In this document: in pieces, positions 1 to 64,000 of the stretch
Layout of the letters: each line of letters opens with the position of its first letter
How positions within the stretch are numbered: position 1 is the first letter of the stretch
NCBI GenBank assembly: GCA_030949405.1
Contig: JAUZSN010000002.1
Location: forward strand, 992,001 to 1,056,000
Direction of reading: 5' to 3'
Length of the DNA: 64,000 nucleotides
From: Methylococcales bacterium
GTDB taxonomy: Bacteria; Pseudomonadota; Gammaproteobacteria; Methylococcales; Methylomonadaceae
Position numbers and translations under genes: made by a program
The notes under the pieces: model-generated
The model's input: the letters and a program-made list of their open reading frames with translations, nothing else
Told to the model about the DNA's origin: nothing
The model's database searches: none

Positions 1-2
1 TA

Positions 3-179
3 TATATGTGGGCGTTTCGAGATAAAGGGGCGTTTCATGAGGCGGTTACAAACGAAATTTTAGATGATTTAGTGGAGGCCATTGATCCCCGATTTATGCA
101 AGTTCGCGCTGAGTTTAATGTTCGTGGCGGACTTTATACCACCGTGATTGTCGAGCATGGCGTTGATAGTCGAAAGTAG
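3..179 (+). CDS. queF: QueF, 7-cyano-7-deazaguanine reductase (C-terminal part)
   Basis: Only the last 58 codons are in the window; the gene enters from the left edge and stops at TAG 177-179. The peptide has the QueF C-terminal pattern: a tryptophan and arginine near the start, FHE, then VRGG near the end, as in NADPH-dependent preQ0 reductase, which converts preQ0 to preQ1 in queuosine synthesis. The tail after VRGG is short, as in the compact type of QueF. A palindromic terminator follows at once. The assignment rests on a short C-terminal piece, so it is good but not complete. Confidence 0.82.
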
Positions 180-196
180 ACGTTAAGGCATAGAAT

Positions 197-237
197 AAAG
201 GGAGGATTGAATTCAATCATCCCTTTATTTTTATTTT
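197..237. terminator. Bidirectional terminator between queF and lptG
   Basis: A 15-bp stem (left arm 197-211, right arm 212-226, one mismatch) with arms beginning AAAGGGA and ending TCCCTTT is followed on the plus strand by a T-rich run. The two genes converge here, so it can end transcription from both sides. Confidence 0.75.
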
Positions 238-1298
238 ACCCGACTGATTGCATAGGAGGCACTCAGAAAAACCACGGTTCCAGGAAGTAAGGCCACCATA
301 ATAGGATTTAAATCATAAACCAAGCCCATGTGATTGATAATTTTATCTAAAATATTAAAGCTCATTCCAATAATAATGCCCGCCATTAACCGCCCGCCCA
401 TACTTGATCCTCGTTTTATCCCGATGACGAACGGTGTTGCGACCATTAACATCACAAACGTGACCAGTGGGTTAATGATTCGTCCCCAAAAAGCCGCTTC
501 AAATATTTTTGATTTTTGATTATTTTCTTTCAAAAAATCAATATATTGCGCTAAATCAAATAACGATAAATTATTAGGTTTAACCACAATAATTTTTAAT
601 AAATCCGGCGCAATGGATGTTTTCCACATTTTATCCTCTTCATGCGTTGGAATAATCTCATCACCTATGATTTGAGTCCGTTTAATTTGACTTAACTGCC
701 ATTGTTCATTGTCCTTAAAAACACCTGTCTCGGCATGAATAACCTGTTCTAATTTTTTCTGGGTATTTAATTGATAAATAGTAATGTCACTTAATTCAGA
801 GTGGGCTTTAACCTCACGAATATTAACAAATTGATTGCCCTCTCTTAACCAGATACCATAACGGGTATGCATAATGACTTTATTGTGTTGCGAGGTGGCT
901 TTTAATAACCGCGCTGAACGCTCTGTTTTAGGGGCGACGAACTCCCCTATACACACCGCCATAATAACCAAGATAAGTCCTGCTAACATAACCGCACGGA
1001 TAATTCCCATTACGGATAAGCCCGCCGAACGCATCGCAATAATTTCACTATGGTTAGCCATTGTTCCCAAAACAAAGAGACTTCCTAGTAAGGCACCTGA
1101 GGGAACCAGTTCGTAAAAAACTCGGGGTGAGGTTAGGGCTAAATATAAAAATATTTCTTTTAAGCCATAGTCGCCTGTTCCCATATCCTTCAGTTCATCA
1201 CTAAAGGTAAATAAATTAAACAGTGTTAATAATAATATGAGGGCTAAAAATGACCCTTTTAAAACTTCTTTAGCAATATGCCACGTTAAAATAGTCAT
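231..1298 (-). CDS. lptG: LptG, lipopolysaccharide export permease
   Basis: 355 aa, the usual length for LptG. LptF and LptG form the inner-membrane channel which, with the ATPase LptB, lifts lipopolysaccharide out of the membrane onto the LptC-LptA bridge. The sequence shows the YjgP/YjgQ pattern: an amphipathic N-terminal helix, three hydrophobic segments in the first 120 residues, a periplasmic beta-rich middle (about 130-260) and three further membrane segments with the conserved GRIINP-type stretch near residue 270. It overlaps the end of lptF by 4 nt (ATGA-type junction), so the two are translationally coupled. Telling LptG from LptF relies on gene order and N-terminus. Confidence 0.92.
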   Translation of the reverse strand: MTILTWHIAKEVLKGSFLALILLLTLFNLFTFSDELKDMGTGDYGLKEIFLYLALTSPRVFYELVPSGALLGSLFVLGTMANHSEIIAMRSAGLSVMGIIRAVMLAGLILVIMAVCIGEFVAPKTERSARLLKATSQHNKVIMHTRYGIWLREGNQFVNIREVKAHSELSDITIYQLNTQKKLEQVIHAETGVFKDNEQWQLSQIKRTQIIGDEIIPTHEEDKMWKTSIAPDLLKIIVVKPNNLSLFDLAQYIDFLKENNQKSKIFEAAFWGRIINPLVTFVMLMVATPFVIGIKRGSSMGGRLMAGIIIGMSFNILDKIINHMGLVYDLNPIMVALLPGTVVFLSASYAISRVK

Positions 1299-2431
1299 AA
1301 TTTACCGCCTGACATTAGCTTTTGTATCATCCATTTTAAGCCATAAAGTCGGACTAATAAAATACCTGTAAAAAAGAGCATTAACGTATAAACCCAAAAC
1401 TGTCCTATCCAAAAGGGAATGGTTTCCGTTTTTAGCCAGCTGTAATTAACGCGACTAATATTGCCGTAAACAAAGTAGATTAAAAAAGCAAATAACAAGC
1501 TTCCATAAACCCCCCCGCGTGGCGATAATTTGGCGAGGGGGACTGCGAGTAAACTTAAGAAGATAACCCCTAACGGAATAGAAAAACGTTTGTGTAATTC
1601 AATTTTATCTTCAATTTTTTCAGATATTTCTAGTTTTTCTGAACTCACCGCATCTCGATGATAAAATACGGTGGATGATTTTTTGTCTATTCTTACCGCA
1701 TATTCATCGAACTGTTCTAAAATAAAATCGGCTTTCCCAGGTGTTCCTTGACTACGTTCACCTTGTGTTAAAATAATATATTTTCCCCCTGGTAAATTAC
1801 TTAAATAACCGTGTTTGGCATTAATGGTTCCAGATTTTCCATGTTGACGGTTTTGGATAAAAATATTGTGCATTTGCTGGTTGTCGTCAATCTCTTCGGT
1901 ATAAAAAACTAAATCACCGTGGCTGTATTCACTAAATCGCCCCGCTGAAATTCCTCTAACATCAGCGGTTTCCATATCTTTATTGGTGAGTATCAACATT
2001 TTTTCTTCAGCCCAAGGCGCGGCATACAGTGAAAATTGATACGCAATGAGGCTTAACGGAAAAACGAGTAAAAAAACCGCCTTATAAATACGCATGACCC
2101 CCCCGCCAGCCGTTGCAATGGCCGCCATTTCTTGGTCTCGATACATGCGGCCTAAGACCATCAGAACGGCCATAAAAATGGAGGCAGGTAAAAAACCTGC
2201 AATGGCCACAATTATTTTCAAGCCTAATATATCAAGGGCAGTTTTACCTGAAATCGTCCCGTCTATAGCTAACGCTAATACGTTAATAAATTTACGACTA
2301 ACAATAATAATAACAATAACCGATAACACCGAGCTTACTGTTTTTAATAAATCCCAAGCAATCATTTTATCCAGTATACTAATAGATGGATAACGAATGA
2401 TTTTGGGTAGTTTTGTTAAGGCTATCTTCAT
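1295..2431 (-). CDS. lptF: LptF, lipopolysaccharide export permease
   Basis: YjgP/YjgQ-family permease, first gene of an lptF-lptG operon. I chose the ATG at 2429-2431 because AAGGAG lies 6 nt upstream on the minus strand (2438-2443); a longer frame to 2452 has no comparable site. The product is then 378 aa. Six membrane segments flank a periplasmic jellyroll-like domain containing the GRFSEYSHGDLVFY stretch, and the SPRGG turn near residue 315 is typical of LptF. It acts with LptG and LptB (not in the window) in LPS transport. It is divergent from pepA across a 180-bp gap that must hold both promoters. Confidence 0.92.
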   Translation of the reverse strand: MKIALTKLPKIIRYPSISILDKMIAWDLLKTVSSVLSVIVIIIVSRKFINVLALAIDGTISGKTALDILGLKIIVAIAGFLPASIFMAVLMVLGRMYRDQEMAAIATAGGGVMRIYKAVFLLVFPLSLIAYQFSLYAAPWAEEKMLILTNKDMETADVRGISAGRFSEYSHGDLVFYTEEIDDNQQMHNIFIQNRQHGKSGTINAKHGYLSNLPGGKYIILTQGERSQGTPGKADFILEQFDEYAVRIDKKSSTVFYHRDAVSSEKLEISEKIEDKIELHKRFSIPLGVIFLSLLAVPLAKLSPRGGVYGSLLFAFLIYFVYGNISRVNYSWLKTETIPFWIGQFWVYTLMLFFTGILLVRLYGLKWMIQKLMSGGKL

Positions 2432-2613
2432 ACAAGTCTCCTTAATACTCATGGGTAGCTCACTAGTTTATAACGTGTTATAACCCCTTTAAGTTAAAAT
2501 TAACGCTGACAGCTTTTATTTGTCATCTATACTTAAACTTTATATAGTTTAACCTCGAATAATTTTAAACTGTCTGCTTACCCTTTAAAATAACAAAATA
2601 ACATTAGAAAATT

Positions 2614-4107
2614 ATGGACTATTCTATAGAAATCCTGCCTTTAGACCAACTAGAAACTGATTGCGTTATTGTTGGGGTTTATAAAAATCAACAACTCACG
2701 CCTTCTGCAAAAATAGTTGATAACAAGGCGCATCAACTCATTTATAATCTCATTGAACGGGGTGATATTACAGGGAAAAGTGGGGAAACTTTACTTATAA
2801 GTGTGGTTCCTGATAGTTCCCTTCAGCGCGTTTTATTGGTCGGCTTAGGGGATGAAAAAAAATTCGATTTAAAATCATATCGCAAAGTCTTAACTGCTGC
2901 GATTAAAACCCTTAAAGGCACTCAAATTAAATCGGCGGCATGTACGTTAGCTGAAATTGAAGTCGAGGGCTGTGATTATCAATGGCGTTGCCGACAAATC
3001 GTTGAAATATTTAATGATGCCGTTTATCAATTTACTGAAACTAAAAGCATTAAACCGACCGCGATTACCCTATCACATATTCAAATTATCGCTACTGAGA
3101 AAAAGAAAGCCGCCGCTAATCAAGGGTTAACCCAAGGGCGAGCGATTGCTAAGGCCGTTTCCTTAACGAAACATCTAGCGGATATGCCGGGCAATCTTTG
3201 TACGCCGACGTATTTAGCCGAACAAGCTCAAAAAATGGCCTGTTATTTTACCGATATGACGGTCGATGTGCTGGAAGAGTCTGATTTAGAGGCCTTAAAA
3301 ATGCACTCTTTTTTAGCCGTTTCGAGAGGCAGTGTACAGCCTGCAAAATTAATTTGCTTAAATTATCAAGGAAGCCATGCACGAGACAAGCCGATTGTTT
3401 TTGTCGGGAAAGGGCTTACGTTTGATGCGGGCGGTATTTCATTAAAAGCGGGAGCTGGCATGGATGAAATGAAATATGATATGTGTGGCGGGGCGAGTGT
3501 GATTGGAGTCCTGCAAGCCGTCGCAGAAATGAAACTTCCGCTTAATGTTGTCGGTCTTATTCCTGCTTCAGAAAATATGCCCGATGCCGATGCCAATAAA
3601 CCCGGTGATATTTTAACTAGCATGGCAGGTAAAACTATTGAAGTTTTAAATACCGATGCTGAAGGGCGTTTAATTCTTTGTGACACCTTAACCTATGCTG
3701 AAAAATTTAATCCTGAAGTCGTGATTGATTTGGCGACCTTAACGGGAGCGTGCCTTGTTGCATTAGGCCGTGTTCCTAGTGGTTTGTTAGGCAATGATGA
3801 CGAATTATGTAATGATTTAATTGAAGCCAGTAAAACTGCCTGTGATAGTGTATGGCAATTACCCTTATGGGAAGAGTATCAAGATCAACTCAAATCAAAT
3901 TTTGCCGATATGGCGAATATTGGGGGACGTGATGCAGGTACCATTACAGCGGCGTGTTTTTTATCCCGATTTACAGAAGATTACCGCTGGGCGCATTTAG
4001 ATATTGCAGGAACCGCTTGGCGTTCAGGGGCTAATAAAGGCGCGACGGGTCGTCCTGTTCCTTTGTTATCCCAATACTTAATAAATCGTGCGAATGCCGA
4101 GGCTTAG
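2614..4107 (+). CDS. pepA: PepA, leucyl aminopeptidase (M17)
   Basis: 497 aa, full length for cytosolic leucine aminopeptidase, which removes N-terminal residues using two metal ions and in enterobacteria also binds DNA at recombination and pyrimidine control sites. The M17 signature NTDAEGRL starts at residue 346, and the metal-binding GKGLTFDAGG block is near 270. The N-terminal macrodomain-like region is present. The gene runs into holC, whose start lies inside its last codons, a gene order known from many gammaproteobacteria (pepA-holC-valS). Confidence 0.96.
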   Translation: MDYSIEILPLDQLETDCVIVGVYKNQQLTPSAKIVDNKAHQLIYNLIERGDITGKSGETLLISVVPDSSLQRVLLVGLGDEKKFDLKSYRKVLTAAIKTLKGTQIKSAACTLAEIEVEGCDYQWRCRQIVEIFNDAVYQFTETKSIKPTAITLSHIQIIATEKKKAAANQGLTQGRAIAKAVSLTKHLADMPGNLCTPTYLAEQAQKMACYFTDMTVDVLEESDLEALKMHSFLAVSRGSVQPAKLICLNYQGSHARDKPIVFVGKGLTFDAGGISLKAGAGMDEMKYDMCGGASVIGVLQAVAEMKLPLNVVGLIPASENMPDADANKPGDILTSMAGKTIEVLNTDAEGRLILCDTLTYAEKFNPEVVIDLATLTGACLVALGRVPSGLLGNDDELCNDLIEASKTACDSVWQLPLWEEYQDQLKSNFADMANIGGRDAGTITAACFLSRFTEDYRWAHLDIAGTAWRSGANKGATGRPVPLLSQYLINRANAEA

Positions 4108-4534
4108 CTTTTATATTCTGTCTTCAGATGAGGAACGTCAACGAAGTTTTTTTTGTTGTAAATTAATAGAAAAAGCCTATCGGGAAGGGTATCTTTGCTA
4201 TCTACTCACGGACTCAGATAACCAAAGTCGAATGCTGGATAACTTATTATGGACGTTTCGCCCGATGAGTTTTATCCCTCATGCCCTGTATTCAGGCCAA
4301 TTGCCAACGAGTGATGATAGCGTCCTCATCGGTTCATTACCGCCGCCTGATAAGTGGAAAAAAGTCGTTATTAATTTTTCAGCTCAACCCTTACCGCAGT
4401 TAGACGGGGTTGAACGCTTGTTAGAAATTGTTGATAATCACCCACAAAGAAAACAAGTCGCTAGAAACCGCTATCGATATTATCGGCAACAAGGATTAAG
4501 CATACAGACGTTCCCGATTCAAATTGACTCATAA
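4094..4534 (+). CDS. holC: HolC, DNA polymerase III chi subunit
   Basis: About 146 aa. Chi is the clamp-loader accessory protein that contacts single-stranded DNA-binding protein through the SSB acidic tail (the ssb gene here ends in DDVPF). The start MPRLSFYIL and the WTFRPMSFIPHALY block followed by a VLIG segment match the family. I favour ATG 4094 over the in-frame GTG at 4088, since it gives the usual chi N-terminus. It overlaps the end of pepA by 14 nt and is followed 86 nt later by valS; the pepA-holC-valS order supports the call. Confidence 0.85.
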   Translation: MPRLSFYILSSDEERQRSFFCCKLIEKAYREGYLCYLLTDSDNQSRMLDNLLWTFRPMSFIPHALYSGQLPTSDDSVLIGSLPPPDKWKKVVINFSAQPLPQLDGVERLLEIVDNHPQRKQVARNRYRYYRQQGLSIQTFPIQIDS

Positions 4535-4620
4535 ATAACTGCCTTAACAATACCGTCTCCATAGGCGGTTAAAACGATCAACTTACCCGCTATAAACTGC
4601 CTTTACGCTTAAATAATATT

Positions 4621-7428
4621 ATGGAAAAAACATACACCCCCCACTCAATTGAACAACGCTGGTACAGCATTTGGGAAGAAAAAGGTTATTTTGCCGCCAA
4701 GGAAGAAGGTGAATCGTATTGCATTATGATTCCTCCACCTAATGTGACGGGCAGTCTCCACATGGGTCATGCCTTTCAAGATATGATTATGGATGCTTTA
4801 ATTCGTTATCATCGAATGAAAGGCCGTAGTACCTTATGGCAAGTGGGAACGGATCACGCAGGGATTGCAACTCAAATGGTGGTGGAACGGTTATTAGATC
4901 AACAGAAAATAACTCGTCATGATTTAGGGCGCGAGAAGTTTATCGAAAAAGTCTGGGAATGGAAAGAGCAATCAGGTAATACCATTACCCAACAATTACG
5001 ACGTATGGGATCCTCATTAGACTGGTCTCGTGAACGCTTTACGATGGACGACGGCATGTCAGATTCGGTTCAAGATGTGTTCATTCGACTGCATGAAGAA
5101 GGCTTAATCTATCGTGGAAAACGCTTAGTTAATTGGGATTGTGTGTTGCATACGGCAGTCTCCGATTTAGAAGTCTTGTCCACTGAAGAACAAGGTTCAA
5201 TGTGGCACATGCGTTATCCATTGACCAATGGCACGGGTTATTTAGTGGTTGCGACCACCCGCCCAGAAACCATGCTGGGAGATGCCGCCATCGCCATTCA
5301 TCCTGGTGATGAACGCTATCAACATTTAATTGGCGAATTTGTAAGCATTCCCATTGCAGGTCGGCGTATCCCGATTATAGCGGATGAGTATGTGGATCCT
5401 GAATTTGGAACAGGTTGTGTAAAAATAACCCCTGCACATGATTTTAATGATTATGAAGTTTGGTTACGTCATCGTGATAACATCGCCATTTCAGAATTAC
5501 CGCATGGCGGACTCATCAATATTTTTACGATTGATGCAACGATTCGTAATAATGAAGAAGATGAACATGATCTTATTCCTTTGTTGTATCACGACATGGA
5601 TCGTTTTGATGCCCGTAAAAAAATTATCGGGGATTTAAAGGCACTCAATTTATTAGACAAAATAGACGCGCATAAACTAATGGTTCCACGGGGTGACCGC
5701 TCAGGGGCGATTATAGAACCCTATTTAACCGACCAGTGGTACGTTAAAGTAGAAGCCTTAGCGAAACCTGCGATTGAAGCGGTTGAGAACGGAGACATAA
5801 AATTTGTCCCTGATAATTGGAAAAATACGTATTTTGAATGGATGCGTAATATTCAAGACTGGTGTATTTCGCGACAAATTTGGTGGGGACATCGTATCCC
5901 CGCTTGGTATGATGATGAGGGTAATATTTATGTGGGAAAAACCGAAGCGGCCATTCGTAAAAAACATGGATTAGCAGCGGATTACCCCTTAAAACAAGAT
6001 GAGGATGTCTTAGATACTTGGTTTTCATCGGCATTATGGCCTTTTTCAACTCTAGGATGGCCCGAAGAAACCCCTGAATTAGCCAAACATTACCCGACCA
6101 GTGTTTTAGTCACAGGCTTTGACATAATTTTCTTCTGGGTCGCCCGAATGATTATGATGGGATTAAAATTTCAAGGTGAAGTCCCGTTTAAAGAAATCTA
6201 TATTCATGGCCTAGTGCGGGATGCGGAAGGCCAAAAAATGTCTAAAAGCAAAGGTAATGTTTTAGATCCCTTAGATTTAATTGAAGGCATTGAGCTTGAG
6301 GCACTGGTCAAAAAACGTATTTCAGGAATGATGCAACCGCATCTGGCTCAAAAAATTGAAAAATCAACCCGCCAACACTTTCCAAAAGGAATCCCTGCTT
6401 TTGGAACCGATGCGTTACGATTTACCTTCGCTTCTATGGCCTCAACAGGGCGCGATATTCGCTTTGATTTAGCGCGTGCAGAAGGTTATCGTAATTTTTG
6501 TAATAAATTATGGAATGCAGCCCGTTATGTCTTGATGAATACGGAAGGGCATGATGATGGTTTGTCGGATGCGTGTGAATATACTCATATTGATGACTGG
6601 ATTATCTCCCGCTTAAACGATGTTACGCAGACAACCGCCACCGCACTTGAAACCTATCGCTTTGATTTAGCCGCACAAACCTTGTATGATTTTATCTGGA
6701 ACGAATACTGTGATTGGTACTTAGAATTAAGTAAAGTTGCGTTGCAATCGGATAATAAAGCCTTACAACGAGGAACCCGAAAAACGTTATTAATCGTTTT
6801 AGAAGCGATACTGCGTCTTGCACATCCGCTAATCCCTTTTATTACAGAAGAAATTTGGCAGCGTGTTGCCCCCTTATTAGGCATCACTGAAAACACCATC
6901 ATGCTACAGCCTTATCCAACGATGGATGAAGCTAAAATTAATGTGACGGCAACCGCAGAAGTTAATTGGGTTATGGATTTTATTTTAGGGGTACGTAGAA
7001 TTCGTGGAGAAATGAACATTGCGCCTGGTAAACCGTTGCCTATTTTAATTGAAAACAGTTCACCGATCGATCAGGTTTATTTGACCCATAATGAGGCGTA
7101 TTTAAAACGATTAGGGCGTTTAGAGTCCATTAATTCTGTAAATAATGAGGAAATGATTCCTGAGTCTGCCACGGCATTAGTTGGGGAAATGAAAGTTTTA
7201 ATTCCTTTAACGGGCTTAATTGATAAAGAAGCGGAATTAGCGCGCCTAAATAAAGAAATACAAAAAATTCAAAAAGATCTCCCTAGAATTATAGGTAAAT
7301 TAAATAATCCAAAATTTATTGATAAAGCCCCTCAAGATGTGATTGATAAGGAAAAAGCTAAATTATTAGCCTTGAAATCTTCATTGAAAAACCTTGAGCA
7401 ACAACTTAAAAAAATTGAAATGTTGTAA
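4621..7428 (+). CDS. valS: ValS, valyl-tRNA synthetase
   Basis: 935 aa class I synthetase charging tRNA-Val. The HIGH-type motif HMGH follows PPPNVTGSL near residue 40-50 and KMSKSKGN begins at about residue 539. Between them is the CP1 editing domain with the [10 protein letters not shown] block that hydrolyses mischarged threonine. The C-terminal 70 residues form a lysine- and glutamate-rich coiled coil, as in bacterial ValS. Length and domain order are normal. Confidence 0.97.
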
Positions 7429-7476
7429 AGACTAAGTCTTGGATTAAAATTTTTTGTCGCATTTATAGACTACCTG

Positions 7477-7503
7477 CATAGGGTGGTGTTAATTCACCCT
7501 ATG
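7477..7503. terminator. Hairpin between valS and pilB
   Basis: A perfect 9-bp inverted repeat (CATAGGGTG and CACCCTATG) with a 9-nt loop lies 49 nt after the valS stop. There is no clean T-run after it, so it may be a weak or Rho-aided terminator or an mRNA-stabilising hairpin. Confidence 0.4.
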
Positions 7504-7588
7504 TCCTATTGCTAATTTTTGGATAGGATACACCCCATTTCTTAAAAAAATTATCTAATTTGATTTAACGATAAACTCTAAAATTTTT

Positions 7589-9298
7589 ATGGCTGCAATA
7601 AAAACTCAACTCCCCTTACAAGGATTAGCAAAATGCCTTATTGATCATTCGATTTTGAATGAAGTAGATATGCGTAAAGCAATGGAAGAGTCACATCGAG
7701 AACATACTCCGTTGCTGGTTTATTTAGTTGATAAAAAATTAGTTGATCCTGAAGTCGTTGCCAATATTTCATCCCTTGAATTTAGAATTCCACTGTTGGA
7801 TTTAAATTCAATTGATTTAACCGAAATTCCCCTTGATTTAGTCGGATTAAAACTGATTGAACAGCATCATGTTTTGCCGATTTTTAAGCGGGGCAATAAA
7901 GTTTTTATTGCAACTTCAGACCCTGCGGATCCCACCGCCTTAGGGGAAATAAAATTTAATAGCCGTCTTAATACCGAAGCTATTTTAGTTGAAGAAAATA
8001 AATTGAGTAAAGGGATTGATGCGGTCTTGGATGCCGCAGACACCTCAATGGATAACCTAGATGATGATTTAGGAAATCTTGAATTTTCAGATACGGATGA
8101 AGAGGATAGTGGGGGAGCTATTACCGCAGGGGCCGATGATGCCCCCATTGTAAAATTTGTTAATAAAGTTTTATTAGATGGGATTAAACGCGGGGTTTCG
8201 GATTTACATTTTGAATCGTATGAAAAATTTTTCAGAATTCGTTTTAGAGGCGATGGCATTCTCTATGAGTACGCAAGGCCGCCTGTTAATATTGCCCATC
8301 GACTTGTTTCCCGAATAAAAGTGATGTCCAAAATGGATATTGCGGAGCGTCGTGTTCCTCAAGATGGACGTATCAAATTAAAATTATCCAAGACTAAAGC
8401 CATTGATTTTCGGGTTAACACCTGTCCGACCTTATTTGGTGAAAAAGTCGTTATGCGGATTTTAGATTCCAGTAATGCTCAAATGGGGATTGAAAAGTTA
8501 GGCTTTGAACCCGAACAACAGCGAGTATTTACCCATGCGATTAATAGACCCTATGGCATGGTTTTAGTTACCGGTCCGACAGGAAGTGGTAAAACGGTTT
8601 CCTTGTATACGGGGCTGAATATGATTAATAAAGTCGGAACGAATATTTCAACAGCGGAAGACCCTGTTGAAATTACCGTTGATGGCATTAATCAGGTCAA
8701 TGTCAATGCGAAAGCGGGTCTCACGTTTGCTTCCGCCTTAAAAGCATTTTTACGTCAAGATCCTGATATTATCATGGTCGGTGAGATTCGTGATTTAGAA
8801 ACTGCGAGTATTGCGGTGAAAGCCGCACAAACGGGTCACTTAGTGTTATCAACGCTGCATACTAATGATGCACCTCAAACTATTAACCGTTTAATGCAAA
8901 TGGGAATTGAACCCTTTAACATTGTATCCGCGGTAAACTTGGTGATGGCGCAACGGTTAGCCCGACGATTATGCGCGCATTGCAAAGCACCTGGGGATTA
9001 TCCTGACGACATTTTAATTAAATATGGCTTTGATGCCGATGAGCTGGATGACCTTGTTATATATAAGGCTGTAGGCTGTGATCTATGTAATAATGGCTAT
9101 AAAGGGCGAGTTGGGATGTATCAAGTCATGCCCTTAACTGAAAAATTAAAATCTTTGATTCTTGCAGGGGGAAATGCAATGGAGCTTGCAACCCTGTCTA
9201 AAAAAGAAGGGGTTAATGATTTAAGAGCATCAGGATTAGAAAAAGTTAGGCAAGGAATCACCACTATCGAAGAAGTTGACCGTGTAACTGAGGAATAA
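7589..9298 (+). CDS. pilB: PilB, type IV pilus assembly ATPase
   Basis: 569 aa hexameric ATPase powering pilus extension. The N-terminal T2SSE-N domain (about 1-150) is followed by an acidic linker and the core ATPase. The Walker A GPTGSGKT is near residue 328, followed by the Asp box, a Walker B-like DPDIIMVGEIRD and the His box with STLHTNDA. Two CxxC pairs near residues 465 and 500 form the zinc site typical of PilB/GspE. It is followed by pilC after 4 nt and by pilD, the standard pilBCD cluster. Confidence 0.96.
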   Translation: MAAIKTQLPLQGLAKCLIDHSILNEVDMRKAMEESHREHTPLLVYLVDKKLVDPEVVANISSLEFRIPLLDLNSIDLTEIPLDLVGLKLIEQHHVLPIFKRGNKVFIATSDPADPTALGEIKFNSRLNTEAILVEENKLSKGIDAVLDAADTSMDNLDDDLGNLEFSDTDEEDSGGAITAGADDAPIVKFVNKVLLDGIKRGVSDLHFESYEKFFRIRFRGDGILYEYARPPVNIAHRLVSRIKVMSKMDIAERRVPQDGRIKLKLSKTKAIDFRVNTCPTLFGEKVVMRILDSSNAQMGIEKLGFEPEQQRVFTHAINRPYGMVLVTGPTGSGKTVSLYTGLNMINKVGTNISTAEDPVEITVDGINQVNVNAKAGLTFASALKAFLRQDPDIIMVGEIRDLETASIAVKAAQTGHLVLSTLHTNDAPQTINRLMQMGIEPFNIVSAVNLVMAQRLARRLCAHCKAPGDYPDDILIKYGFDADELDDLVIYKAVGCDLCNNGYKGRVGMYQVMPLTEKLKSLILAGGNAMELATLSKKEGVNDLRASGLEKVRQGITTIEEVDRVTEE

Positions 9299-9302
9299 GA
9301 TT

Positions 9303-10523
9303 ATGGCAGAAGATGAACCCATTGACTTTGTTTATAAAGGCAAAGACAAAAAAGGCGCGGCAGTAAAGGGAGATATTACGGCGATTAGTGAAGCCGCTGC
9401 AAAAATGGAATTGCGAAAATTAGGGGTTCGTGTTTTAACCCTTAAGAAAAAACCTAAAAGTATATTCTCTGCCGCCAAAGGGAAACCGATTGAAACCAAA
9501 GATATTTGTATTTTTGCACGGCAATTAGAAACCATGCTTAATGCAGGGGTTCCCCTCGTTCAATCTTTTGATATTATTGGTAAAGGAAATAGTAATCCCA
9601 ATATTACGGATATGGTTTTAGGGATTAAAGCCGATGTAGAGGCGGGTGATACCTTAGGGCAAGCCTTGAAAAAAAGACCGCTTTATTTTGATGATTTATT
9701 TTGCAATTTAGTGGAAGCAGGCGAGCAGGCGGGTGTATTAGAAGGCTTGTTAGGTAAAATTGCAACCTACAAAGAAAAGTCTGAAGCGATGCGGGCAAAA
9801 GTAAAAAAAGCCTTAAGTTACCCCATTGCGGTCTTGGTGGTCTCCTTTGTTGTAACCGCCATTTTATTAATCTTTGTGGTGCCTGTTTTTGATGATTTAT
9901 TTAAAGGATTTGGCGCAGAATTGCCCGCCTTTACACAGATGGTTGTCAAAATGTCAGAATGGATGCAAGCCAATTGGTGGATGGTGGTTGGCGGAATTTA
10001 TGGGTTCATGAAAGGCTATGGCTATGTGTTTAAACGATCCGTTGCCTTTCGCCAAGGGATAGATCGGCTTAAGTTAAAAATTCCCATTGTTGGTGATATT
10101 ACCTATATGTCGGGGGTTGCCCGTTTTGCAAGAACCTTAGCCACTATGTCAGCAGCGGGTGTTCCTTTAATTGAAGCACTCGATTCTGTCGCAGGGGCCT
10201 GTGGCAATATTGTTTTTTATGAAGCCGTAAAAGGAATGCAGGCCGATGTCGAAGAAGGGGAATCGCTAAAATTTTCGATGGTCAAAGCGGATATATTTCC
10301 TCACATGGCGGTTCAAATGGTGGCTATTGGTGAGGAATCGGGAGCTATTGATAAGATGTTGGATAAAGTGGCGGATAGTTATGAAGCTGAGGTTGATGAT
10401 TTAGTTGATAACTTAAGTAGCTTGATGGAACCCATTATTATGGTTGTATTAGGAACTCTGGTTGGGGGATTAGTCGTCGCCATGTATTTACCTATTTTTG
10501 CAATGGGCGATGCCGTTTCGTAA
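9303..10523 (+). CDS. pilC: PilC, type IV pilus inner-membrane platform protein
   Basis: 406 aa, GspF/PilC family. Two homologous T2SSF domains (about 70-195 and 273-395), each containing a FARQLETML- or FARTLATMS-type helix, are separated by membrane segments near residues 170-195 and 215-235, with a final one at the C-terminus. It couples PilB motor movement to pilin polymerisation. It starts 4 nt after pilB, so the two are co-translated. Confidence 0.95.
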   Translation: MAEDEPIDFVYKGKDKKGAAVKGDITAISEAAAKMELRKLGVRVLTLKKKPKSIFSAAKGKPIETKDICIFARQLETMLNAGVPLVQSFDIIGKGNSNPNITDMVLGIKADVEAGDTLGQALKKRPLYFDDLFCNLVEAGEQAGVLEGLLGKIATYKEKSEAMRAKVKKALSYPIAVLVVSFVVTAILLIFVVPVFDDLFKGFGAELPAFTQMVVKMSEWMQANWWMVVGGIYGFMKGYGYVFKRSVAFRQGIDRLKLKIPIVGDITYMSGVARFARTLATMSAAGVPLIEALDSVAGACGNIVFYEAVKGMQADVEEGESLKFSMVKADIFPHMAVQMVAIGEESGAIDKMLDKVADSYEAEVDDLVDNLSSLMEPIIMVVLGTLVGGLVVAMYLPIFAMGDAVS

Positions 10524-10621
10524 AAACGAATAACGATATTCTCCTATTTTTTACTTAAAATAAATTTTGATAGTCCCCTTTTATTTAAAGCCGATACACT
10601 CTATTCAATCAAGACAGTATT

Positions 10622-11497
10622 ATGCAATTTTCCAACTTTTTTTTATCCTTCCCTTTATTTTTTATTTTCGTGATTGCCGCTTTAGGGCTTCTCATTGGAA
10701 GTTTTCTTAATGTCGTTATTTATCGACTCCCTATTATTATGGAGCGTGAATGGCGACAAGAATGTAAAGAATACTTAGAGCTTGAATATGATGAAGGTGG
10801 GGATGATAAAATATTTAACTTAGTTTTCCCCCTATCTCATTGTCCGAGCTGTAAAGCCCCGATAAAACCGTATCAAAATATTCCTGTTATCAGTTATCTA
10901 CTGTTAAAAGGGCGATGTGGTCAATGTGAAACCTCTATTTCTTTGCGGTACCCATTCATAGAGGCGTTAACTGGAATTTTATCAGCCGTTGCGGCGAATC
11001 ATTTTGGCTATGGAATTGAACTCGTTTTTGCATTACTGTTAACGTGGTGCTTAATTGTCCTAAGTTTTATTGATATAGATACACAGCTCTTACCCGACTC
11101 TATTACATTACCGATGCTATGGTTAGGGTTACTTTTAAATACGTTTTCCTTATTTACCCCCACCGAAACCAGTATTATTGGTGCTATTGCGGGTTATTTA
11201 AGTCTTTGGACTGTTTACCAATTATTTAAATTAGTGACGGGAAAAGAAGGGATGGGTTATGGTGATTTTAAACTACTTGCTCTCTTTGGGGCTTGGTTAG
11301 GGTGGCAATATCTCCCTGTTATTGTTTTATTATCCTCGTTAGTTGGGGCTGTAGCGGGTATTTTGATGATGATATTTACACGTCATAACCACAACAGTCC
11401 GATTCCTTTTGGGCCTTATTTAGCAACGGCAGGTTGGTTGGCCCTTATTTGGGGCGAAGATATTAATCAATTTTATTTAGCGACAATAGGGTTATAG
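10622..11497 (+). CDS. pilD: PilD, prepilin peptidase and N-methyltransferase
   Basis: 291 aa membrane aspartic protease that trims and methylates type IV prepilins. The N-terminal cytoplasmic domain carries two CxxC pairs (CPSC and CGQC, about residues 77-102) typical of the bifunctional enzyme. The catalytic aspartates are in DIDTQLLPD and GYGDFK. Eight hydrophobic segments are apparent. It overlaps coaE by one base; pilD-coaE-zapD is a common gammaproteobacterial order. Confidence 0.95.
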   Translation: MQFSNFFLSFPLFFIFVIAALGLLIGSFLNVVIYRLPIIMEREWRQECKEYLELEYDEGGDDKIFNLVFPLSHCPSCKAPIKPYQNIPVISYLLLKGRCGQCETSISLRYPFIEALTGILSAVAANHFGYGIELVFALLLTWCLIVLSFIDIDTQLLPDSITLPMLWLGLLLNTFSLFTPTETSIIGAIAGYLSLWTVYQLFKLVTGKEGMGYGDFKLLALFGAWLGWQYLPVIVLLSSLVGAVAGILMMIFTRHNHNSPIPFGPYLATAGWLALIWGEDINQFYLATIGL

Positions 11498-12117
11498 TGA
11501 TGCTGACCATTGGGTTAACGGGTGGTATAGGAAGTGGAAAATCAACGGTAAGTGCTTTATTTGAAGGGTTCAATGTTCCTGTTATTGATGCCGATATTAT
11601 TGCACATCAACTGGTTTCAAAAGGACAGCCGACTCTAAAAATTTTAGCGCAAACATTTGGGACTGAAATAATCAATGTGGACAACGCTTTAAATAGAGCC
11701 CGACTGAAACAAATTATTTTTTCTAACGCTCAAAAAAAAAAACAATTGGAAAACATTTTACACCCTTTAATTTATCAACAAATAGAGCGGCAACAACAAC
11801 GACTTAAAGCCGCTTATTGTATAATTAGCATTCCGTTGCTTATCGAAACGGCTAAAACAGAGTTTATTGATCGAATTTTAGTCGTTGATTGTGCTTTAGA
11901 GATACAAATTGCACGGATAAAACAACGTGATAAATTAAACGATGTAGACATTGATGCCATTATTGCCAGTCAAGCGTCACGTGAAGAACGACTAGCGGTC
12001 GCTGATGATGTTATTGATAATTCAACAAGGACTTTGCAACTGAGACCTCAAGTTGAAAAGTTACATACGTTATATCTTTTATTAAGTTCAACTCAGGACA
12101 CCCTTATTTGTGAATAA
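11497..12117 (+). CDS. coaE: CoaE, dephospho-CoA kinase
   Basis: 206 aa P-loop kinase for the last step of coenzyme A synthesis. The Walker A GGIGSGKST is at residues 8-16 and the DADIIAH block at about 31. The LID-region arginines near IKQRD are present. The start codon overlaps the pilD stop and the end overlaps zapD by 8 nt, so pilD-coaE-zapD form one translational unit. Confidence 0.95.
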   Translation: MMLTIGLTGGIGSGKSTVSALFEGFNVPVIDADIIAHQLVSKGQPTLKILAQTFGTEIINVDNALNRARLKQIIFSNAQKKKQLENILHPLIYQQIERQQQRLKAAYCIISIPLLIETAKTEFIDRILVVDCALEIQIARIKQRDKLNDVDIDAIIASQASREERLAVADDVIDNSTRTLQLRPQVEKLHTLYLLLSSTQDTLICE

Positions 12118-12880
12118 TCAAACTAGCTATGAATTCCCTCTGAATGAGCGAATTCGAGTGTTTATGCGTCTAGAACAACTTTTTATCGAGCTTAAGCATT
12201 TTTTAATGGGAGATTCTGTTCTTGATAAACGTGCTGTTATGGGAACATTGCTCAGTATATCAATGATTTTTAGCCGTAATAATATCAAATCAGAATTGCT
12301 TAAAGAAACCGAGCGTTTACTTAATGTTTTGAAAAAAATGGGGGATAATTCAGAGATTGACGCGGATAAACTAGACGATATTTTAACGAAGTTGAATGCG
12401 TCAAAAAGCCTTCTTCATACGTACAACGAAAAAATTGGAGCCTCCTTAGCTAAAAATTATTTATTTCAAAGTTTTTCTCAGCGCGGAGCCATTCCAGGAG
12501 GGACTTGCTCGTTTGACTTGCCCGCGTATCATTATTGGCTGGCTCAGGATGAAGAAAAGCAATCACGAGAAGTTAAAGAATGGACAAAACCTTTTCTTGA
12601 TATGTATCAAGGGATTGAATTAATTCTTAATTTAATTAGAGACAGTGGCGAGCCTCAAGACGAATTGGCAAAAAAAGGTTTTTTTCAATTAACACTAAGA
12701 AATCATGAAATATGCCAGTTATTACGGGTACAGATTCCACAAACAAGTCCTTGTTTTGCTGAAATCAGTGGCGGTCGTCATCGTTTTACCGTTCGTTTTA
12801 TGAAGGCGGCACTCGAAGGTAAGCGACCTGCACAAAGCATTGTGGATATGCCGTTCTCTCTCAGTTGTTGTTATCGCTAA
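12110..12880 (+). CDS. zapD: ZapD, FtsZ-bundling cell division factor
   Basis: 256 aa, DUF1342/ZapD family, which crosslinks FtsZ filaments. The start is GTG at 12110, inside the last codons of coaE. The N-terminal YEFPLNERIRVFMRLEQLF motif is characteristic, and the C-terminal half has the GGTCSFDLPAYHYWL segment of this family. The protein is predicted cytosolic. Often yacG follows zapD; here there is only a 32-bp gap before the convergent proB. Confidence 0.93.
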   Translation: MNNQTSYEFPLNERIRVFMRLEQLFIELKHFLMGDSVLDKRAVMGTLLSISMIFSRNNIKSELLKETERLLNVLKKMGDNSEIDADKLDDILTKLNASKSLLHTYNEKIGASLAKNYLFQSFSQRGAIPGGTCSFDLPAYHYWLAQDEEKQSREVKEWTKPFLDMYQGIELILNLIRDSGEPQDELAKKGFFQLTLRNHEICQLLRVQIPQTSPCFAEISGGRHRFTVRFMKAALEGKRPAQSIVDMPFSLSCCYR

Positions 12881-12912
12881 AAAAATAGAAAATCAAAGGA
12901 TGAGAAGGGAGG

Positions 12913-15073
<2,161 letters not shown>

Positions 15074-15088
15074 TCATAAAGGACAAAC

Positions 15089-15123
15089 AAAAAAGCCCCG
15101 TCATAAGGACGAGGCTTTTTTTT
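15089..15123. terminator. Terminator between rpmA and obgE
   Basis: A 13-bp stem with one mismatch (AAAAAGCCCCGTC and GACGAGGCTTTTT) around ATAAG, with T and A tracts on both sides. For the leftward rplU-rpmA transcript it lies after rpmA, so obgE and proB depend on read-through or a weak own promoter. Confidence 0.8.
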
Positions 15124-15163
15124 AAATTGACAGGCCACTTAAAATTAAGTGACTTAAGAAAAT

Positions 15164-15421
15164 TTAAGCAGCAACAATGCTGACGAACTTGCGATTTTTA
15201 GCCCCTTTCGTTTGAAAGAGAACCTTACCTGTTGCGGTTGCAAATAAGGTATGGTCTTTGCCAATCCCTACATTATCGCCAGCATGGAAACGTGTTCCAC
15301 GTTGACGAACAATAATGCTTCCCGCTGGAACGGTTTCGCCGCCATAACGCTTAACACCTAAGCGTTTGGAATTGGAATCACGACCATTTCGGGTACTACC
15401 ACCCGCTTTCTTATGAGCCAT
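15164..15421 (-). CDS. rpmA: Ribosomal protein bL27
   Basis: 85 aa, standard length. It starts [16 protein letters not shown], the mature flexible N-terminus that reaches the peptidyl transferase centre, with no Firmicutes-type cleaved leader. It lies 20 nt after rplU, the universal L21-L27 pair. Confidence 0.97.
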
Positions 15422-15441
15422 TGTAAATACTCCTTAGGAAT

Positions 15442-15753
15442 TTAAGCAGAAATGCCAGTAATTTGGACTTCTGTATAATATTGACGATGCCCCATTTGTT
15501 TCATATGGTGCTTACGTCGTTTAAATTTAATAATTTTTACTTTTTTATGGCGACCTTGAGAAGTGACCGTTGCTGAGACTTTACCGCCATCAACAAAAGG
15601 CTGTCCGATTTTAACATCGCTGCCTTCGCCAATCATTAAGACTTTGTCGAACTCGATGCTGTCGCCTTCTCCAAGTTCTAGTTTTTCTATTTTTAGGGTA
15701 GCACCTTCTTTGACTCGGTACTGTTTACCACCTGTTTGAATTACCGCATACAT
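15442..15753 (-). CDS. rplU: Ribosomal protein bL21
   Basis: 103 aa from the ATG at 15751-15753, which has GGAG 9 nt upstream (15763-15766) and gives the canonical start [15 protein letters not shown] six-codon extension to 15771 is open but not family-like. The C-terminus [21 protein letters not shown] is typical. It is expressed with rpmA from the promoter at 15801-15829. Confidence 0.97.
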
Positions 15754-15800
15754 CAGCGTCAGCTCCATCAAGCATTAATATCTGTTTAAGTGAACAGAGC

Positions 15801-15829
15801 ATTATATTTTTAAAATTGATTGCCGTCAA
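15801..15829 (-). promoter_or_regulatory. Sigma70 promoter of rplU-rpmA
   Basis: On the minus strand TTGACG (15824-15829) and TATAAT (15801-15806) are separated by exactly 17 nt. Transcription would start near 15794, giving a leader of about 40 nt with a small CTGTT/AACAG hairpin before the rplU start. Confidence 0.8.
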
Positions 15830-15945
15830 ACTCTAAATTAATCAATCAATTAAGCTAAGGTTAAAATACATTATCAAAATTATTGACACCACCCTGTTTT
15901 ATTCAATAGCATGGCGGTTTATTTTAAGCAATCGACTTTCCGCAA

Positions 15946-16953
15946 ATGGCCTCACAAAACTCTTTAGAAGCACCAACTCCCATTGATTTTACTGCGATTA
16001 AAAATTTAACGCATAAGGAAGCACAAGCCGTTGATCAACTCATTTTAGATGAACTTAAGTCTGAGGTTGAATTAATTAATAAAATTGGGCATTACATTAT
16101 TGGTAATGGGGGGAAACGTTTACGCCCGATGGTGTTACTTTTAGCCTCGAAAGCCTTAAATGAAACCAATGAACATCATATTACGCTTGCGACGGTTATT
16201 GAATTTTTACATACCGCCACCTTATTACATGATGATGTGATTGATGAGTCCAGTATGCGTCGAGGGAAAGAATCGGCGAATGCGGTTTGGGGAAATTCGG
16301 CCAGTGTTTTGGTGGGTGATTTTCTTTATTCAAATGCGTTTCACATGATGATTCGTACCCGTAATTTTCAGGTGATGGAAATTGTTTCTCAAACAACCAG
16401 TGAGTTAACTGAGGGGGAAATTTTACAGTTACTTAATTGCCATAATCCGAATACAACCGAGGCGCAATATCTGGCGGTTATTATTCGTAAAACGGCAATT
16501 TTATTTAAAGCAGCGGCAAGACTTGCGGCAATTATGTCGAATGCAACGGAAGAAGAAACGCAAGGACTGATGAATTATGGGCAACATTTAGGCATTGCTT
16601 TTCAGTTAATTGACGATGCGTTAGATTATACGGCCAGTAGTTCTGAAGATTTAGGTAAAAATTTAGGCGATGATTTGGCGGAAGGAAAGCCAACCTTGCC
16701 CTTAATTTATGCGATGAAACAAGCCTCTAATGAAAATGCTCAGATTATTCGTAATGCAATTAAAAATGGGTCGCGTGATTCATTTCAAGAGGTTTATGAG
16801 GTGGTTAAAAGTACACAGGCCATTGATGATACTTTGCAGCGTGCTGATAATGAGGCGGACAAAGCAATTGCCGCATTGGCTATTTTAAAGGATTCTATTT
16901 ATAAAAATGCCTTGGTATCCTTAGCTAAATTTGCCGTACAGCGTGATTACTAA
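15946..16953 (+). CDS. ispB: IspB, polyprenyl (octaprenyl) diphosphate synthase
   Basis: 335 aa trans-isoprenyl diphosphate synthase making the quinone side chain. The first aspartate-rich motif is HDDVID (about residue 91) and the second DDALD (about 224), with GGKRLRP near 48 for substrate binding. It is divergent from rplU, the usual gammaproteobacterial arrangement. TTGACA at 15883-15888 could be its -35 box, though no good -10 is obvious. Confidence 0.94.
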   Translation: MASQNSLEAPTPIDFTAIKNLTHKEAQAVDQLILDELKSEVELINKIGHYIIGNGGKRLRPMVLLLASKALNETNEHHITLATVIEFLHTATLLHDDVIDESSMRRGKESANAVWGNSASVLVGDFLYSNAFHMMIRTRNFQVMEIVSQTTSELTEGEILQLLNCHNPNTTEAQYLAVIIRKTAILFKAAARLAAIMSNATEEETQGLMNYGQHLGIAFQLIDDALDYTASSSEDLGKNLGDDLAEGKPTLPLIYAMKQASNENAQIIRNAIKNGSRDSFQEVYEVVKSTQAIDDTLQRADNEADKAIAALAILKDSIYKNALVSLAKFAVQRDY

Positions 16954-17044
16954 TGAAATGATTGTTTCTCTATTTTCACTATGATAGGGTACGACTCAAG
17001 TCTTTAATGGATTTAATTTATTTTTTTAATAACCTAAGGATAAG

Positions 17045-17263
17045 ATGATGGCAGAATGGCGTAAAGTAGCAAAAGCATTTGCTTTGGAAAGTGGACATAT
17101 TAGCCAAAAAGAAGTGACTGTTTTAAGAGAACAAATTTTTGCAGAAAACCATGTTTCTAAAAGTGAATTAGATTTTTTAAAAGAAATTAAAGAGGAAGCG
17201 GAAAGTTCTGTTCAATTGTTAGATGAGTTAATTAGTGATTGTGAAGCGGCTATTAAAAACTAA
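17045..17263 (+). CDS. Small acidic helical protein, unknown
   Basis: 72 aa, predicted all-helical and acidic. AGGA lies 4 nt before the ATG at 17045 (the next codon is also ATG). The rhythm ESGHISQKEV...EIFAENHVSKSELDFL resembles the paired ADGxIsxxE helices of TerB-like proteins, but the match is weak and I do not claim the family. It follows ispB by 91 nt and may be read from the same transcript. No other partner is evident. Confidence 0.6.
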   Translation: MMAEWRKVAKAFALESGHISQKEVTVLREQIFAENHVSKSELDFLKEIKEEAESSVQLLDELISDCEAAIKN

Positions 17264-17370
17264 AAATTGAATAACATTCGAAATTTTTGGGTGGGTTGAG
17301 GTTAGTTTTTTTTCGAGAGTAAAAAACTTAATTCAGTAAGAAAGACTTAATGCTGAATTATGTTATTTCG

Positions 17371-17505
17371 GGCTAGCAACTTAAGACGGGACACTATGGA
17401 ACGAGGCTTAACCGTTCGTCCTGAGTTCAGTCGAAAGGTAGACGGTTAAGCTGTTCATACTTCGACAAGCTAACCTTAACTTGTCTCGTCTTAATGTTGG
17501 TCGCC
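17371..17505. mobile_element. Decayed MITE of the GGCTACCAAC family with repeat core
   Basis: A 135-bp element whose ends (GGCTAGCAACTTAAGACGGG and ...CGTCTTAATGTTGGTCGCC) are degenerate copies of the ends of the 1.7-kb IS at 35508. Flanks TTATTTCG and TTATTTAG agree at 7 of 8 positions, consistent with an old 8-bp target duplication. The core carries TCGACAAGC and CGTTCGTCCTGAG, pieces of a widespread bacterial palindromic repeat. No coding capacity. Confidence 0.7.
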
Positions 17506-17539
17506 TTATTTAGTAAGCGAAATAATCTAACCTTAGTCT

Positions 17540-17563
17540 GCAAAATCTCGTTTGATTTTGTAG
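17540..17563. repeat. Short palindromic repeat, copy 1
   Basis: CAAAATC and GATTTTG (7-bp arms, 6-nt loop) near the 3' side of bpt. Nearly the same unit, in opposite orientation and with the same flanking TAC, occurs at 54847-54870. Confidence 0.45.
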
Positions 17564-17594
17564 AGGGCGTTCGGAGGTGATTAATCACTTATGC

Positions 17595-18302
17595 CTAAAC
17601 AATCGTCCAGTGATGATTAATAAATCCTTCTAATGGATGATACTGTGCTTTGTAAGCCATTTTTTGGCAATTTGCAATCCAAAAACCCAGATAAACATGC
17701 TCTAATTCCAATTGTTGAGCCTGCTCGATTTGCCAAAGTACCGCATAGACCCCCAGACTGTAACTCGAAAAGTCAGGATCAAAAAAGGTATAGACCGCCG
17801 ATAAACTGTGGTCGAGAAAATCAACAATCGAAACTGCGACCAGTTGTTCATTAATATGAAACTCGACAAAGCAGGTCTTACACCACGAACTCGTTAAAAA
17901 ATTAATATATTCGTCAGGGCTTGATGAGGCCATTCCACTTTCAGGGTGTTTATGGTGTTGATAACGCATATAAAGATCATAGTGTTCCTGTTTAAACAGG
18001 GCAGGTTGCACGTTAACCGTCGTCGGCTTATTTTTTTTAAAACAGCGTTTTTGACTACGTGTTGGCTTAAATTGCTGGACAGGAACACGACAGGCAATAC
18101 ATTCCGAACAATCAGAACAGCGAGGACTGTAAACGTCATCGCCACTTCGTCTAAACCCATGTTCAATTAAGCGAGAATAAAGCGAAGTATCAAGCGTTAA
18201 GTTTGGACTGACAAAGGCGGATTGCGACTCCCTATCCGCTAAGTAACTGCATAATTGCGGCGGGGTCACTAATAATGGAATGGAACTCATTTTTTTTTCC
18301 AT
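17595..18302 (-). CDS. bpt: Bpt, aspartate/glutamate leucyltransferase
   Basis: 235 aa, ATE-family aminoacyl-tRNA protein transferase of the short bacterial type. It adds leucine to proteins with N-terminal Asp or Glu and so feeds them to ClpS-ClpAP. The N-terminal half has the family's cysteines (CSDCSECIACR near residue 62) and the C-terminal half the PESGMASSSPDEY and YLGFWI blocks. It overlaps aat by 16 nt: the two N-degron transferases are translated together, a known pairing. Confidence 0.93.
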   Translation of the reverse strand: MEKKMSSIPLLVTPPQLCSYLADRESQSAFVSPNLTLDTSLYSRLIEHGFRRSGDDVYSPRCSDCSECIACRVPVQQFKPTRSQKRCFKKNKPTTVNVQPALFKQEHYDLYMRYQHHKHPESGMASSSPDEYINFLTSSWCKTCFVEFHINEQLVAVSIVDFLDHSLSAVYTFFDPDFSSYSLGVYAVLWQIEQAQQLELEHVYLGFWIANCQKMAYKAQYHPLEGFINHHWTIV

Positions 18303-18982
18303 GCCTCAGAGTGGGGTGATTTTTTACAAAAATTAGCGAGTTTTTGGATAAAAAGTTCACGGCTAATTTCATAGGCACCCAGACTGGCTAAATGATTGCT
18401 GTGAACTTGGCAGTCAACTAATTGATAACCCCACAAATGTAAGTGATTTAATAAGTGGACAAAAGCGACTTTAGACGCATCGGTTTGGGTATGAAACATC
18501 GATTCACCAAAAAAAACCTGTCCAATTGCCACGCCATAAAGTCCCCCCACCAGTTGGCCGTCTTGCCATGCTTCAGCAGAATGGGCGATCCCTTGATGAT
18601 GAAGTTTTGTGTAGGCTTGTTTCATTTCTTCACTAATCCATGTGTCATCACTGTCGTTACGAACCCCTGAACAGGCTTCAATAACTTCACTAAAGGCGTT
18701 ATCGACTGTAAAATTAAAGCGTTGTTGGCGAATCGTTTTGGCTAAACTACGCGATAGGTTTAATTCCGTGGGGGCTAAAACTAAACGCGGATTAGGTGAC
18801 CACCAAAGAATAGGATCTTCAGGATTAAACCATGGAAAAATACCCGATTGATAGGCATTAAGGAGTCGTGTTGTCGATAAACACCCACCCATCGCTAATA
18901 AACCATCAGGATCGGTTAATGCTGTGCTAACAGGCGGAAACGATTCATCTGGGAACTCTGACTGTAACTGTGTTAGCTTCAT
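18287..18982 (-). CDS. aat: Aat, leucyl/phenylalanyl-tRNA-protein transferase
   Basis: 231 aa. Aat places Leu or Phe on N-terminal Lys or Arg of degradation targets. The family blocks are all visible: FPPVSTAL near the start, GIFPWFN and WWSPNPR near residues 45-65, and GGLYGVAIGQVFFGESMF near 145-165. First gene of an aat-bpt operon, reading away from trxB's 3' end. Confidence 0.95.
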   Translation of the reverse strand: MKLTQLQSEFPDESFPPVSTALTDPDGLLAMGGCLSTTRLLNAYQSGIFPWFNPEDPILWWSPNPRLVLAPTELNLSRSLAKTIRQQRFNFTVDNAFSEVIEACSGVRNDSDDTWISEEMKQAYTKLHHQGIAHSAEAWQDGQLVGGLYGVAIGQVFFGESMFHTQTDASKVAFVHLLNHLHLWGYQLVDCQVHSNHLASLGAYEISRELFIQKLANFCKKSPHSEAWKKK

Positions 18983-19064
18983 GCGTTAGCATTGCCTATT
19001 TTAATCATACTAAGCCTTAAGTGCATTGTTAAGTAAATCCATTTGACCCTTTGACCATTTAATT

Positions 19065-20024
<960 letters not shown>

Positions 20025-20231
20025 TTAACTCCATAAAAGGGAACGTTAGCTACCTTGTTTTTTAATAGCTGATTTTTAACGTCATCACCAAAAACAATTT
20101 TTTTAACGTTAATGGTATTAAAATTAGATGAAAATATTACCATAAACATAAAAAAATATCGCAGTTTTATCTTGATCCGTTAGATTGATTTTGGAATAGG
20201 TTCATTACCGCCTAAGCAAACCTCATACTCA

Positions 20232-21146
20232 TTATTTAAAATCAAAATTGACCAAGGTGCTTTTTCCCGCTTCGATGGTTTGACCTAGACTAATGACCCC
20301 ATTTCCTGTCAACGACATTGCTTCTCTATGTAAAAAAACCGTTTGCTGAGTTTTATTAAAGTAAACGTAAGTCCCATTTGAGCTTTTATCCACTAAAATA
20401 TATTTTCCACGGCTGTATTCAATAAAAGCATGAATTCGGGAGACAAACTGGGTATTAATTAAAATATTGGCTTCTTGGGTACGCCCTAAATTAAAAGGGA
20501 TACTGGCCGACGAGACGGGGTAGTTTTGCTGATTAAAGGTAAGCTGTAATTTTAAACTTTCGGCGGAAGTTTGCGGCGTTTCTCGCGCAATATAAGTCAT
20601 ATCATCCTTATCTTCCCAAACAATTTCCCAAATAGAAAGTTCAGTTTTTTTCCCTTTAATGGGGGCAAGATCATAAACCCGTGCCATTACTTTTAAAAAC
20701 TCATTAAGTTCGGCTTCTACGACGCTAGAGATTAAAATTTGTCTCGCTTTAGCAAAACTTGAAAGACGGGCGGCAACATTAACGGTGTCACCAAAAATAT
20801 CGCCTTTATCTTCAATAATTTTTCCAGAATGTAAGCCAATTCTAATTGCCATTGCCGCCATTTGTAGCTCATGATGACTGTCAATTGAGTTGTGCATTGC
20901 ACACGCCGCTTGTACTGAAAGATTAGCCGAGGGATAACGACACATAATCTCATCACCAATGGTTTTTATCACTGTTCCCTGATAGTCTTCCGTAATTTTA
21001 CTCATTAAATTAAGACAAAGATCAATTTTTTGTTTTGCGGCAGCATCGCCTAGCACATCATAAAGGGCTGTACTCCCCGCAATATCAGCAAACATCACGG
21101 TACAGTCTTGACTCGACTTATTTCTAAATTTAAAAAACCTTAACAA
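20232..21146 (-). CDS. Class III adenylate/guanylate cyclase with C-terminal FHA domain
   Basis: 304 aa, soluble. Residues 12-190 are a class III nucleotide cyclase: the first metal aspartate is in MFADIAGSTALYD, the second in the TIGDEIM turn, and GDIFGDTVNVAARL is the family's dimer-interface block. Residues 205-300 are a forkhead-associated domain (LGR, SRIHAF, SNGTYV), which binds phosphothreonine. A cyclase followed by FHA suggests cAMP synthesis gated by Ser/Thr phosphorylation; a soluble kinase is encoded at 50615-51511, but a link is my inference. No membrane or sensor domain precedes the catalytic part. Confidence 0.88.
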   Translation of the reverse strand: MLRFFKFRNKSSQDCTVMFADIAGSTALYDVLGDAAAKQKIDLCLNLMSKITEDYQGTVIKTIGDEIMCRYPSANLSVQAACAMHNSIDSHHELQMAAMAIRIGLHSGKIIEDKGDIFGDTVNVAARLSSFAKARQILISSVVEAELNEFLKVMARVYDLAPIKGKKTELSIWEIVWEDKDDMTYIARETPQTSAESLKLQLTFNQQNYPVSSASIPFNLGRTQEANILINTQFVSRIHAFIEYSRGKYILVDKSSNGTYVYFNKTQQTVFLHREAMSLTGNGVISLGQTIEAGKSTLVNFDFK

Positions 21147-21622
21147 CTAAGTTCCTCATTGACACGGTAATCAAAATAACACATTAATTTCATTGTTGCG
21201 TAAAATCAAATTCTAATGATAAATTTGAGGCTTGATACAATTTTACAAGGCTGTGGGTGAAAATACGTCCCTTTTAAAGCGCGTTGCCTTTATTTGGTGA
21301 GTGATGAGCTTAAACACTCAGGCAGACTAGGGGGTAAAATATTTGTTATAATCTTCGCATTCAGGGATGAAAATAAAGCGTTAATTTTTACAAATCATTC
21401 CAATAGCCCTTTAAAATAAATTAATGTTTTTTAATTTTTAAATGCCACGTTAATGGCGACCCCATTTAAGGGGGATAAAAAATGGGTAGAGACCCGACTG
21501 TCTTGTCTCTCTGTAAATCGATAATTTCGTTAATTATACGACTAATATGACCCAACTTATAACCTTCTATAGTCCTCATTGTTTAATGAGTCTTGTTATT
21601 AATTTTTAAAACCGAGCTTTTT
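21147..21622. other. Intergenic region between cyclase and methyltransferase genes
   Basis: About 475 bp between divergent genes. It holds a TATAAT at 21347-21352 with no convincing -35 box and a short GAGTG/CACTC stem near 21300. I see no open frame, tRNA or mobile element end. It is presumably promoter DNA for both sides. Confidence 0.4.
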
Positions 21623-22540
21623 GTGACTACTTACTATTTAGAATCTAACAAAGATTACCACGACAAAGATTTAAACCCTGATGATGCGGTGAATGAAACG
21701 CTATTAGAAGATACCGCTAAGTATTATGAAGATTGTCATCAAGATTATTTATTTGCTTGGTGCAATCGGGATAATTTAGCCTTGCATTATGGGTATTGGG
21801 ATGAGGATAAACCTTATAATCATCATCAAGCGTTACTGAATACGAATCGAGCCTTATACGAAAAAGCGGGTATTAAACCCTCGGATCATGTACTGGATGC
21901 AGGTTGTGGTTTAGGCGGGAGTTCATTATGGATGGCGGGTGAATATAAAAATAAAGTGACGGGGATTACCATCAGTCATAAACAAGCGGATTATGCGAAT
22001 GCTAAAGCTAAAAGTCGCAATCTGGAGCATCTGGTTAATTTTGAAGTTGCTGATTATTGTAAAACACCGTATGAAGATGAATCCTTTGATGTAATCTGGG
22101 CTTTAGAAAGTTCGTGCTACGCACTTGATAAAGGGGCCTTTTTAAAAGAAGCGCATCGTTTATTGCGTAAAGGTGGGCGATTAGCCTTGTGTGATGCCTT
22201 TATGTTACAACGCGAATTTGATAAAACGCAATGGCAAACGGTGATGGACTTTTTAAATGGCTGGTTAGTCCCTAATTTATCCGACCGTGACGAGTTTACC
22301 CGCTTAATTAAAGAAGCTGGATTCCAAGAAAGCCATGCGTATGATATTAGCGAGCAGGTTTTACCCTCGTCTAAATACATGTATAAAATTGCAAAGCGGT
22401 TGGCCCCTGTGCAAAAAATAAGCCAATGGTTGGGTTTGCGTTCAAAAACACAAACGGCCAATTACAAAGTAGGCTTTGCTCAGTATGATTTTTTTCATGA
22501 CAAACTCGCCGAATATTGTATTTTTACCGCCACTAAATAA
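21623..22540 (+). CDS. Class I SAM-dependent methyltransferase, small-molecule type
   Basis: 305 aa from GTG 21623; a TTG at 21593 would add ten residues of poor quality. The Rossmann motif I LDAGCGLGGSS is near residue 90, followed by VTGITIS and a motif with YCKTPYEDESFDVIWALESSCYA. This arrangement resembles the sterol/tocopherol/cycloartenol-type methyltransferases (Methyltransf_11), so the substrate may be a lipid or isoprenoid. It stands alone, so its substrate cannot be read from context. Confidence 0.82.
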   Translation: MTTYYLESNKDYHDKDLNPDDAVNETLLEDTAKYYEDCHQDYLFAWCNRDNLALHYGYWDEDKPYNHHQALLNTNRALYEKAGIKPSDHVLDAGCGLGGSSLWMAGEYKNKVTGITISHKQADYANAKAKSRNLEHLVNFEVADYCKTPYEDESFDVIWALESSCYALDKGAFLKEAHRLLRKGGRLALCDAFMLQREFDKTQWQTVMDFLNGWLVPNLSDRDEFTRLIKEAGFQESHAYDISEQVLPSSKYMYKIAKRLAPVQKISQWLGLRSKTQTANYKVGFAQYDFFHDKLAEYCIFTATK

Positions 22541-22778
22541 ACGCGTTAAGAACGTGTATGATTTACTTAAATTAGAATTTATACACGTTTTTCGGCAGCC
22601 TTCATTTTTCGGTTTACAGTTTAAATTCGGAGTCCAATAGCTTTAGCTGTTGGCGAGTCACGAAAATAGCTAAAACTATTTTACTCCCCTCTATTTTTTA
22701 AGAATAAAGTATAAACTACTTTTAAGCCAAATGAAGGATGCCCATTTTTCACTTCATTTCACCATCCAAATAAATAAG

Positions 22779-23495
22779 ATGTTTACTCGTCGCCATTTTA
22801 TTCAAACATGTGCCTTGTTATTATCCCATCCTTTTTCAAAAAAAATTAATGCGGCAACCGTAACAAATAATTATCGCTGGTTTATGCCCGATGAGGCCGA
22901 AACACACAAACGAACTTGGATGGCGTTTGGGGCCAGTCAAAAAATATGGGGTAAAAAATTATTACCTGAAGTTCAGAAAAATTTAGCGACGATTGCGAAT
23001 GCCATCGCCTGAAACGGAATTAAATTATTTATTAGGATTGGAAAAAATTATTTGGTTGCCTGGAATAAAAGGTAAGGATATTACCGATGGGCATACCGAT
23101 TTTTATGCACGATTTTCACAACCAGGTCGTGTGGTCGTTAGTTTAGAAACCAATCCTAACTATTTTGATTATACCGTTACTCACGCGCATTTAGAGATTT
23201 TAAACACGGCAACAGATGCGCAAGGTCGTCAACTTGAGGTTGTCGTTATTCCCTTCTCCCACGGTTATCCGAAAAACAGAAAATAACGATGATTTTTCCG
23301 CAGGCTATATTAATTATTATCTATGTAATGGGGCGGTTATTCTACCTGAGTTTGGGGATAAAAAAGCCGATGCCGTGGCTAAAAAAACCTTACAAGCTTT
23401 ATTTCCACGCCGTGATATGGTGCAACTTAATATTGATGGCATTGGCAGCGGGCGGGGGGGGAATACATTGTACGACGCAACAAGAACCTATTTAA
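22779..23495 (+). pseudogene. Agmatine deiminase remnant (deletion plus frameshifts)
   Basis: Three frames together give pieces of an agmatine deiminase/peptidyl-arginine deiminase: an N-terminus with a Tat-like TRRHFIQTCALLL signal and RWFMPDEAETHKRTWMAF, then LEKIIWLPGIKGKDITDGHT, then YYLCNGAVILP and finally the catalytic-cysteine end GGGGIHCTTQQEP. The stretch expected between the first two blocks (well over 100 residues, with the first active-site aspartates) is missing at about 23005. Further 1-nt shifts lie near 23280 and 23455. The gene cannot make active enzyme. It converges with the membrane protein gene that follows. Confidence 0.85.
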
Positions 23496-24004
23496 AAACA
23501 CACCATATAATCTAATACGCGGTGCGAACAATCAAATAAAATTCGTGGATAATAAATACGCATAACAATTTTTACCCCAAATTCAAAAAATAAGGTCAAA
23601 GTCATTAATCGAGCGGAAGCCATCCAAATTTGTGATAAACAGTTAATTGAATTTCGCCATACGACGACCGTCCAAAAGCAACCAAATACAAAGAGCATGA
23701 AATGGACATCATCCCAGCTAGAAACCGTAAACTCGCCGATACTCATCGCATAATCTGCGGTATACAACCCTATATTTAACGCGATAAAAAAAGGCCAAAA
23801 TACACGCCATAGGGCAAGTTTTGCTGTCCACGCATATAAACAATAATAAAGCGGGGAGCTGAACGGTTTATCTTCAACCAAACCATTAACAAGGGGGGCG
23901 CTAATGTATAAAACACCCCCTAAAGTGGCAAAAATAATCGACAATTCTAAAAAACTGCCCATATTTAAGTGCATAAAAAAAAGAGGTAATGAATGAGCAA
24001 ACAT
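23492..24004 (-). CDS. Integral membrane protein, unknown
   Basis: 170 aa with about four hydrophobic segments (residues 15-40, 62-82, 100-118, 128-150). Tryptophan-rich turns such as AWTAKLALWRVFWPFF are visible, but I recognise no family. It overlaps the last bases of the agmatine deiminase remnant. An alternative start at Met12 or Met15 would shorten it slightly. Confidence 0.6.
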   Translation of the reverse strand: MFAHSLPLFFMHLNMGSFLELSIIFATLGGVLYISAPLVNGLVEDKPFSSPLYYCLYAWTAKLALWRVFWPFFIALNIGLYTADYAMSIGEFTVSSWDDVHFMLFVFGCFWTVVVWRNSINCLSQIWMASARLMTLTLFFEFGVKIVMRIYYPRILFDCSHRVLDYMVCF

Positions 24005-24297
24005 AAGTGAATTTTTTATAAATAAGTATTTTCTGACTATTATAGTAGGTAAATAGGGTTTAAGGGCGGGAAAACAGTTTTTTATAGGATAATTTATTTA
24101 AAAAATTACACTTTAATATCATTGTGTTATAAAAAATAAGACGCAACTAATCAGAATTAAATTTTATTTACACTCCCATAAATAAAATTGAAAGTTTTGG
24201 GTTTATTAGTCAGTTTCTTTTTAGCGGAATTTAGGCTGTTGAGTTAGATCGTAATAATGGGTGACTTTTAACCACTCATTTTGATACACGCCCTATC
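24005..24297. other. Intergenic region upstream of the secreted helical protein
   Basis: AT-rich DNA between two divergent genes. Apart from the promoter at 24298-24324 I see no frame, hairpin or repeat in it. Confidence 0.4.
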
Positions 24298-24324
24298 TTG
24301 AAAAAATATTTTTTGTGGTATGAT
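24298..24324 (+). promoter_or_regulatory. Extended -10 promoter of the secreted helical protein gene
   Basis: TTGAAA at 24298-24303 and TATGAT at 24319-24324 are 15 nt apart, a short spacer, but TG at 24316-24317 makes an extended -10 (TGGTATGAT) that compensates. The start codon lies 55 nt downstream. Confidence 0.5.
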
Positions 24325-24378
24325 GAAAGACGTAAGTAATATTGCTTACAGTCATATATACGAGGTTATAATCTTCAA

Positions 24379-24786
24379 ATGGGTTTATTTAAAAAATTAG
24401 TAATTGCTTTATCTCTTTGTACAGCAATGCTTGCTGTTGCCCCTTCTGTTATGGCAAAACCAGCGGGTAAAATTGAAAACCAAAAACCTGCTGCAACTAA
24501 AATAGCTATTGGTGCAGCTATTGAACAAGCAGAGATCACATTAGCAGCCGCTATAGCGGGTGGTGATGTTAAAGATGTTTTGGTTGAGTTTAAAAAAACT
24601 AAGCAAATTGCGAAAACAAATGAAAGCGCAACAACCTATCGTCTTCGTGAAAAAGCATTAGGTTATGTAAGTAAAGCACGTTCAGCTTATAAAAAAGGTA
24701 AGCAAGATGAAGCCGTTGCTAAAATGACGAAAGCTGTTGAAACTTTCAAAGAAATTGAAGGCGCTTATAAAGCATTTATGGAATAA
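24379..24786 (+). CDS. Small secreted alpha-helical protein, unknown
   Basis: 135 aa. A clear Sec signal peptide (FKKLVIALSLCTAMLAVAPS, cleavage likely after AMA near residue 27) is followed by a soluble, lysine- and alanine-rich helical domain without cysteines. Two similar helices (YRLREKALGYVSKARSAYKKG and the following EAVAKMTKAVETFKE) look like a small helical bundle. It has its own extended -10 promoter and a strong terminator, so it is a single-gene unit probably made in quantity. I do not recognise the family; periplasmic location is inferred from the signal. Confidence 0.78.
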   Translation: MGLFKKLVIALSLCTAMLAVAPSVMAKPAGKIENQKPAATKIAIGAAIEQAEITLAAAIAGGDVKDVLVEFKKTKQIAKTNESATTYRLREKALGYVSKARSAYKKGKQDEAVAKMTKAVETFKEIEGAYKAFME

Positions 24787-24835
24787 ATAATTTTTTAAAA
24801 GAGGTACGTTTTTGTACAGCTTTAAGGATTAAGAT

Positions 24836-24873
24836 ACGGGTTTATTATTTAATAATGAACCCGTTTTTTTATG
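24836..24873 (+). terminator. Terminator after the secreted helical protein gene
   Basis: A 14-bp stem (ACGGGTTTATTATT and AATAATGAACCCGT, one G-T pair) with a 2-nt loop and a following run of seven T. Confidence 0.85.
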
Positions 24874-24901
24874 AGCGTAACTAATGTGATTCAAAAATAA
24901 T

Positions 24902-25049
24902 GGCTACCAACTTAAGACAGGACACGTTGACGTTAAGCCGTTCGTACTGAGCTTGTCGAAGTATGAATGGCTTAATCGTCCGCCCTTCGACTAGGCTCAG
25001 GACGAACGGTTAAGCCTCGCTCCATAATGTTCCATTATGGTTGGTAGCC
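24902..25049. mobile_element. MITE of the GGCTACCAAC family with repeat core
   Basis: 148 bp, bounded by GGCTACCAACTTAAGACAGG and by ...TATGGTTGGTAGCC. The flanks are perfect 8-bp direct repeats, AAAATAAT (24894-24901 and 25050-25057). Inside are two arms of a common bacterial palindrome (TACTGAGCTTGTCGAAG and CTTCGACTAGGCTCAGGACG). It has no coding capacity and would need the transposase of the 1.7-kb relative. It lies just past the 3' end of the SulP gene. Confidence 0.85.
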
Positions 25050-25070
25050 AAAATAATCAAGGTTATGGAA

Positions 25071-26711
25071 TTATATTTTCGCCATTAATCGCGCTGCTAA
25101 TGGATGATCTGAAAACGTGTTTAATGCCGTCCCCACTTGATAGCATTGCCCGCCTTCTGCACGATACTGGCGACTAAAATCGCTAATATATTCTGTCACG
25201 GTATAATCAATTAAATAGCTGTCTGTAAAATTAAAAATCAAATTTTTACCCGTATCTAATTCGGATAATGCCTTTCTTAAGGGTAAAAAATTTGAAAATA
25301 AAGCAGACCCCGTCAACTTAATTACAATCGTGTGTTGATTTGGCGACTGAATGCTAAACTTAATTTTAAAGAGATTATCAAGCCAAACCCCCCGCACAAT
25401 ATGGATGAGTAATTTACTTACAATTCCAAGCATAACCCCTAAGAGTAAATCCGTTGCGAGTACACTGATAATCGTAATAATAAAAACTAAGAATTGCTCT
25501 TTACCTATTTCAAATATTTTTTTAAATGAAGCGGGCGAGGCTAAGCTATACCCCGTATAAATGAGTAAGACCGCCAATGAGGCTAAGGGGATGTTATGAA
25601 TAAAATGAGGAAATAAAACCACAAACATTAATAAGATTAAGGCATGGAAAAAGTTTGACCAGCCCGTTTTCGCCCCATTATTAACATTAGTGGTACTGCG
25701 TATAATTTCAGCAATCATCGGTAAGCCGCCGATAAAGCCTGAAATCATATTTCCCAAGCCGATGGCGGTTAAATCACGATTTAAATCAGATTTACGCTGA
25801 TAGGGATCCAGCTTATCGATGGCTGCGGCACTTAATAGAGACTCAAGGCTACCGACTAAACAAATGCTAATGACCGCCCCTAAAAACTCGCTGGTAAAAA
25901 CTTTAGAAAAATCGGGGTAATAAAAACTTGCTAAAAAATAATCAGGGAGCTTAACTAAAAATTGCGGTTCAACTAAATGCTGATGTTCTTCAATCGCTGA
26001 TAAATTAAGATGTAAATGTTCATGTTGTAACCCAAAAATTTGGGCCAACAGCATTCCTGTAAATAAGACAACAATAGGAACCGGTATACGTTTGAGTTTT
26101 GATGGTTTCAATAAGGACCAGACCGAAATAATAATCAAACCACTTAAGCCGATAATCGCTATTTTAGGGGTTGGGTTAAGTAAACTTTCAGGAATTTGTG
26201 CGATAATAAAAAATATATTACCCACATCGGGGGTGATACCTAACATCACATGCGTTTGTTGAGCCATGATAATAATCCCAATAGCCGCTAACATCCCATG
26301 TACGACTGAGGTCGGGAAAAAAGCACTTAAACGTCCAACTTTCGACCAACCCATTAAAACTTGTAACGCACTTGCAAAAACAATGGCCGCTAAGGTATAG
26401 CGATAACCTGCAATAACATCACCGTCCCCTAAGCTCTGAACAGCGGAAAATATAACGACAATTAAACCCGCAGCCGGGCCATTAATGGTCACAAAAGATC
26501 CATTAATTCGGGAGACCATTAACCCACCAATAATCGCGGTAATAATACCTGAGGCGGGTGGAAATCCTGACGCTAAGGCAATGGCTAGGCATAAGGGTAA
26601 TGCCGTTAAAAAAACAGCGAAACCTGCGATTAAATCACTTTGCCAATTTTCTTTTAACCCCTCTAATCCTTGTTTTGGTAAAAGGGGGGGCGATAATAAT
26701 TTCTTCTTCAT
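25071..26711 (-). CDS. SulP-family inorganic anion transporter with STAS domain
   Basis: 546 aa SLC26/SulP protein. The N-terminal membrane domain (to about residue 420, some 12-14 segments) starts with the family signature ITAIIGGLMVSRINGSFVTINGPAAGL, given here only by its key GPAAGL. A C-terminal STAS domain follows, with the SALFSNFLPLRKAL block. Such proteins carry sulfate, bicarbonate or other anions, often with sodium; the substrate is not readable here. No carbonic anhydrase gene is adjacent. Confidence 0.9.
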   Translation of the reverse strand: MKKKLLSPPLLPKQGLEGLKENWQSDLIAGFAVFLTALPLCLAIALASGFPPASGIITAIIGGLMVSRINGSFVTINGPAAGLIVVIFSAVQSLGDGDVIAGYRYTLAAIVFASALQVLMGWSKVGRLSAFFPTSVVHGMLAAIGIIIMAQQTHVMLGITPDVGNIFFIIAQIPESLLNPTPKIAIIGLSGLIIISVWSLLKPSKLKRIPVPIVVLFTGMLLAQIFGLQHEHLHLNLSAIEEHQHLVEPQFLVKLPDYFLASFYYPDFSKVFTSEFLGAVISICLVGSLESLLSAAAIDKLDPYQRKSDLNRDLTAIGLGNMISGFIGGLPMIAEIIRSTTNVNNGAKTGWSNFFHALILLMFVVLFPHFIHNIPLASLAVLLIYTGYSLASPASFKKIFEIGKEQFLVFIITIISVLATDLLLGVMLGIVSKLLIHIVRGVWLDNLFKIKFSIQSPNQHTIVIKLTGSALFSNFLPLRKALSELDTGKNLIFNFTDSYLIDYTVTEYISDFSRQYRAEGGQCYQVGTALNTFSDHPLAARLMAKI

Positions 26712-26853
26712 AAGACAGTTAAATAAACGGTAAAAAATAATATATTGAGTTGATTTTTGTTTTAATTTTTAGGCAATAATCATTCCAGATAAGTAATAGA
26801 CAATAAGTTTAAAAAAGGAAAAATACAGTTGGCTGACTAGCTAAGATTCGGCT

Positions 26854-29010
26854 TTAGACTTGTTTCATCGACAAGGTAATTCGTTGACGTGCAATATCAA
26901 TCGCCATGACTTTAACCTTAACCATTTCACCTGTTTTGACAATTTCACGCGGATCTTTAACAAATTTATTCGCTAAGTGTGAGATATGAACCAAGCCATC
27001 TTGATGCACTCCAATATCAATAAAGGCACCAAAGTTAGCGACATTGGTTACCACGCCTTCTAAAAGCATCCCTTCGGTTAAATCCGTTATTTTTTCAACG
27101 CCTTCTTTAAATTTAACACGTTTAAATTCAGGTCGAGGGTCTCGGCCTGGTTTTTCAAGTTCAGAAAAAATATCATTAATCGTTGGTAAGCCAAATTTTT
27201 CAGTGACATAATCACGTGGGTTAAGCGATTGAAGCGACTGTTTCTGACCGATAATAGCACGGATAGTCGTTGTATTTTTTTCTAAAATAGTCTTGACGAT
27301 AGGATACGCTTCGGGATGCACAGCCGAGGCATCAAGGGGATTATCGCCATTAATAATTCTTAAAAAACCTGCAGATTGTTGATACGCTTTTTCACCTAAA
27401 CGAGCCACTTTTTTAAGTTGTTTTCTATTTTTAAAAGCCCCGTTTTCATTCCGATAATCAACGATATTTTGACTAATACTCATCGACACGCCAGAGACTT
27501 GTTTTAATAAAGGAGCGGAGGCCGTATTCACATTAACGCCTACCGCATTAACACAATCTTCAACCACGGTATCTAACATTCTAGCGAGTTGCGTTTGATT
27601 AACATCATGTTGATATTGCCCAACGCCGATGGCTTTGGCTTCAATTTTAACTAATTCCGCTAAAGGATCTTGTAAGCGTCGAGCAATAGAGACGGCCCCT
27701 CGTATTGAAACATCCAAATCAGGAAATTCCTTTGCCGCTAATTCAGAGGCCGAATAAACAGAGGCCCCTGCTTCTGAAACCATCACGTTATTAAATCGAA
27801 GCTTAGGATAACGTTTTCCTAAATCACTCACTAACTGATCGGTTTCACGCGAGCCTGTGCCATTACCGATACTAATTAATTCAATTGAATGTTGGTTTAT
27901 CAATTTAGCCAAGTGTTCAATGGATTCATCCCATTGTTTTTTCGGGGGATGAGGATAAATAGTTGTGAAATCAATCACTTTTCCCGTAGTGTCAACAATG
28001 GCGACTTTAACCCCTGTCCGAATACCAGGATCTAAGCCCATCGTCACTTTAGCCCCTGCGGGAGAGGCGAGTAATAAGTCTCTAAGATTATCGGCAAAAA
28101 CTCGAATGGCTTCGGTTTCGGCTAATTCTAATAACCGTGATTTTAAATCTAAATCAATACGAGTCAATAATTTTACTTTCCATGCAAAACGGGCAACAAG
28201 TTGTAACCATTGGTTTACAGGGCTATTTTTATCGGCATTAAGATTTAAAATAATCCGTTGAATATAATAATCATCAGGTGCCGTTGCCGCCTTTGCAGGG
28301 TTTAATGTGAGGGTTAATAATTTTTCATTACGGCCTCTAAATAAAGCTAAAGCTCGGTGTGAGGGAATTTTATGAATGGCTTCATGATAGTCAAAATAAT
28401 CTTTAAATTTGACCGCCTCGGTTTCTTTACCGCTTACGACTTTAGCATGAAGGTTTCCTTGTTCCCAAACCCGTTCTCGTAATTGATTTAAAAGCGGCGC
28501 ATCTTCACTAATGCGTTCCATTAAAATTTGTTTTGCCCCCTCTAAGGCATCTGTCGCTTGATTAATGTTATGCGTCGAATCAAGATACGTTGCTGCAAGT
28601 GTTTCAGGGGATAGGGTTCTGTTTGCGAGCAGGGTCTCTAATAGAGGTTCAAGCCCCGCTTCTCGCGCTATTTGGGCTTTTGTACGACGTTTAGGTTTAT
28701 AGGGTAAATATAAATCTTCTAGTTGTGTTTTAGTTTCAACTTGGTTAATGGTTTGTTTTAATTCAGGCGTGAGTTTGTTTTGGTTGTGAATGCTGTCGAG
28801 AATGGTTTGGCGACGCGATTCTAATTCACGCAAATAATTTAAACGTTCTTCGAGGGTTCTTAATTGACTATCATCCAGCCCTTGGGTGATTTCTTTTCGA
28901 TAACGTGCAATAAAAGGGACGGTTGACCCTTCATCGAGTAATTTGATGGTGGCATCAATTTGCGAATGAGTAACGCTGAGTTCTTGTGATAAGAGTGAGG
29001 TAATATCCAT
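26854..29010 (-). CDS. tex: Tex, S1 RNA-binding transcription accessory protein
   Basis: 718 aa from the ATG at 29008-29010, which gives the family start MDITSLLSQELSVT; an upstream extension to 29058 is unlikely. Order: N-terminal helical domain, YqgF-like RNase H fold (GLDPGIRTGVKVAI near residue 330), helix-hairpin-helix (SVNTASAPLL-type block near 500), and a C-terminal S1 domain (VTNVANFGAFIDIGVHQDGLVH). Tex is linked to transcription elongation and RNA handling. It is encoded alone. Confidence 0.95.
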   Translation of the reverse strand: MDITSLLSQELSVTHSQIDATIKLLDEGSTVPFIARYRKEITQGLDDSQLRTLEERLNYLRELESRRQTILDSIHNQNKLTPELKQTINQVETKTQLEDLYLPYKPKRRTKAQIAREAGLEPLLETLLANRTLSPETLAATYLDSTHNINQATDALEGAKQILMERISEDAPLLNQLRERVWEQGNLHAKVVSGKETEAVKFKDYFDYHEAIHKIPSHRALALFRGRNEKLLTLTLNPAKAATAPDDYYIQRIILNLNADKNSPVNQWLQLVARFAWKVKLLTRIDLDLKSRLLELAETEAIRVFADNLRDLLLASPAGAKVTMGLDPGIRTGVKVAIVDTTGKVIDFTTIYPHPPKKQWDESIEHLAKLINQHSIELISIGNGTGSRETDQLVSDLGKRYPKLRFNNVMVSEAGASVYSASELAAKEFPDLDVSIRGAVSIARRLQDPLAELVKIEAKAIGVGQYQHDVNQTQLARMLDTVVEDCVNAVGVNVNTASAPLLKQVSGVSMSISQNIVDYRNENGAFKNRKQLKKVARLGEKAYQQSAGFLRIINGDNPLDASAVHPEAYPIVKTILEKNTTTIRAIIGQKQSLQSLNPRDYVTEKFGLPTINDIFSELEKPGRDPRPEFKRVKFKEGVEKITDLTEGMLLEGVVTNVANFGAFIDIGVHQDGLVHISHLANKFVKDPREIVKTGEMVKVKVMAIDIARQRITLSMKQV

Positions 29011-29058
29011 GTCATTGATAAGTGAGCTGATGAAATTGTCATTGTAGCAGTTTGTCAA

Positions 29059-29800
29059 TAATCACGATTATAAATACTTATTTTTTTTGCGGGTACCATA
29101 TAAAGCCAAGCGTTGTGACGTGAATGGGAGAATTTGAGGTGAAAAAATTAAGAAATGATACTGTTTAGTTTTTATAAGCTTTCAAGTGTTAGTGGGATGC
29201 TTAAATTATCTTGGCTACCAACTTAAGGCGGGACAGCAGTAAATTCAACTACTGCATGGTTATTAACTTTCATTCAACCTTGAAGTTAAAAGTGTCCCGC
29301 TTTAAGTTGGTAGCCGTTATTTACAGGCTATTTATTGCTAGAATAATTATATTTAGTTGCTGATTTTTTTTCATTAAATTAGGATAATATATTATAAAAA
29401 TTATCATAAGTTGATAAGTTGTTTATCCATCTTAAAATGTAGGGTTAAATCATAAGGGTATGAGGCACTTAAATGATATAAATTGACAATTTTTGTCAAA
29501 AAATGAATTATTAAAATGTTACAATGTTAAAATATTATAACCTAATAAAACAAAGGGTAAGCTATTTGGTATAAAAAATTCTTCTTATTAACTATATTGC
29601 GAAGATGCATAGGAATGCTAATTATTCTAGTGATTACCCTTCTAGTTAAATGGTTTAATGTTTTTTAACCTTTATTTTCGCTGTAGATGGAAAAATTTAT
29701 TTATTCAATAGAGCTGTTAATAAAAGTAAAGGTGTGGTGTATTACATCTTTATTAAAGGTTTACATCGCGTAAATTAAATTATATAACACAGGTGAAATC
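29059..29800. other. 742-bp AT-rich intergenic region with one MITE
   Basis: Apart from the MITE at 29213-29315 this region is AT-rich and holds no frame with a credible start and ribosome site. A hydrophobic frame at about 29575-29668 was considered and not accepted. The right part must contain the promoter of the gene at 29801. Confidence 0.4.
29213..29315. mobile_element. MITE of the GGCTACCAAC family (103 bp)
   Basis: Ends GGCTACCAACTTAAGGCGGG and CCCGCTTTAAGTTGGTAGCC are near-perfect inverted repeats of about 23 bp. Internal AGTAAATTCAACTACTGCA relates it to the two identical MITEs at 34702 and 34969. The flanking octamers (ATTATCTT, GTTATTTA) agree at only 5 of 8, so it is an older insertion. 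Confidence 0.8.
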
Positions 29801-30157
29801 ATGTTAAAAAAAACAACGTTAGCATTTTTAAATTTTAATGAAAGCCAGCAAAAAATTTTTACATCTTTATTGGTTTTATCAGTACGGGAACTTAATCAAG
29901 AGTGGGATATTGTCGATAAAGATACTGCTCAGGTTATTTTTATTCCCTATGAAACGATAATTACAGTAAAACGCTGGAATGAAATTCAGAAGACTTATGC
30001 TAAAGCAATACTGGTCGCTTATAGTGTGGATTTAAACGATTTAAATGTTCGCTGGAAATTATTAAAAAAAGAAACTCATCTTCCTAACCGAGCCGCATTA
30101 ATTAAATTATTGAATGACATTGCAAAAGAAGAAAGTAATAATAGACTTGTTCTTTAA
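29801..30157 (+). pseudogene. 5' part of an unknown gene split by an IS5-like element
   Basis: The first 114 codons (to 30143) are native; the last codons to TAA 30157 come from the IS end. Removing the IS with one TA target copy joins this part in frame to 31261-31910, giving a protein of about 330 aa. The N-terminal region (LAFLNFNESQQKIFTSLLVLS, then a beta strand IDVDKDTAQVIFIPY-like stretch) looks like a receiver-type fold, without the phospho-acceptor aspartate I would expect. No family name can be given with confidence. Confidence 0.7.
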
Positions 30158-31258
30158 GAAGAAGTTAATATATCATGTTAAAATTCCATAGGATAGCCGC
30201 TAAAAAAGAAAATAAATCTTTTACACCTTCTTTTTTATTTCTAAACTTGTCAACTAGGCATCTATATCTTTTCATTCCACCGATTACATGCTCAACAATG
30301 ACTCTTTCACGACTCATCTCTTTGTTTTCTTTTTTTTGATTTTCTGTTAATGTTGGGTTTGGATTATGCTTAGATTTATTTGGTTTTTTATGAGGAATAT
30401 TTACCGAATTAGTTTTATATTCATTATTAAACCCCAAATAACCTAAATCAATAAATATATTAAAATTACTAAACCAATTTAATTCTGGATTAAATTCTTT
30501 TTTAAACATTCCATAATCATGATTTTTACCGGAAAACTAACCCCAATATATAAAATTAAATGACCTAAAGAAGCTATAGTGGTATTTTTAATTGTATGCT
30601 GTTTTTTTACCACTGTAAAATTCATTTTGTTCTTCATAGTCACTAGGGCGTTGTACAGCACGCTCTGTAGCATCTATTATCAATGTTTGAACTCCGCCAA
30701 AAGCCTGCTGCATTTCTTCAGGGGTTGAAAAACTTGTTGCAGGTAAAACATTAAATATATCTAACGTCTTTATTAAAATTGGAAATAATTTGTATACATG
30801 AGTATGGGCGCATGATTTATTCATATTAAAAGAAAACCCTAAGTGATCGAAAGTAGAATAGCACTTCATATAATTTAATATAAATAATAATTTGTCTGCG
30901 GGTTTTTTTAATGTGCTATCTAAACCACTACCGTATTTTCTTTCTTTATTTTCATGTTTTTCTTTTTGATCTTCAATAAGGGTCTTTTCAAATAGAGATA
31001 ATAGTAAAATAAAATGTTCTGTTTTTAATCCTGTTAAAGCTCTTAACTGTCTATCATCATAAATTCTTGGTAAAATTTCTTTTATTTTCATGTTATACTT
31101 TGATTTTTATTTTTTATAGAAATTTATTATAAAGCTTATTTATTATTTTTAATAATTTAATTTAAAGTTTATTTATTAGGCTGTATCAACTGATTGTGAA
31201 TGTTATCAAGTATATATAAGCAATTGATTTTAATATATTTTATTTAGAAGAACAAGTC
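30144..31258 (-). mobile_element. IS5-like insertion sequence (1115 bp)
   Basis: Terminal inverted repeats start GACTTGTTCTT at both ends, and TA flanks both sides (30142-30143, 31259-31260). Inside is a leftward transposase of the DDE_Tnp_4 type. Removal leaving one TA restores an open frame across the join, which fixes the boundaries well. TA duplication fits part of the IS5 family, but the subgroup is not certain. Confidence 0.8.
30165..31091 (-). pseudogene. IS5-family DDE transposase, two frameshifts
   Basis: Three frames give an IS5-like transposase: an N-terminal helical region (ILPRIYDDRQLRALTGL), the first catalytic Asp in TLIIDATERAVQRP, the second in NIFIDLGYLGF and the Glu in RVIVEHVIGGMKRYR. 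The frame changes within a 7-A run after SGKK (about 30610) and again near 30530, where PGKNHDYGMF is out of register by one base. The first shift is a homopolymer, so sequencing error is possible; the second is not in a long run. As read, no full transposase is made. Confidence 0.8.
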
Positions 31259-31289
31259 TATTGTAGAAAAGATCCTTGAGCCTGAAAAA

Positions 31290-31910
31290 GTGAGTACTTT
31301 AGATAAGAATATTATAGTCGGCCCTCCTTTACCTAAAAAAGAGGGAGGGTTAAATAAGAGTCCTATAACTTCGCCGCCTTTATTTATACCCGGTCGTTAT
31401 TTTTTAGGTATTCTTCAAAAAAGTATTAAAATGGGTAATATTTATCGTTGCAGTATAAAAGGGAAGCCCGCACTTTATTTACTGCCAGAGCAAGATTGTT
31501 ATTTTTGTTCAGCAGGGATTGAGGGCCTCACGTCTTTATTTTTAACGCCGCCTAAGGATATTGAGATTAAGCTATTATCGGGTGAGGCGTTAAAAAAACA
31601 AATTGGGGGATTGAAAACTAAAGACTTAAATGATTTATTATGGTACGCAACGATTACCGCTTCGCAAGGTCGTCTTATGGCGCATTATTATCTTGAAGAT
31701 AATGTATATCTACACTCATGGCCTGATATTTCAATGGTGAGTGCCAATAGAAGTTATTTAATTATTGCTTCTTTTATGAATAAGCATACGGTAAGTTTAG
31801 TGAGAATTGCAGAGGAAACTCAACAAAAATTAAGTGATGTGATTGATTTTCATAATGGGTGTTATAGCTTAGGCTTAATGGCTGAACCTTTACATTTAAA
31901 TAAATGGTAG
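31290..31910 (+). pseudogene. 3' part of the IS-split unknown gene
   Basis: 206 aa from a GTG at 31290, but the open frame goes back to 31261, the exact right edge of the IS5-like element, so this is the C-terminal portion of the gene starting at 29801. It begins with a proline-rich linker (GPPLPKKEGG) and then a mixed alpha/beta domain with PALYLLPEQDCYFC and two cysteines three residues apart. It could still be translated from the GTG as a stand-alone piece. Family not recognised. Confidence 0.65.
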
Positions 31911-31932
31911 CTTATGGATACGGGTGTTTAAA

Positions 31933-33321
31933 TTAACGAGCCCAACGAGATAGCATTTCTTGTAACTGCGTTTTATTTAATAATTGATTATCCACTTTTA
32001 AATAAGCCGTATTTTCTTCAAAGTGTAACCGTGCTTCTGAAATCCCTGTAATTGCGAGGAGTTCATTGCTAAATTCTTCCGCTTGTTGATGATTGATTTC
32101 TTCCAAGGAAATTAATAAATTAGCTAAATAGCGAGGAGGACGCATAAACAAAGCAATGAAAGCCCAGCTTAAGGCTGCTGCTGCGGTAGATAAAAAAACA
32201 GTTTGCGCACCGTATTCGCCATAGAGCCAGCCACCCGTTACCCCACCTAAAAAAGCCCCCATAAACTGGGAACTTGAATACGCCCCCATCGCGGTTCCTT
32301 TTAAATCGGCTGGGGCTGTTTTTGAAATCAACGAAGGTAAGGTCGCCTCTAATAAGTTAAAGCCACAGAAAAAGAGCCATAGTAAGCCAATGAGCAAGGT
32401 TAAGTCATGATAAAAATAACTTAACGCGGTATTAGCAATGACTAGAGTTAGAATAGCCCCTATAAAAACGACTTTCATTTGTCGTTTTTTCTCGGCTAAA
32501 ATAATAAATGGCACAATAACGATCATAGAGGTGACTAAAATAGGCAAATAAACTTGCCAGTGATCTTCTGCTGCAAGGCCGGCGTCTCGAATCAATAAGG
32601 GTAAAACAACGAAGCTTGCGGTTAAAATGAGGTGAAGAATAAAAATGCCATAGTTTAAGCGGAGTAAGTCTGTATTTTTTAGAACATTTTTTATTTGTGT
32701 AGGGACGAGTTGGGCATCACGGTGAACGATGGATTTTTGCGGGTTAGGCACAATAAAAAGGACGACTAAAATAGCGAGTAAGGCTAATACGGCGGTTAAG
32801 TAAAAAATACCTTGTATGCCGATAAAACCTGCAATAATAGGGCCTAGCGTAATGGCGATGCCAAAGGATATGCCGATACTCGCCCCAATAGTTGCCATCG
32901 CTTTGGTACGATGAACTTCCTGTGTTAGATCAGCGACTAAGGCCATAATTGCGGCGGCAATTGCGCCACAGCCTTGTAAGGCACGCCCTAATAAGACCCC
33001 ATAAATGGTTGTCGATACCGCTGCGACTAAACTGCCTGCGGAAAATAAAATCAATCCGATAATAATAATTTTTTTGCGCCCAAAACGATCGGAGAGTAAT
33101 CCAAAGGGAATTTGCAAAAGGGCTTGGCTTAAACCATAAATACTAATGGCTAAACCAATTAAGAGCGGCGTTGCGCCTTCTAATTGTTCAGAAAAAAGAG
33201 ATAATACGGGTAAAATCATAAACAAGCCTAACATTCGTAATGCATAAATGCTGGCTAAGGAAAGGGTCGCACGCCGCTCCAATGAAGTCATTGGGCTGGT
33301 AATATCTTGTAATTCGGCCAA
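31933..33321 (-). CDS. YajR-type major facilitator superfamily transporter
   Basis: 462 aa with 12 predicted membrane segments to about residue 390. The MFS loop 2-3 signature GLLSDRFGRKK is near residue 77. After the last segment comes a 65-residue soluble domain (ITGISEARLHFEENTAYLKVD) with the ferredoxin-like betalphabeta rhythm of the YAM domain known from E. coli YajR. The substrate is unknown; YajR is counted among drug-proton antiporters. Length matches YajR. Confidence 0.85.
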   Translation of the reverse strand: MAELQDITSPMTSLERRATLSLASIYALRMLGLFMILPVLSLFSEQLEGATPLLIGLAISIYGLSQALLQIPFGLLSDRFGRKKIIIIGLILFSAGSLVAAVSTTIYGVLLGRALQGCGAIAAAIMALVADLTQEVHRTKAMATIGASIGISFGIAITLGPIIAGFIGIQGIFYLTAVLALLAILVVLFIVPNPQKSIVHRDAQLVPTQIKNVLKNTDLLRLNYGIFILHLILTASFVVLPLLIRDAGLAAEDHWQVYLPILVTSMIVIVPFIILAEKKRQMKVVFIGAILTLVIANTALSYFYHDLTLLIGLLWLFFCGFNLLEATLPSLISKTAPADLKGTAMGAYSSSQFMGAFLGGVTGGWLYGEYGAQTVFLSTAAAALSWAFIALFMRPPRYLANLLISLEEINHQQAEEFSNELLAITGISEARLHFEENTAYLKVDNQLLNKTQLQEMLSRWAR

Positions 33322-33548
33322 GTAAAATACTCCTAAAATAACAGGTCTAAAGGGGCTATAATATCATAGTGATTATTCACTAAAGTCCAGACCCTTAAAA
33401 ACTTAATAAATTCAATTAATAGCGGGAATAGCAGGAGGAGAAGAAAAGCATGGAAGAATGTACGGTTCAATAAAATTTCTTTAATCTAGGGTGTGTTTTA
33501 ACGTTATGTTTTTATAATATTGAAGCCAGTATCAACTTTTTTAGAAAG

Positions 33549-34262
33549 CTAAGTTGCGCCATAATAATCCAATAAGAGAACGGGAAAAGCACTTAACACG
33601 GCGACTTTATTATCAGGGTTAATATATTTTTCTAATTGAGCCTCAAAAATTTCCGATTGCTCAAAAGTCTGATTAGGAAAAGTATAATGACCTGTTGTTA
33701 TAAAATTTAACTTACGACAATGTTCCTGAATAATGACTGCCCAGTGCTGATGATCCCATTGCCAAAAATTTTTATAACATTCATTACATTCGTGGCTAAC
33801 TCTTTCTTTATATGAAGTCTTTTGTTTTGCTTCTGCCGTTGTTTCGTGAAAAGGAATATCGGATTTAAGATGTTTAATGGCTTCAATCATTGGATAACTA
33901 ATATAGAGCTTACCGTTTTCAGTTTCATTATTAAAATACTCAAGCATCTCTGTAAGTTTTTCATCAGATGCATTTGAAGCATGACCATCGTAATCAAAAA
34001 TTAAATAAATTTCAGCAATATTTTTTCTAACAATTCCATCAAGAACCCCCGTATTATTAGGTCTTAATTCTTCAATTAAATCAAACTTAAGCTCAAGCTC
34101 ATCATATTTTTGTAAGTCTTTATAAAGTTTGTAGATGACTGTGTTAAAGGTCGCGCAAATAATGGAATGATCATTCTCACTTAAAAAATATTTTCGTAAA
34201 GAGTTATAAATATGAGCTTCCGTTTTTACTCCTTCAAAAACGAATAAAATAATTTTAGACAT
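33549..34262 (-). CDS. TOPRIM-like (RloB/AbiL-type) effector of a broken ATPase pair
   Basis: 237 aa. I chose the ATG at 34260-34262 (MSKIILFVFEGVKTE), which overlaps the 3' end of the upstream ATPase gene by 8 nt. The glutamate in FVFEGVKTE, the acidic pair in IYLIFDYDGH near residue 110 and SYPMIEAIKHL match the layout of TOPRIM-like proteins encoded next to AAA_15/21 ATPases, as in RloB and AbiL-type phage defence. Residues near 170-185 have a His/Cys-rich stretch (HECNECYKNF). The gene itself is intact, but its partner is disrupted, so the pair is probably silent. Family placement is inference from motif layout. Confidence 0.65.
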   Translation of the reverse strand: MSKIILFVFEGVKTEAHIYNSLRKYFLSENDHSIICATFNTVIYKLYKDLQKYDELELKFDLIEELRPNNTGVLDGIVRKNIAEIYLIFDYDGHASNASDEKLTEMLEYFNNETENGKLYISYPMIEAIKHLKSDIPFHETTAEAKQKTSYKERVSHECNECYKNFWQWDHQHWAVIIQEHCRKLNFITTGHYTFPNQTFEQSEIFEAQLEKYINPDNKVAVLSAFPVLLLDYYGAT

Positions 34263-34701
34263 GAAAACCATCCGCACGATAAATTTTTTCAATATTATGT
34301 GCAAAGCGTAATTCTTTTTCAGTACATTGACTTAGTGGTTTTATTTTTTCTGGATTCATTAAAAAATAACAATCGGGTCTAAGCAAATCATTAGTCATAA
34401 TGCTTGTATTATGTGTTGTTAAAATAACTTGAGCATCAATCTTTTTTAACTCTTTTACAACCAATTCAGATAATTCATGATGGTAAAAAGCTCAAATTCA
34501 TCAATAAAAACAAAAGAGACTTTGTTATTTTCTTTTAATCGTTGCAACCAGAAATAAAATAATTCAAGTGAATGAGTTCCTGTAGAAGAAACTTCATTAA
34601 AAGAAATATTTTTTTCATTATAAATGAAATCTAAACTAGGCCGTCCATTTCTATTAACGATTTTCAATTCACATTCAATTCCAGCTTGATTAAGAAAATC
34701 T

Positions 34702-34814
34702 GGCTACCAACTTAAGACGGGACATCCAGTAAAATCAACTACTGCACGATTGTTGATTTTCCTCACTTTGTAAATATTGGGGATTTAAAACTGTCCCGCC
34801 TTAAGTTGGTAGCC
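34702..34814. mobile_element. MITE of the GGCTACCAAC family (113 bp), copy A
   Basis: Ends GGCTACCAACTTAAGACGGG and CGCCTTAAGTTGGTAGCC; flanked by perfect 8-bp repeats GAAAATCT (34694-34701 and 34815-34822). The sequence is identical to the copy at 34969-35081, so both moved recently. It interrupts the ATPase gene between FQDF and LNQAG. Confidence 0.92.
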
Positions 34815-34968
34815 GAAAATCTTGAAAATCTTGAACATTATCATTCTCAATAATATCAGCTAAAACATCCCAAGAACCATTTTCAAAACCTAAATAATAA
34901 GTTTCATTTAAAGATTTAAAAAATAACATTTTATTAATAAAATCTATAAATTTTTCAAATGTATTATT

Positions 34969-35081
34969 GGCTACCAACTTAAGACGGGACATCCAGTAAA
35001 ATCAACTACTGCACGATTGTTGATTTTCCTCACTTTGTAAATATTGGGGATTTAAAACTGTCCCGCCTTAAGTTGGTAGCC
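34969..35081. mobile_element. MITE of the GGCTACCAAC family (113 bp), copy B
   Basis: Identical to copy A and in the same orientation, only 154 bp away. Flanked by perfect 8-bp repeats GTATTATT (34961-34968 and 35082-35089). It interrupts the ATPase gene within TINNTFEKF. Confidence 0.92.
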
Positions 35082-35507
35082 GTATTATTAATTGTATTTG
35101 GAGTACGAACTGTATTATTTTTAACATAATTAATTATAGGTATTTTAGAATTCCCCATTTCAGTATTTAAATTTTCAGCTCCTTTAATATTAATATATGC
35201 CTTGCTACTTTTTCTACGATCTAGTGAAATTACGCATTCATCATTAATTTTTAAAGACTCATAAGCTAAGAGCTGAAGGTCAAATTTTCCATAGGAATAT
35301 TCGACAATATGACCTTCAAAATTAAAAAGATACTTAAATTCAGATAAATCATTTTTATTATCAGCATTCAAATAGTTTTCATAGAAATTTCTTTCAAAAT
35401 TTTTATCTGTTAAATGCGAAACAATATCAAAAATAGCTAATCCTAAATTAGATTTTCCAGAGCCATTGGCTCCATAAATTAAAGCCTTATTAACCGCATT
35501 ATTTTTT

Positions 35508-37211
35508 GGCTACCAACTTAAGACGGGACAAAATAAAGAACTAACTGCGATATTCTTGTATCATAGGTTAATGACTAAAAAAACAGAACAACACAGAAAA
35601 TACGCGCAGCTAGTCACGCAATTATCGCTGAAATTACAACAACAGGCAAGCAAACTGTTCGTAACTTAGCTTCAATTGTTGGTCGCTCAAAAAGCAGTGT
35701 GCATCGTCATCGTCAAGCGCAAACAAAGCGAAATCGACATCCTGAATCATCATTATGGGAAACCGAGGCAGGTAGTTCTTGGCAAAGATTAATGGTGTTT
35801 TCCGCCTTGTATGTCTTTGGATTAAAGGCAGGCGTAGGTGCAGAGACTTTATCGCTGTTTTTTAAAATGATACGGATTGACACCCATGTGGGCGTATCAC
35901 CCGACGCACTGCGGACTCAAATCAATAAAATGGAAGTCTTATTGCCTGCAGTTTCAGCAAGAATGCGAAAAAGTGTGAAAAAACAAACACGTAAAGTTGT
36001 TGCTGGGCTGGATGAGACTTTTTTCGGCAACTTTATGATTTTAGTTTTAATGGACTTACGTTCTGGCTATCTTTTGTTGGAAGATATTAGCGATGATAGG
36101 TGCTACGATACTTGGTATAAAAAGGTTTCGCCACGATTAGAATCATTAGGCATTGAGGTTAATCATGCGATTAGTGATCGCGCTAAGGCGTTGATAAAAA
36201 TGGCAGTGACGGGGTTTAAGTGCGAATCGGGGGCAGATATTTTTCATGCTCAACAAGATATGAGTCGCTGGTTAGGCGCGAAAATCGGCAGGCGTGCAGC
36301 AAGGGCTGAAAAACAGCGGCAAGCAGCGCAAACCGCAGAGTCTACTGTTTCTAAAACGGCAACGATGCAGAAAATTATTGGACTTAAAACAACACGGATA
36401 ACGGCTGAAAAAGAGCTTGAAGAAGCCAAAAAAATACAAACAGATTATCACGAAAACTTACAAGGGATTGCGGATGAAGTTCATCCTTTTTCACTCAATG
36501 ATAGTCGTAGAAACGATGCGGAACAGGTTGAGAAGTTGCTAGAGTTAAGAGCGCGAGCCTTTGAAAAAATAGCGGAAAAACAAGGGATTAACGATCATAA
36601 AGGCGTGATGAAAAAGTTTCGTAATCAAATAAAACCGTTAGCGGTATCCATCAGTTTTTGGTGGCTTTGGGTACGCGAAACCTTGCAAAATTTGGGGCTT
36701 GATGCGGATACCGAATATTGGTTGACCACAACATTATTACCCGTTGTTTATTGGCATCAGAAAATGGAACAAACTAAAAGCCGCAGGTCAAAGGAAAACT
36801 ATCGAAAAGCTTGGGAAACCGCGTCTGATAAGCTCAAATCAGACCCATTTAGTGCAAAGTTATCAATCAGTGAAATGCAGCGATGGCTAACATTGGCGGA
36901 GCATATGGCAAGGCAGTTTCAACGCAGTTCATCTGCGGTGGAAGGGCGAAATGGCTGTTTATCGCAAATGTATCGCAATGGGCGAGGTTTGAATAAAAAG
37001 CGATTAAACGCGTTGACGGTCATTCATAACTACGGAATCAAACGTGAGGATGGCACAACCGCCGCCATGCGTTTATTTGATACCGAGTTTCCAGACTTGT
37101 TTTCATGGCTACTGAATGAAATGGGCGAGTTACCGCTTCCTAGAAATAGTCGAAAGCGTGTGTTTTCTAACCCTTTGAAATTGCTGGATGTCCCGTCTTA
37201 AATTGGTAGCC
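35508..37211 (+). mobile_element. Insertion sequence of the GGCTACCAAC family, copy 1 (1704 bp)
   Basis: Inverted ends of about 23 bp (left GGCTACCAACTTAAGACGGG; right end reads GGCTACCAATTTAAGACGGG on the other strand) and 8-bp target repeats TATTTTTT (35500-35507 and 37212-37219). It carries one transposase. The family is not one I can name; 8-bp duplications occur in ISL3 and IS66, but the transposase resembles neither. Copy 2 lies inverted at 41215-42917. Confidence 0.92.
35571..37201 (+). CDS. DDE transposase of IS copy 1 (DUF6399-like), needs frameshift near start
   Basis: The main open frame is 35699-37201 (500 aa), but coding sense extends upstream in that frame with a helix-turn-helix (GKQTVRNLASIVGRSKSSVHRH). 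The only ATG, at 35571, is in the other frame, and a run of seven A (35577-35583) lies at codons 3-5; one added A there would give a 543-aa protein. Catalytic candidates: Asp in VAGLDETFFGNF, Asp in HAISDRAKAL and Glu in SSAVEGRNGCLSQ. A lysine-rich coiled-coil insert lies between the last two. I recall DUF6399 for this C-terminal part; that name should be checked. Confidence 0.8.
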
Positions 37212-37476
37212 TATTTTTTATACAGTCAGAATTAAACTGGTAATCATTAGTTCCTGTAAAATCAAAAACAAACTTGTCTTTGAAGCTTTTGAAGTTAGAG
37301 ACTTCGAATCTTATAAGCATACTGTTTTAAATGATAATCTATAATAAATACAATTCATTGTAGCAAAATATAAATTTCCCGTAAGAAAATTACATCAACT
37401 GTACACTCTTAATTTCATCATAAACTCAAAACAGTCAATTCTAAGGCTCTAATTTTGCAATCCTAGTAAGTTAAAA

Positions 37477-40230
37477 TTAATTAATCCGCGTTGCTAACGT
37501 TCCACCACCCACAGCTTTCACCGCACAAAATTTAAATTCAGGAATTTTCGCCGAAGGATCTAACGCTTCATTGGTAATTAAATTCGCACTGGCTTCGTTA
37601 TAACAAAATGCCATAAACATTGAGCCTTTTTGAATCCCTATATCTGCCCGTGCAAAAGCGGTAATTTTTCCACGGCGTGATTCAATCGTCATCAATTCAC
37701 CCGCTTCAATATTTAATTCGGCTAAATTTTCAGGATGTAAGGTCACCACGGGATCAGGCTCAATCGCATCTAAGGTCGCTGAGTGACGCGTCATGCTACC
37801 TGTATGCCAATGTTCTAATTGTCGCCCTGTAATGAAAATCAGCGGATAGTCTTCATCAGGCATTTCATCGGCATGAATATAGTCGGCTGGAACAAATTTA
37901 CCCCGTCCTGTTACGGTTGGAAAATCATTAATAAAAATAATCGGCTCACCCGCATCGCCTTCATTAGTCAGCGGATAGGTTAAAGAATCCTCAGTTTCCA
38001 AGCGATCCCATGTCATCCCCGCAATACTATTCATCGCAAGGCGCATTTCATTAAATACATCCTCAGCCCCTGAATACGTCCAACCACAGCCTAAACGATT
38101 GGCAATTTCTTGCAAAATCCATAAATCCTGTTTCGCCTCTCCGGGTGGCTTAACCGCTTGTCGCCCCATTTGTACCCGTCTATCGGTATTTGAGAACGTG
38201 CCTGTTTTTTCATAAAATGCCGAGGCAGGTAAAATTACATCAGCAAAACCTGCTGTTTCAGTTAAGAAAATATCTTGCACCACTAAATGCTCTAAAGCAG
38301 CAAAGGCTTCACGCGCATGATTTTGATTAGGATCTGACATCGCAGGGTTTTCACCTTGTACATACATTCCAAATACATTTTTCTCTAAAATCGCATGAAT
38401 CATTTCAACCGTGGTCAAACCTGGTTCAGGATCTAATTTAACGCCCCATAATTTTTCAAAATTCGCTTGTATGGTTGCATCGGTCACAGGTTGATAATCA
38501 GGATAAACCATTGGAATCAAACCGACATCCGAAGCCCCTTGAACATTATTTTGTCCGCGTAAGGGATGTAAACCTGTACCAGGTCGGCCTATTTGTCCTG
38601 TCATTAAGGCCAAGGCAATTAAACAGCGCGCATTATCGGTTCCATGAATATGTTGTGAAACCCCCATGCCCCATAAAATCATCGACGCTTTTGAGGTGGC
38701 ATATAAACGTGCCACTTCGCGTAAAGTTTGCGGATCAATACCACAAATCGGCGCGACATGTTCAGGGGTATATTTTTGCAAATGAATCCGCATGGCTTCA
38801 AAATCTTCACTGCGGTTTTTAATGAAGTTTTTATCTTCTAAACCTTCCTCCAAAATAACGTGCATAATCCCATTTAATAACGCGACATCGGTATCGGGGC
38901 GAAATTGCAATATATGGCTGGCATATTTAGCAATATCAGTCCGATTAGGATCAATAAGGATAATTTTTGTGCCTTTTGCCGCCGCATTTTTCATGAAAGT
39001 GGCGGCGACAGGATGATTAACGGTTGGATTTGAACCAATGATAATAATCACTTCCGAATGCGCGACATCTTCAACAGGATTTGAAACCGCACCTGAACCT
39101 AAACATTCTAATAAGGCAACGACCGAAGAGGCGTGGCAAAGACGAGTACAGTGATCGACATTGTTTGAGCCAAAGCCAGTACGGATCAATTTTTGGAATA
39201 AATAGGCTTCTTCATTACTGCCTTTCGCAGAGCCTAAGCCCGCTAACGCTTTTTTACCTTTTTCATCACGGATTTTTTTAAACCCATTGGCAGCAACGTC
39301 TAAGGCTTCATCCCAAGTTGCTTCTCTAAAAACAGAATCCAAATCATTAGGATCAAGTAAAGTCGTTGTTTTAGCGACCCCATCACGACGAATTAAAGGT
39401 TTAGTTAATCGTAATGGATTATGAATATAATTGAAACCATAACGGCCTTTAACACAGAGGCGATAATGGTTGGTAAAGCCATCGCGGCCTTCGGTATAGA
39501 GAATTTTATTCTCTTTAATATGATATTTAATTAAACAACCCACGCCACAATAAGGGCAGGTGGAATTTACCGTTTTATCAGCGATTTCTAAGCCTTGATT
39601 ATTCGCAGGCATCAATGCCCCTGTGGGACACGCTTGTACACATTCACCACAAGCAACACAGCTACTCGCCGCCATTGGGTCGGCAATATCAAATACAATT
39701 TCAGCATGTGCGCCACGATGTGCAAAACCAATCACATCATTCATTTGTTCTTCACGACAAGCACGCAAACAGCGGGTACATTGAATACACGCATCCATAT
39801 TCACGGCAATGGCAGGATGCGATAAATCAGCTTCAGGTTGTGATCGGGAAGGAAAACGAGGCTCACCTACCTTTAATTTAGTCACCCACTTATCTAATTC
39901 TGAATCGCGTTTATAGGGTGATTCTGCTTGCTTAGGCATGTCAGATTTTAAGAGTTCTAACACCATTTTTTGAGATTTTAACGCGCGTTCACTTTCCGTT
40001 TGAACATCCATGCCTTCGGTTGCTTTTCGACAACAAGAGGGGGATAAAACTCGTTCGCCTTTAACCTCAACGACACAAGCCCGACAATTACCATCCGCGC
40101 GTAATTTATCAGAATAACAAAGGTGAGGAATTTCTTTACCATGACGTTGAGCAACGTTTAATAAAGTTTCGCCATCCAAAGCGGAGACAGCTTCACCATC
40201 TAGGGTAAAATTAACAGTTTTTTCAGTCAT
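37477..40230 (-). CDS. fdsA: Formate dehydrogenase alpha subunit (NAD-linked, molybdenum), FdsA
   Basis: 917 aa. The N-terminus has a NuoG-like 2Fe-2S domain (CRACVVEV near residue 50), then two 4Fe-4S motifs (CIQCTRCLRACRE, CVACGECVQACPTG near 150-210), a further CPYCGVGC cluster near 225 and the bis-MGD catalytic domain. The active-site ligand is Cys365 followed by His366 (CTRLCH), as in cysteine-type FdsA/FdhF. It oxidises formate and passes electrons to the FdsBG diaphorase module. Its partner genes fdsG-fdsB lie upstream but are separated by a restriction-modification cassette, an IS and a toxin-antitoxin pair. No fdsC or fdsD follows; the broken ATPase does. Confidence 0.95.
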   Translation of the reverse strand: MTEKTVNFTLDGEAVSALDGETLLNVAQRHGKEIPHLCYSDKLRADGNCRACVVEVKGERVLSPSCCRKATEGMDVQTESERALKSQKMVLELLKSDMPKQAESPYKRDSELDKWVTKLKVGEPRFPSRSQPEADLSHPAIAVNMDACIQCTRCLRACREEQMNDVIGFAHRGAHAEIVFDIADPMAASSCVACGECVQACPTGALMPANNQGLEIADKTVNSTCPYCGVGCLIKYHIKENKILYTEGRDGFTNHYRLCVKGRYGFNYIHNPLRLTKPLIRRDGVAKTTTLLDPNDLDSVFREATWDEALDVAANGFKKIRDEKGKKALAGLGSAKGSNEEAYLFQKLIRTGFGSNNVDHCTRLCHASSVVALLECLGSGAVSNPVEDVAHSEVIIIIGSNPTVNHPVAATFMKNAAAKGTKIILIDPNRTDIAKYASHILQFRPDTDVALLNGIMHVILEEGLEDKNFIKNRSEDFEAMRIHLQKYTPEHVAPICGIDPQTLREVARLYATSKASMILWGMGVSQHIHGTDNARCLIALALMTGQIGRPGTGLHPLRGQNNVQGASDVGLIPMVYPDYQPVTDATIQANFEKLWGVKLDPEPGLTTVEMIHAILEKNVFGMYVQGENPAMSDPNQNHAREAFAALEHLVVQDIFLTETAGFADVILPASAFYEKTGTFSNTDRRVQMGRQAVKPPGEAKQDLWILQEIANRLGCGWTYSGAEDVFNEMRLAMNSIAGMTWDRLETEDSLTYPLTNEGDAGEPIIFINDFPTVTGRGKFVPADYIHADEMPDEDYPLIFITGRQLEHWHTGSMTRHSATLDAIEPDPVVTLHPENLAELNIEAGELMTIESRRGKITAFARADIGIQKGSMFMAFCYNEASANLITNEALDPSAKIPEFKFCAVKAVGGGTLATRIN

Positions 40231-40245
40231 AGTGTTTACTTACGT

Positions 40246-40617
40246 TTAATGATATAAATCAATAGTTGGCATAAAACTAAAATCTTTCAGATTATAAGTG
40301 TAAATAGGTATTTTACAGATAATAGCTGTTGCACCTATAATTGCATCAGGAATTTGTAATCCATGACTTAGATTAAAGTTGGTTATTAGCTCAATTGCTT
40401 TTTCAGAAATAAGTTGATCTACTTGAATGACATCATAGAAAGCTAATTTCTTTTTCATTTGTAATAATTCCTGCTTATTATTCATCCCCTGATATAATTC
40501 CATTAGTGTAATAGAAGAGAGAACAATATTTTCTAAGCCGATATTATTTAAACTTTTTATGGTTGCTTCATGTTCATTAAAAGCATGAATAAAAATATTG
40601 GTATCACATAAAATCAT
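40246..40617 (-). CDS. PIN-domain ribonuclease toxin (VapC-like)
   Basis: 123 aa PIN domain with the expected acidic residues: Asp5 (CDTN), Glu40 (LMELYQG), Asp91 (IPDAIIGATA) and an Asn/Asp near 108-111 (YNLKDF). PIN toxins cleave tRNA or rRNA. It lies 10 nt after its presumed antitoxin gene and 15 nt before fdsA on the same strand, so fdsA may be transcribed through it. Confidence 0.9.
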   Translation of the reverse strand: MILCDTNIFIHAFNEHEATIKSLNNIGLENIVLSSITLMELYQGMNNKQELLQMKKKLAFYDVIQVDQLISEKAIELITNFNLSHGLQIPDAIIGATAIICKIPIYTYNLKDFSFMPTIDLYH

Positions 40618-40627
40618 CGGATAAACC

Positions 40628-40966
40628 CTAATTACGTTGCCATGCTTTTTTCCTAATATCCATTAGGTCTCTAGGTTTTCCTTTCCAAATTCCGAATAAA
40701 GAACTAGGATTAATATTTTTATCACCATAAGTTATTTTAGGTTTGTAGTTTGCTGTTAATTTAACTAATTGAGAGCTATATTCTTGATTTTCGTCTAACT
40801 TTGGTTGCTTAATTTTAAGCTCAAAAGGTATTCCGCCATAATTAATAACTGCTTTTGCAAATAATTTAATCGCTTGCGAAGAACTTAATCCAACTTCTTC
40901 ACAAATATCAGTAAATTCAGTTTTCATCTCATGGTCAATTTGTGTACTGATTGTATCTATTTTCAT
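40628..40966 (-). CDS. RelB/DinJ-family antitoxin
   Basis: 112 aa. Residues 1-50 form a ribbon-helix-helix of DinJ/RelB type (IDHEMKTEFTDICEEVGLSS...FAKAVINYGGIPFEL), a DNA-binding and autoregulatory domain. The C-terminal part (FGIWKGKPRDLMDIRKKAW) would wrap the toxin. The partner is a PIN toxin, not RelE, a less usual pairing. Confidence 0.85.
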   Translation of the reverse strand: MKIDTISTQIDHEMKTEFTDICEEVGLSSSQAIKLFAKAVINYGGIPFELKIKQPKLDENQEYSSQLVKLTANYKPKITYGDKNINPSSLFGIWKGKPRDLMDIRKKAWQRN

Positions 40967-41006
40967 AACTTTCCTTTTTAGATTTAATTATAAAAATACA
41001 GGCGTT

Positions 41007-41147
41007 TCAAAAATTAAGGAGAACAGGTTGAACAATATAAGTCTTAATCGTCCCCTCTTTTTTAGCTGCAATATAAGCGGCTTTAATTTTTTTCATTTCT
41101 GAAATTTTTATTGTTTTAATTTTAGAATAGTTATTTTTCGAGTTCAT
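41007..41147 (-). CDS. Possible 46-aa basic protein, unknown
   Basis: A short frame starting MNSKNNYSKIKTIKISEMKK, with GAGAGC about 7 nt before the ATG, lying just after the native 3' end of the restriction enzyme gene. It is lysine-rich with a helical middle. It may be a small gene of the cassette or the remnant of something longer; I recognise nothing. Confidence 0.3.
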   Translation of the reverse strand: MNSKNNYSKIKTIKISEMKKIKAAYIAAKKEGTIKTYIVQPVLLNF

Positions 41148-41161
41148 TAACAGCTCTCATT

Positions 41162-41206
41162 TTAACCTATTTGCCAATAATTATTTTTTAAAGAATCATA
41201 GCCACG
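41162..41206 (-). pseudogene. Severed 3' end of the restriction endonuclease gene
   Basis: Immediately left of IS copy 2, the minus strand reads on in the frame of the interrupted endonuclease: RGYDSLKNNYWQIG then stop (41162-41164). With the IS and one 8-bp ATTTTTTT removed, it joins after LFKKN to give a native protein of about 358 aa. Confidence 0.8.
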
Positions 41207-41214
41207 ATTTTTTT

Positions 41215-42917
41215 GGCTACCAATTTAAGACGGGACATCCAGCAATTTCAAAGGGTTAGAAAACACACGCTTTCGACTATTTCTAGGAAGCGGTAACTCG
41301 CCCATTTCATTCAGTAGCCATGAAAACAAGTCTGGAAACTCGGTATCAAATAAACGCATGGCGGCGGTTGTGCCATCCTCACGTTTGATTCCGTAGTTAT
41401 GAATGACCGTCAACGCGTTTAATCGCTTTTTATTCAAACCTCGCCCATTGCGATACATTTGCGATAAACAGCCATTTCGCCCTTCCACCGCAGATGAACT
41501 GCGTTGAAACTGCCTTGCCATATGCTCCGCCAATGTTAGCCATCGCTGCATTTCACTGATTGATAACTTTGCACTAAATGGGTCTGATTTGAGCTTATCA
41601 GACGCGGTTTCCCAAGCTTTTCGATAGTTTTCCTTTGACCTGCGGCTTTTAGTTTGTTCCATTTTCTGATTCCAATAAACAACGGGTAATAATGTTGTGG
41701 TCAACCAATATTCGGTATCCGCATCAAGCCCCAAATTTTGCAAGGTTTCGCGTACCCAAAGCCACCAAAAACTGATGGATACCGCTAACGGTTTTATTTG
41801 ATTACGAAACTTTTTCATCACGCCTTTATGATCGTTAATCCCTTGTTTTTCCGCTATTTTTTCAAAGGCTCGCGCTCTTAACTCTAGCAACTTCTCAACC
41901 TGTTCCGCATCGTTTCTACGACTATCATTGAGTGAAAAAGGATGAACTTCATCCGCAATCCCTTGTAAGTTTTCGTGATAATCTGTTTGTATTTTTTGGC
42001 TTCTTCAAGCTCTTTTTCAGCCGTTATCCGTGTTGTTTTAAGTCCAATAATTTTCTGCATCGTTGCCGTTTTAGAAACAGTAGACTCTGCGGTTTGCGCT
42101 GCTTGCCGCTGTTTTTCAGCCCTTGCTGCACGCCTGCCGATTTTCGCGCCTAACCAGCGACTCATATCTTGTTGAGCATGAAAAATATCTGCCCCCGATT
42201 CGCACTTAAACCCCGTCACTGCCATTTTTATCAACGCCTTAGCGCGATCACTAATCGCATGATTAACCTCAATGCCTAATGATTCTAATCGTGGCGAAAC
42301 CTTTTATACCAAGTATCGTAGCACCTATCATCGCTAATATCTTCCAACAAAAGATAGCCAGAACGTAAGTCCATTAAAACTAAAATCATAAAGTTGCCGA
42401 AAAAAGTCTCATCCAGCCCAGCAACAACTTTACGTGTTTGTTTTTTCACACTTTTTTCGCATTCTTGCTGAAACTGCAGGCAATAAGACTTCCATTTTAT
42501 TGATTTGAGTCCGCAGTGCGTCGGGTGATACGCCCACATGGGTGTCAATCCGTATCATTTTAAAAAACAGCGATAAAGTCTCTGCACCTACGCCTGCCTT
42601 TAATCCAAAGACATACAAGGCGGAAAACACCATTAATCTTTGCCAAGAACTACCTGCCTCGGTTTCCCATAATGATGATTCAGGATGTCGATTTCGCTTT
42701 GTTTGCGCTTGACGATGACGATGCACACTGCTTTTTGAGCGACCAACAATTGAAGCTAAGTTACGAACAGTTTGCTTGCCTGTTGTTGTAATTTCAGCGA
42801 TAATTGCGTGACTAGCTGCGCGTATTTTCTGTGTTGTTCTGTTTTTTTAGTCATTAACCTATGATACAAGAATATCGCAGTTAGTTCTTTATTTTGTCCC
42901 GTCTTAAGTTGGTAGCC
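41215..42917 (-). mobile_element. Insertion sequence of the GGCTACCAAC family, copy 2 (1703 bp)
   Basis: Inverted relative to copy 1 and nearly identical to it. Flanked by perfect 8-bp repeats ATTTTTTT (41207-41214 and 42918-42925). It is inserted 15 codons before the end of the restriction endonuclease gene. Its transposase gene is broken by A-run length differences. Confidence 0.92.
41225..42854 (-). pseudogene. Transposase of IS copy 2, frameshifted
   Basis: The same protein as in copy 1 but in several frames. Relative to copy 1 it gains one A after GCG (about 42455), loses one A before GGTTTCG (about 42305) and loses one A in the run after GAAGCC (about 41995). One coding change (His to Asn in the VYWxQK segment) is also seen. 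All three breaks are in A runs, so either this copy is decaying or the runs were miscalled. The seven-A run near the start is unchanged. Confidence 0.85.
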
Positions 42918-43949
42918 ATTTTTTTTAAATAGCTGAAAATCATCATTACCTACAGATGGAAATTCGGTTTTTATTTCCTGGGATAAAGTATTAATAATTT
43001 TTTCGCCTAATAAGTCAGAAAATTGACCTGTTAACGCTTTGTTATACCATTCAACTAACTCATCAATAGTAATAATAGATTGGATTCGACTTTGCCAACC
43101 TATTTGGTTTAATAATGAATTAATAGTTGCTTCTTCGGCACTTTTACAAACGATAATAATTTTATTCGCTGTAATTGAGGTCACAATATTTTCCGCTAAA
43201 TCCTTATCTAAAGATAAATGTTTTATTTGAACAACAGAACCGAAATTAGCATACATGTCTAAACCACGGTCGGCTGCATTTGTAACGCCTACCCTATGAA
43301 AATGAGCATCAAGCGATTTTCTATTTACAGACGCGGTTAAGTTTAAAACCTTGTCTGAAAACTCTGAAAATTCATTTAAAATAGCAACCTTATTCAAGTC
43401 ATAATAAATATCAATTTTTACATTAATTGATGTTGTTAAAACCTCAAATAAGGAATAAACAACAATTTCAAATATTTTATCCAAACTACGTTTTAGACCC
43501 GCCTGTAGCCAAAACTGATTTAGGAATACATCTAATTTAAACGCATCTTTTGACGAAATTAAACAATAATTTAAGGCATGTTCAAGTTGTAAATGTTTCT
43601 CTTCAAATGCTTTGTAAATATAAGCTTCAACAATACCACCGTATTTTTTGTTTTCTATCCCAAGCAGTGTTAATAAACGAGGAGGAATAGCATTTTCTTC
43701 AAATAAATTATCTTGAAACTTTGCGCTTGATGTACTGATTCTCCCAAGAAACTGCATACAGACAACATCTCGCCATTTTTTAGAACGGTTTCGATAGGTT
43801 TCAAGATCAGCTAAATTAATATTTAAAGTGGGTTGCGTTCTAGCACAATACAATATTTCAGCTATTTGTATGGGTTTATACAAATGAACTCTTGATTTTT
43901 TAATAATTAAATCAAGCGCGTTTTTAGCTTCTGCTAAATTATTAGGCAT
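42756..43949 (-). CDS. HaeII-family type II restriction endonuclease, C-terminus replaced by IS sequence
   Basis: 397-aa frame: residues 1-344 are native and the last 53 or so come from the IS, including translated IS end and transposase start. The native part has SRVHLYKPIQIAEIL, STSSAKFQDNLF, HRVGVTNAADRGLDM and VQIKHLSLD, which I recall as hallmarks of HaeII (RGCGCY). The DRGLDM...VQIKH spacing fits a PD-(D/E)xK-type active site. It overlaps the methyltransferase gene by 8 nt. About 15 native residues (see 41162-41206) are lost, so activity is uncertain. Specificity is inferred from family only. Confidence 0.78.
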   Translation of the reverse strand: MPNNLAEAKNALDLIIKKSRVHLYKPIQIAEILYCARTQPTLNINLADLETYRNRSKKWRDVVCMQFLGRISTSSAKFQDNLFEENAIPPRLLTLLGIENKKYGGIVEAYIYKAFEEKHLQLEHALNYCLISSKDAFKLDVFLNQFWLQAGLKRSLDKIFEIVVYSLFEVLTTSINVKIDIYYDLNKVAILNEFSEFSDKVLNLTASVNRKSLDAHFHRVGVTNAADRGLDMYANFGSVVQIKHLSLDKDLAENIVTSITANKIIIVCKSAEEATINSLLNQIGWQSRIQSIITIDELVEWYNKALTGQFSDLLGEKIINTLSQEIKTEFPSVGNDDFQLFKKNGYQLKTGQNKELTAIFLYHRLMTKKTEQHRKYAQLVTQLSLKLQQQASKLFVT

Positions 43950-44895
43950 AATTCCACAAATCCTGTTGTACCGCTATTTTTTTAGCAGGTTTTTTATTTT
44001 GAATGCTTTTTCTTATTTCTTTAGCGACAGCTTCAATGACAGGAACAGTAACACTATTACCTACTTGTTTCCTTAAGTGTATATCCGCCACAACAATTTT
44101 AAATGAATCAGGAAACCCTTGTAATCGTAGTAATTCTCTTGATGTGGGTCGCCTAACGCCATTAACTAACAAATAATTATAAGACGCGCCTGCTCTCAAT
44201 GCACATGAATACGTTAAAGCTGAAATATTACCACTTTTATTTTCATGCCATATTGACGGTGTTGGGTAATTTGGCTTAACTTTTTGTTTTCTTTTTTCTC
44301 TAATTAAGTTAGAAGCAAAATATTTTTTTTCAACTATTGCATCATCTTCAAGAATATCTGCTAGTTCTGCTCGAACTGTAAAAGGTCGGGGAAATGAAAA
44401 AGTGATATTTTCTTGAAAACCCACAATAATCGTTCGCTCTCTTTTCTGTGGCACACCAAAATCAAGTGAATTAAGTACGGTAGAATGTACCCAATAACCC
44501 AGATCATTCAAACGCTTTAAAATTATTTGAAAGGTTCGCCCTTTATCATGGGATTGTAAATTTTTTACATTTTCCAACATAAACGCATAAGGACGCTTTA
44601 CTCTCAATATTTCTTCAATATTAAAAAATAGCGTCCCCCGTGTATCCTCAAACCCTTTTCGTTCACCACAAATACTAAACGCTTGGCAAGGAAAGCCACC
44701 TAATAAAATATCATGGTCAGGAATGGTACTTGGTTTTATTTTAGTAATATCCCCATAAGGTTGTTCACCAAAATTAGCTTCATAGGTTTTTTGAGCCTGT
44801 TCGTCCCATTCAGATGAAAAAACACACTGTTCACCAACAGATTCAAAACCTAAGCGAATACCACCAATCCCTGCAAATAAATCAATAAATTTCAA
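43942..44895 (-). CDS. DNA cytosine-5 methyltransferase of the restriction cassette
   Basis: 317 aa with the ordered C5 motifs: FAGIGGIRLGFE (I), GGFPCQAFS with catalytic Cys70 (IV), ENVKNL (VI), QKRERTIIVGF (VIII), RELLRLQGFPDSF (IX) and QVGNSVTVPVIEAVA (X). The start is TTG at 44893-44895, one base after the stop of the fdsB-like frame, so its translation may lean on that gene. It protects the host from the HaeII-like enzyme that follows; the target-recognition region between VIII and IX is short. It appears intact. Confidence 0.92.
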   Translation of the reverse strand: MKFIDLFAGIGGIRLGFESVGEQCVFSSEWDEQAQKTYEANFGEQPYGDITKIKPSTIPDHDILLGGFPCQAFSICGERKGFEDTRGTLFFNIEEILRVKRPYAFMLENVKNLQSHDKGRTFQIILKRLNDLGYWVHSTVLNSLDFGVPQKRERTIIVGFQENITFSFPRPFTVRAELADILEDDAIVEKKYFASNLIREKRKQKVKPNYPTPSIWHENKSGNISALTYSCALRAGASYNYLLVNGVRRPTSRELLRLQGFPDSFKIVVADIHLRKQVGNSVTVPVIEAVAKEIRKSIQNKKPAKKIAVQQDLWNYA

Positions 44896-44896
44896 G

Positions 44897-45229
44897 TTAT
44901 TTTAATTCTTGCGGAAAATATTTAATCATACAACGCAACGGATTCGGCGCAGCTTGTCCTAAACCACAAATAGACGCATCCACCATTACGGATGATAATT
45001 CTTCTAATAAATCAACATCCCAGTTTTGATTTTCCATCAGTATCGCTGCTTTCGATGTTCCTACTCGACAAGGTGTACACTGTCCACAGGATTCTTCTTC
45101 AAAAAATTTCATCGCATTAATGGCTAATTTTTTCGCACTGTCTTGAGTTGAGAAAATCATGACCGCCGCCGAACCAATAAAGCATCCGTATTGATTTAAA
45201 GTATCAAAATCTAAGGGAATATTAGTCAT
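44897..45229 (-). CDS. fdsB: Formate dehydrogenase beta subunit, C-terminal 4Fe-4S part (split)
   Basis: 110 aa beginning MTNIPLDFDTLNQYGCFIGSAAVMIFS, which is the middle of a normal NuoF/FdsB chain, followed by the N3-cluster motif ESCGQCTPCRVGT and a final Cys in SICGLGQAAPNP. It is the continuation of the upstream gene in another frame. The junction is ATGA (45226-45229), so coupled restart is possible, but the missing link is a 1-nt difference near two G7 runs. Confidence 0.85.
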   Translation of the reverse strand: MTNIPLDFDTLNQYGCFIGSAAVMIFSTQDSAKKLAINAMKFFEEESCGQCTPCRVGTSKAAILMENQNWDVDLLEELSSVMVDASICGLGQAAPNPLRCMIKYFPQELK

Positions 45230-46596
45230 AGAGGCGGGTAAAATACCCCCCCGATGCCCCCCCTTGGAAAATAGCCGTATAACTCATGACCCTCTAACAT
45301 ACCGCCACAATATTCATCAATAAGTTCTTGCAGGGTAATACCCGCTGGGGCTAAATGCACCCCTGCATTTTTAACCCGCCCTGAAACTGAAAAAGAACGC
45401 AAGCCTTTACGATCATGACGACCATGCGAACTAAACCATTCAGCCCCTTTTTCTAAAATATCACGAACCCAGTACAACGATTCCATATTATGCTCTAAAG
45501 TAGGGCGACCAAATAACCCAACTTCCGCTAAAAAGGGCGGTCTTAAACGTGGCATTCCGCGTTTACCTTCAATAGATTCCACCATCGCTGATTCTTCCCC
45601 ACAAATATACGCACCCGCGCCACGACGTAAGTGAATAGAGGGAATTTTATAAATGTTTGAAGGGGGATTATTTTCTAACTTGGCAATTTCAGAGCTTAAG
45701 ATTTGCCGACAACCTGCATATTCATCGCGTAAATAAATATAAATTTCATCACAGCCAACCGTTAACGCAGCAATAATCATGCCTTCTAAGAAACGATGCG
45801 GGTCTTGTTCTAAATAATGACGGTCTTTGAATGTTCCTGGTTCACCTTCATCAATGTTGACGGCCATTAATCTAGGCGCGGAAAATCCATTAACAATTCG
45901 CCATTTACGCCCTGCTGGGAAACCTGCGCCCCCTAAACCCCGTAAGCCTGAATTTTCCATGATTTTCATCACCGATTCAGCACTCATTTTACCTTCGATT
46001 ACTTTTTGAGCCGTTTGATAGCCGCCCGCCGCTTTATAATCATCAAAGCTCATATAATCGGTGACAGACGCGGTAATGGCCTTATTCTCAATGGCGGCTA
46101 ATACAGTTTCAGCGGTCGCATTATTAATCGCATTTTGACCCACAACCGCAACGGGTGCATGTTGACAACGACCAATACACGGTACTTTCTGGATTCTAAC
46201 GCTTTCCGTATTTAAACCATTTTCTAAGGCCGTTAATAATTTATTCGCCCCCCCTAATTCACAAGCAACGGATTCACAAACTCGGACCGTTAACGCGGGG
46301 GGAGGTGTTTGACCTTCTTTTATCACATCGAAATGGTGGTAAAAAGAAGCTACCTCATAAACTTCCGCAGGCGATAGCTTCATTTCATACGCTAAGGCCA
46401 CTAAGTTTTTTGAGGAGATATAGTGATAAGTATCTTGAATTTTATGTAAATGTTCAATCAGCAAATCTTTTTGTCGAGATGTATCACCTAAAAGTTGTTT
46501 AATGTCTTCCAATGCCGCTAAATCAACCGCATGACCTTTCGGCCCTTTACGTTTCTTTTTTTTGATTTGTTCAGGGGATATTTTTATAACTGCCAC
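45226..46596 (-). CDS. fdsB: Formate dehydrogenase FdsG-FdsB fusion, truncated at the C-terminus
   Basis: 456 aa from GTG 46594-46596, which has GGAGGT (46604-46609) 7 nt upstream. Residues 20-155 are NuoE-like (FdsG) with 2Fe-2S cysteines in CESVACELGG and CIGRCQHAP. From about 195 comes the NuoF-like part: GLRGLGGAGFPAGRKW (FMN/NAD), NIDEGEPGTFKDRH and RRGAGAYICGEESAM. The frame then leaves the family just after GHELYGYFP and stops at TGA 45226-45228. The 4Fe-4S end is encoded in the next frame. Together they make the diaphorase module that passes electrons from FdsA to NAD. G and B fused in one chain is itself unusual for fds. Confidence 0.88.
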   Translation of the reverse strand: MAVIKISPEQIKKKKRKGPKGHAVDLAALEDIKQLLGDTSRQKDLLIEHLHKIQDTYHYISSKNLVALAYEMKLSPAEVYEVASFYHHFDVIKEGQTPPPALTVRVCESVACELGGANKLLTALENGLNTESVRIQKVPCIGRCQHAPVAVVGQNAINNATAETVLAAIENKAITASVTDYMSFDDYKAAGGYQTAQKVIEGKMSAESVMKIMENSGLRGLGGAGFPAGRKWRIVNGFSAPRLMAVNIDEGEPGTFKDRHYLEQDPHRFLEGMIIAALTVGCDEIYIYLRDEYAGCRQILSSEIAKLENNPPSNIYKIPSIHLRRGAGAYICGEESAMVESIEGKRGMPRLRPPFLAEVGLFGRPTLEHNMESLYWVRDILEKGAEWFSSHGRHDRKGLRSFSVSGRVKNAGVHLAPAGITLQELIDEYCGGMLEGHELYGYFPRGGIGGVFYPPL

Positions 46597-46629
46597 TCGC
46601 CATACCTCCAAAGTATAAGTCGGCTATTT

Positions 46630-46660
46630 GCAAAAAAATCGTCGCCACGATTTTTTTTGC
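46630..46660 (-). promoter_or_regulatory. Terminator-like hairpin in the leader of the fds operon
   Basis: Arms GCAAAAAAATCGT and ACGATTTTTTTTGC (one bulged T) around CGCC form a strong hairpin 21 nt upstream of the fdsG Shine-Dalgarno site. On the leftward transcript its right arm is T-rich, as in an intrinsic terminator or attenuator. Confidence 0.5.
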
Positions 46661-46980
46661 TTAAAATTTGAGTTGAAATTTTACACACAAAATAGGGCAA
46701 AATTTATTGACTGTAACGTACCTATCATCTTTATTCAAGTTATCGACTTTTTAATGACTGAGTAATTTTATCAGGAATCGTCTTGAATTTTAAACATTTA
46801 CTGATTTATTAAAGACAATTAACCGTTTAACTATTTTTGAAAATAGAGATGAATACGTTACAATGACAAACTAATGATTATACGTAGGTCATGATTTTTA
46901 ATGTTAATTTGATATTTTTATATTAATTTTCAAAGGGTTATGGGGCATGGTTTATAAATAAGGTTTAACCCGTTATCGAA

Positions 46981-47052
46981 ATGATTAAAAATAATAAAGT
47001 ATTATTTGTCTTGATAATAATCGTTTTATTTTATTTTTTAGTTACCGTATAA
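46981..47052 (+). CDS. Possible 23-aa membrane peptide
   Basis: A frame starting MIKNNK and continuing with about 16 hydrophobic residues, ending TAA 47050-47052. It would be a single-span membrane peptide, but there is no good ribosome site and no neighbour suggesting a role. It may be chance in AT-rich DNA. Confidence 0.2.
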   Translation: MIKNNKVLFVLIIIVLFYFLVTV

Positions 47053-47141
47053 AGGGAGGTTTGATCGCTTTAACGATTGATTAGTTTTAAGAAACAGCTA
47101 AGGTGATTAAATAGTTGGGAAGTAATGGAGACGGGGCTTAT

Positions 47142-47169
47142 AAAAAAGCCATCGCTATGAGATGGCTTT
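47142..47169 (-). terminator. Terminator of the lipoprotein gene
   Basis: Stem AAAGCCATC/GATGGCTTT with a 7-nt loop, followed on the minus strand by six T, 16 nt after the stop of the gene at 47185. Confidence 0.8.
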
Positions 47170-47184
47170 ATGTTCTAAGTTAAG

Positions 47185-47817
47185 TTAGTTAAATTTAATT
47201 GAGTCAATAATTTTGCGTAACTCGGGACGGCACGTTTCAAATTTTTCCGTATTGGCTGATCCCATTAAATTATAGTAACGATTTTTGGCATCATACAGTT
47301 GGTAAATAATACGTTGATGCCCGCCACTTTTACCTTTTTCGACCACTTCCCAACCGATTGTCCGTTGTTTACTGGTGGTTCCTTTGTCATTACGACTTTT
47401 GGCGGAAAGAAGTTTGTTGATTTGAATATCTTCTTTAGCCGCTTTTAACGAAGCTTTGACGGATGCAGAAGCAGGGAAACTTTTTCGCATGGGGGTTATA
47501 TGAAATTGAAAACCACATGAGTTACTAATAGGTGCTTGCATAAACAAGACGCTATCGGAGTCAGGATTTCCACTTTGCTTTGACCATCCCGCAGGAATCG
47601 TAAATGAAAAACCATAGGTTTTATTTTTATAGGTTACAGCAGATGTTGATCCTGCGGCTAATCCAGATGATGCGGTTCCCGTTGCAGGACTTACAAGACC
47701 GCCAGTGGCAGCCGATCCCAGTGTATTTAATGCTCCCGTTGCTGTTGTTGGAACACAACCACTTGTCAATAAAGCTAGACCGACTGATGTCAGTGTTGCG
47801 ACACATATTTTTTTCAT
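47185..47817 (-). CDS. Lipoprotein with C-terminal unknown domain
   Basis: 210 aa from the ATG at 47815-47817, with GGGG about 6 nt upstream; the frame is open 40 codons further but lacks a signal there. A lipobox (LLTSGC, Cys at residue 21) follows a hydrophobic signal, so the protein is anchored in a membrane by lipid. A low-complexity Gly/Ala/Thr linker (about 22-60) leads to a domain starting TYKNKTYGFSFTIPAGWSKQ, like PsbP/DUF1795-type single domains. Function unknown. It is a single-gene unit. Confidence 0.8.
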   Translation of the reverse strand: MKKICVATLTSVGLALLTSGCVPTTATGALNTLGSAATGGLVSPATGTASSGLAAGSTSAVTYKNKTYGFSFTIPAGWSKQSGNPDSDSVLFMQAPISNSCGFQFHITPMRKSFPASASVKASLKAAKEDIQINKLLSAKSRNDKGTTSKQRTIGWEVVEKGKSGGHQRIIYQLYDAKNRYYNLMGSANTEKFETCRPELRKIIDSIKFN

Positions 47818-48019
47818 AATTACCCCTAGTTTAAAAAATTTAAATTGCCTAATGTGATTCGCATTATTCACACGGTTAACATTTGAACGATTATCAAACT
47901 CTGGTGTGCGTTTTTTGGTGGGCTTTAGCGATTCCACACCCGATTAATTTTAAATTGTGATAAGTGTCTAACTAATTATCGTTTACTGTCAATTAAAATT
48001 AACATTTTTGCGAGGTAAT

Positions 48020-48832
48020 TTAGATTTTTCGGGCCTCTTTTATAATTTCATAAGCTTTGGTGATTTCTTGCGTTTTTTCTTTCGCGAGTGTTAGCATCGT
48101 ATCAGGTAATCCTTTAGCCAGTAATTTGTCGGGATGATGCTGACTCACTAAAGTGCGATAGGATTTTTTAATTTCGGCATCTGTGCTATTTTTATCCACG
48201 GCTAAAACATCATAGGCATCACTTAGGTTTGTTTTTGAATGATAGGCTGATTGTGATTGCTGCTGCTTTTTATAATACGCTTGAAAACGTTGCTGAGCCT
48301 CTAACTTACGCTTGATTCTGACATAATGCCGATGAGAAATATTAAATTGTTGGCAAATTTGGGTCAATAACGCTTCTTCGTTGGGATGAATATAACCATC
48401 GGCTAAAGCGGCTTGTAATTGGATTTCTAAAAACATTAAAAATAAATGTTTGCGATCAGCACATTCTTGCTGAAAATCACGAAGGGTTTGGGTCAGCGGA
48501 AAGTCACTTTTTTTACCCGCTTCAAATAAAGCAATGGCTTGGTTACGTTGTTCAGAAGACAAGCGCATTTGATCCATGACTTTGGTGGCTAAATCAATTT
48601 CCTCATGTGAAACAATGCCATCCGCTTTTGCTAAATGTCCCATGACGGAAAAAGTACTGGTAAAAAAGGCGGTTTGTACAGTCTGTTTTTCTTCTAAGTT
48701 AATATAACCGAATGAAATCGTCGAAGCTTTATCAATTTGATGCCCCAGTACCCCCCCTAAAATTGCGCCAATGGGGCCTCCACCGATGGCAAAACCTGTT
48801 ATTGCTCCTAATACTTTACCTTTCCAACTCAT
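48020..48832 (-). CDS. djlA: DjlA-like co-chaperone (TerB plus J-domain)
   Basis: 270 aa. A short glycine-rich hydrophobic N-terminus (GFAIGGGPIGAILGG) can insert in the membrane, followed by a TerB-like domain (MGHLAKADGIVSHEEI and ALADGYIHPNEEALL) and a C-terminal J-domain with the HPD tripeptide (SQHHPDKLLAKG). This is the DjlA order; DjlA stimulates DnaK at the inner membrane. It is divergent from purC. Confidence 0.92.
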   Translation of the reverse strand: MSWKGKVLGAITGFAIGGGPIGAILGGVLGHQIDKASTISFGYINLEEKQTVQTAFFTSTFSVMGHLAKADGIVSHEEIDLATKVMDQMRLSSEQRNQAIALFEAGKKSDFPLTQTLRDFQQECADRKHLFLMFLEIQLQAALADGYIHPNEEALLTQICQQFNISHRHYVRIKRKLEAQQRFQAYYKKQQQSQSAYHSKTNLSDAYDVLAVDKNSTDAEIKKSYRTLVSQHHPDKLLAKGLPDTMLTLAKEKTQEITKAYEIIKEARKI

Positions 48833-48915
48833 GGTTTTTTAAATCCTATTTTGACGCGTTACAAAAAATGATAAAATTAACAAATCAATTATACCTAAAA
48901 ATACAGTGAGATATT

Positions 48916-49806
48916 ATGAACACTCCTACCGCTCTTTATGAATCGTCTTTATCGTGTTTAAATTTACGTACGAAAGGCAAGGTTCGTGATATTTATGATA
49001 TAGACGATCATTATATGTTAATTGTCACAACCGACCGACTATCTGCTTTTGATGTTATTTTACCCGAGCCGATCCCAGGAAAAGGGCAGGTTTTAACCCA
49101 CGTTTCTAATTTTTGGTTTCATAAAACTGAATCTTTAATTGCCAATCATTTAGTGGATATTCCTTTAGAGTCGGTAATGAGTAATAAGGACGATATTGCC
49201 CAAGTTAAAGGCCGTGCAATCGTTGTCAAACGTTTAAAACCGCTGTCCGTTGAGGCAATTGTACGCGGTTATTTAATTGGTTCAGGTTGGAACGATTATC
49301 AAAAAACAGGGCGCATTTGTGGGATTCAATTACCGACGAATTTACAGCAAGCTCAACAATTACCGACCCCTATTTATACGCCCTCAAGTAAAGCGGAGAT
49401 AGGCGATCATGATGAAAATATTAGCTTTGATCAAACAGTTGCTTTATTAGGGATAGACATGGCTGAACAGGTTCGAGAAATGAGCCTTAAGCTTTACATA
49501 CAAGCCGCCGCTTATGCAAAACAACGGGGCATTATTATTGCGGATACTAAGTTTGAATTTGGCGTGGATAGTGAAAATAAGTTACATTTAATTGATGAGG
49601 TGTTAACCCCTGATTCATCACGTTTTTGGCCCGCTGAGCAGTATAGAATTGGGATGAGTCCACCCAGTTTTGATAAGCAATACATTCGTGATTATTTAGA
49701 GTCCTTAGATTGGGATAAAAAAGCCCCTGCGCCTTTATTGCCTGAAGCGGTTAGATTACAATGTGCTGAAAAATATCGTGAAGCGGAAATTAAACTAACG
49801 CGTTGA
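48916..49806 (+). CDS. purC: PurC, SAICAR synthetase (long type)
   Basis: 296 aa phosphoribosylaminoimidazole-succinocarboxamide synthase. The N-terminal GKVRDIYDIDDHYMLIVTTDRLSAFD block, the VEAIVRGYLIGSGW signature near residue 110 and LIDEVLTPDSSRFW near 225 are all present. The length is that of the yeast-like form, about 60 residues longer than E. coli PurC. It stands alone. Confidence 0.95.
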   Translation: MNTPTALYESSLSCLNLRTKGKVRDIYDIDDHYMLIVTTDRLSAFDVILPEPIPGKGQVLTHVSNFWFHKTESLIANHLVDIPLESVMSNKDDIAQVKGRAIVVKRLKPLSVEAIVRGYLIGSGWNDYQKTGRICGIQLPTNLQQAQQLPTPIYTPSSKAEIGDHDENISFDQTVALLGIDMAEQVREMSLKLYIQAAAYAKQRGIIIADTKFEFGVDSENKLHLIDEVLTPDSSRFWPAEQYRIGMSPPSFDKQYIRDYLESLDWDKKAPAPLLPEAVRLQCAEKYREAEIKLTR

Positions 49807-49834
49807 TACATTATGGGTTTCAAAATTAATAGAC

Positions 49835-49860
49835 TAGAGATACGGTGCATCGTATCTCTA
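49835..49860. repeat. Palindrome between purC and cobS
   Basis: A perfect 10-bp stem (arms starting TAGAGATACG) around GTGCAT or its equivalent. The genes converge here, so it may end transcription from both, though no T-run follows. The form TAGAGA...TCTCTA resembles dispersed palindromes common in other bacterial genomes. Confidence 0.5.
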
Positions 49861-49887
49861 CAGTAATTTAAATTGAACCCAATAATT

Positions 49888-50637
49888 TTATAAAATAACG
49901 AGGGTGAGTAAGGTAACTTCAACTAATTCAACCGTTGCCCCGTAAACATCTCCCGTGACTCCGCCTAAACGTTGCAAGGATAATCGACGAATTAAATAAA
50001 TGATAAGACCTGTAAACAAAAGTTCCATCAACCCGATAACATAACAACCAATCAAAACACTGAGGCTTAAAATAATAAGGGCGGCTATTTTAGGAAAATA
50101 AGCATTTAATGTTTTTGCTAATCCTTGAGGACTCACGTAGGGCGTTGACAGCATTAAGGCTAAAATAGCCGACCGTCCTAAAGCAGGAATTAGGATTAAA
50201 TACCCTAAAAAATCAGGTTGGATCAATAAACGTGATAAGGCAACCCATTTAAGTAACAACAGTAAAACTAAAATAACGACAGCAATTGCCCCTGAACGAG
50301 GATCTTTCATAATCGCCAGACTACGTTGCGGACTTTCTAATCCTCCTGCCCAAGCATCGGCACAATCGGCAAGTCCATCTAAATGCAATCCGCCTGTAAT
50401 GGCGACCCATACCATTAAAATAAGGGCGGCATTAACGGTGAAATGTGTTTCCACTAGCAGGAAGGCGATGAAGGCTATAAGAGAACCGATAATTAAACCC
50501 ACGATAGGGTAAAACAAAACAGTTTGTCCCCATTGTTTATCACTAACAACGCGGTTAAAAGTGATTGGAATACGCGTTAAAAATTGCAAGGCTAACAAAA
50601 ATGAGCTTACGACGTTAAGTTGGGTTAAGCGCATCAA
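49888..50637 (-). CDS. cobS: CobS, adenosylcobinamide-GDP ribazoletransferase
   Basis: 249 aa, very hydrophobic, seven or so membrane segments. The family signature near residues 60-100 is clear: GGLHLDGLADCADAW followed by RSLAIMKDPRSGAIA, with metal-binding aspartates. It joins the lower ligand to cobinamide in cobalamin synthesis. No other cob gene is nearby. Its first codons overlap the end of the kinase gene by 23 nt. Confidence 0.95.
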   Translation of the reverse strand: MMRLTQLNVVSSFLLALQFLTRIPITFNRVVSDKQWGQTVLFYPIVGLIIGSLIAFIAFLLVETHFTVNAALILMVWVAITGGLHLDGLADCADAWAGGLESPQRSLAIMKDPRSGAIAVVILVLLLLLKWVALSRLLIQPDFLGYLILIPALGRSAILALMLSTPYVSPQGLAKTLNAYFPKIAALIILSLSVLIGCYVIGLMELLFTGLIIYLIRRLSLQRLGGVTGDVYGATVELVEVTLLTLVIL

Positions 50638-51511
50638 TTAAAGCCTCTGTTGTTTGGGGTCTTTTTGCGGGTTGTATTTCAGTTGCCCAGTCAATAGCCT
50701 CAAGTAAATAAGTCGGTAATTTACGTTTATAGGCTTTGGTGGCAGGAATGGTGACATCGTGTTTAATTCGTTCAGGTGAAGGTTGCATCGCTTTACAATC
50801 TAAGCACGATCGCATACTGGCACCAATCGCATAAATATCAGTCCATGGGCCTATTCGGGTTTTATTTCGGTATTGTTCAATGGGTGAAAAACCATGAGTA
50901 ATCACTAGAGGTTGATTATTAGTCAGCTCCGACATTTTTTTTATCGCACCAAAATCAAGTAATAATGGCGAATTTTCAGGACGAATTAATATATTCCCAG
51001 GTTTAATATCCAAATGTAGCATTTTTTGAGCATGTATTTTACTCACGCCCCCCAATAAATCAGTAAAAACTCGGACTAAAAAATCCTCGGTCATAGGAAT
51101 TATTTTATTGGCAACAATCTTATTTAACCCTAAGCCATAATCGTAATTCATCACCATATAAACGGTTGCATTGGCTTTAAAAAAGTTAGTGACGGCAACA
51201 ATGTTCTTATGCTTTAATTGTGACAGAACTCGGGCTTCTTCAAAAAACAACGCCAGTCCTTTATTAAAGAGCAGTTTATCTTCTTTACTATTGGGAACAA
51301 CCACATTGTTCCACGTTCGGTGGGCTTGTTTTCTAGGCAGAAACTCTTTAATGGCGACTTGAGTTTGGTCTTTTAGTCGTCTAGCCAAGTAAACTGAACT
51401 AAATCCGCCATGGGCTAATTCTCGCTCAATCATGTATTGATCTAAAATAGTGCCTGATTGTAAATAGTTCCATTTAGTAAGATAAGTTTTTGGATCGTAA
51501 TATTCAGCCAT
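50615..51511 (-). CDS. Soluble Ser/Thr protein kinase (Hanks type)
   Basis: 298 aa, catalytic domain only. Glycine loop GGFSSV (35-40), Lys55 in VAIKEF, catalytic loop HLDIKPGN with Asp168, DFG at 186-188 and a C-lobe HGFSPIEQYRN activation region. There is no membrane segment or PASTA domain. cobS starts inside its end, so the two are translated together, although no functional link is known. A phosphothreonine-reading FHA domain occurs in the cyclase at 20232-21146. Confidence 0.9.
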   Translation of the reverse strand: MAEYYDPKTYLTKWNYLQSGTILDQYMIERELAHGGFSSVYLARRLKDQTQVAIKEFLPRKQAHRTWNNVVVPNSKEDKLLFNKGLALFFEEARVLSQLKHKNIVAVTNFFKANATVYMVMNYDYGLGLNKIVANKIIPMTEDFLVRVFTDLLGGVSKIHAQKMLHLDIKPGNILIRPENSPLLLDFGAIKKMSELTNNQPLVITHGFSPIEQYRNKTRIGPWTDIYAIGASMRSCLDCKAMQPSPERIKHDVTIPATKAYKRKLPTYLLEAIDWATEIQPAKRPQTTEALIDALNPT

Positions 51512-51536
51512 TATATTGAAAAAGGTAATCTGTAAA

Positions 51537-52403
51537 ATGATAAAAAGTATGACCGCGTTTTCTAATAGCGAAGCGCAAATAGGCAGTTTAACGATAAATT
51601 GTGAACTTCGCTCAGTTAATCACCGTTATTGTGATGTTTCTTTTAAGCTACCTGAACGCTTACGCTTTCTTGATGCTGATTTACGTCGTCTAATAACGAC
51701 TGCTATTAAGCGCGGTAAAGTTGAATGCAGTTTAAATTATAAAAAACACGGAGGCAATCAAGGGTCGTTTGATATTAATGAAAATGCAGTGGTGGCCTTA
51801 TTAAAGGCAACGACTAATATTGAAGATTTAATGGGGAGTTCGCCCCATTTTTCAGCGTTAGAGATCTTGGCCTTTCCAGGAATTCAACAAGAACAAGAAC
51901 TGGATAAGGATGCCTTGAAATCGGGGGTTAAGGCTTTGGTCAATGAGGCGATCCTTAAAATGATCGAAGCCCGCGAAATTGAAGGACAAAAACTTAAGGT
52001 CTTGCTGGAGCAACGCTGTGAAAAAATATCGGAGCAGCTACAGTGCGCTCATCAAAAAATGCCTGAAGTAATAAGCACACTACGTCAAAAAATGAGTGAA
52101 AGAATTAATGAGTTAGTGGCAGAGCCTAATTTTGACCGTTTTGAACAAGAAATGGTCTTTATGATGCAAAAATTGGATGTTTGTGAAGAGTTAGAGCGGT
52201 TAGAGGCGCATATTAGTGAAGTTAAACGGGTTTTACAACAACAAGAACCCGTTGGCCGTCGATTAGATTTTTTGATGCAAGAAATGAATCGAGAGGCCAA
52301 TACGTTAGGCTCTAAATCAGCTGATAAGGTGATAACACAAATATCCATTGAACTTAAAGTATTGATTGAGCAAATGCGTGAACAAATTCAAAATATTGAG
52401 TAA
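51537..52403 (+). CDS. yicC: YicC-family endoribonuclease
   Basis: 288 aa from ATG 51537, giving MIKSMTAFSNSEAQ, the usual YicC start; AAGG lies 15 nt upstream. Typical blocks are VNHRYCDVSFKLPERLR near the start and the C-terminal GRRLDFLMQEMNREANTLGSK. YicC-like proteins cleave RNA in E. coli. It is divergent from the kinase by 25 bp. No gmk follows. Confidence 0.94.
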   Translation: MIKSMTAFSNSEAQIGSLTINCELRSVNHRYCDVSFKLPERLRFLDADLRRLITTAIKRGKVECSLNYKKHGGNQGSFDINENAVVALLKATTNIEDLMGSSPHFSALEILAFPGIQQEQELDKDALKSGVKALVNEAILKMIEAREIEGQKLKVLLEQRCEKISEQLQCAHQKMPEVISTLRQKMSERINELVAEPNFDRFEQEMVFMMQKLDVCEELERLEAHISEVKRVLQQQEPVGRRLDFLMQEMNREANTLGSKSADKVITQISIELKVLIEQMREQIQNIE

Positions 52404-52439
52404 CTAATTGATTATGAGTTAGTCGAAAAAATTATTTTT

Positions 52440-54773
52440 TTACGCGAGTTTTTTGTATAAATTTTTACGAATAGTGGCGTAATAATCACGGGGATTTTCG
52501 CCCTTAATTTTTAGATCAATCAAATCATGATGATAGTCAACCTCAATCAATGCTGAGCAATTAAACTCCGTTTCAGTTAATAGAAAACAGGTACGACTAC
52601 TTTTATCAAAATTTATCTGTGCGTAAAATTGAGTTATAAAACGAAAAATAAACAGTTCATCTAAAAAGTTATACTGAATTTGAAATTGTAAGGCCTCGCT
52701 GTCATCAAAGTTAATATCTAAGGGCTGCTCACGTAAACGCTGAGGAATTAAAACTCGGCTCTCATCAATGGGACAGCTAAGATAAAATCGTTTGAGTAGG
52801 GTCATTAAATAATTCTGTTCTTTGGGCGAATAATTAGCATTCTCGATGATTTTTAACGTGATTGATACATCATCTAAGGCTAACTCGGCGGAATCATCTG
52901 AAATTAAATTCGTGGTTGTAATGGCATATAACCCGTTGATTAACCAGTTAGGCTCAAAAATATAATCAATATCTGGGGTTAATTCTTTAAAATAAACAAC
53001 CTTACCTAAATCATGCAGCAATTGAAGTAAATTTTTCTGCATTTTAGGCTCTTTTAACCCGTGTTTATAACAAATATCAGTATAGGTTTCATACGCAAGA
53101 CAGACGTTATTTTTTTGCTGTTTTTCGAGGGCTTCCTTTATGTAAAACGCACTGAGTGATAACGGCTTACGAAACGAAGGAACATGTTGATAGGCCGTCA
53201 CTAACCCTTGTTTAAAAACATCTAACCCAACCCCTTGTGAGGATGAAACGGGATAAATGCCGCGTAAACCTTTATAGCGATGGAGTAAATAATCACGCTG
53301 AAGATCGTAACTATTTTCTTCGTCAAATTTATTCAATACAATGAGAATTAACGAATTTTCCCCAAGCTGTTCAATTCGGCGTAACCAACGTTCTTCATGC
53401 CGTTGTTTACGATTATCAAGGACTAAGATGTATAAGCTATGCTGAGAAAAAAATAATTTATGGGTGGGTAATAAGCATGGATCGCCTCCAAAATCCCATA
53501 AATTGACGCAAATTTCATCATGCTCCCACGTATCTATATTGATTCCTAGTGTTTGTAACGGCTGAGATTCAAACGGTAAATTACGCAACGCTTTACTTAA
53601 CGAGGTTTTACCTACCCCCAAATCCCCAACAATCAACACTTTAACTTTATTTAAAGCTCGCTCTTGCTGGCTTTCAAAAAAATTTTTAATGCCTCGATTG
53701 CCTTCTCTAATCACGTCGGGTGGAGGCGATTCAATAGGGTTCGCAATGACGCTAATGCCATGCCCGCCATTACTCCATTTTATTGCTAAATTAAAATTAA
53801 GAATCCATTTAGGAAGAATTGTAATCTGATTATCACTTAAATAAAGATGGGTTAAGAACTTAAGTTCTTTTAACGAATTAATACAACTAATTTGATTTCC
53901 TCTCAAATTAAGCTGAGTTAATTTAGTCAGGTCTTTAAGGACAGATATATCGCTAATTTCATTCGATTCTAAATGTAAATGGGTTAAGGCGGTTAATTTT
54001 TTTAAGACCGAAATATCATCAATTCGATTTGCCCTTAAATCAAGTAAGCGTAACAAATTGAGGTTTTCAATAATATGAATCGTTTTTATTTTATTAGCAT
54101 TTAAATGAAGCTCGGTTAAGGCCGTAAGCTTGATTAAGGGATGAATATCATCGATTTGATTTGAACTTAAAAAGAGTTTTGTTAATTTGTTATGATCCGC
54201 AAGTTCGGTAATATTGCTAATTTTATTAAATCTTAAATCCAACTCGGTTAATTCATTCATTGTACTTAAAATGGATAATGAATTAATTTGGTTGTCACTT
54301 AAATCAAGATGGGTTAACTGGCCTAAAGTTTTTAATGGTTCAAAACAGGTAATAGGGTTGGAACTTAAGTTAAGTTTTTTAAGATTTTTTAAATGAGATA
54401 ATACTTTAATATCAATAATATCATTGGCTTGTAAATTTAAACTTTTTAAATTTTTAAGGGATTTTAAGGCACCAATGTCGTTAATTTCATTTTTTTGTAA
54501 ATTTAATTCATCGAGTTGATTGAGTTTTTTAAGCGGCTGTAATTCGACAATTTTATTCAGGGTTAAATTAAGCTTAGTCAAATTAAGTAATGACTTAACA
54601 AGATAACACTGGGTTAATTTATAATTTTGTAAATTTAAACCGATGACGTGTTGCTCATCATTTAAAACGTAACATCCACGGGCATGGGTGTTCATAATTT
54701 CTACATACAAGCAGAGCCTTAATTCCTCACCTATTTGTTTTTCTAAGGCTTTAATAATATCTAAATCGGACAT
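52440..54773 (-). CDS. Bacterial Roco protein: 12 leucine-rich repeats, Roc GTPase, COR-like region
   Basis: 777 aa. Residues about 65-330 hold twelve regular 22-residue leucine-rich repeats (pattern LxxLxLxxNxIxxIxxLxxL). The Roc GTPase follows: GDLGVGKTS (G1) near 390, WDFGGDP (G3) and VLNKFDEE (G4). From about 550 to the end is a region with COR-like features (PSFRKPLSLSAFYIKEAL, LHDLGKVVYF, IFEPNWLINGLY). This LRR-Roc-COR order is that of the Roco family, whose bacterial members dimerise through COR. There is no kinase domain. No signal or membrane segment. It converges with yicC and stands alone; its role is unknown. Confidence 0.93.
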   Translation of the reverse strand: MSDLDIIKALEKQIGEELRLCLYVEIMNTHARGCYVLNDEQHVIGLNLQNYKLTQCYLVKSLLNLTKLNLTLNKIVELQPLKKLNQLDELNLQKNEINDIGALKSLKNLKSLNLQANDIIDIKVLSHLKNLKKLNLSSNPITCFEPLKTLGQLTHLDLSDNQINSLSILSTMNELTELDLRFNKISNITELADHNKLTKLFLSSNQIDDIHPLIKLTALTELHLNANKIKTIHIIENLNLLRLLDLRANRIDDISVLKKLTALTHLHLESNEISDISVLKDLTKLTQLNLRGNQISCINSLKELKFLTHLYLSDNQITILPKWILNFNLAIKWSNGGHGISVIANPIESPPPDVIREGNRGIKNFFESQQERALNKVKVLIVGDLGVGKTSLSKALRNLPFESQPLQTLGINIDTWEHDEICVNLWDFGGDPCLLPTHKLFFSQHSLYILVLDNRKQRHEERWLRRIEQLGENSLILIVLNKFDEENSYDLQRDYLLHRYKGLRGIYPVSSSQGVGLDVFKQGLVTAYQHVPSFRKPLSLSAFYIKEALEKQQKNNVCLAYETYTDICYKHGLKEPKMQKNLLQLLHDLGKVVYFKELTPDIDYIFEPNWLINGLYAITTTNLISDDSAELALDDVSITLKIIENANYSPKEQNYLMTLLKRFYLSCPIDESRVLIPQRLREQPLDINFDDSEALQFQIQYNFLDELFIFRFITQFYAQINFDKSSRTCFLLTETEFNCSALIEVDYHHDLIDLKIKGENPRDYYATIRKNLYKKLA

Positions 54774-54846
54774 AATTGTTTAAAATCTCTGTTTAACACG
54801 ACGTTTGCTTTTAAGGAATAAGAGCGTGATAACCCCCGAAAGTTGC

Positions 54847-54870
54847 CTACAAAATCAAATGAGATTTTGG
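54847..54870. repeat. Short palindromic repeat, copy 2
   Basis: TACAAAATC and GATTTTG with a 6-nt loop, in the gap between the Roco gene and psd. Reverse-complement relative of the unit at 17540-17563, differing at one loop position and at the last flanking bases. Confidence 0.45.
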
Positions 54871-54995
54871 CTGTTATTAAATGTTTATTCCTAAGTGTAA
54901 TCTAAGTAAATAATTTTGGGTGTCTAAAAATTTTTCTCTCAAAGGCGAGGGAGGTTTATTCATTCTAACCGCCTATCATCGACTCAAAAAAAACT

Positions 54996-55856
54996 ATGTC
55001 AATAAAAGAACGTTTTATCACATTACCACAATATATTTTACCGCATCATGCCTTATCAAAATTGATGTGTTTATTTACTCATTGTAAATACAAAGCGTGG
55101 AAAAATTGGATGATTAGCACCATCATTAAAATTTATAAGGTAAATATGAGTGAAGCCCGTGAGCCAGATATTAACGCTTATGCTAGTTTTAATCATTTTT
55201 TTACACGAGAGCTTAAAGAGGGCGCACGCGTTATTGCTCAAGAAAATAAGGGGATTATATCACCCGCTGATGGTGCGGTGAGTCAGGCTGGTTTGATTCG
55301 TGAGGGGGCTATTTTTCAGGCAAAGGGCAAAAGTTTTACAGTAACCGATTTACTTGGCGGCGATGAACTACGAGCAAAACCGTTTAATGAGGGACTTTTT
55401 AGTACGATTTATTTATCCCCTAAAGATTATCATCGTTTACACATGCCAATAACAGGTAAATTAAAAGAAATGATTCATGTTCCTGGGCGTTTATTTAGCG
55501 TTAATGCGGCAACGGCTCGGAGTGTTCCCCAATTATTTGCGCGAAATGAGCGGGTTGTTTGTATTTTTGAGACCGAAATTGGCGAGATGGCGTTAATTTT
55601 AGTGGGGGCTATTTTTGTTTCAAGTATTGAAACGGTTTGGCAGGGAGTAATAACGCCGCCGACTATTTCAGACGTGCGTCATTGGAGCTATGGTGATGAT
55701 GCGCCTGTTCTAAAAAAAGGCGATGAAATGGGGCGGTTTAACATGGGGTCAACAATTATTGTTTTATTTGCTAAGAATAAAGCGTCATGGAAAGAAACGT
55801 TTGTTGCAGGAAAAGCGATAAAAATGGGTGAATCAATAGGGACAATGAATCTTTAA
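54996..55856 (+). CDS. psd: Psd, phosphatidylserine decarboxylase proenzyme
   Basis: 286 aa, last step of phosphatidylethanolamine synthesis. The self-cleavage motif GST is in FNMGSTIIV near residue 252; serine becomes the pyruvoyl group. The SPADGAVSQAG and LSPKDYHRLHMP blocks are present. A hairpin terminator follows directly. Confidence 0.95.
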   Translation: MSIKERFITLPQYILPHHALSKLMCLFTHCKYKAWKNWMISTIIKIYKVNMSEAREPDINAYASFNHFFTRELKEGARVIAQENKGIISPADGAVSQAGLIREGAIFQAKGKSFTVTDLLGGDELRAKPFNEGLFSTIYLSPKDYHRLHMPITGKLKEMIHVPGRLFSVNAATARSVPQLFARNERVVCIFETEIGEMALILVGAIFVSSIETVWQGVITPPTISDVRHWSYGDDAPVLKKGDEMGRFNMGSTIIVLFAKNKASWKETFVAGKAIKMGESIGTMNL

Positions 55857-55861
55857 CGTTT

Positions 55862-55890
55862 AAAAAAGCCGTCTACGTGACGGCTTTTTT
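55862..55890. terminator. Bidirectional terminator between psd and ssb
   Basis: Perfect 12-bp stem AAAAAAGCCGTC/GACGGCTTTTTT with a 5-nt loop, between convergent genes. Confidence 0.9.
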
Positions 55891-55909
55891 ACATTATAAA
55901 TGGGATCGA

Positions 55910-56668
55910 CTAAAAAGGAACATCGTCAACAAACTCATCAGCGGCAGGTGACGGTTTATTTGCGGGTTGTTGCACGGGTTGAGATTGATTAAATGAAGGA
56001 TTTTGTGGTTGTTGAACAGGGGGCTGTTGTACGGGCGGTTGTTGCACGGGTGACTGCTGCACAGGCGGTTGCTGTGTTTGGGGTTGTTGAGTGAATTGAT
56101 TAACAGGTTGGTTAATAGGCGGTGTTTGATAACCTTGTTGTTGAACGGGCTGATGAACTTGCTGCGTTTGTTGGGGCTGTTGAAAGTTTTGTTGCGGTGT
56201 TGGCTGATTAAATTGTTGTGTTTGTTGGGCTTGCTGAGGTTGTTGAAAATTTTGATTCGCTTGAGGGGCTGCATTCGTTGCTTGAGGAGCCGCATTCGTC
56301 GCTTGCTGACCAAACTCAGCCGTTCCCCCTGCACGAGAATCTAACATTTGCATTTGATCAGCAATAATATCGGTTGAATAATGATCTTGTCCATTTTTTT
56401 GATATTTGGAGGTTTTTAATCGCCCTTCAACATAGATTTTACTGCCTTTTTTTAAATATTCGCCAGCAATTTCGGCTAATTTAAAATTACCGATATTGAA
56501 GAACGTAATTCTATGCCATTCTGCTTCTTCACGTTGCTCACCCGTATTTCTATCTTTCCATCGACGACTAGTGGCAATACGAACACTTGTGACAGTATCA
56601 CCATTGGACATATAACGCACTTCTGGGTCAGCCCCTAAATTGCCAATCAACATAACTTTGTTGAGCAT
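55910..56668 (-). CDS. ssb: SSB with long glutamine/proline-rich linker
   Basis: 252 aa from ATG 56666-56668 ([12 protein letters not shown]), with GGAG 8 nt upstream; a 27-codon upstream extension is not SSB-like. Residues 1-110 are the OB fold. The linker (about 120-240) is almost only Gln, Pro, Asn, Thr and Val with PPVQQ-type repeats and is much longer than in E. coli SSB (178 aa). The tail DEFVDDVPF binds partner proteins such as HolC chi and RecO. It is a single gene. Confidence 0.95.
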
Positions 56669-56998
56669 TGTTTTCTCCGTAAAAAATAAACGTAAATTAA
56701 TGATTAATTTTGGGGAACTATCTTCGCATTTTTTACGTTTTTTTACCATAAGAATACCATCTTGAAATAGATAAAATGAGCTATCAAAATAAAAAAGGAT
56801 TTTATTAGAGTGAATTTTTAAATGCCGCCTTTAAAATGGGCTGTTTTTAAGGTTAAGGTTTAATGAAAACGAATAATCAGGAAGTTTAAACGGACTTCTA
56901 ATCGGTCTTCATGGGGTACGAGCTACCGAGGCATTTGGTTTTATGCGACAATGTAAAATAATTCTTATTGTTTATATATTTACTTAACTTACAAATCC

Positions 56999-59014
56999 AT
57001 GTCAAAACGAAAAATTCTTGTTACCAGTGCGTTGCCTTATGCAAATGGCCCTATTCATTTAGGTCATTTAGTCGAATACATTCAAACTGATATTTGGACC
57101 CGTTTTCAAAAGCAGCGGGGCAATGAATGTTATTTTATTTGTGCTGATGATACGCATGGAACCCCCATCATGTTAAGAGCTGATCGGGAAGGGATTACCC
57201 CAGAAGAATTAATTGCAGCGGTTGAAACCCAGCATCGGGCTGATTTTGACGAGTTTGGGGTGGAATTTGATAATTATCACAGTACCCATTCACCTGAAAA
57301 TAAAGAAATATCAAGTTTAATTTATCAACGATTACAGGCGGCGGGGCATATTAGTTCACGAACAATTACCCAAGCTTACGACCCTGTTAAAAATATGTTT
57401 TTATCGGATCGTTTTATTAAAGGGGATTGTCCTAAGTGTGGTGCAAAAGACCAATATGGCGATGGTTGTGAGGTGTGTAGCGCGACTTACGCCCCCACGG
57501 ATTTAAAAAATGCGGTCTCGGCTATTTCAGGCGCAAAACCAATTGAAAAAGAGTCGGAGCATTACTTTTTTGATTTAGCTAATTTTACCGAAATGTTACG
57601 CGACTGGACAAATGCAGGGCATTTACAAAAAGAAGTCACGAATAAATTAGCGGAATGGTTAGATGGCGGATTGAAACAATGGGATATTTCACGCGACGCG
57701 CCTTATTTTGGTTTTGAAATTCCTGATGCACCAGGAAAATATTTTTATGTTTGGCTTGATGCACCTATTGGCTATATGGCCAGTTTTAAAAATTTGTGTG
57801 ATAAAAATGAACTCAATTTTGATGAATTTTGGCAAGTAGATTCAAACACCGAGCTGTATCATTTCATCGGTAAAGATATTATTTATTTTCACGCTTTATT
57901 TTGGCCAGCGATGTTAACAGGGGCGAATTTTAGAACGCCCAGTGCTATTTTTGCCCATGGTTTTTTAACCGTGAATGGCGAAAAAATGTCTAAATCACGC
58001 GGCACGTTTATTACTGCTCGAACCTATTTAGACCATTTAAACCCTGAATATTTACGTTATTATTTTGCAGCTAAATTGAGTAATGGTTTAGATGATATAG
58101 ATTTAAATTTTGAAGATTTTAGCCAACGGGTTAATTCCGATTTAGTCGGTAAAGTCGTTAATATTGCGAGTCGCTGTAGTGGTTTTATTAAAAAACGTTT
58201 TGATGGGCAATTAGCTGCAGACTGTTGTGAACCTGAATTATTTGAAACCTTTGTTAATGCCAATGAATCGATTGCGACTCTTTATGAAAACCGTGAGTTT
58301 GGTAAAGCAATGCGTGAAATCATGGCATTAGCCGATAAAGCGAATCAGTATATTGATGATAAAAAACCTTGGCTGGTTGCTAAAGAAGCGGGAAGGGATC
58401 AAGAATTACATGCGATCTGTTCAATGGGGATTAATCTTTTTCGTCTTTTAGTCCTTTATTTGAAACCCGTTGTTCCTCTATTAGCAACCGAAGCCGAAAC
58501 TTTTTTAAATATAGAGTCTCAAGCATGGGTAACGACTGTTCAGCCCTTAGTTTCGCATAAAATTAACGCATTCAAACCGTTAATGACGCGTGTTGATGCC
58601 GATAAAGTTGCGGCGATTGTTGAAGCCTCTAAAGAGAATTTAGAAAAAATTGAAGAACCGAAAGCAAAACAATTTGAACCCATTGCCGATGAAATAGAGT
58701 TTGATGATTTTGCTAAAATTGATTTACGCATCGCCAAAATTATCAAAGCGGAATACGTTAAAGGCGCGGATAAATTACTGCAAATAACGGTTGATATTGG
58801 TGATGAGCAACGTACTGTTTTTGCAGGGATTAAATCTGCTTATGCCCCCGAAGATTTAGAAGGGAGGTTGACTGTTGTGGTGGCGAATTTAAAGCCGCGT
58901 AAAATGCGTTTTGGACTGTCAGAAGGGATGGTATTAGCCGCAGGTGGTGGTGGTAAAGATTTATGGATATTAAGCCCAGATGAAGGCGCGGTTGCGGGAA
59001 TGCGGGTCAAATAA
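56999..59014 (+). CDS. metG: MetG, methionyl-tRNA synthetase
   Basis: 671 aa. HIGH variant HLGH follows ANGPI near residue 15; KMSKSRGT is near 330. A zinc knuckle with CPKCG and CEVC is at about 145-160. The C-terminal 110 residues (from [11 protein letters not shown]) are the tRNA-binding dimerisation domain. Length and order match E. coli MetG. Confidence 0.97.
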
Positions 59015-59068
59015 AGTCAGACCTCAACGATTTTAAAATTTTTGAGATTTTATCAAATAGAGATAAAT

Positions 59069-60256
59069 ATGAAAATAGAAGCTCTGCGAATTAAAAACTT
59101 TAAAGCCTTTAAAGACGTTAAATTGGGCAATTTACCGACACTCGCTGTCTTTATTGGCGCGAATGGTACAGGTAAAACGACCTTATTTGATGTCTTTGGT
59201 TTTTTGCGCGATTCTTTACAAACGAATGTAAAAATTGCTTTGCAAAAACGAGGCGGGTTTAAAGAAGTTATGACGCGTGGAGAGTCTGGGGCGATTGAAA
59301 TTGAAATTAAATTTAGAGAGGATTATGATGAAAAAACGCGTAGTCCCTTGGTTACTTATTCTTTAATCATTAGCTTAGAAAATAATCAACCTGTTGTTGA
59401 GCGAGAAATTTTAAAATATCGTAGAGGAAGGTATGGAAAACCGTGGCATTTTTTAGATTTTAGTCATGGTTCAGGGATGGCAATTACGAATGAAGACAGT
59501 TATGAAGATAAAGAATATAAGGAAGAAAAACAAGAGCAAACAATTGATTCACCTGATATTTTAGCCTTAAAAGGGTTAGGTCAATTTCAACGTTTTAAAG
59601 CAGCGAATAGTTTTCGTAAATTAATTGAAAGCTGGCATGTGTCGGATTTTCATATCGGTGAAGCGCGACCGAGTCAAGAGTCAGGCTATTCGGAACATTT
59701 ATCAACACGCGGTGAAAATATGGCATTAGTCGCACAGTATTTATATGAAAATCATCGTGACTTATTCGAGACCATTTTAAAGAAAATGGCGCAGCGTGTT
59801 CCTGGCGTGTCTCATGTTGAGGCGATAAATACAGAAGATGGGCGTATTATTTTAAAGTTTCAAGATGGAACCTTTAAAGACCCCTTTATTGCCCGTTACG
59901 TTTCTGATGGCACAATCAAAATGTTCGCTTATTTATTGTTATTACATGACCCAACACCTCATCCTTTATTATGCGTAGAAGAGCCTGAAAATCAACTGTA
60001 TCCCAATCTTTTTTGTGGATTAGTTGAGGAATTTAGAGATTATGCCGATAACGGTGGGCAAGTGATGATTTCTACGCATTCACCTGATGTGTTAAATCAT
60101 GTTGAAATGGATGAAATTTTTTGTTTGCGTAAGACTCAGGGTGTGACTCATATTGAACGAGCAAGTAACAATCAGTTGTTGGTTGATTTAGCTAAAGAAG
60201 GTGATTTAGCGGGAGCTTTATGGAAACAAGGGTTATTTGATGGCGTGAACCTTTAA
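59069..60256 (+). CDS. AAA ATPase (AAA_21, COG4637-like), likely defence-associated
   Basis: 395 aa from ATG 59069 (MKIEALRIKNFKAFKDVKLGNL); an upstream ATG-like start to 59042 is less likely. Walker A GANGTGKTT is near residue 35; the C-terminal ABC-type half has YVSDGTIKMFAYLLLL, Walker B LLCVEEPENQLYP and the switch STHSPDVL. It is followed without a gap by the DUF4276 gene. ATPase plus TOPRIM-like partner is a frequent design of phage defence pairs; here both genes are intact. It lies 55 nt after metG. Confidence 0.87.
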   Translation: MKIEALRIKNFKAFKDVKLGNLPTLAVFIGANGTGKTTLFDVFGFLRDSLQTNVKIALQKRGGFKEVMTRGESGAIEIEIKFREDYDEKTRSPLVTYSLIISLENNQPVVEREILKYRRGRYGKPWHFLDFSHGSGMAITNEDSYEDKEYKEEKQEQTIDSPDILALKGLGQFQRFKAANSFRKLIESWHVSDFHIGEARPSQESGYSEHLSTRGENMALVAQYLYENHRDLFETILKKMAQRVPGVSHVEAINTEDGRIILKFQDGTFKDPFIARYVSDGTIKMFAYLLLLHDPTPHPLLCVEEPENQLYPNLFCGLVEEFRDYADNGGQVMISTHSPDVLNHVEMDEIFCLRKTQGVTHIERASNNQLLVDLAKEGDLAGALWKQGLFDGVNL

Positions 60257-60814
60257 ATGATGCTGATATTTTTATTAGAAGAATTATCGGCTAAGGCTTT
60301 GTTGGATGTTTTATTGCCTAATATTTTGCCTGAATCGGTGCAGTTCAAATGTATTCCGCATGAAGGCAAGCAAGATTTAGAGAAGTCTATTCCACGCAAA
60401 TTAAAAGCATGGAAAACGCCAGACACCTATTTTGTGATTATGCGTGATAAAGACAGTGCCGATTGCATAAAAGTTAAACAGCATTTAATGGATTTATGTG
60501 AAGATTCTGGGCGTGATGATAGTTTAGTGCGTATTGCCTGTCATGAATTAGAATCTTGGTTTTTAGGTGATTTAACTGCGGTAGGGCAGGCATTTGGTCT
60601 TTCAAAATTAGCCGCTAAACAACAGAGTAGAAAATATAAACAGCCTGATAATTTAGCCAGTGCTTCAGAAGAATTAGCCAAATTGGTTAAAGGTTATCGT
60701 AAAGTGAGCGGAGCTGAAAAAATTGCCACTTATTTAAATATAAAAGAAAATAACTCGCCTAGTTTTAATTGTTTTATTAATGGTGTTTTAGCCTTAGCAG
60801 AAAAGAATGTTTAA
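60257..60814 (+). CDS. DUF4276-like protein, partner of the ATPase
   Basis: 185 aa. It begins MMLIFLLEELSAKALLDVLLP, where the N-terminal Glu-Glu pair stands at the place of the TOPRIM-like glutamate, followed by HEGKQDLEKSIPRKL and the acidic VIMRDKDSADC. The stretch IACHELESWFLGD is a mark I associate with DUF4276. It starts the base after the ATPase stop, so they are translated together. I infer a nuclease-like effector role from fold and context; no experiment is known to me for this pair. Confidence 0.78.
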   Translation: MMLIFLLEELSAKALLDVLLPNILPESVQFKCIPHEGKQDLEKSIPRKLKAWKTPDTYFVIMRDKDSADCIKVKQHLMDLCEDSGRDDSLVRIACHELESWFLGDLTAVGQAFGLSKLAAKQQSRKYKQPDNLASASEELAKLVKGYRKVSGAEKIATYLNIKENNSPSFNCFINGVLALAEKNV

Positions 60815-60916
60815 CCAAGAGCTGATAGCTTATAAATTAATTATGAAAATATTTTTCAGTTTTTGTTCCTCCATCACCCCCTAAATTATTAAACTTTAAA
60901 TTAAGGAAATTACCCG

Positions 60917-61123
60917 ATGAAATTTAGTCCATGTATTGATGAATGTACGCACGAAGGAAGTCATTGCAAGGGGTGCGGTAGACCCCATGATGAAGTCGCC
61001 GAAACCAAACAAATGGTAATGGCATTGGTTAATTATGCACGAACAAAAGCCTATCAAAATCCAGAGGAATTTGGGCCTGCGATTGGAAAAAGTATTTCAA
61101 AAAAACTGCAACAGTCCGCTTAA
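60917..61123 (+). CDS. DUF1289-like small cysteine protein
   Basis: 68 aa with the four cysteines of DUF1289: PCIDECTHEGSHCKGCGRPHDEV. The family is thought to bind iron or zinc. AAGGAA lies 8 nt before the ATG. It precedes the GCS2-type ligase by 102 nt. Confidence 0.8.
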   Translation: MKFSPCIDECTHEGSHCKGCGRPHDEVAETKQMVMALVNYARTKAYQNPEEFGPAIGKSISKKLQQSA

Positions 61124-61225
61124 GAATGAATATTTAATAACGCTTAAATCTTATCTTTTATTTTCAGCCGTTATTAACCCCTAATTCTTTTAACAACCCG
61201 TTATTTAAAATATCGGAGGTATGGA

Positions 61226-62647
61226 ATGGGACAAGAAATTTCTTTTTTTGAATTTTCGGACAATGATTTTATTTGTTTTCAACAAAAATTACAGCAAGAA
61301 ACAGCACGATTAAAACAACGGGTTAAAAGTAAGGGTTTTTCTAAACGTGTACCTGTTGTAGGCTTTGAAATTGAGGCTTGGTTAGTTAACGACAACATGC
61401 AGCCAATGCCCATTAATGAGCGTTATATTGCCAATATGGATAACCCGCTCGTGTCGGCGGAATTAGCGCGCTTTAATGTTGAGTTTAATAGTGAACCTTT
61501 AGTTTTAACGGCGGATGTTTTTAGTCAAATGCAAACACAATTGCAAACGACTTGGAATACAGGGTTTAAGGAGGCTGAACAATTAAAGAGTCAATTACTG
61601 ATGATCGGCTCTTTACCGACCTTAAAACAAGCGGATTTAACCTTAGATAATATTTCTAATTTGAACCGTTATTATGCGTTAAATCAACAAATTTTAACGA
61701 CGCGTAATAAACCGATTGCTTTGGACATTAAAGGTCTGGAGCGGCTTAATTTTACGCAAAATAATGTCATGCTTGAGTCTGCGGCAACCTCATTTCAGCT
61801 TCATACTCAATTGCCGCTTACGATAGCCCATCATTTTTATAATGCGGCTCTTCTTTCCTCAGCCGCTATGGCCGCCGTCTGTGCTAATACGCCCTTTTTA
61901 TTGGGTAAGGATTTATGGCAGGAGTCACGGATTCCATTGTTTGAGCAAGCAATTGATAGTAAAGAAGCTCAAGCTAGGTTTAAACGCGTTAGTTTTGGTT
62001 CAGGTTATGTCACACATTCAATTACTGAATGTTTTATTGAAAACCTTCAATACTTTCCTGTTTTACTACCTGACATTAAAGAATCCCCTACCGATGCCTT
62101 TGAGCATTTACGTTTACATAATGGAACAATATGGCGTTGGAATAGACCTTTAATTGGATTTGATAAGGATGGAACTCCGCATATTCGTGTGGAGCATCGG
62201 GTTCCTGCCGCAGGGCCTACCGTCATTGATTCCATTGCGAATGCGGCCTTTTATTATGGTTTAACCCAGAATTTATGTGATGAAATCATCGCAAATGGTA
62301 CCCTCATTCCATTTAGTTATGCCAAAAAGAACTTTTATTCAGCGGCGCGTTATGGGTTAGATGCGCCTGTTGAATGGCTAAACTATAAAAAATATTCATT
62401 ACACAACTTACTTAATCAAGAGTTGTTACAACGTGCAAGCCAAGGATTAGCAACTTTAGGGGTTGATCGGGATGAAAGTGATTTTTATTTAGAAATTATT
62501 CGTCAGCGTATTAAAAGCCGACAAACAGGGAGTGTATGGCAACGTCAATTTGTTCAAATTCAAGGGGCTGATTTCAAAACGATGACCCAACACTATTTAG
62601 CGAATCAGCAAATGGGTAAACCTGTAGGCACATGGAGTCTTTATTAA
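61226..62647 (+). CDS. GCS2-type carboxylate-amine ligase (glutamate-cysteine ligase-like)
   Basis: 473 aa. GFEIEAWLV near residue 47 supplies the metal-binding glutamates, and the middle has FQLHTQLP and RVEHRVPAAGPTV, as in the glutamate-cysteine ligase 2 family. GGAGG stands 7 nt before the ATG. The next gene, an M14 peptidase-like hydrolase, starts 1 nt after the stop, so they form an operon. Real substrate may not be Cys; the pair with a deacylase-type hydrolase is a hint to another amide. Confidence 0.82.
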   Translation: MGQEISFFEFSDNDFICFQQKLQQETARLKQRVKSKGFSKRVPVVGFEIEAWLVNDNMQPMPINERYIANMDNPLVSAELARFNVEFNSEPLVLTADVFSQMQTQLQTTWNTGFKEAEQLKSQLLMIGSLPTLKQADLTLDNISNLNRYYALNQQILTTRNKPIALDIKGLERLNFTQNNVMLESAATSFQLHTQLPLTIAHHFYNAALLSSAAMAAVCANTPFLLGKDLWQESRIPLFEQAIDSKEAQARFKRVSFGSGYVTHSITECFIENLQYFPVLLPDIKESPTDAFEHLRLHNGTIWRWNRPLIGFDKDGTPHIRVEHRVPAAGPTVIDSIANAAFYYGLTQNLCDEIIANGTLIPFSYAKKNFYSAARYGLDAPVEWLNYKKYSLHNLLNQELLQRASQGLATLGVDRDESDFYLEIIRQRIKSRQTGSVWQRQFVQIQGADFKTMTQHYLANQQMGKPVGTWSLY

Positions 62648-62648
62648 A

Positions 62649-63659
62649 ATGTTACCGCTTAAACAATTGGATTATTTACCCGATGCACTATTAACAGCAA
62701 CACCGCAAACATTGCATCAGTTTTTTCCACACCCCACGCTTATTCATTTATCAGGTAAAGACCCGCACCCCTTATTTGTCTCGATATTATTACATGGGAA
62801 TGAAACCACCAGTTTTTTAGCCATTCAAGCGTTATTAAAAAAATATCGACAACAACAACTCCCACGAGCATTAACTATTTTTTTAGGGAATACGGTAGCG
62901 GCGAGTAAAGGGCTTCGGCGTTTAGATGGGCAAGCGGATTTTAATCGAATATGGCCAGGAACAGAATTAGCGGCGTGTGCAGAAACCCGACTCGCCTCTG
63001 AAATTTTTGAGATCATGAAGCGGCGTGATCTATTTGCAAGTATTGATATACATAATAATACCGGGTTAAATCCGCATTATGCTTGTGTCAATAAACAGGA
63101 TGACCACTATTTACAATTAGCCCGACTTTTTAGTCGGCTGGTGGTTTATTTTTTACATCCTACGGGCGTGCAATCAATGGCATTTTCAACGTTATGTCCC
63201 GCCGTCACCGTAGAATGTGGACATTCTGGACAGCAGCAAGGAACGGATCACGCATTAGAATATCTTAATAGTTGTTTGCATTTAACAAAATTAGCCGATC
63301 ACCCCGTATTACCTCAAGATATTGATTTATTTAATACCGTTGCGGTGGTTAAAATTTCGCCTAAACTAAAATTTAGTTTTGAGGATCGTAACGCGACTTT
63401 ACTCTTAGATCCCGAAATTGAGCGAATGAATTTTACCGAAATTCCCATTGGAACACGCTTTGGAATTGTGAATCAAAGTGAAGACATTCCGCTTTTAGTT
63501 TTTGAAGAAAAAGGTCAATGTGTCACGGATAAATTTTTTACCCTAGAAAATAATCAGTTACTCATTCGCCGAAAAATGATGCCATCCATGCTAACTTTAG
63601 ATGAACGGGTTATTAAGCAAGATTGTTTATGTTATTTAATGGAGCGTATTGATTTATGA
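62649..63659 (+). CDS. M14-family (AstE/AspA-like) metallohydrolase
   Basis: 336 aa. Zinc ligands in LHGNETTS (near residue 49) and SIDIHNNTG (near 134); a catalytic Glu is expected in TVECGHSG (near 186). This layout is that of succinylglutamate desuccinylase/aspartoacylase-like enzymes, which hydrolyse an amide. It overlaps the following gene by 4 nt (ATGA) and follows the ligase directly. Confidence 0.85.
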
Positions 63660-64000
63660 AATTTTGGGAAACGAAAGCACTTGAGGAAATGACCACCGAC
63701 GAATGGGAATCATTATGTGATAGCTGCGGTAAGTGTTGTTTAGTTAAGCTGGAAGATGAGGATACGGGGGATATTTATTTTACCCGTGTGGTCTGTAATT
63801 TAATTGAATTTAAAACCTGTCGTTGCAGTCGTTATTTAGAACGATGCACCCTCGTCCCTGAGTGCATTGATTTAAAACAAGATGCTAACTTTAAAAACTA
63901 TACTTGGCTGCCAAAAACCTGTGCGTATCGACTCCTTGCCGATAATAAACCGCTTCCTTCTTGGCATCCTTTAATAACAGGGGATCCTTTAAGTGTCCGT
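63656..64000 (+). CDS. YcgN/UPF0260-family cysteine protein (5' part)
   Basis: First 115 codons; runs off the right edge. It begins [20 protein letters not shown] and has cysteines in [27 protein letters not shown] and CAYRL, the UPF0260 (YkgJ-related) metal-binding pattern. Start overlaps the stop of the M14 gene (ATGA). Confidence 0.88.

Follow-up and report, generated by a model that had tools for sequence, protein, structure and literature searches.

Bacterial Roco proteins serve as structural models for the Parkinson's protein LRRK2, but what they do in the cell is hardly understood according to one account (PMC6337361). In CtRoco, GTP binding itself is described as leading to monomerization and to an open form with a mobile leucine-rich repeat (LRR) domain (PMC11052575; PMC5714945). 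CORB residues 892 to 940 are reported to be "involved in CtRoco dimerization" (PMC11052575), the dimer interface is formed in part by Roc as well (PMC6337361), and an essential arginine finger has been described (PMC4017136). In LRRK2, the CORB:CORB interface is described as including R1731 (PMC11052575). It has been proposed that prokaryotic LRR-AP-GTPase-COR proteins are counter-invader systems in which the LRRs evolve rapidly and the C-terminal domain comes in at least 24 kinds (PMC8195603). An initial sequence-only reading of the DNA described here called the role of bacterial Rocos largely open; to this it must be added that a counter-invader role has been proposed in print (PMC8195603). 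Our literature search found no publication linking a Roco protein with a methanotroph, and no title (titles and partial texts of the literature on bacterial Roco/AP-GTPase proteins, immunity, or the Roc catalytic glutamine) dealt with a clade such as the one reported below.

The DNA analyzed (here, the window) is the whole stretch of 64,000 nucleotides, to which all coordinates refer; it comes from a methanotroph genome that resembles those of Methylococcaceae. An open reading frame on its minus strand (52440..54773) begins with ATG and encodes 777 amino acids; the ORF and Pfam identify the product as an LRR-Roc-COR (Roco) protein. All of the features described for this gene lie on the same strand. 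By sequence comparison, the N-terminal head (residues 1 to 42; 54648..54773) starts with MSDLD, like CtRoco. Twelve 22-residue LRRs (residues 65 to 328; 53790..54581), delimited by pattern, DNA comparison, and structure model, are matched by LRR_4 (E, 2.7e-39). The LRR-Roc linker (residues 329 to 371; 53661..53789), defined by clade comparison, contains GGxGIS; measured over residues 326 to 371, it is better conserved than any other segment in the clade described below. Pfam, the model, and structure comparison place the Roc GTPase domain at residues 372 to 535 (53169..53660; PF08477 over residues 378 to 484; E, 2.7e-22). COR-A, from Pfam and the model, follows at residues 536 to 690 (52704..53168; PF16095 at 544 to 679; E, 7.9e-21; profile positions 6 to 142 of 143). 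The first half of COR-B (residues 691 to 777; 52440..52703) then leads directly to the stop codon, and its Pfam match (PF25497 at 693 to 773; E, 1.9e-7) covers only profile positions 2 to 81 of 145.

The AlphaFold2 model of the window protein had a mean pLDDT of 91 and a pTM of 0.56, a value at which the placement of the LRR on Roc-COR is unreliable. The best PDB match by sequence was CtRoco (6hlu; E, 4.3e-158), and CtRoco was also at the top of both structure comparisons. The Roc-COR part of the model matched GTP-state CtRoco (8r4d) with a Z score of 34.1 and an rmsd of 2.2 A over 346 residues. A COR fold is thus predicted for the C-terminal region (pLDDT, 91; 8r4d Z, 34.1), the point on which the sequence-only reading had made its assignment depend. 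The architecture without a kinase that it had proposed is borne out by Pfam, which finds Roc, COR-A, and COR-B and no fused kinase. An internalin-like secreted protein was considered and is not favored, as the likeness to internalins is confined to the repeats. The gene encodes a genuine LRR-Roc-COR protein, as its Roc domain, the COR that follows it, and its descent all indicate.

In the comparisons with 6hlu and 3dpu (nucleotide-free) and with 8r4d (GTP state), the final residue of the model, 777, falls on CtRoco residue 881. The window protein therefore stops just before the dimerization segment and has no counterpart of CtRoco 892 to 940 as delimited in PMC11052575. No residues follow the half COR-B; i.e., a C-terminal effector domain is absent. 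Six relatives share this anatomy, three from the genus of the window (in genomes G004, G005, and G002) and three from a second genus (G030, G061, and G062). Coverage of the COR-B profile ends at positions 81 to 85 of 145 in all seven, with the matches of two of these members, L032 and L034, lying below the curated cut-off. Loss of the C terminus through an assembly frameshift was rejected, as the protein ends alike in all seven genomes and only 36 bases separate the stop codon from yicC. Part of the LRRK2 CORB interface falls in the retained region (the model aligns to LRRK2 1329 to 1789, a range containing R1731), and Roc contributes to the interface in CtRoco, so dimer formation is still conceivable.

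To place the seven proteins, we compared them with 38 other Rocos, 37 from the same family and one (L044) from another family of the order. They come from searches that scored the best two to four candidates per genome and are not a census. The 7 and the 38 derive from 48 extracted proteins, after leaving out both pieces of an interrupted gene of G026 (L036) and L075, whose match stops inside COR; L031 was left out because it lies on the same contig as L032. L036 is a longer Roco broken by a stop codon. The distance from the P-loop to the end of the protein was 385 to 401 amino acids in all seven members and 432 to 750 in the 38 others. In a tree of 51 Rocos, the seven proteins were monophyletic (99/98) and nested among other Rocos, with the longer L079 as their sister (99/100); L034 and L055 had long branches. 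Because the seven proteins have one origin, the traits common to all of them (no effector, half COR-B, and no switch-II glutamine) count as one lineage and not as seven cases.

The clade is narrow. Of the 369 genomes sampled from the class, 8 have COR-A, that of the window among them, which agrees with the earlier statement that such proteins are uncommon there. Within the family, 37 of 237 genomes matched the clade profile at E values of ≤1e-30; such proteins are thus uncommon in the class yet not rare in the family. Evenly drawn samples from the order (301 genomes) and the class (369 genomes), with the best two or three candidates scored in each genome, yielded nothing else in the range of 533 to 1,075 bits. 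Two of the six genomes examined from the genus of the window gave no COR-A match, namely G001 (73% complete) and G003 (83% complete). The L031 protein, from a "Methylococcaceae bacterium" MAG, is 65% identical and was the sole locus found in one contig scan.

The nucleotide-binding motif in the P-loop is intact by alignment (GDLGVGKTS; residues 383 to 391; 53601..53627). Arg455 (53409..53411; alignment) occupies the position numbered as R543 in CtRoco, which we take to be the catalytic arginine. This arginine is kept in five of the seven clade members and in all 38 other Rocos. At the position of the CtRoco switch-II glutamine, native Q519, the window protein has Asp431 within DFGGD (53481..53483), as counted on the alignment. 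Both CtRoco numbers were counted on the printed alignment with 6hlu as chain numbering minus 5, and Q519 agrees with the residue named in PMC13345514. The glutamine is replaced by D, E, or K in all seven clade members; it is kept in 37 of the 38 other Rocos from the order, the remaining one (L095) having His. Loss of the glutamine is not special by itself, since LRRK2 has Arg there and just 10 of 20 UniProt Rocos keep Gln, as given in PMC13345514. The same source describes LRRK2 R1398A as 53-fold less active, which makes the residue at this position important for hydrolysis. The idea that Gln loss strictly accompanies loss of the tail was also rejected: long tails occur in L095 (His) and L174 (Asp), and three short proteins (L123, L125, and L080) retain Gln.

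The LRR domain has a very regular structure. The repeat pattern was matched 12 times, at residues 65, 87, and so on to 307, with every spacing exactly 22, which confirms the twelve regular repeats reported from the sequence; a weaker unit in register can be read at residue 43. When extra pattern matches out of register are ignored, each of the four clade members from the genus of the window has 12 in-register repeats, and each of the three from the second genus has 13. L055 has a single repeat spacing of 21. When non-consensus positions were compared with the two closest relatives, the positional partner was the best repeat match for 12 of 13 units each; with the distant G002 protein, this was so for 7 of 13. 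DNA identity between repeats within the gene averaged 49.9% (maximum, 65.2%), and Tandem Repeats Finder detected no 66-bp array in the gene. The recent repeat gain that had been suggested from this regularity is refuted by the number and order of repeats common to congeners, their roughly 50% likeness in DNA, and the missing array. The regularity is that of a structure maintained over a long time.

Conservation of the LRR was then set against that of Roc. At Roc identities of 33 to 45%, LRR identity was 48.2% within the clade (LRR above Roc in 10 of 10 pairs) versus 26.8% among the others (36 of 258). The corresponding values were 53.0% (5 of 6) versus 28.4% (2 of 101) at Roc identities of 45 to 60% and 69.4% (only 1 of 4) versus 45.8% (0 of 32) at 60 to 75%. 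Without division into bands, the LRR was more alike than Roc in 16 of 20 clade pairs versus 62 of 567 other pairs; the pairs lack independence, and most of the 38 comparison Rocos are paralogues, so that their LRR divergence may be overstated. Pairs below 33% Roc identity were left out (one clade pair, so that 20 of 21 were used, and others likewise), as were, from the banded comparison, 5 of the 38 other proteins with fewer than 200 residues before the P-loop. By these sequence comparisons, the clade LRR is comparatively well conserved, the inverse of the 38 others, in which the LRR outpaces Roc. Within the clade LRR, exposed concave positions were more alike than other non-scaffold positions (0.52 versus 0.27; position-label permutation, P = 0.016), and the difference was also seen in the window's genus alone (0.65 versus 0.33; P = 0.002). 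Much of this signal comes from the fifth and seventh positions, so the concave conservation may partly reflect the fold.

These data bear on whether the gene is what remains of an immune gene in decay. In favor of such a relic, the protein is without the tail, the glutamine, and half of COR-B, COR-A and COR-B diverge fastest within the clade, and two of the seven members have also lost the arginine. Decay is nevertheless very unlikely, given that the ORFs are intact in all seven genomes and in both genera, that dN (0.26) is far below dS (1.9 to 2.1, near saturation) for the window gene versus L033 and L032, that the concave LRR face is conserved, and that the fold is confidently predicted.

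Among the wider relatives, C-terminal effectors are recognizable. Pfam identified TIR_2 in L037 and L057, a CHAT domain in L060, and AAA_15/AAA_21 in L086, and a ThsB TIR-type model matched 7 of 30 scanned proteins. These effectors fit the counter-invader proposal of PMC8195603. The longer Rocos nearest to the clade, L079 and L056, continue past COR-B for 187 and 154 residues, in which Pfam finds no domain, so an effector in the direct ancestor of the clade is deduced from the wider relatives. With these relatives (TIR, CHAT, and AAA effectors) and the published proposal for LRR-AP-GTPase-COR proteins (PMC8195603) in its favor, the window protein might still be a counter-invader receptor whose LRR senses an invader and which recruits a separate effector in trans. 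We consider this rather unlikely, as the clade LRRs are comparatively conserved and not fast-evolving, no PADLOC model (2023 library) matched the window protein at E values of ≤0.01, and no partner gene is conserved beside the gene (see below).

Some relatives outside the clade share part of its traits. L123 (G613) ends shortly after a half COR-B (profile positions 5 to 85 of 145), with Gln kept and Arg absent; half COR-B is therefore not unique to the clade. The Arg loss of L123 was discarded as a further case, since its longer relatives L149, L150, L158, and L161 also lack Arg. In three genomes of another proteobacterial family in the phylum sample, the Rocos L171, L172, and L174 have a nearly complete COR-B, and no recognizable effector was found in L171 and L174 by Pfam or, judged by length, in L172. 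Their switch II motifs read DFSGA, DFSGD, and DFSGD, respectively, and NKxD is replaced by HRAD or ARAD in this lineage. A quick tree, with a weakly supported root, puts them outside the clade. As far as sequences indicate, joint loss of a recognizable effector and the glutamine is seen in two lineages, without being a strict rule. We also recorded partial relatives: an LRR-only protein of 633 amino acids in G030 (L042:8915-10816), which shares the clade's N-terminal head and LRR and shows no Roc or COR in Pfam; matches to the clade head and LRR only on G061 contig C93 and G062 contig C209; and small GTPase matches in G000, G004, and other genomes, open frames of about 170 to 180 amino acids with Roc alone.

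The gene was described from the sequence as lying alone among core genes, and its neighbors are indeed housekeeping genes by Pfam (yicC, phosphatidylserine decarboxylase [psd], and SSB). In the SSB encoded in the window (55910-56749), short degenerate tandem repeats in the DNA specify a long tail rich in Gln and Pro. Conserved neighbors, raised as a possible clue by the sequence-only reading, were not seen across the clade. The psd gene is divergent to the Roco gene in three of the seven genomes (the window, G004, and G005). In the three genomes of the second genus (G030, G061, and G062), the gene directly upstream on the same strand (L035:7972-8550, L082:7099-7665, and L085:4139-4696) is one that we take to be NUDIX-like from a motif, with no Pfam assignment. 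The neighbors in G002 differ from both arrangements.

Two genes away on the same strand, beside cobS, the window also contains a gene for a small Ser/Thr kinase (50615-51511; Pkinase E, 5.7e-31), a position that invites the idea of a split LRRK in which this kinase acts with the window protein. The kinase is present in nine of nine genomes, including two incomplete ones with no COR-A match, with best matches 68 to 86% identical in the eight others. In the draft assemblies of the six other genomes that carry a clade gene, the kinase is always on another contig. With no linkage to the clade gene outside the window genome, the split LRRK was rejected and seems to us barely credible.

Other Rocos in the same cell would allow the clade protein to act as their dominant-negative partner. 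G030 is Roco-rich, with five COR-A matches above the cut-off (L035, L041, L043, and L022), the clade gene counted, and G061 has two, the clade gene again included. In the other five of the seven clade-bearing genomes (G000, which is that of the window, G002, G004, G005, and G062), no other COR-A lies above the cut-off, and we regard this role as highly improbable. A 23-bit COR-A match with stops (G000:C2:1726252) hinted at another Roco in the genome of the window; it was dismissed as chance after tblastn with the 51 Rocos (E ≤ 1e-3) returned nothing there.

Anatomy and descent are thus observed, and from them we infer a function for the window protein. The account that we favor, at somewhat less than an even chance, is the repurposing of an immune-type Roco into a GTP switch or scaffold, poor in hydrolysis and probably monomeric, that reads a conserved partner and gives its output in trans. 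The ancestor would have been a longer, probably effector-bearing immune-type receptor. The window protein would bind nucleotide without hydrolyzing it efficiently and exist mainly as a monomer; because CtRoco monomerizes on GTP, a protein without the dimer segment would resemble the GTP-state half of that cycle. GTP binding would shift the LRR relative to Roc-COR, and the concave face of the LRR, itself conserved, would recognize a partner that is likewise conserved instead of a fast-changing invader. Binding of this partner would yield the output, presumably in trans since no fused enzyme is left.

Possible, though doubtful, is a tamed immune-type Roco that has discarded its effector tail, dimer arm, and catalytic glutamine while its sensor stayed nearly fixed, and that would now serve as a housekeeping GTP sensor or scaffold for a conserved self-ligand. 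Such taming may have occurred more than once in the phylum, as L171, L172, and L174 also lack a recognizable effector and the glutamine. If this is true, a tamed Roco would be a bacterial parallel to the kinase-free eukaryotic Rocos. The clade offers a natural experiment on the parts that a Roco switch needs, with the sensor and nucleotide site kept and the CORB dimer segment and glutamine gone. It also offers a contrast for testing the domestication of immune receptors, i.e., tailed Rocos with fast LRRs versus tailless ones with well-conserved LRRs. What is new is a narrow clade of effector-less, half-CORB, Gln-less Rocos with a well-conserved sensor; the family itself is known.

Compared with known systems, the window protein resembles internalins and SDS22 in its 22-residue LRR class (Z scores of about 35 for InlA and about 30 for SDS22) and in the LRR part alone. 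It shares the Roc-COR fold with LRRK2/LRRK1 (8fo9; Z, 29.9; model residues 371 to 777), and LRRK2 likewise lacks the glutamine; unlike them, it has no kinase or other domains. With the AP-GTPase-COR conflict systems, as described in PMC8195603, it has in common the LRR-Roc-COR core, and relatives in the order have TIR, CHAT, and AAA C termini; it differs in having no C-terminal domain, a comparatively conserved LRR, and the sole COR-A above the cut-off in its genome. CtRoco (PDB 6hlu, 8r4b, 8r4d, and 3dpu) has the same N-terminal head, the same LRR-Roc-COR order and fold, and an Arg at the R543 position, whereas the window protein is without CORB 892 to 940 and the last ~150 residues and has Asp for Q519. 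It therefore departs from a CtRoco-type GTP dimer-monomer switch in both the CORB segment and the switch-II glutamine. Finally, Methanosarcina barkeri Roco2 RocCORdC (4wnr) has the same Roc and COR-A fold (Z, 33.3); that construct is an artificial truncation further upstream, whereas the window protein has its natural end inside COR-B.
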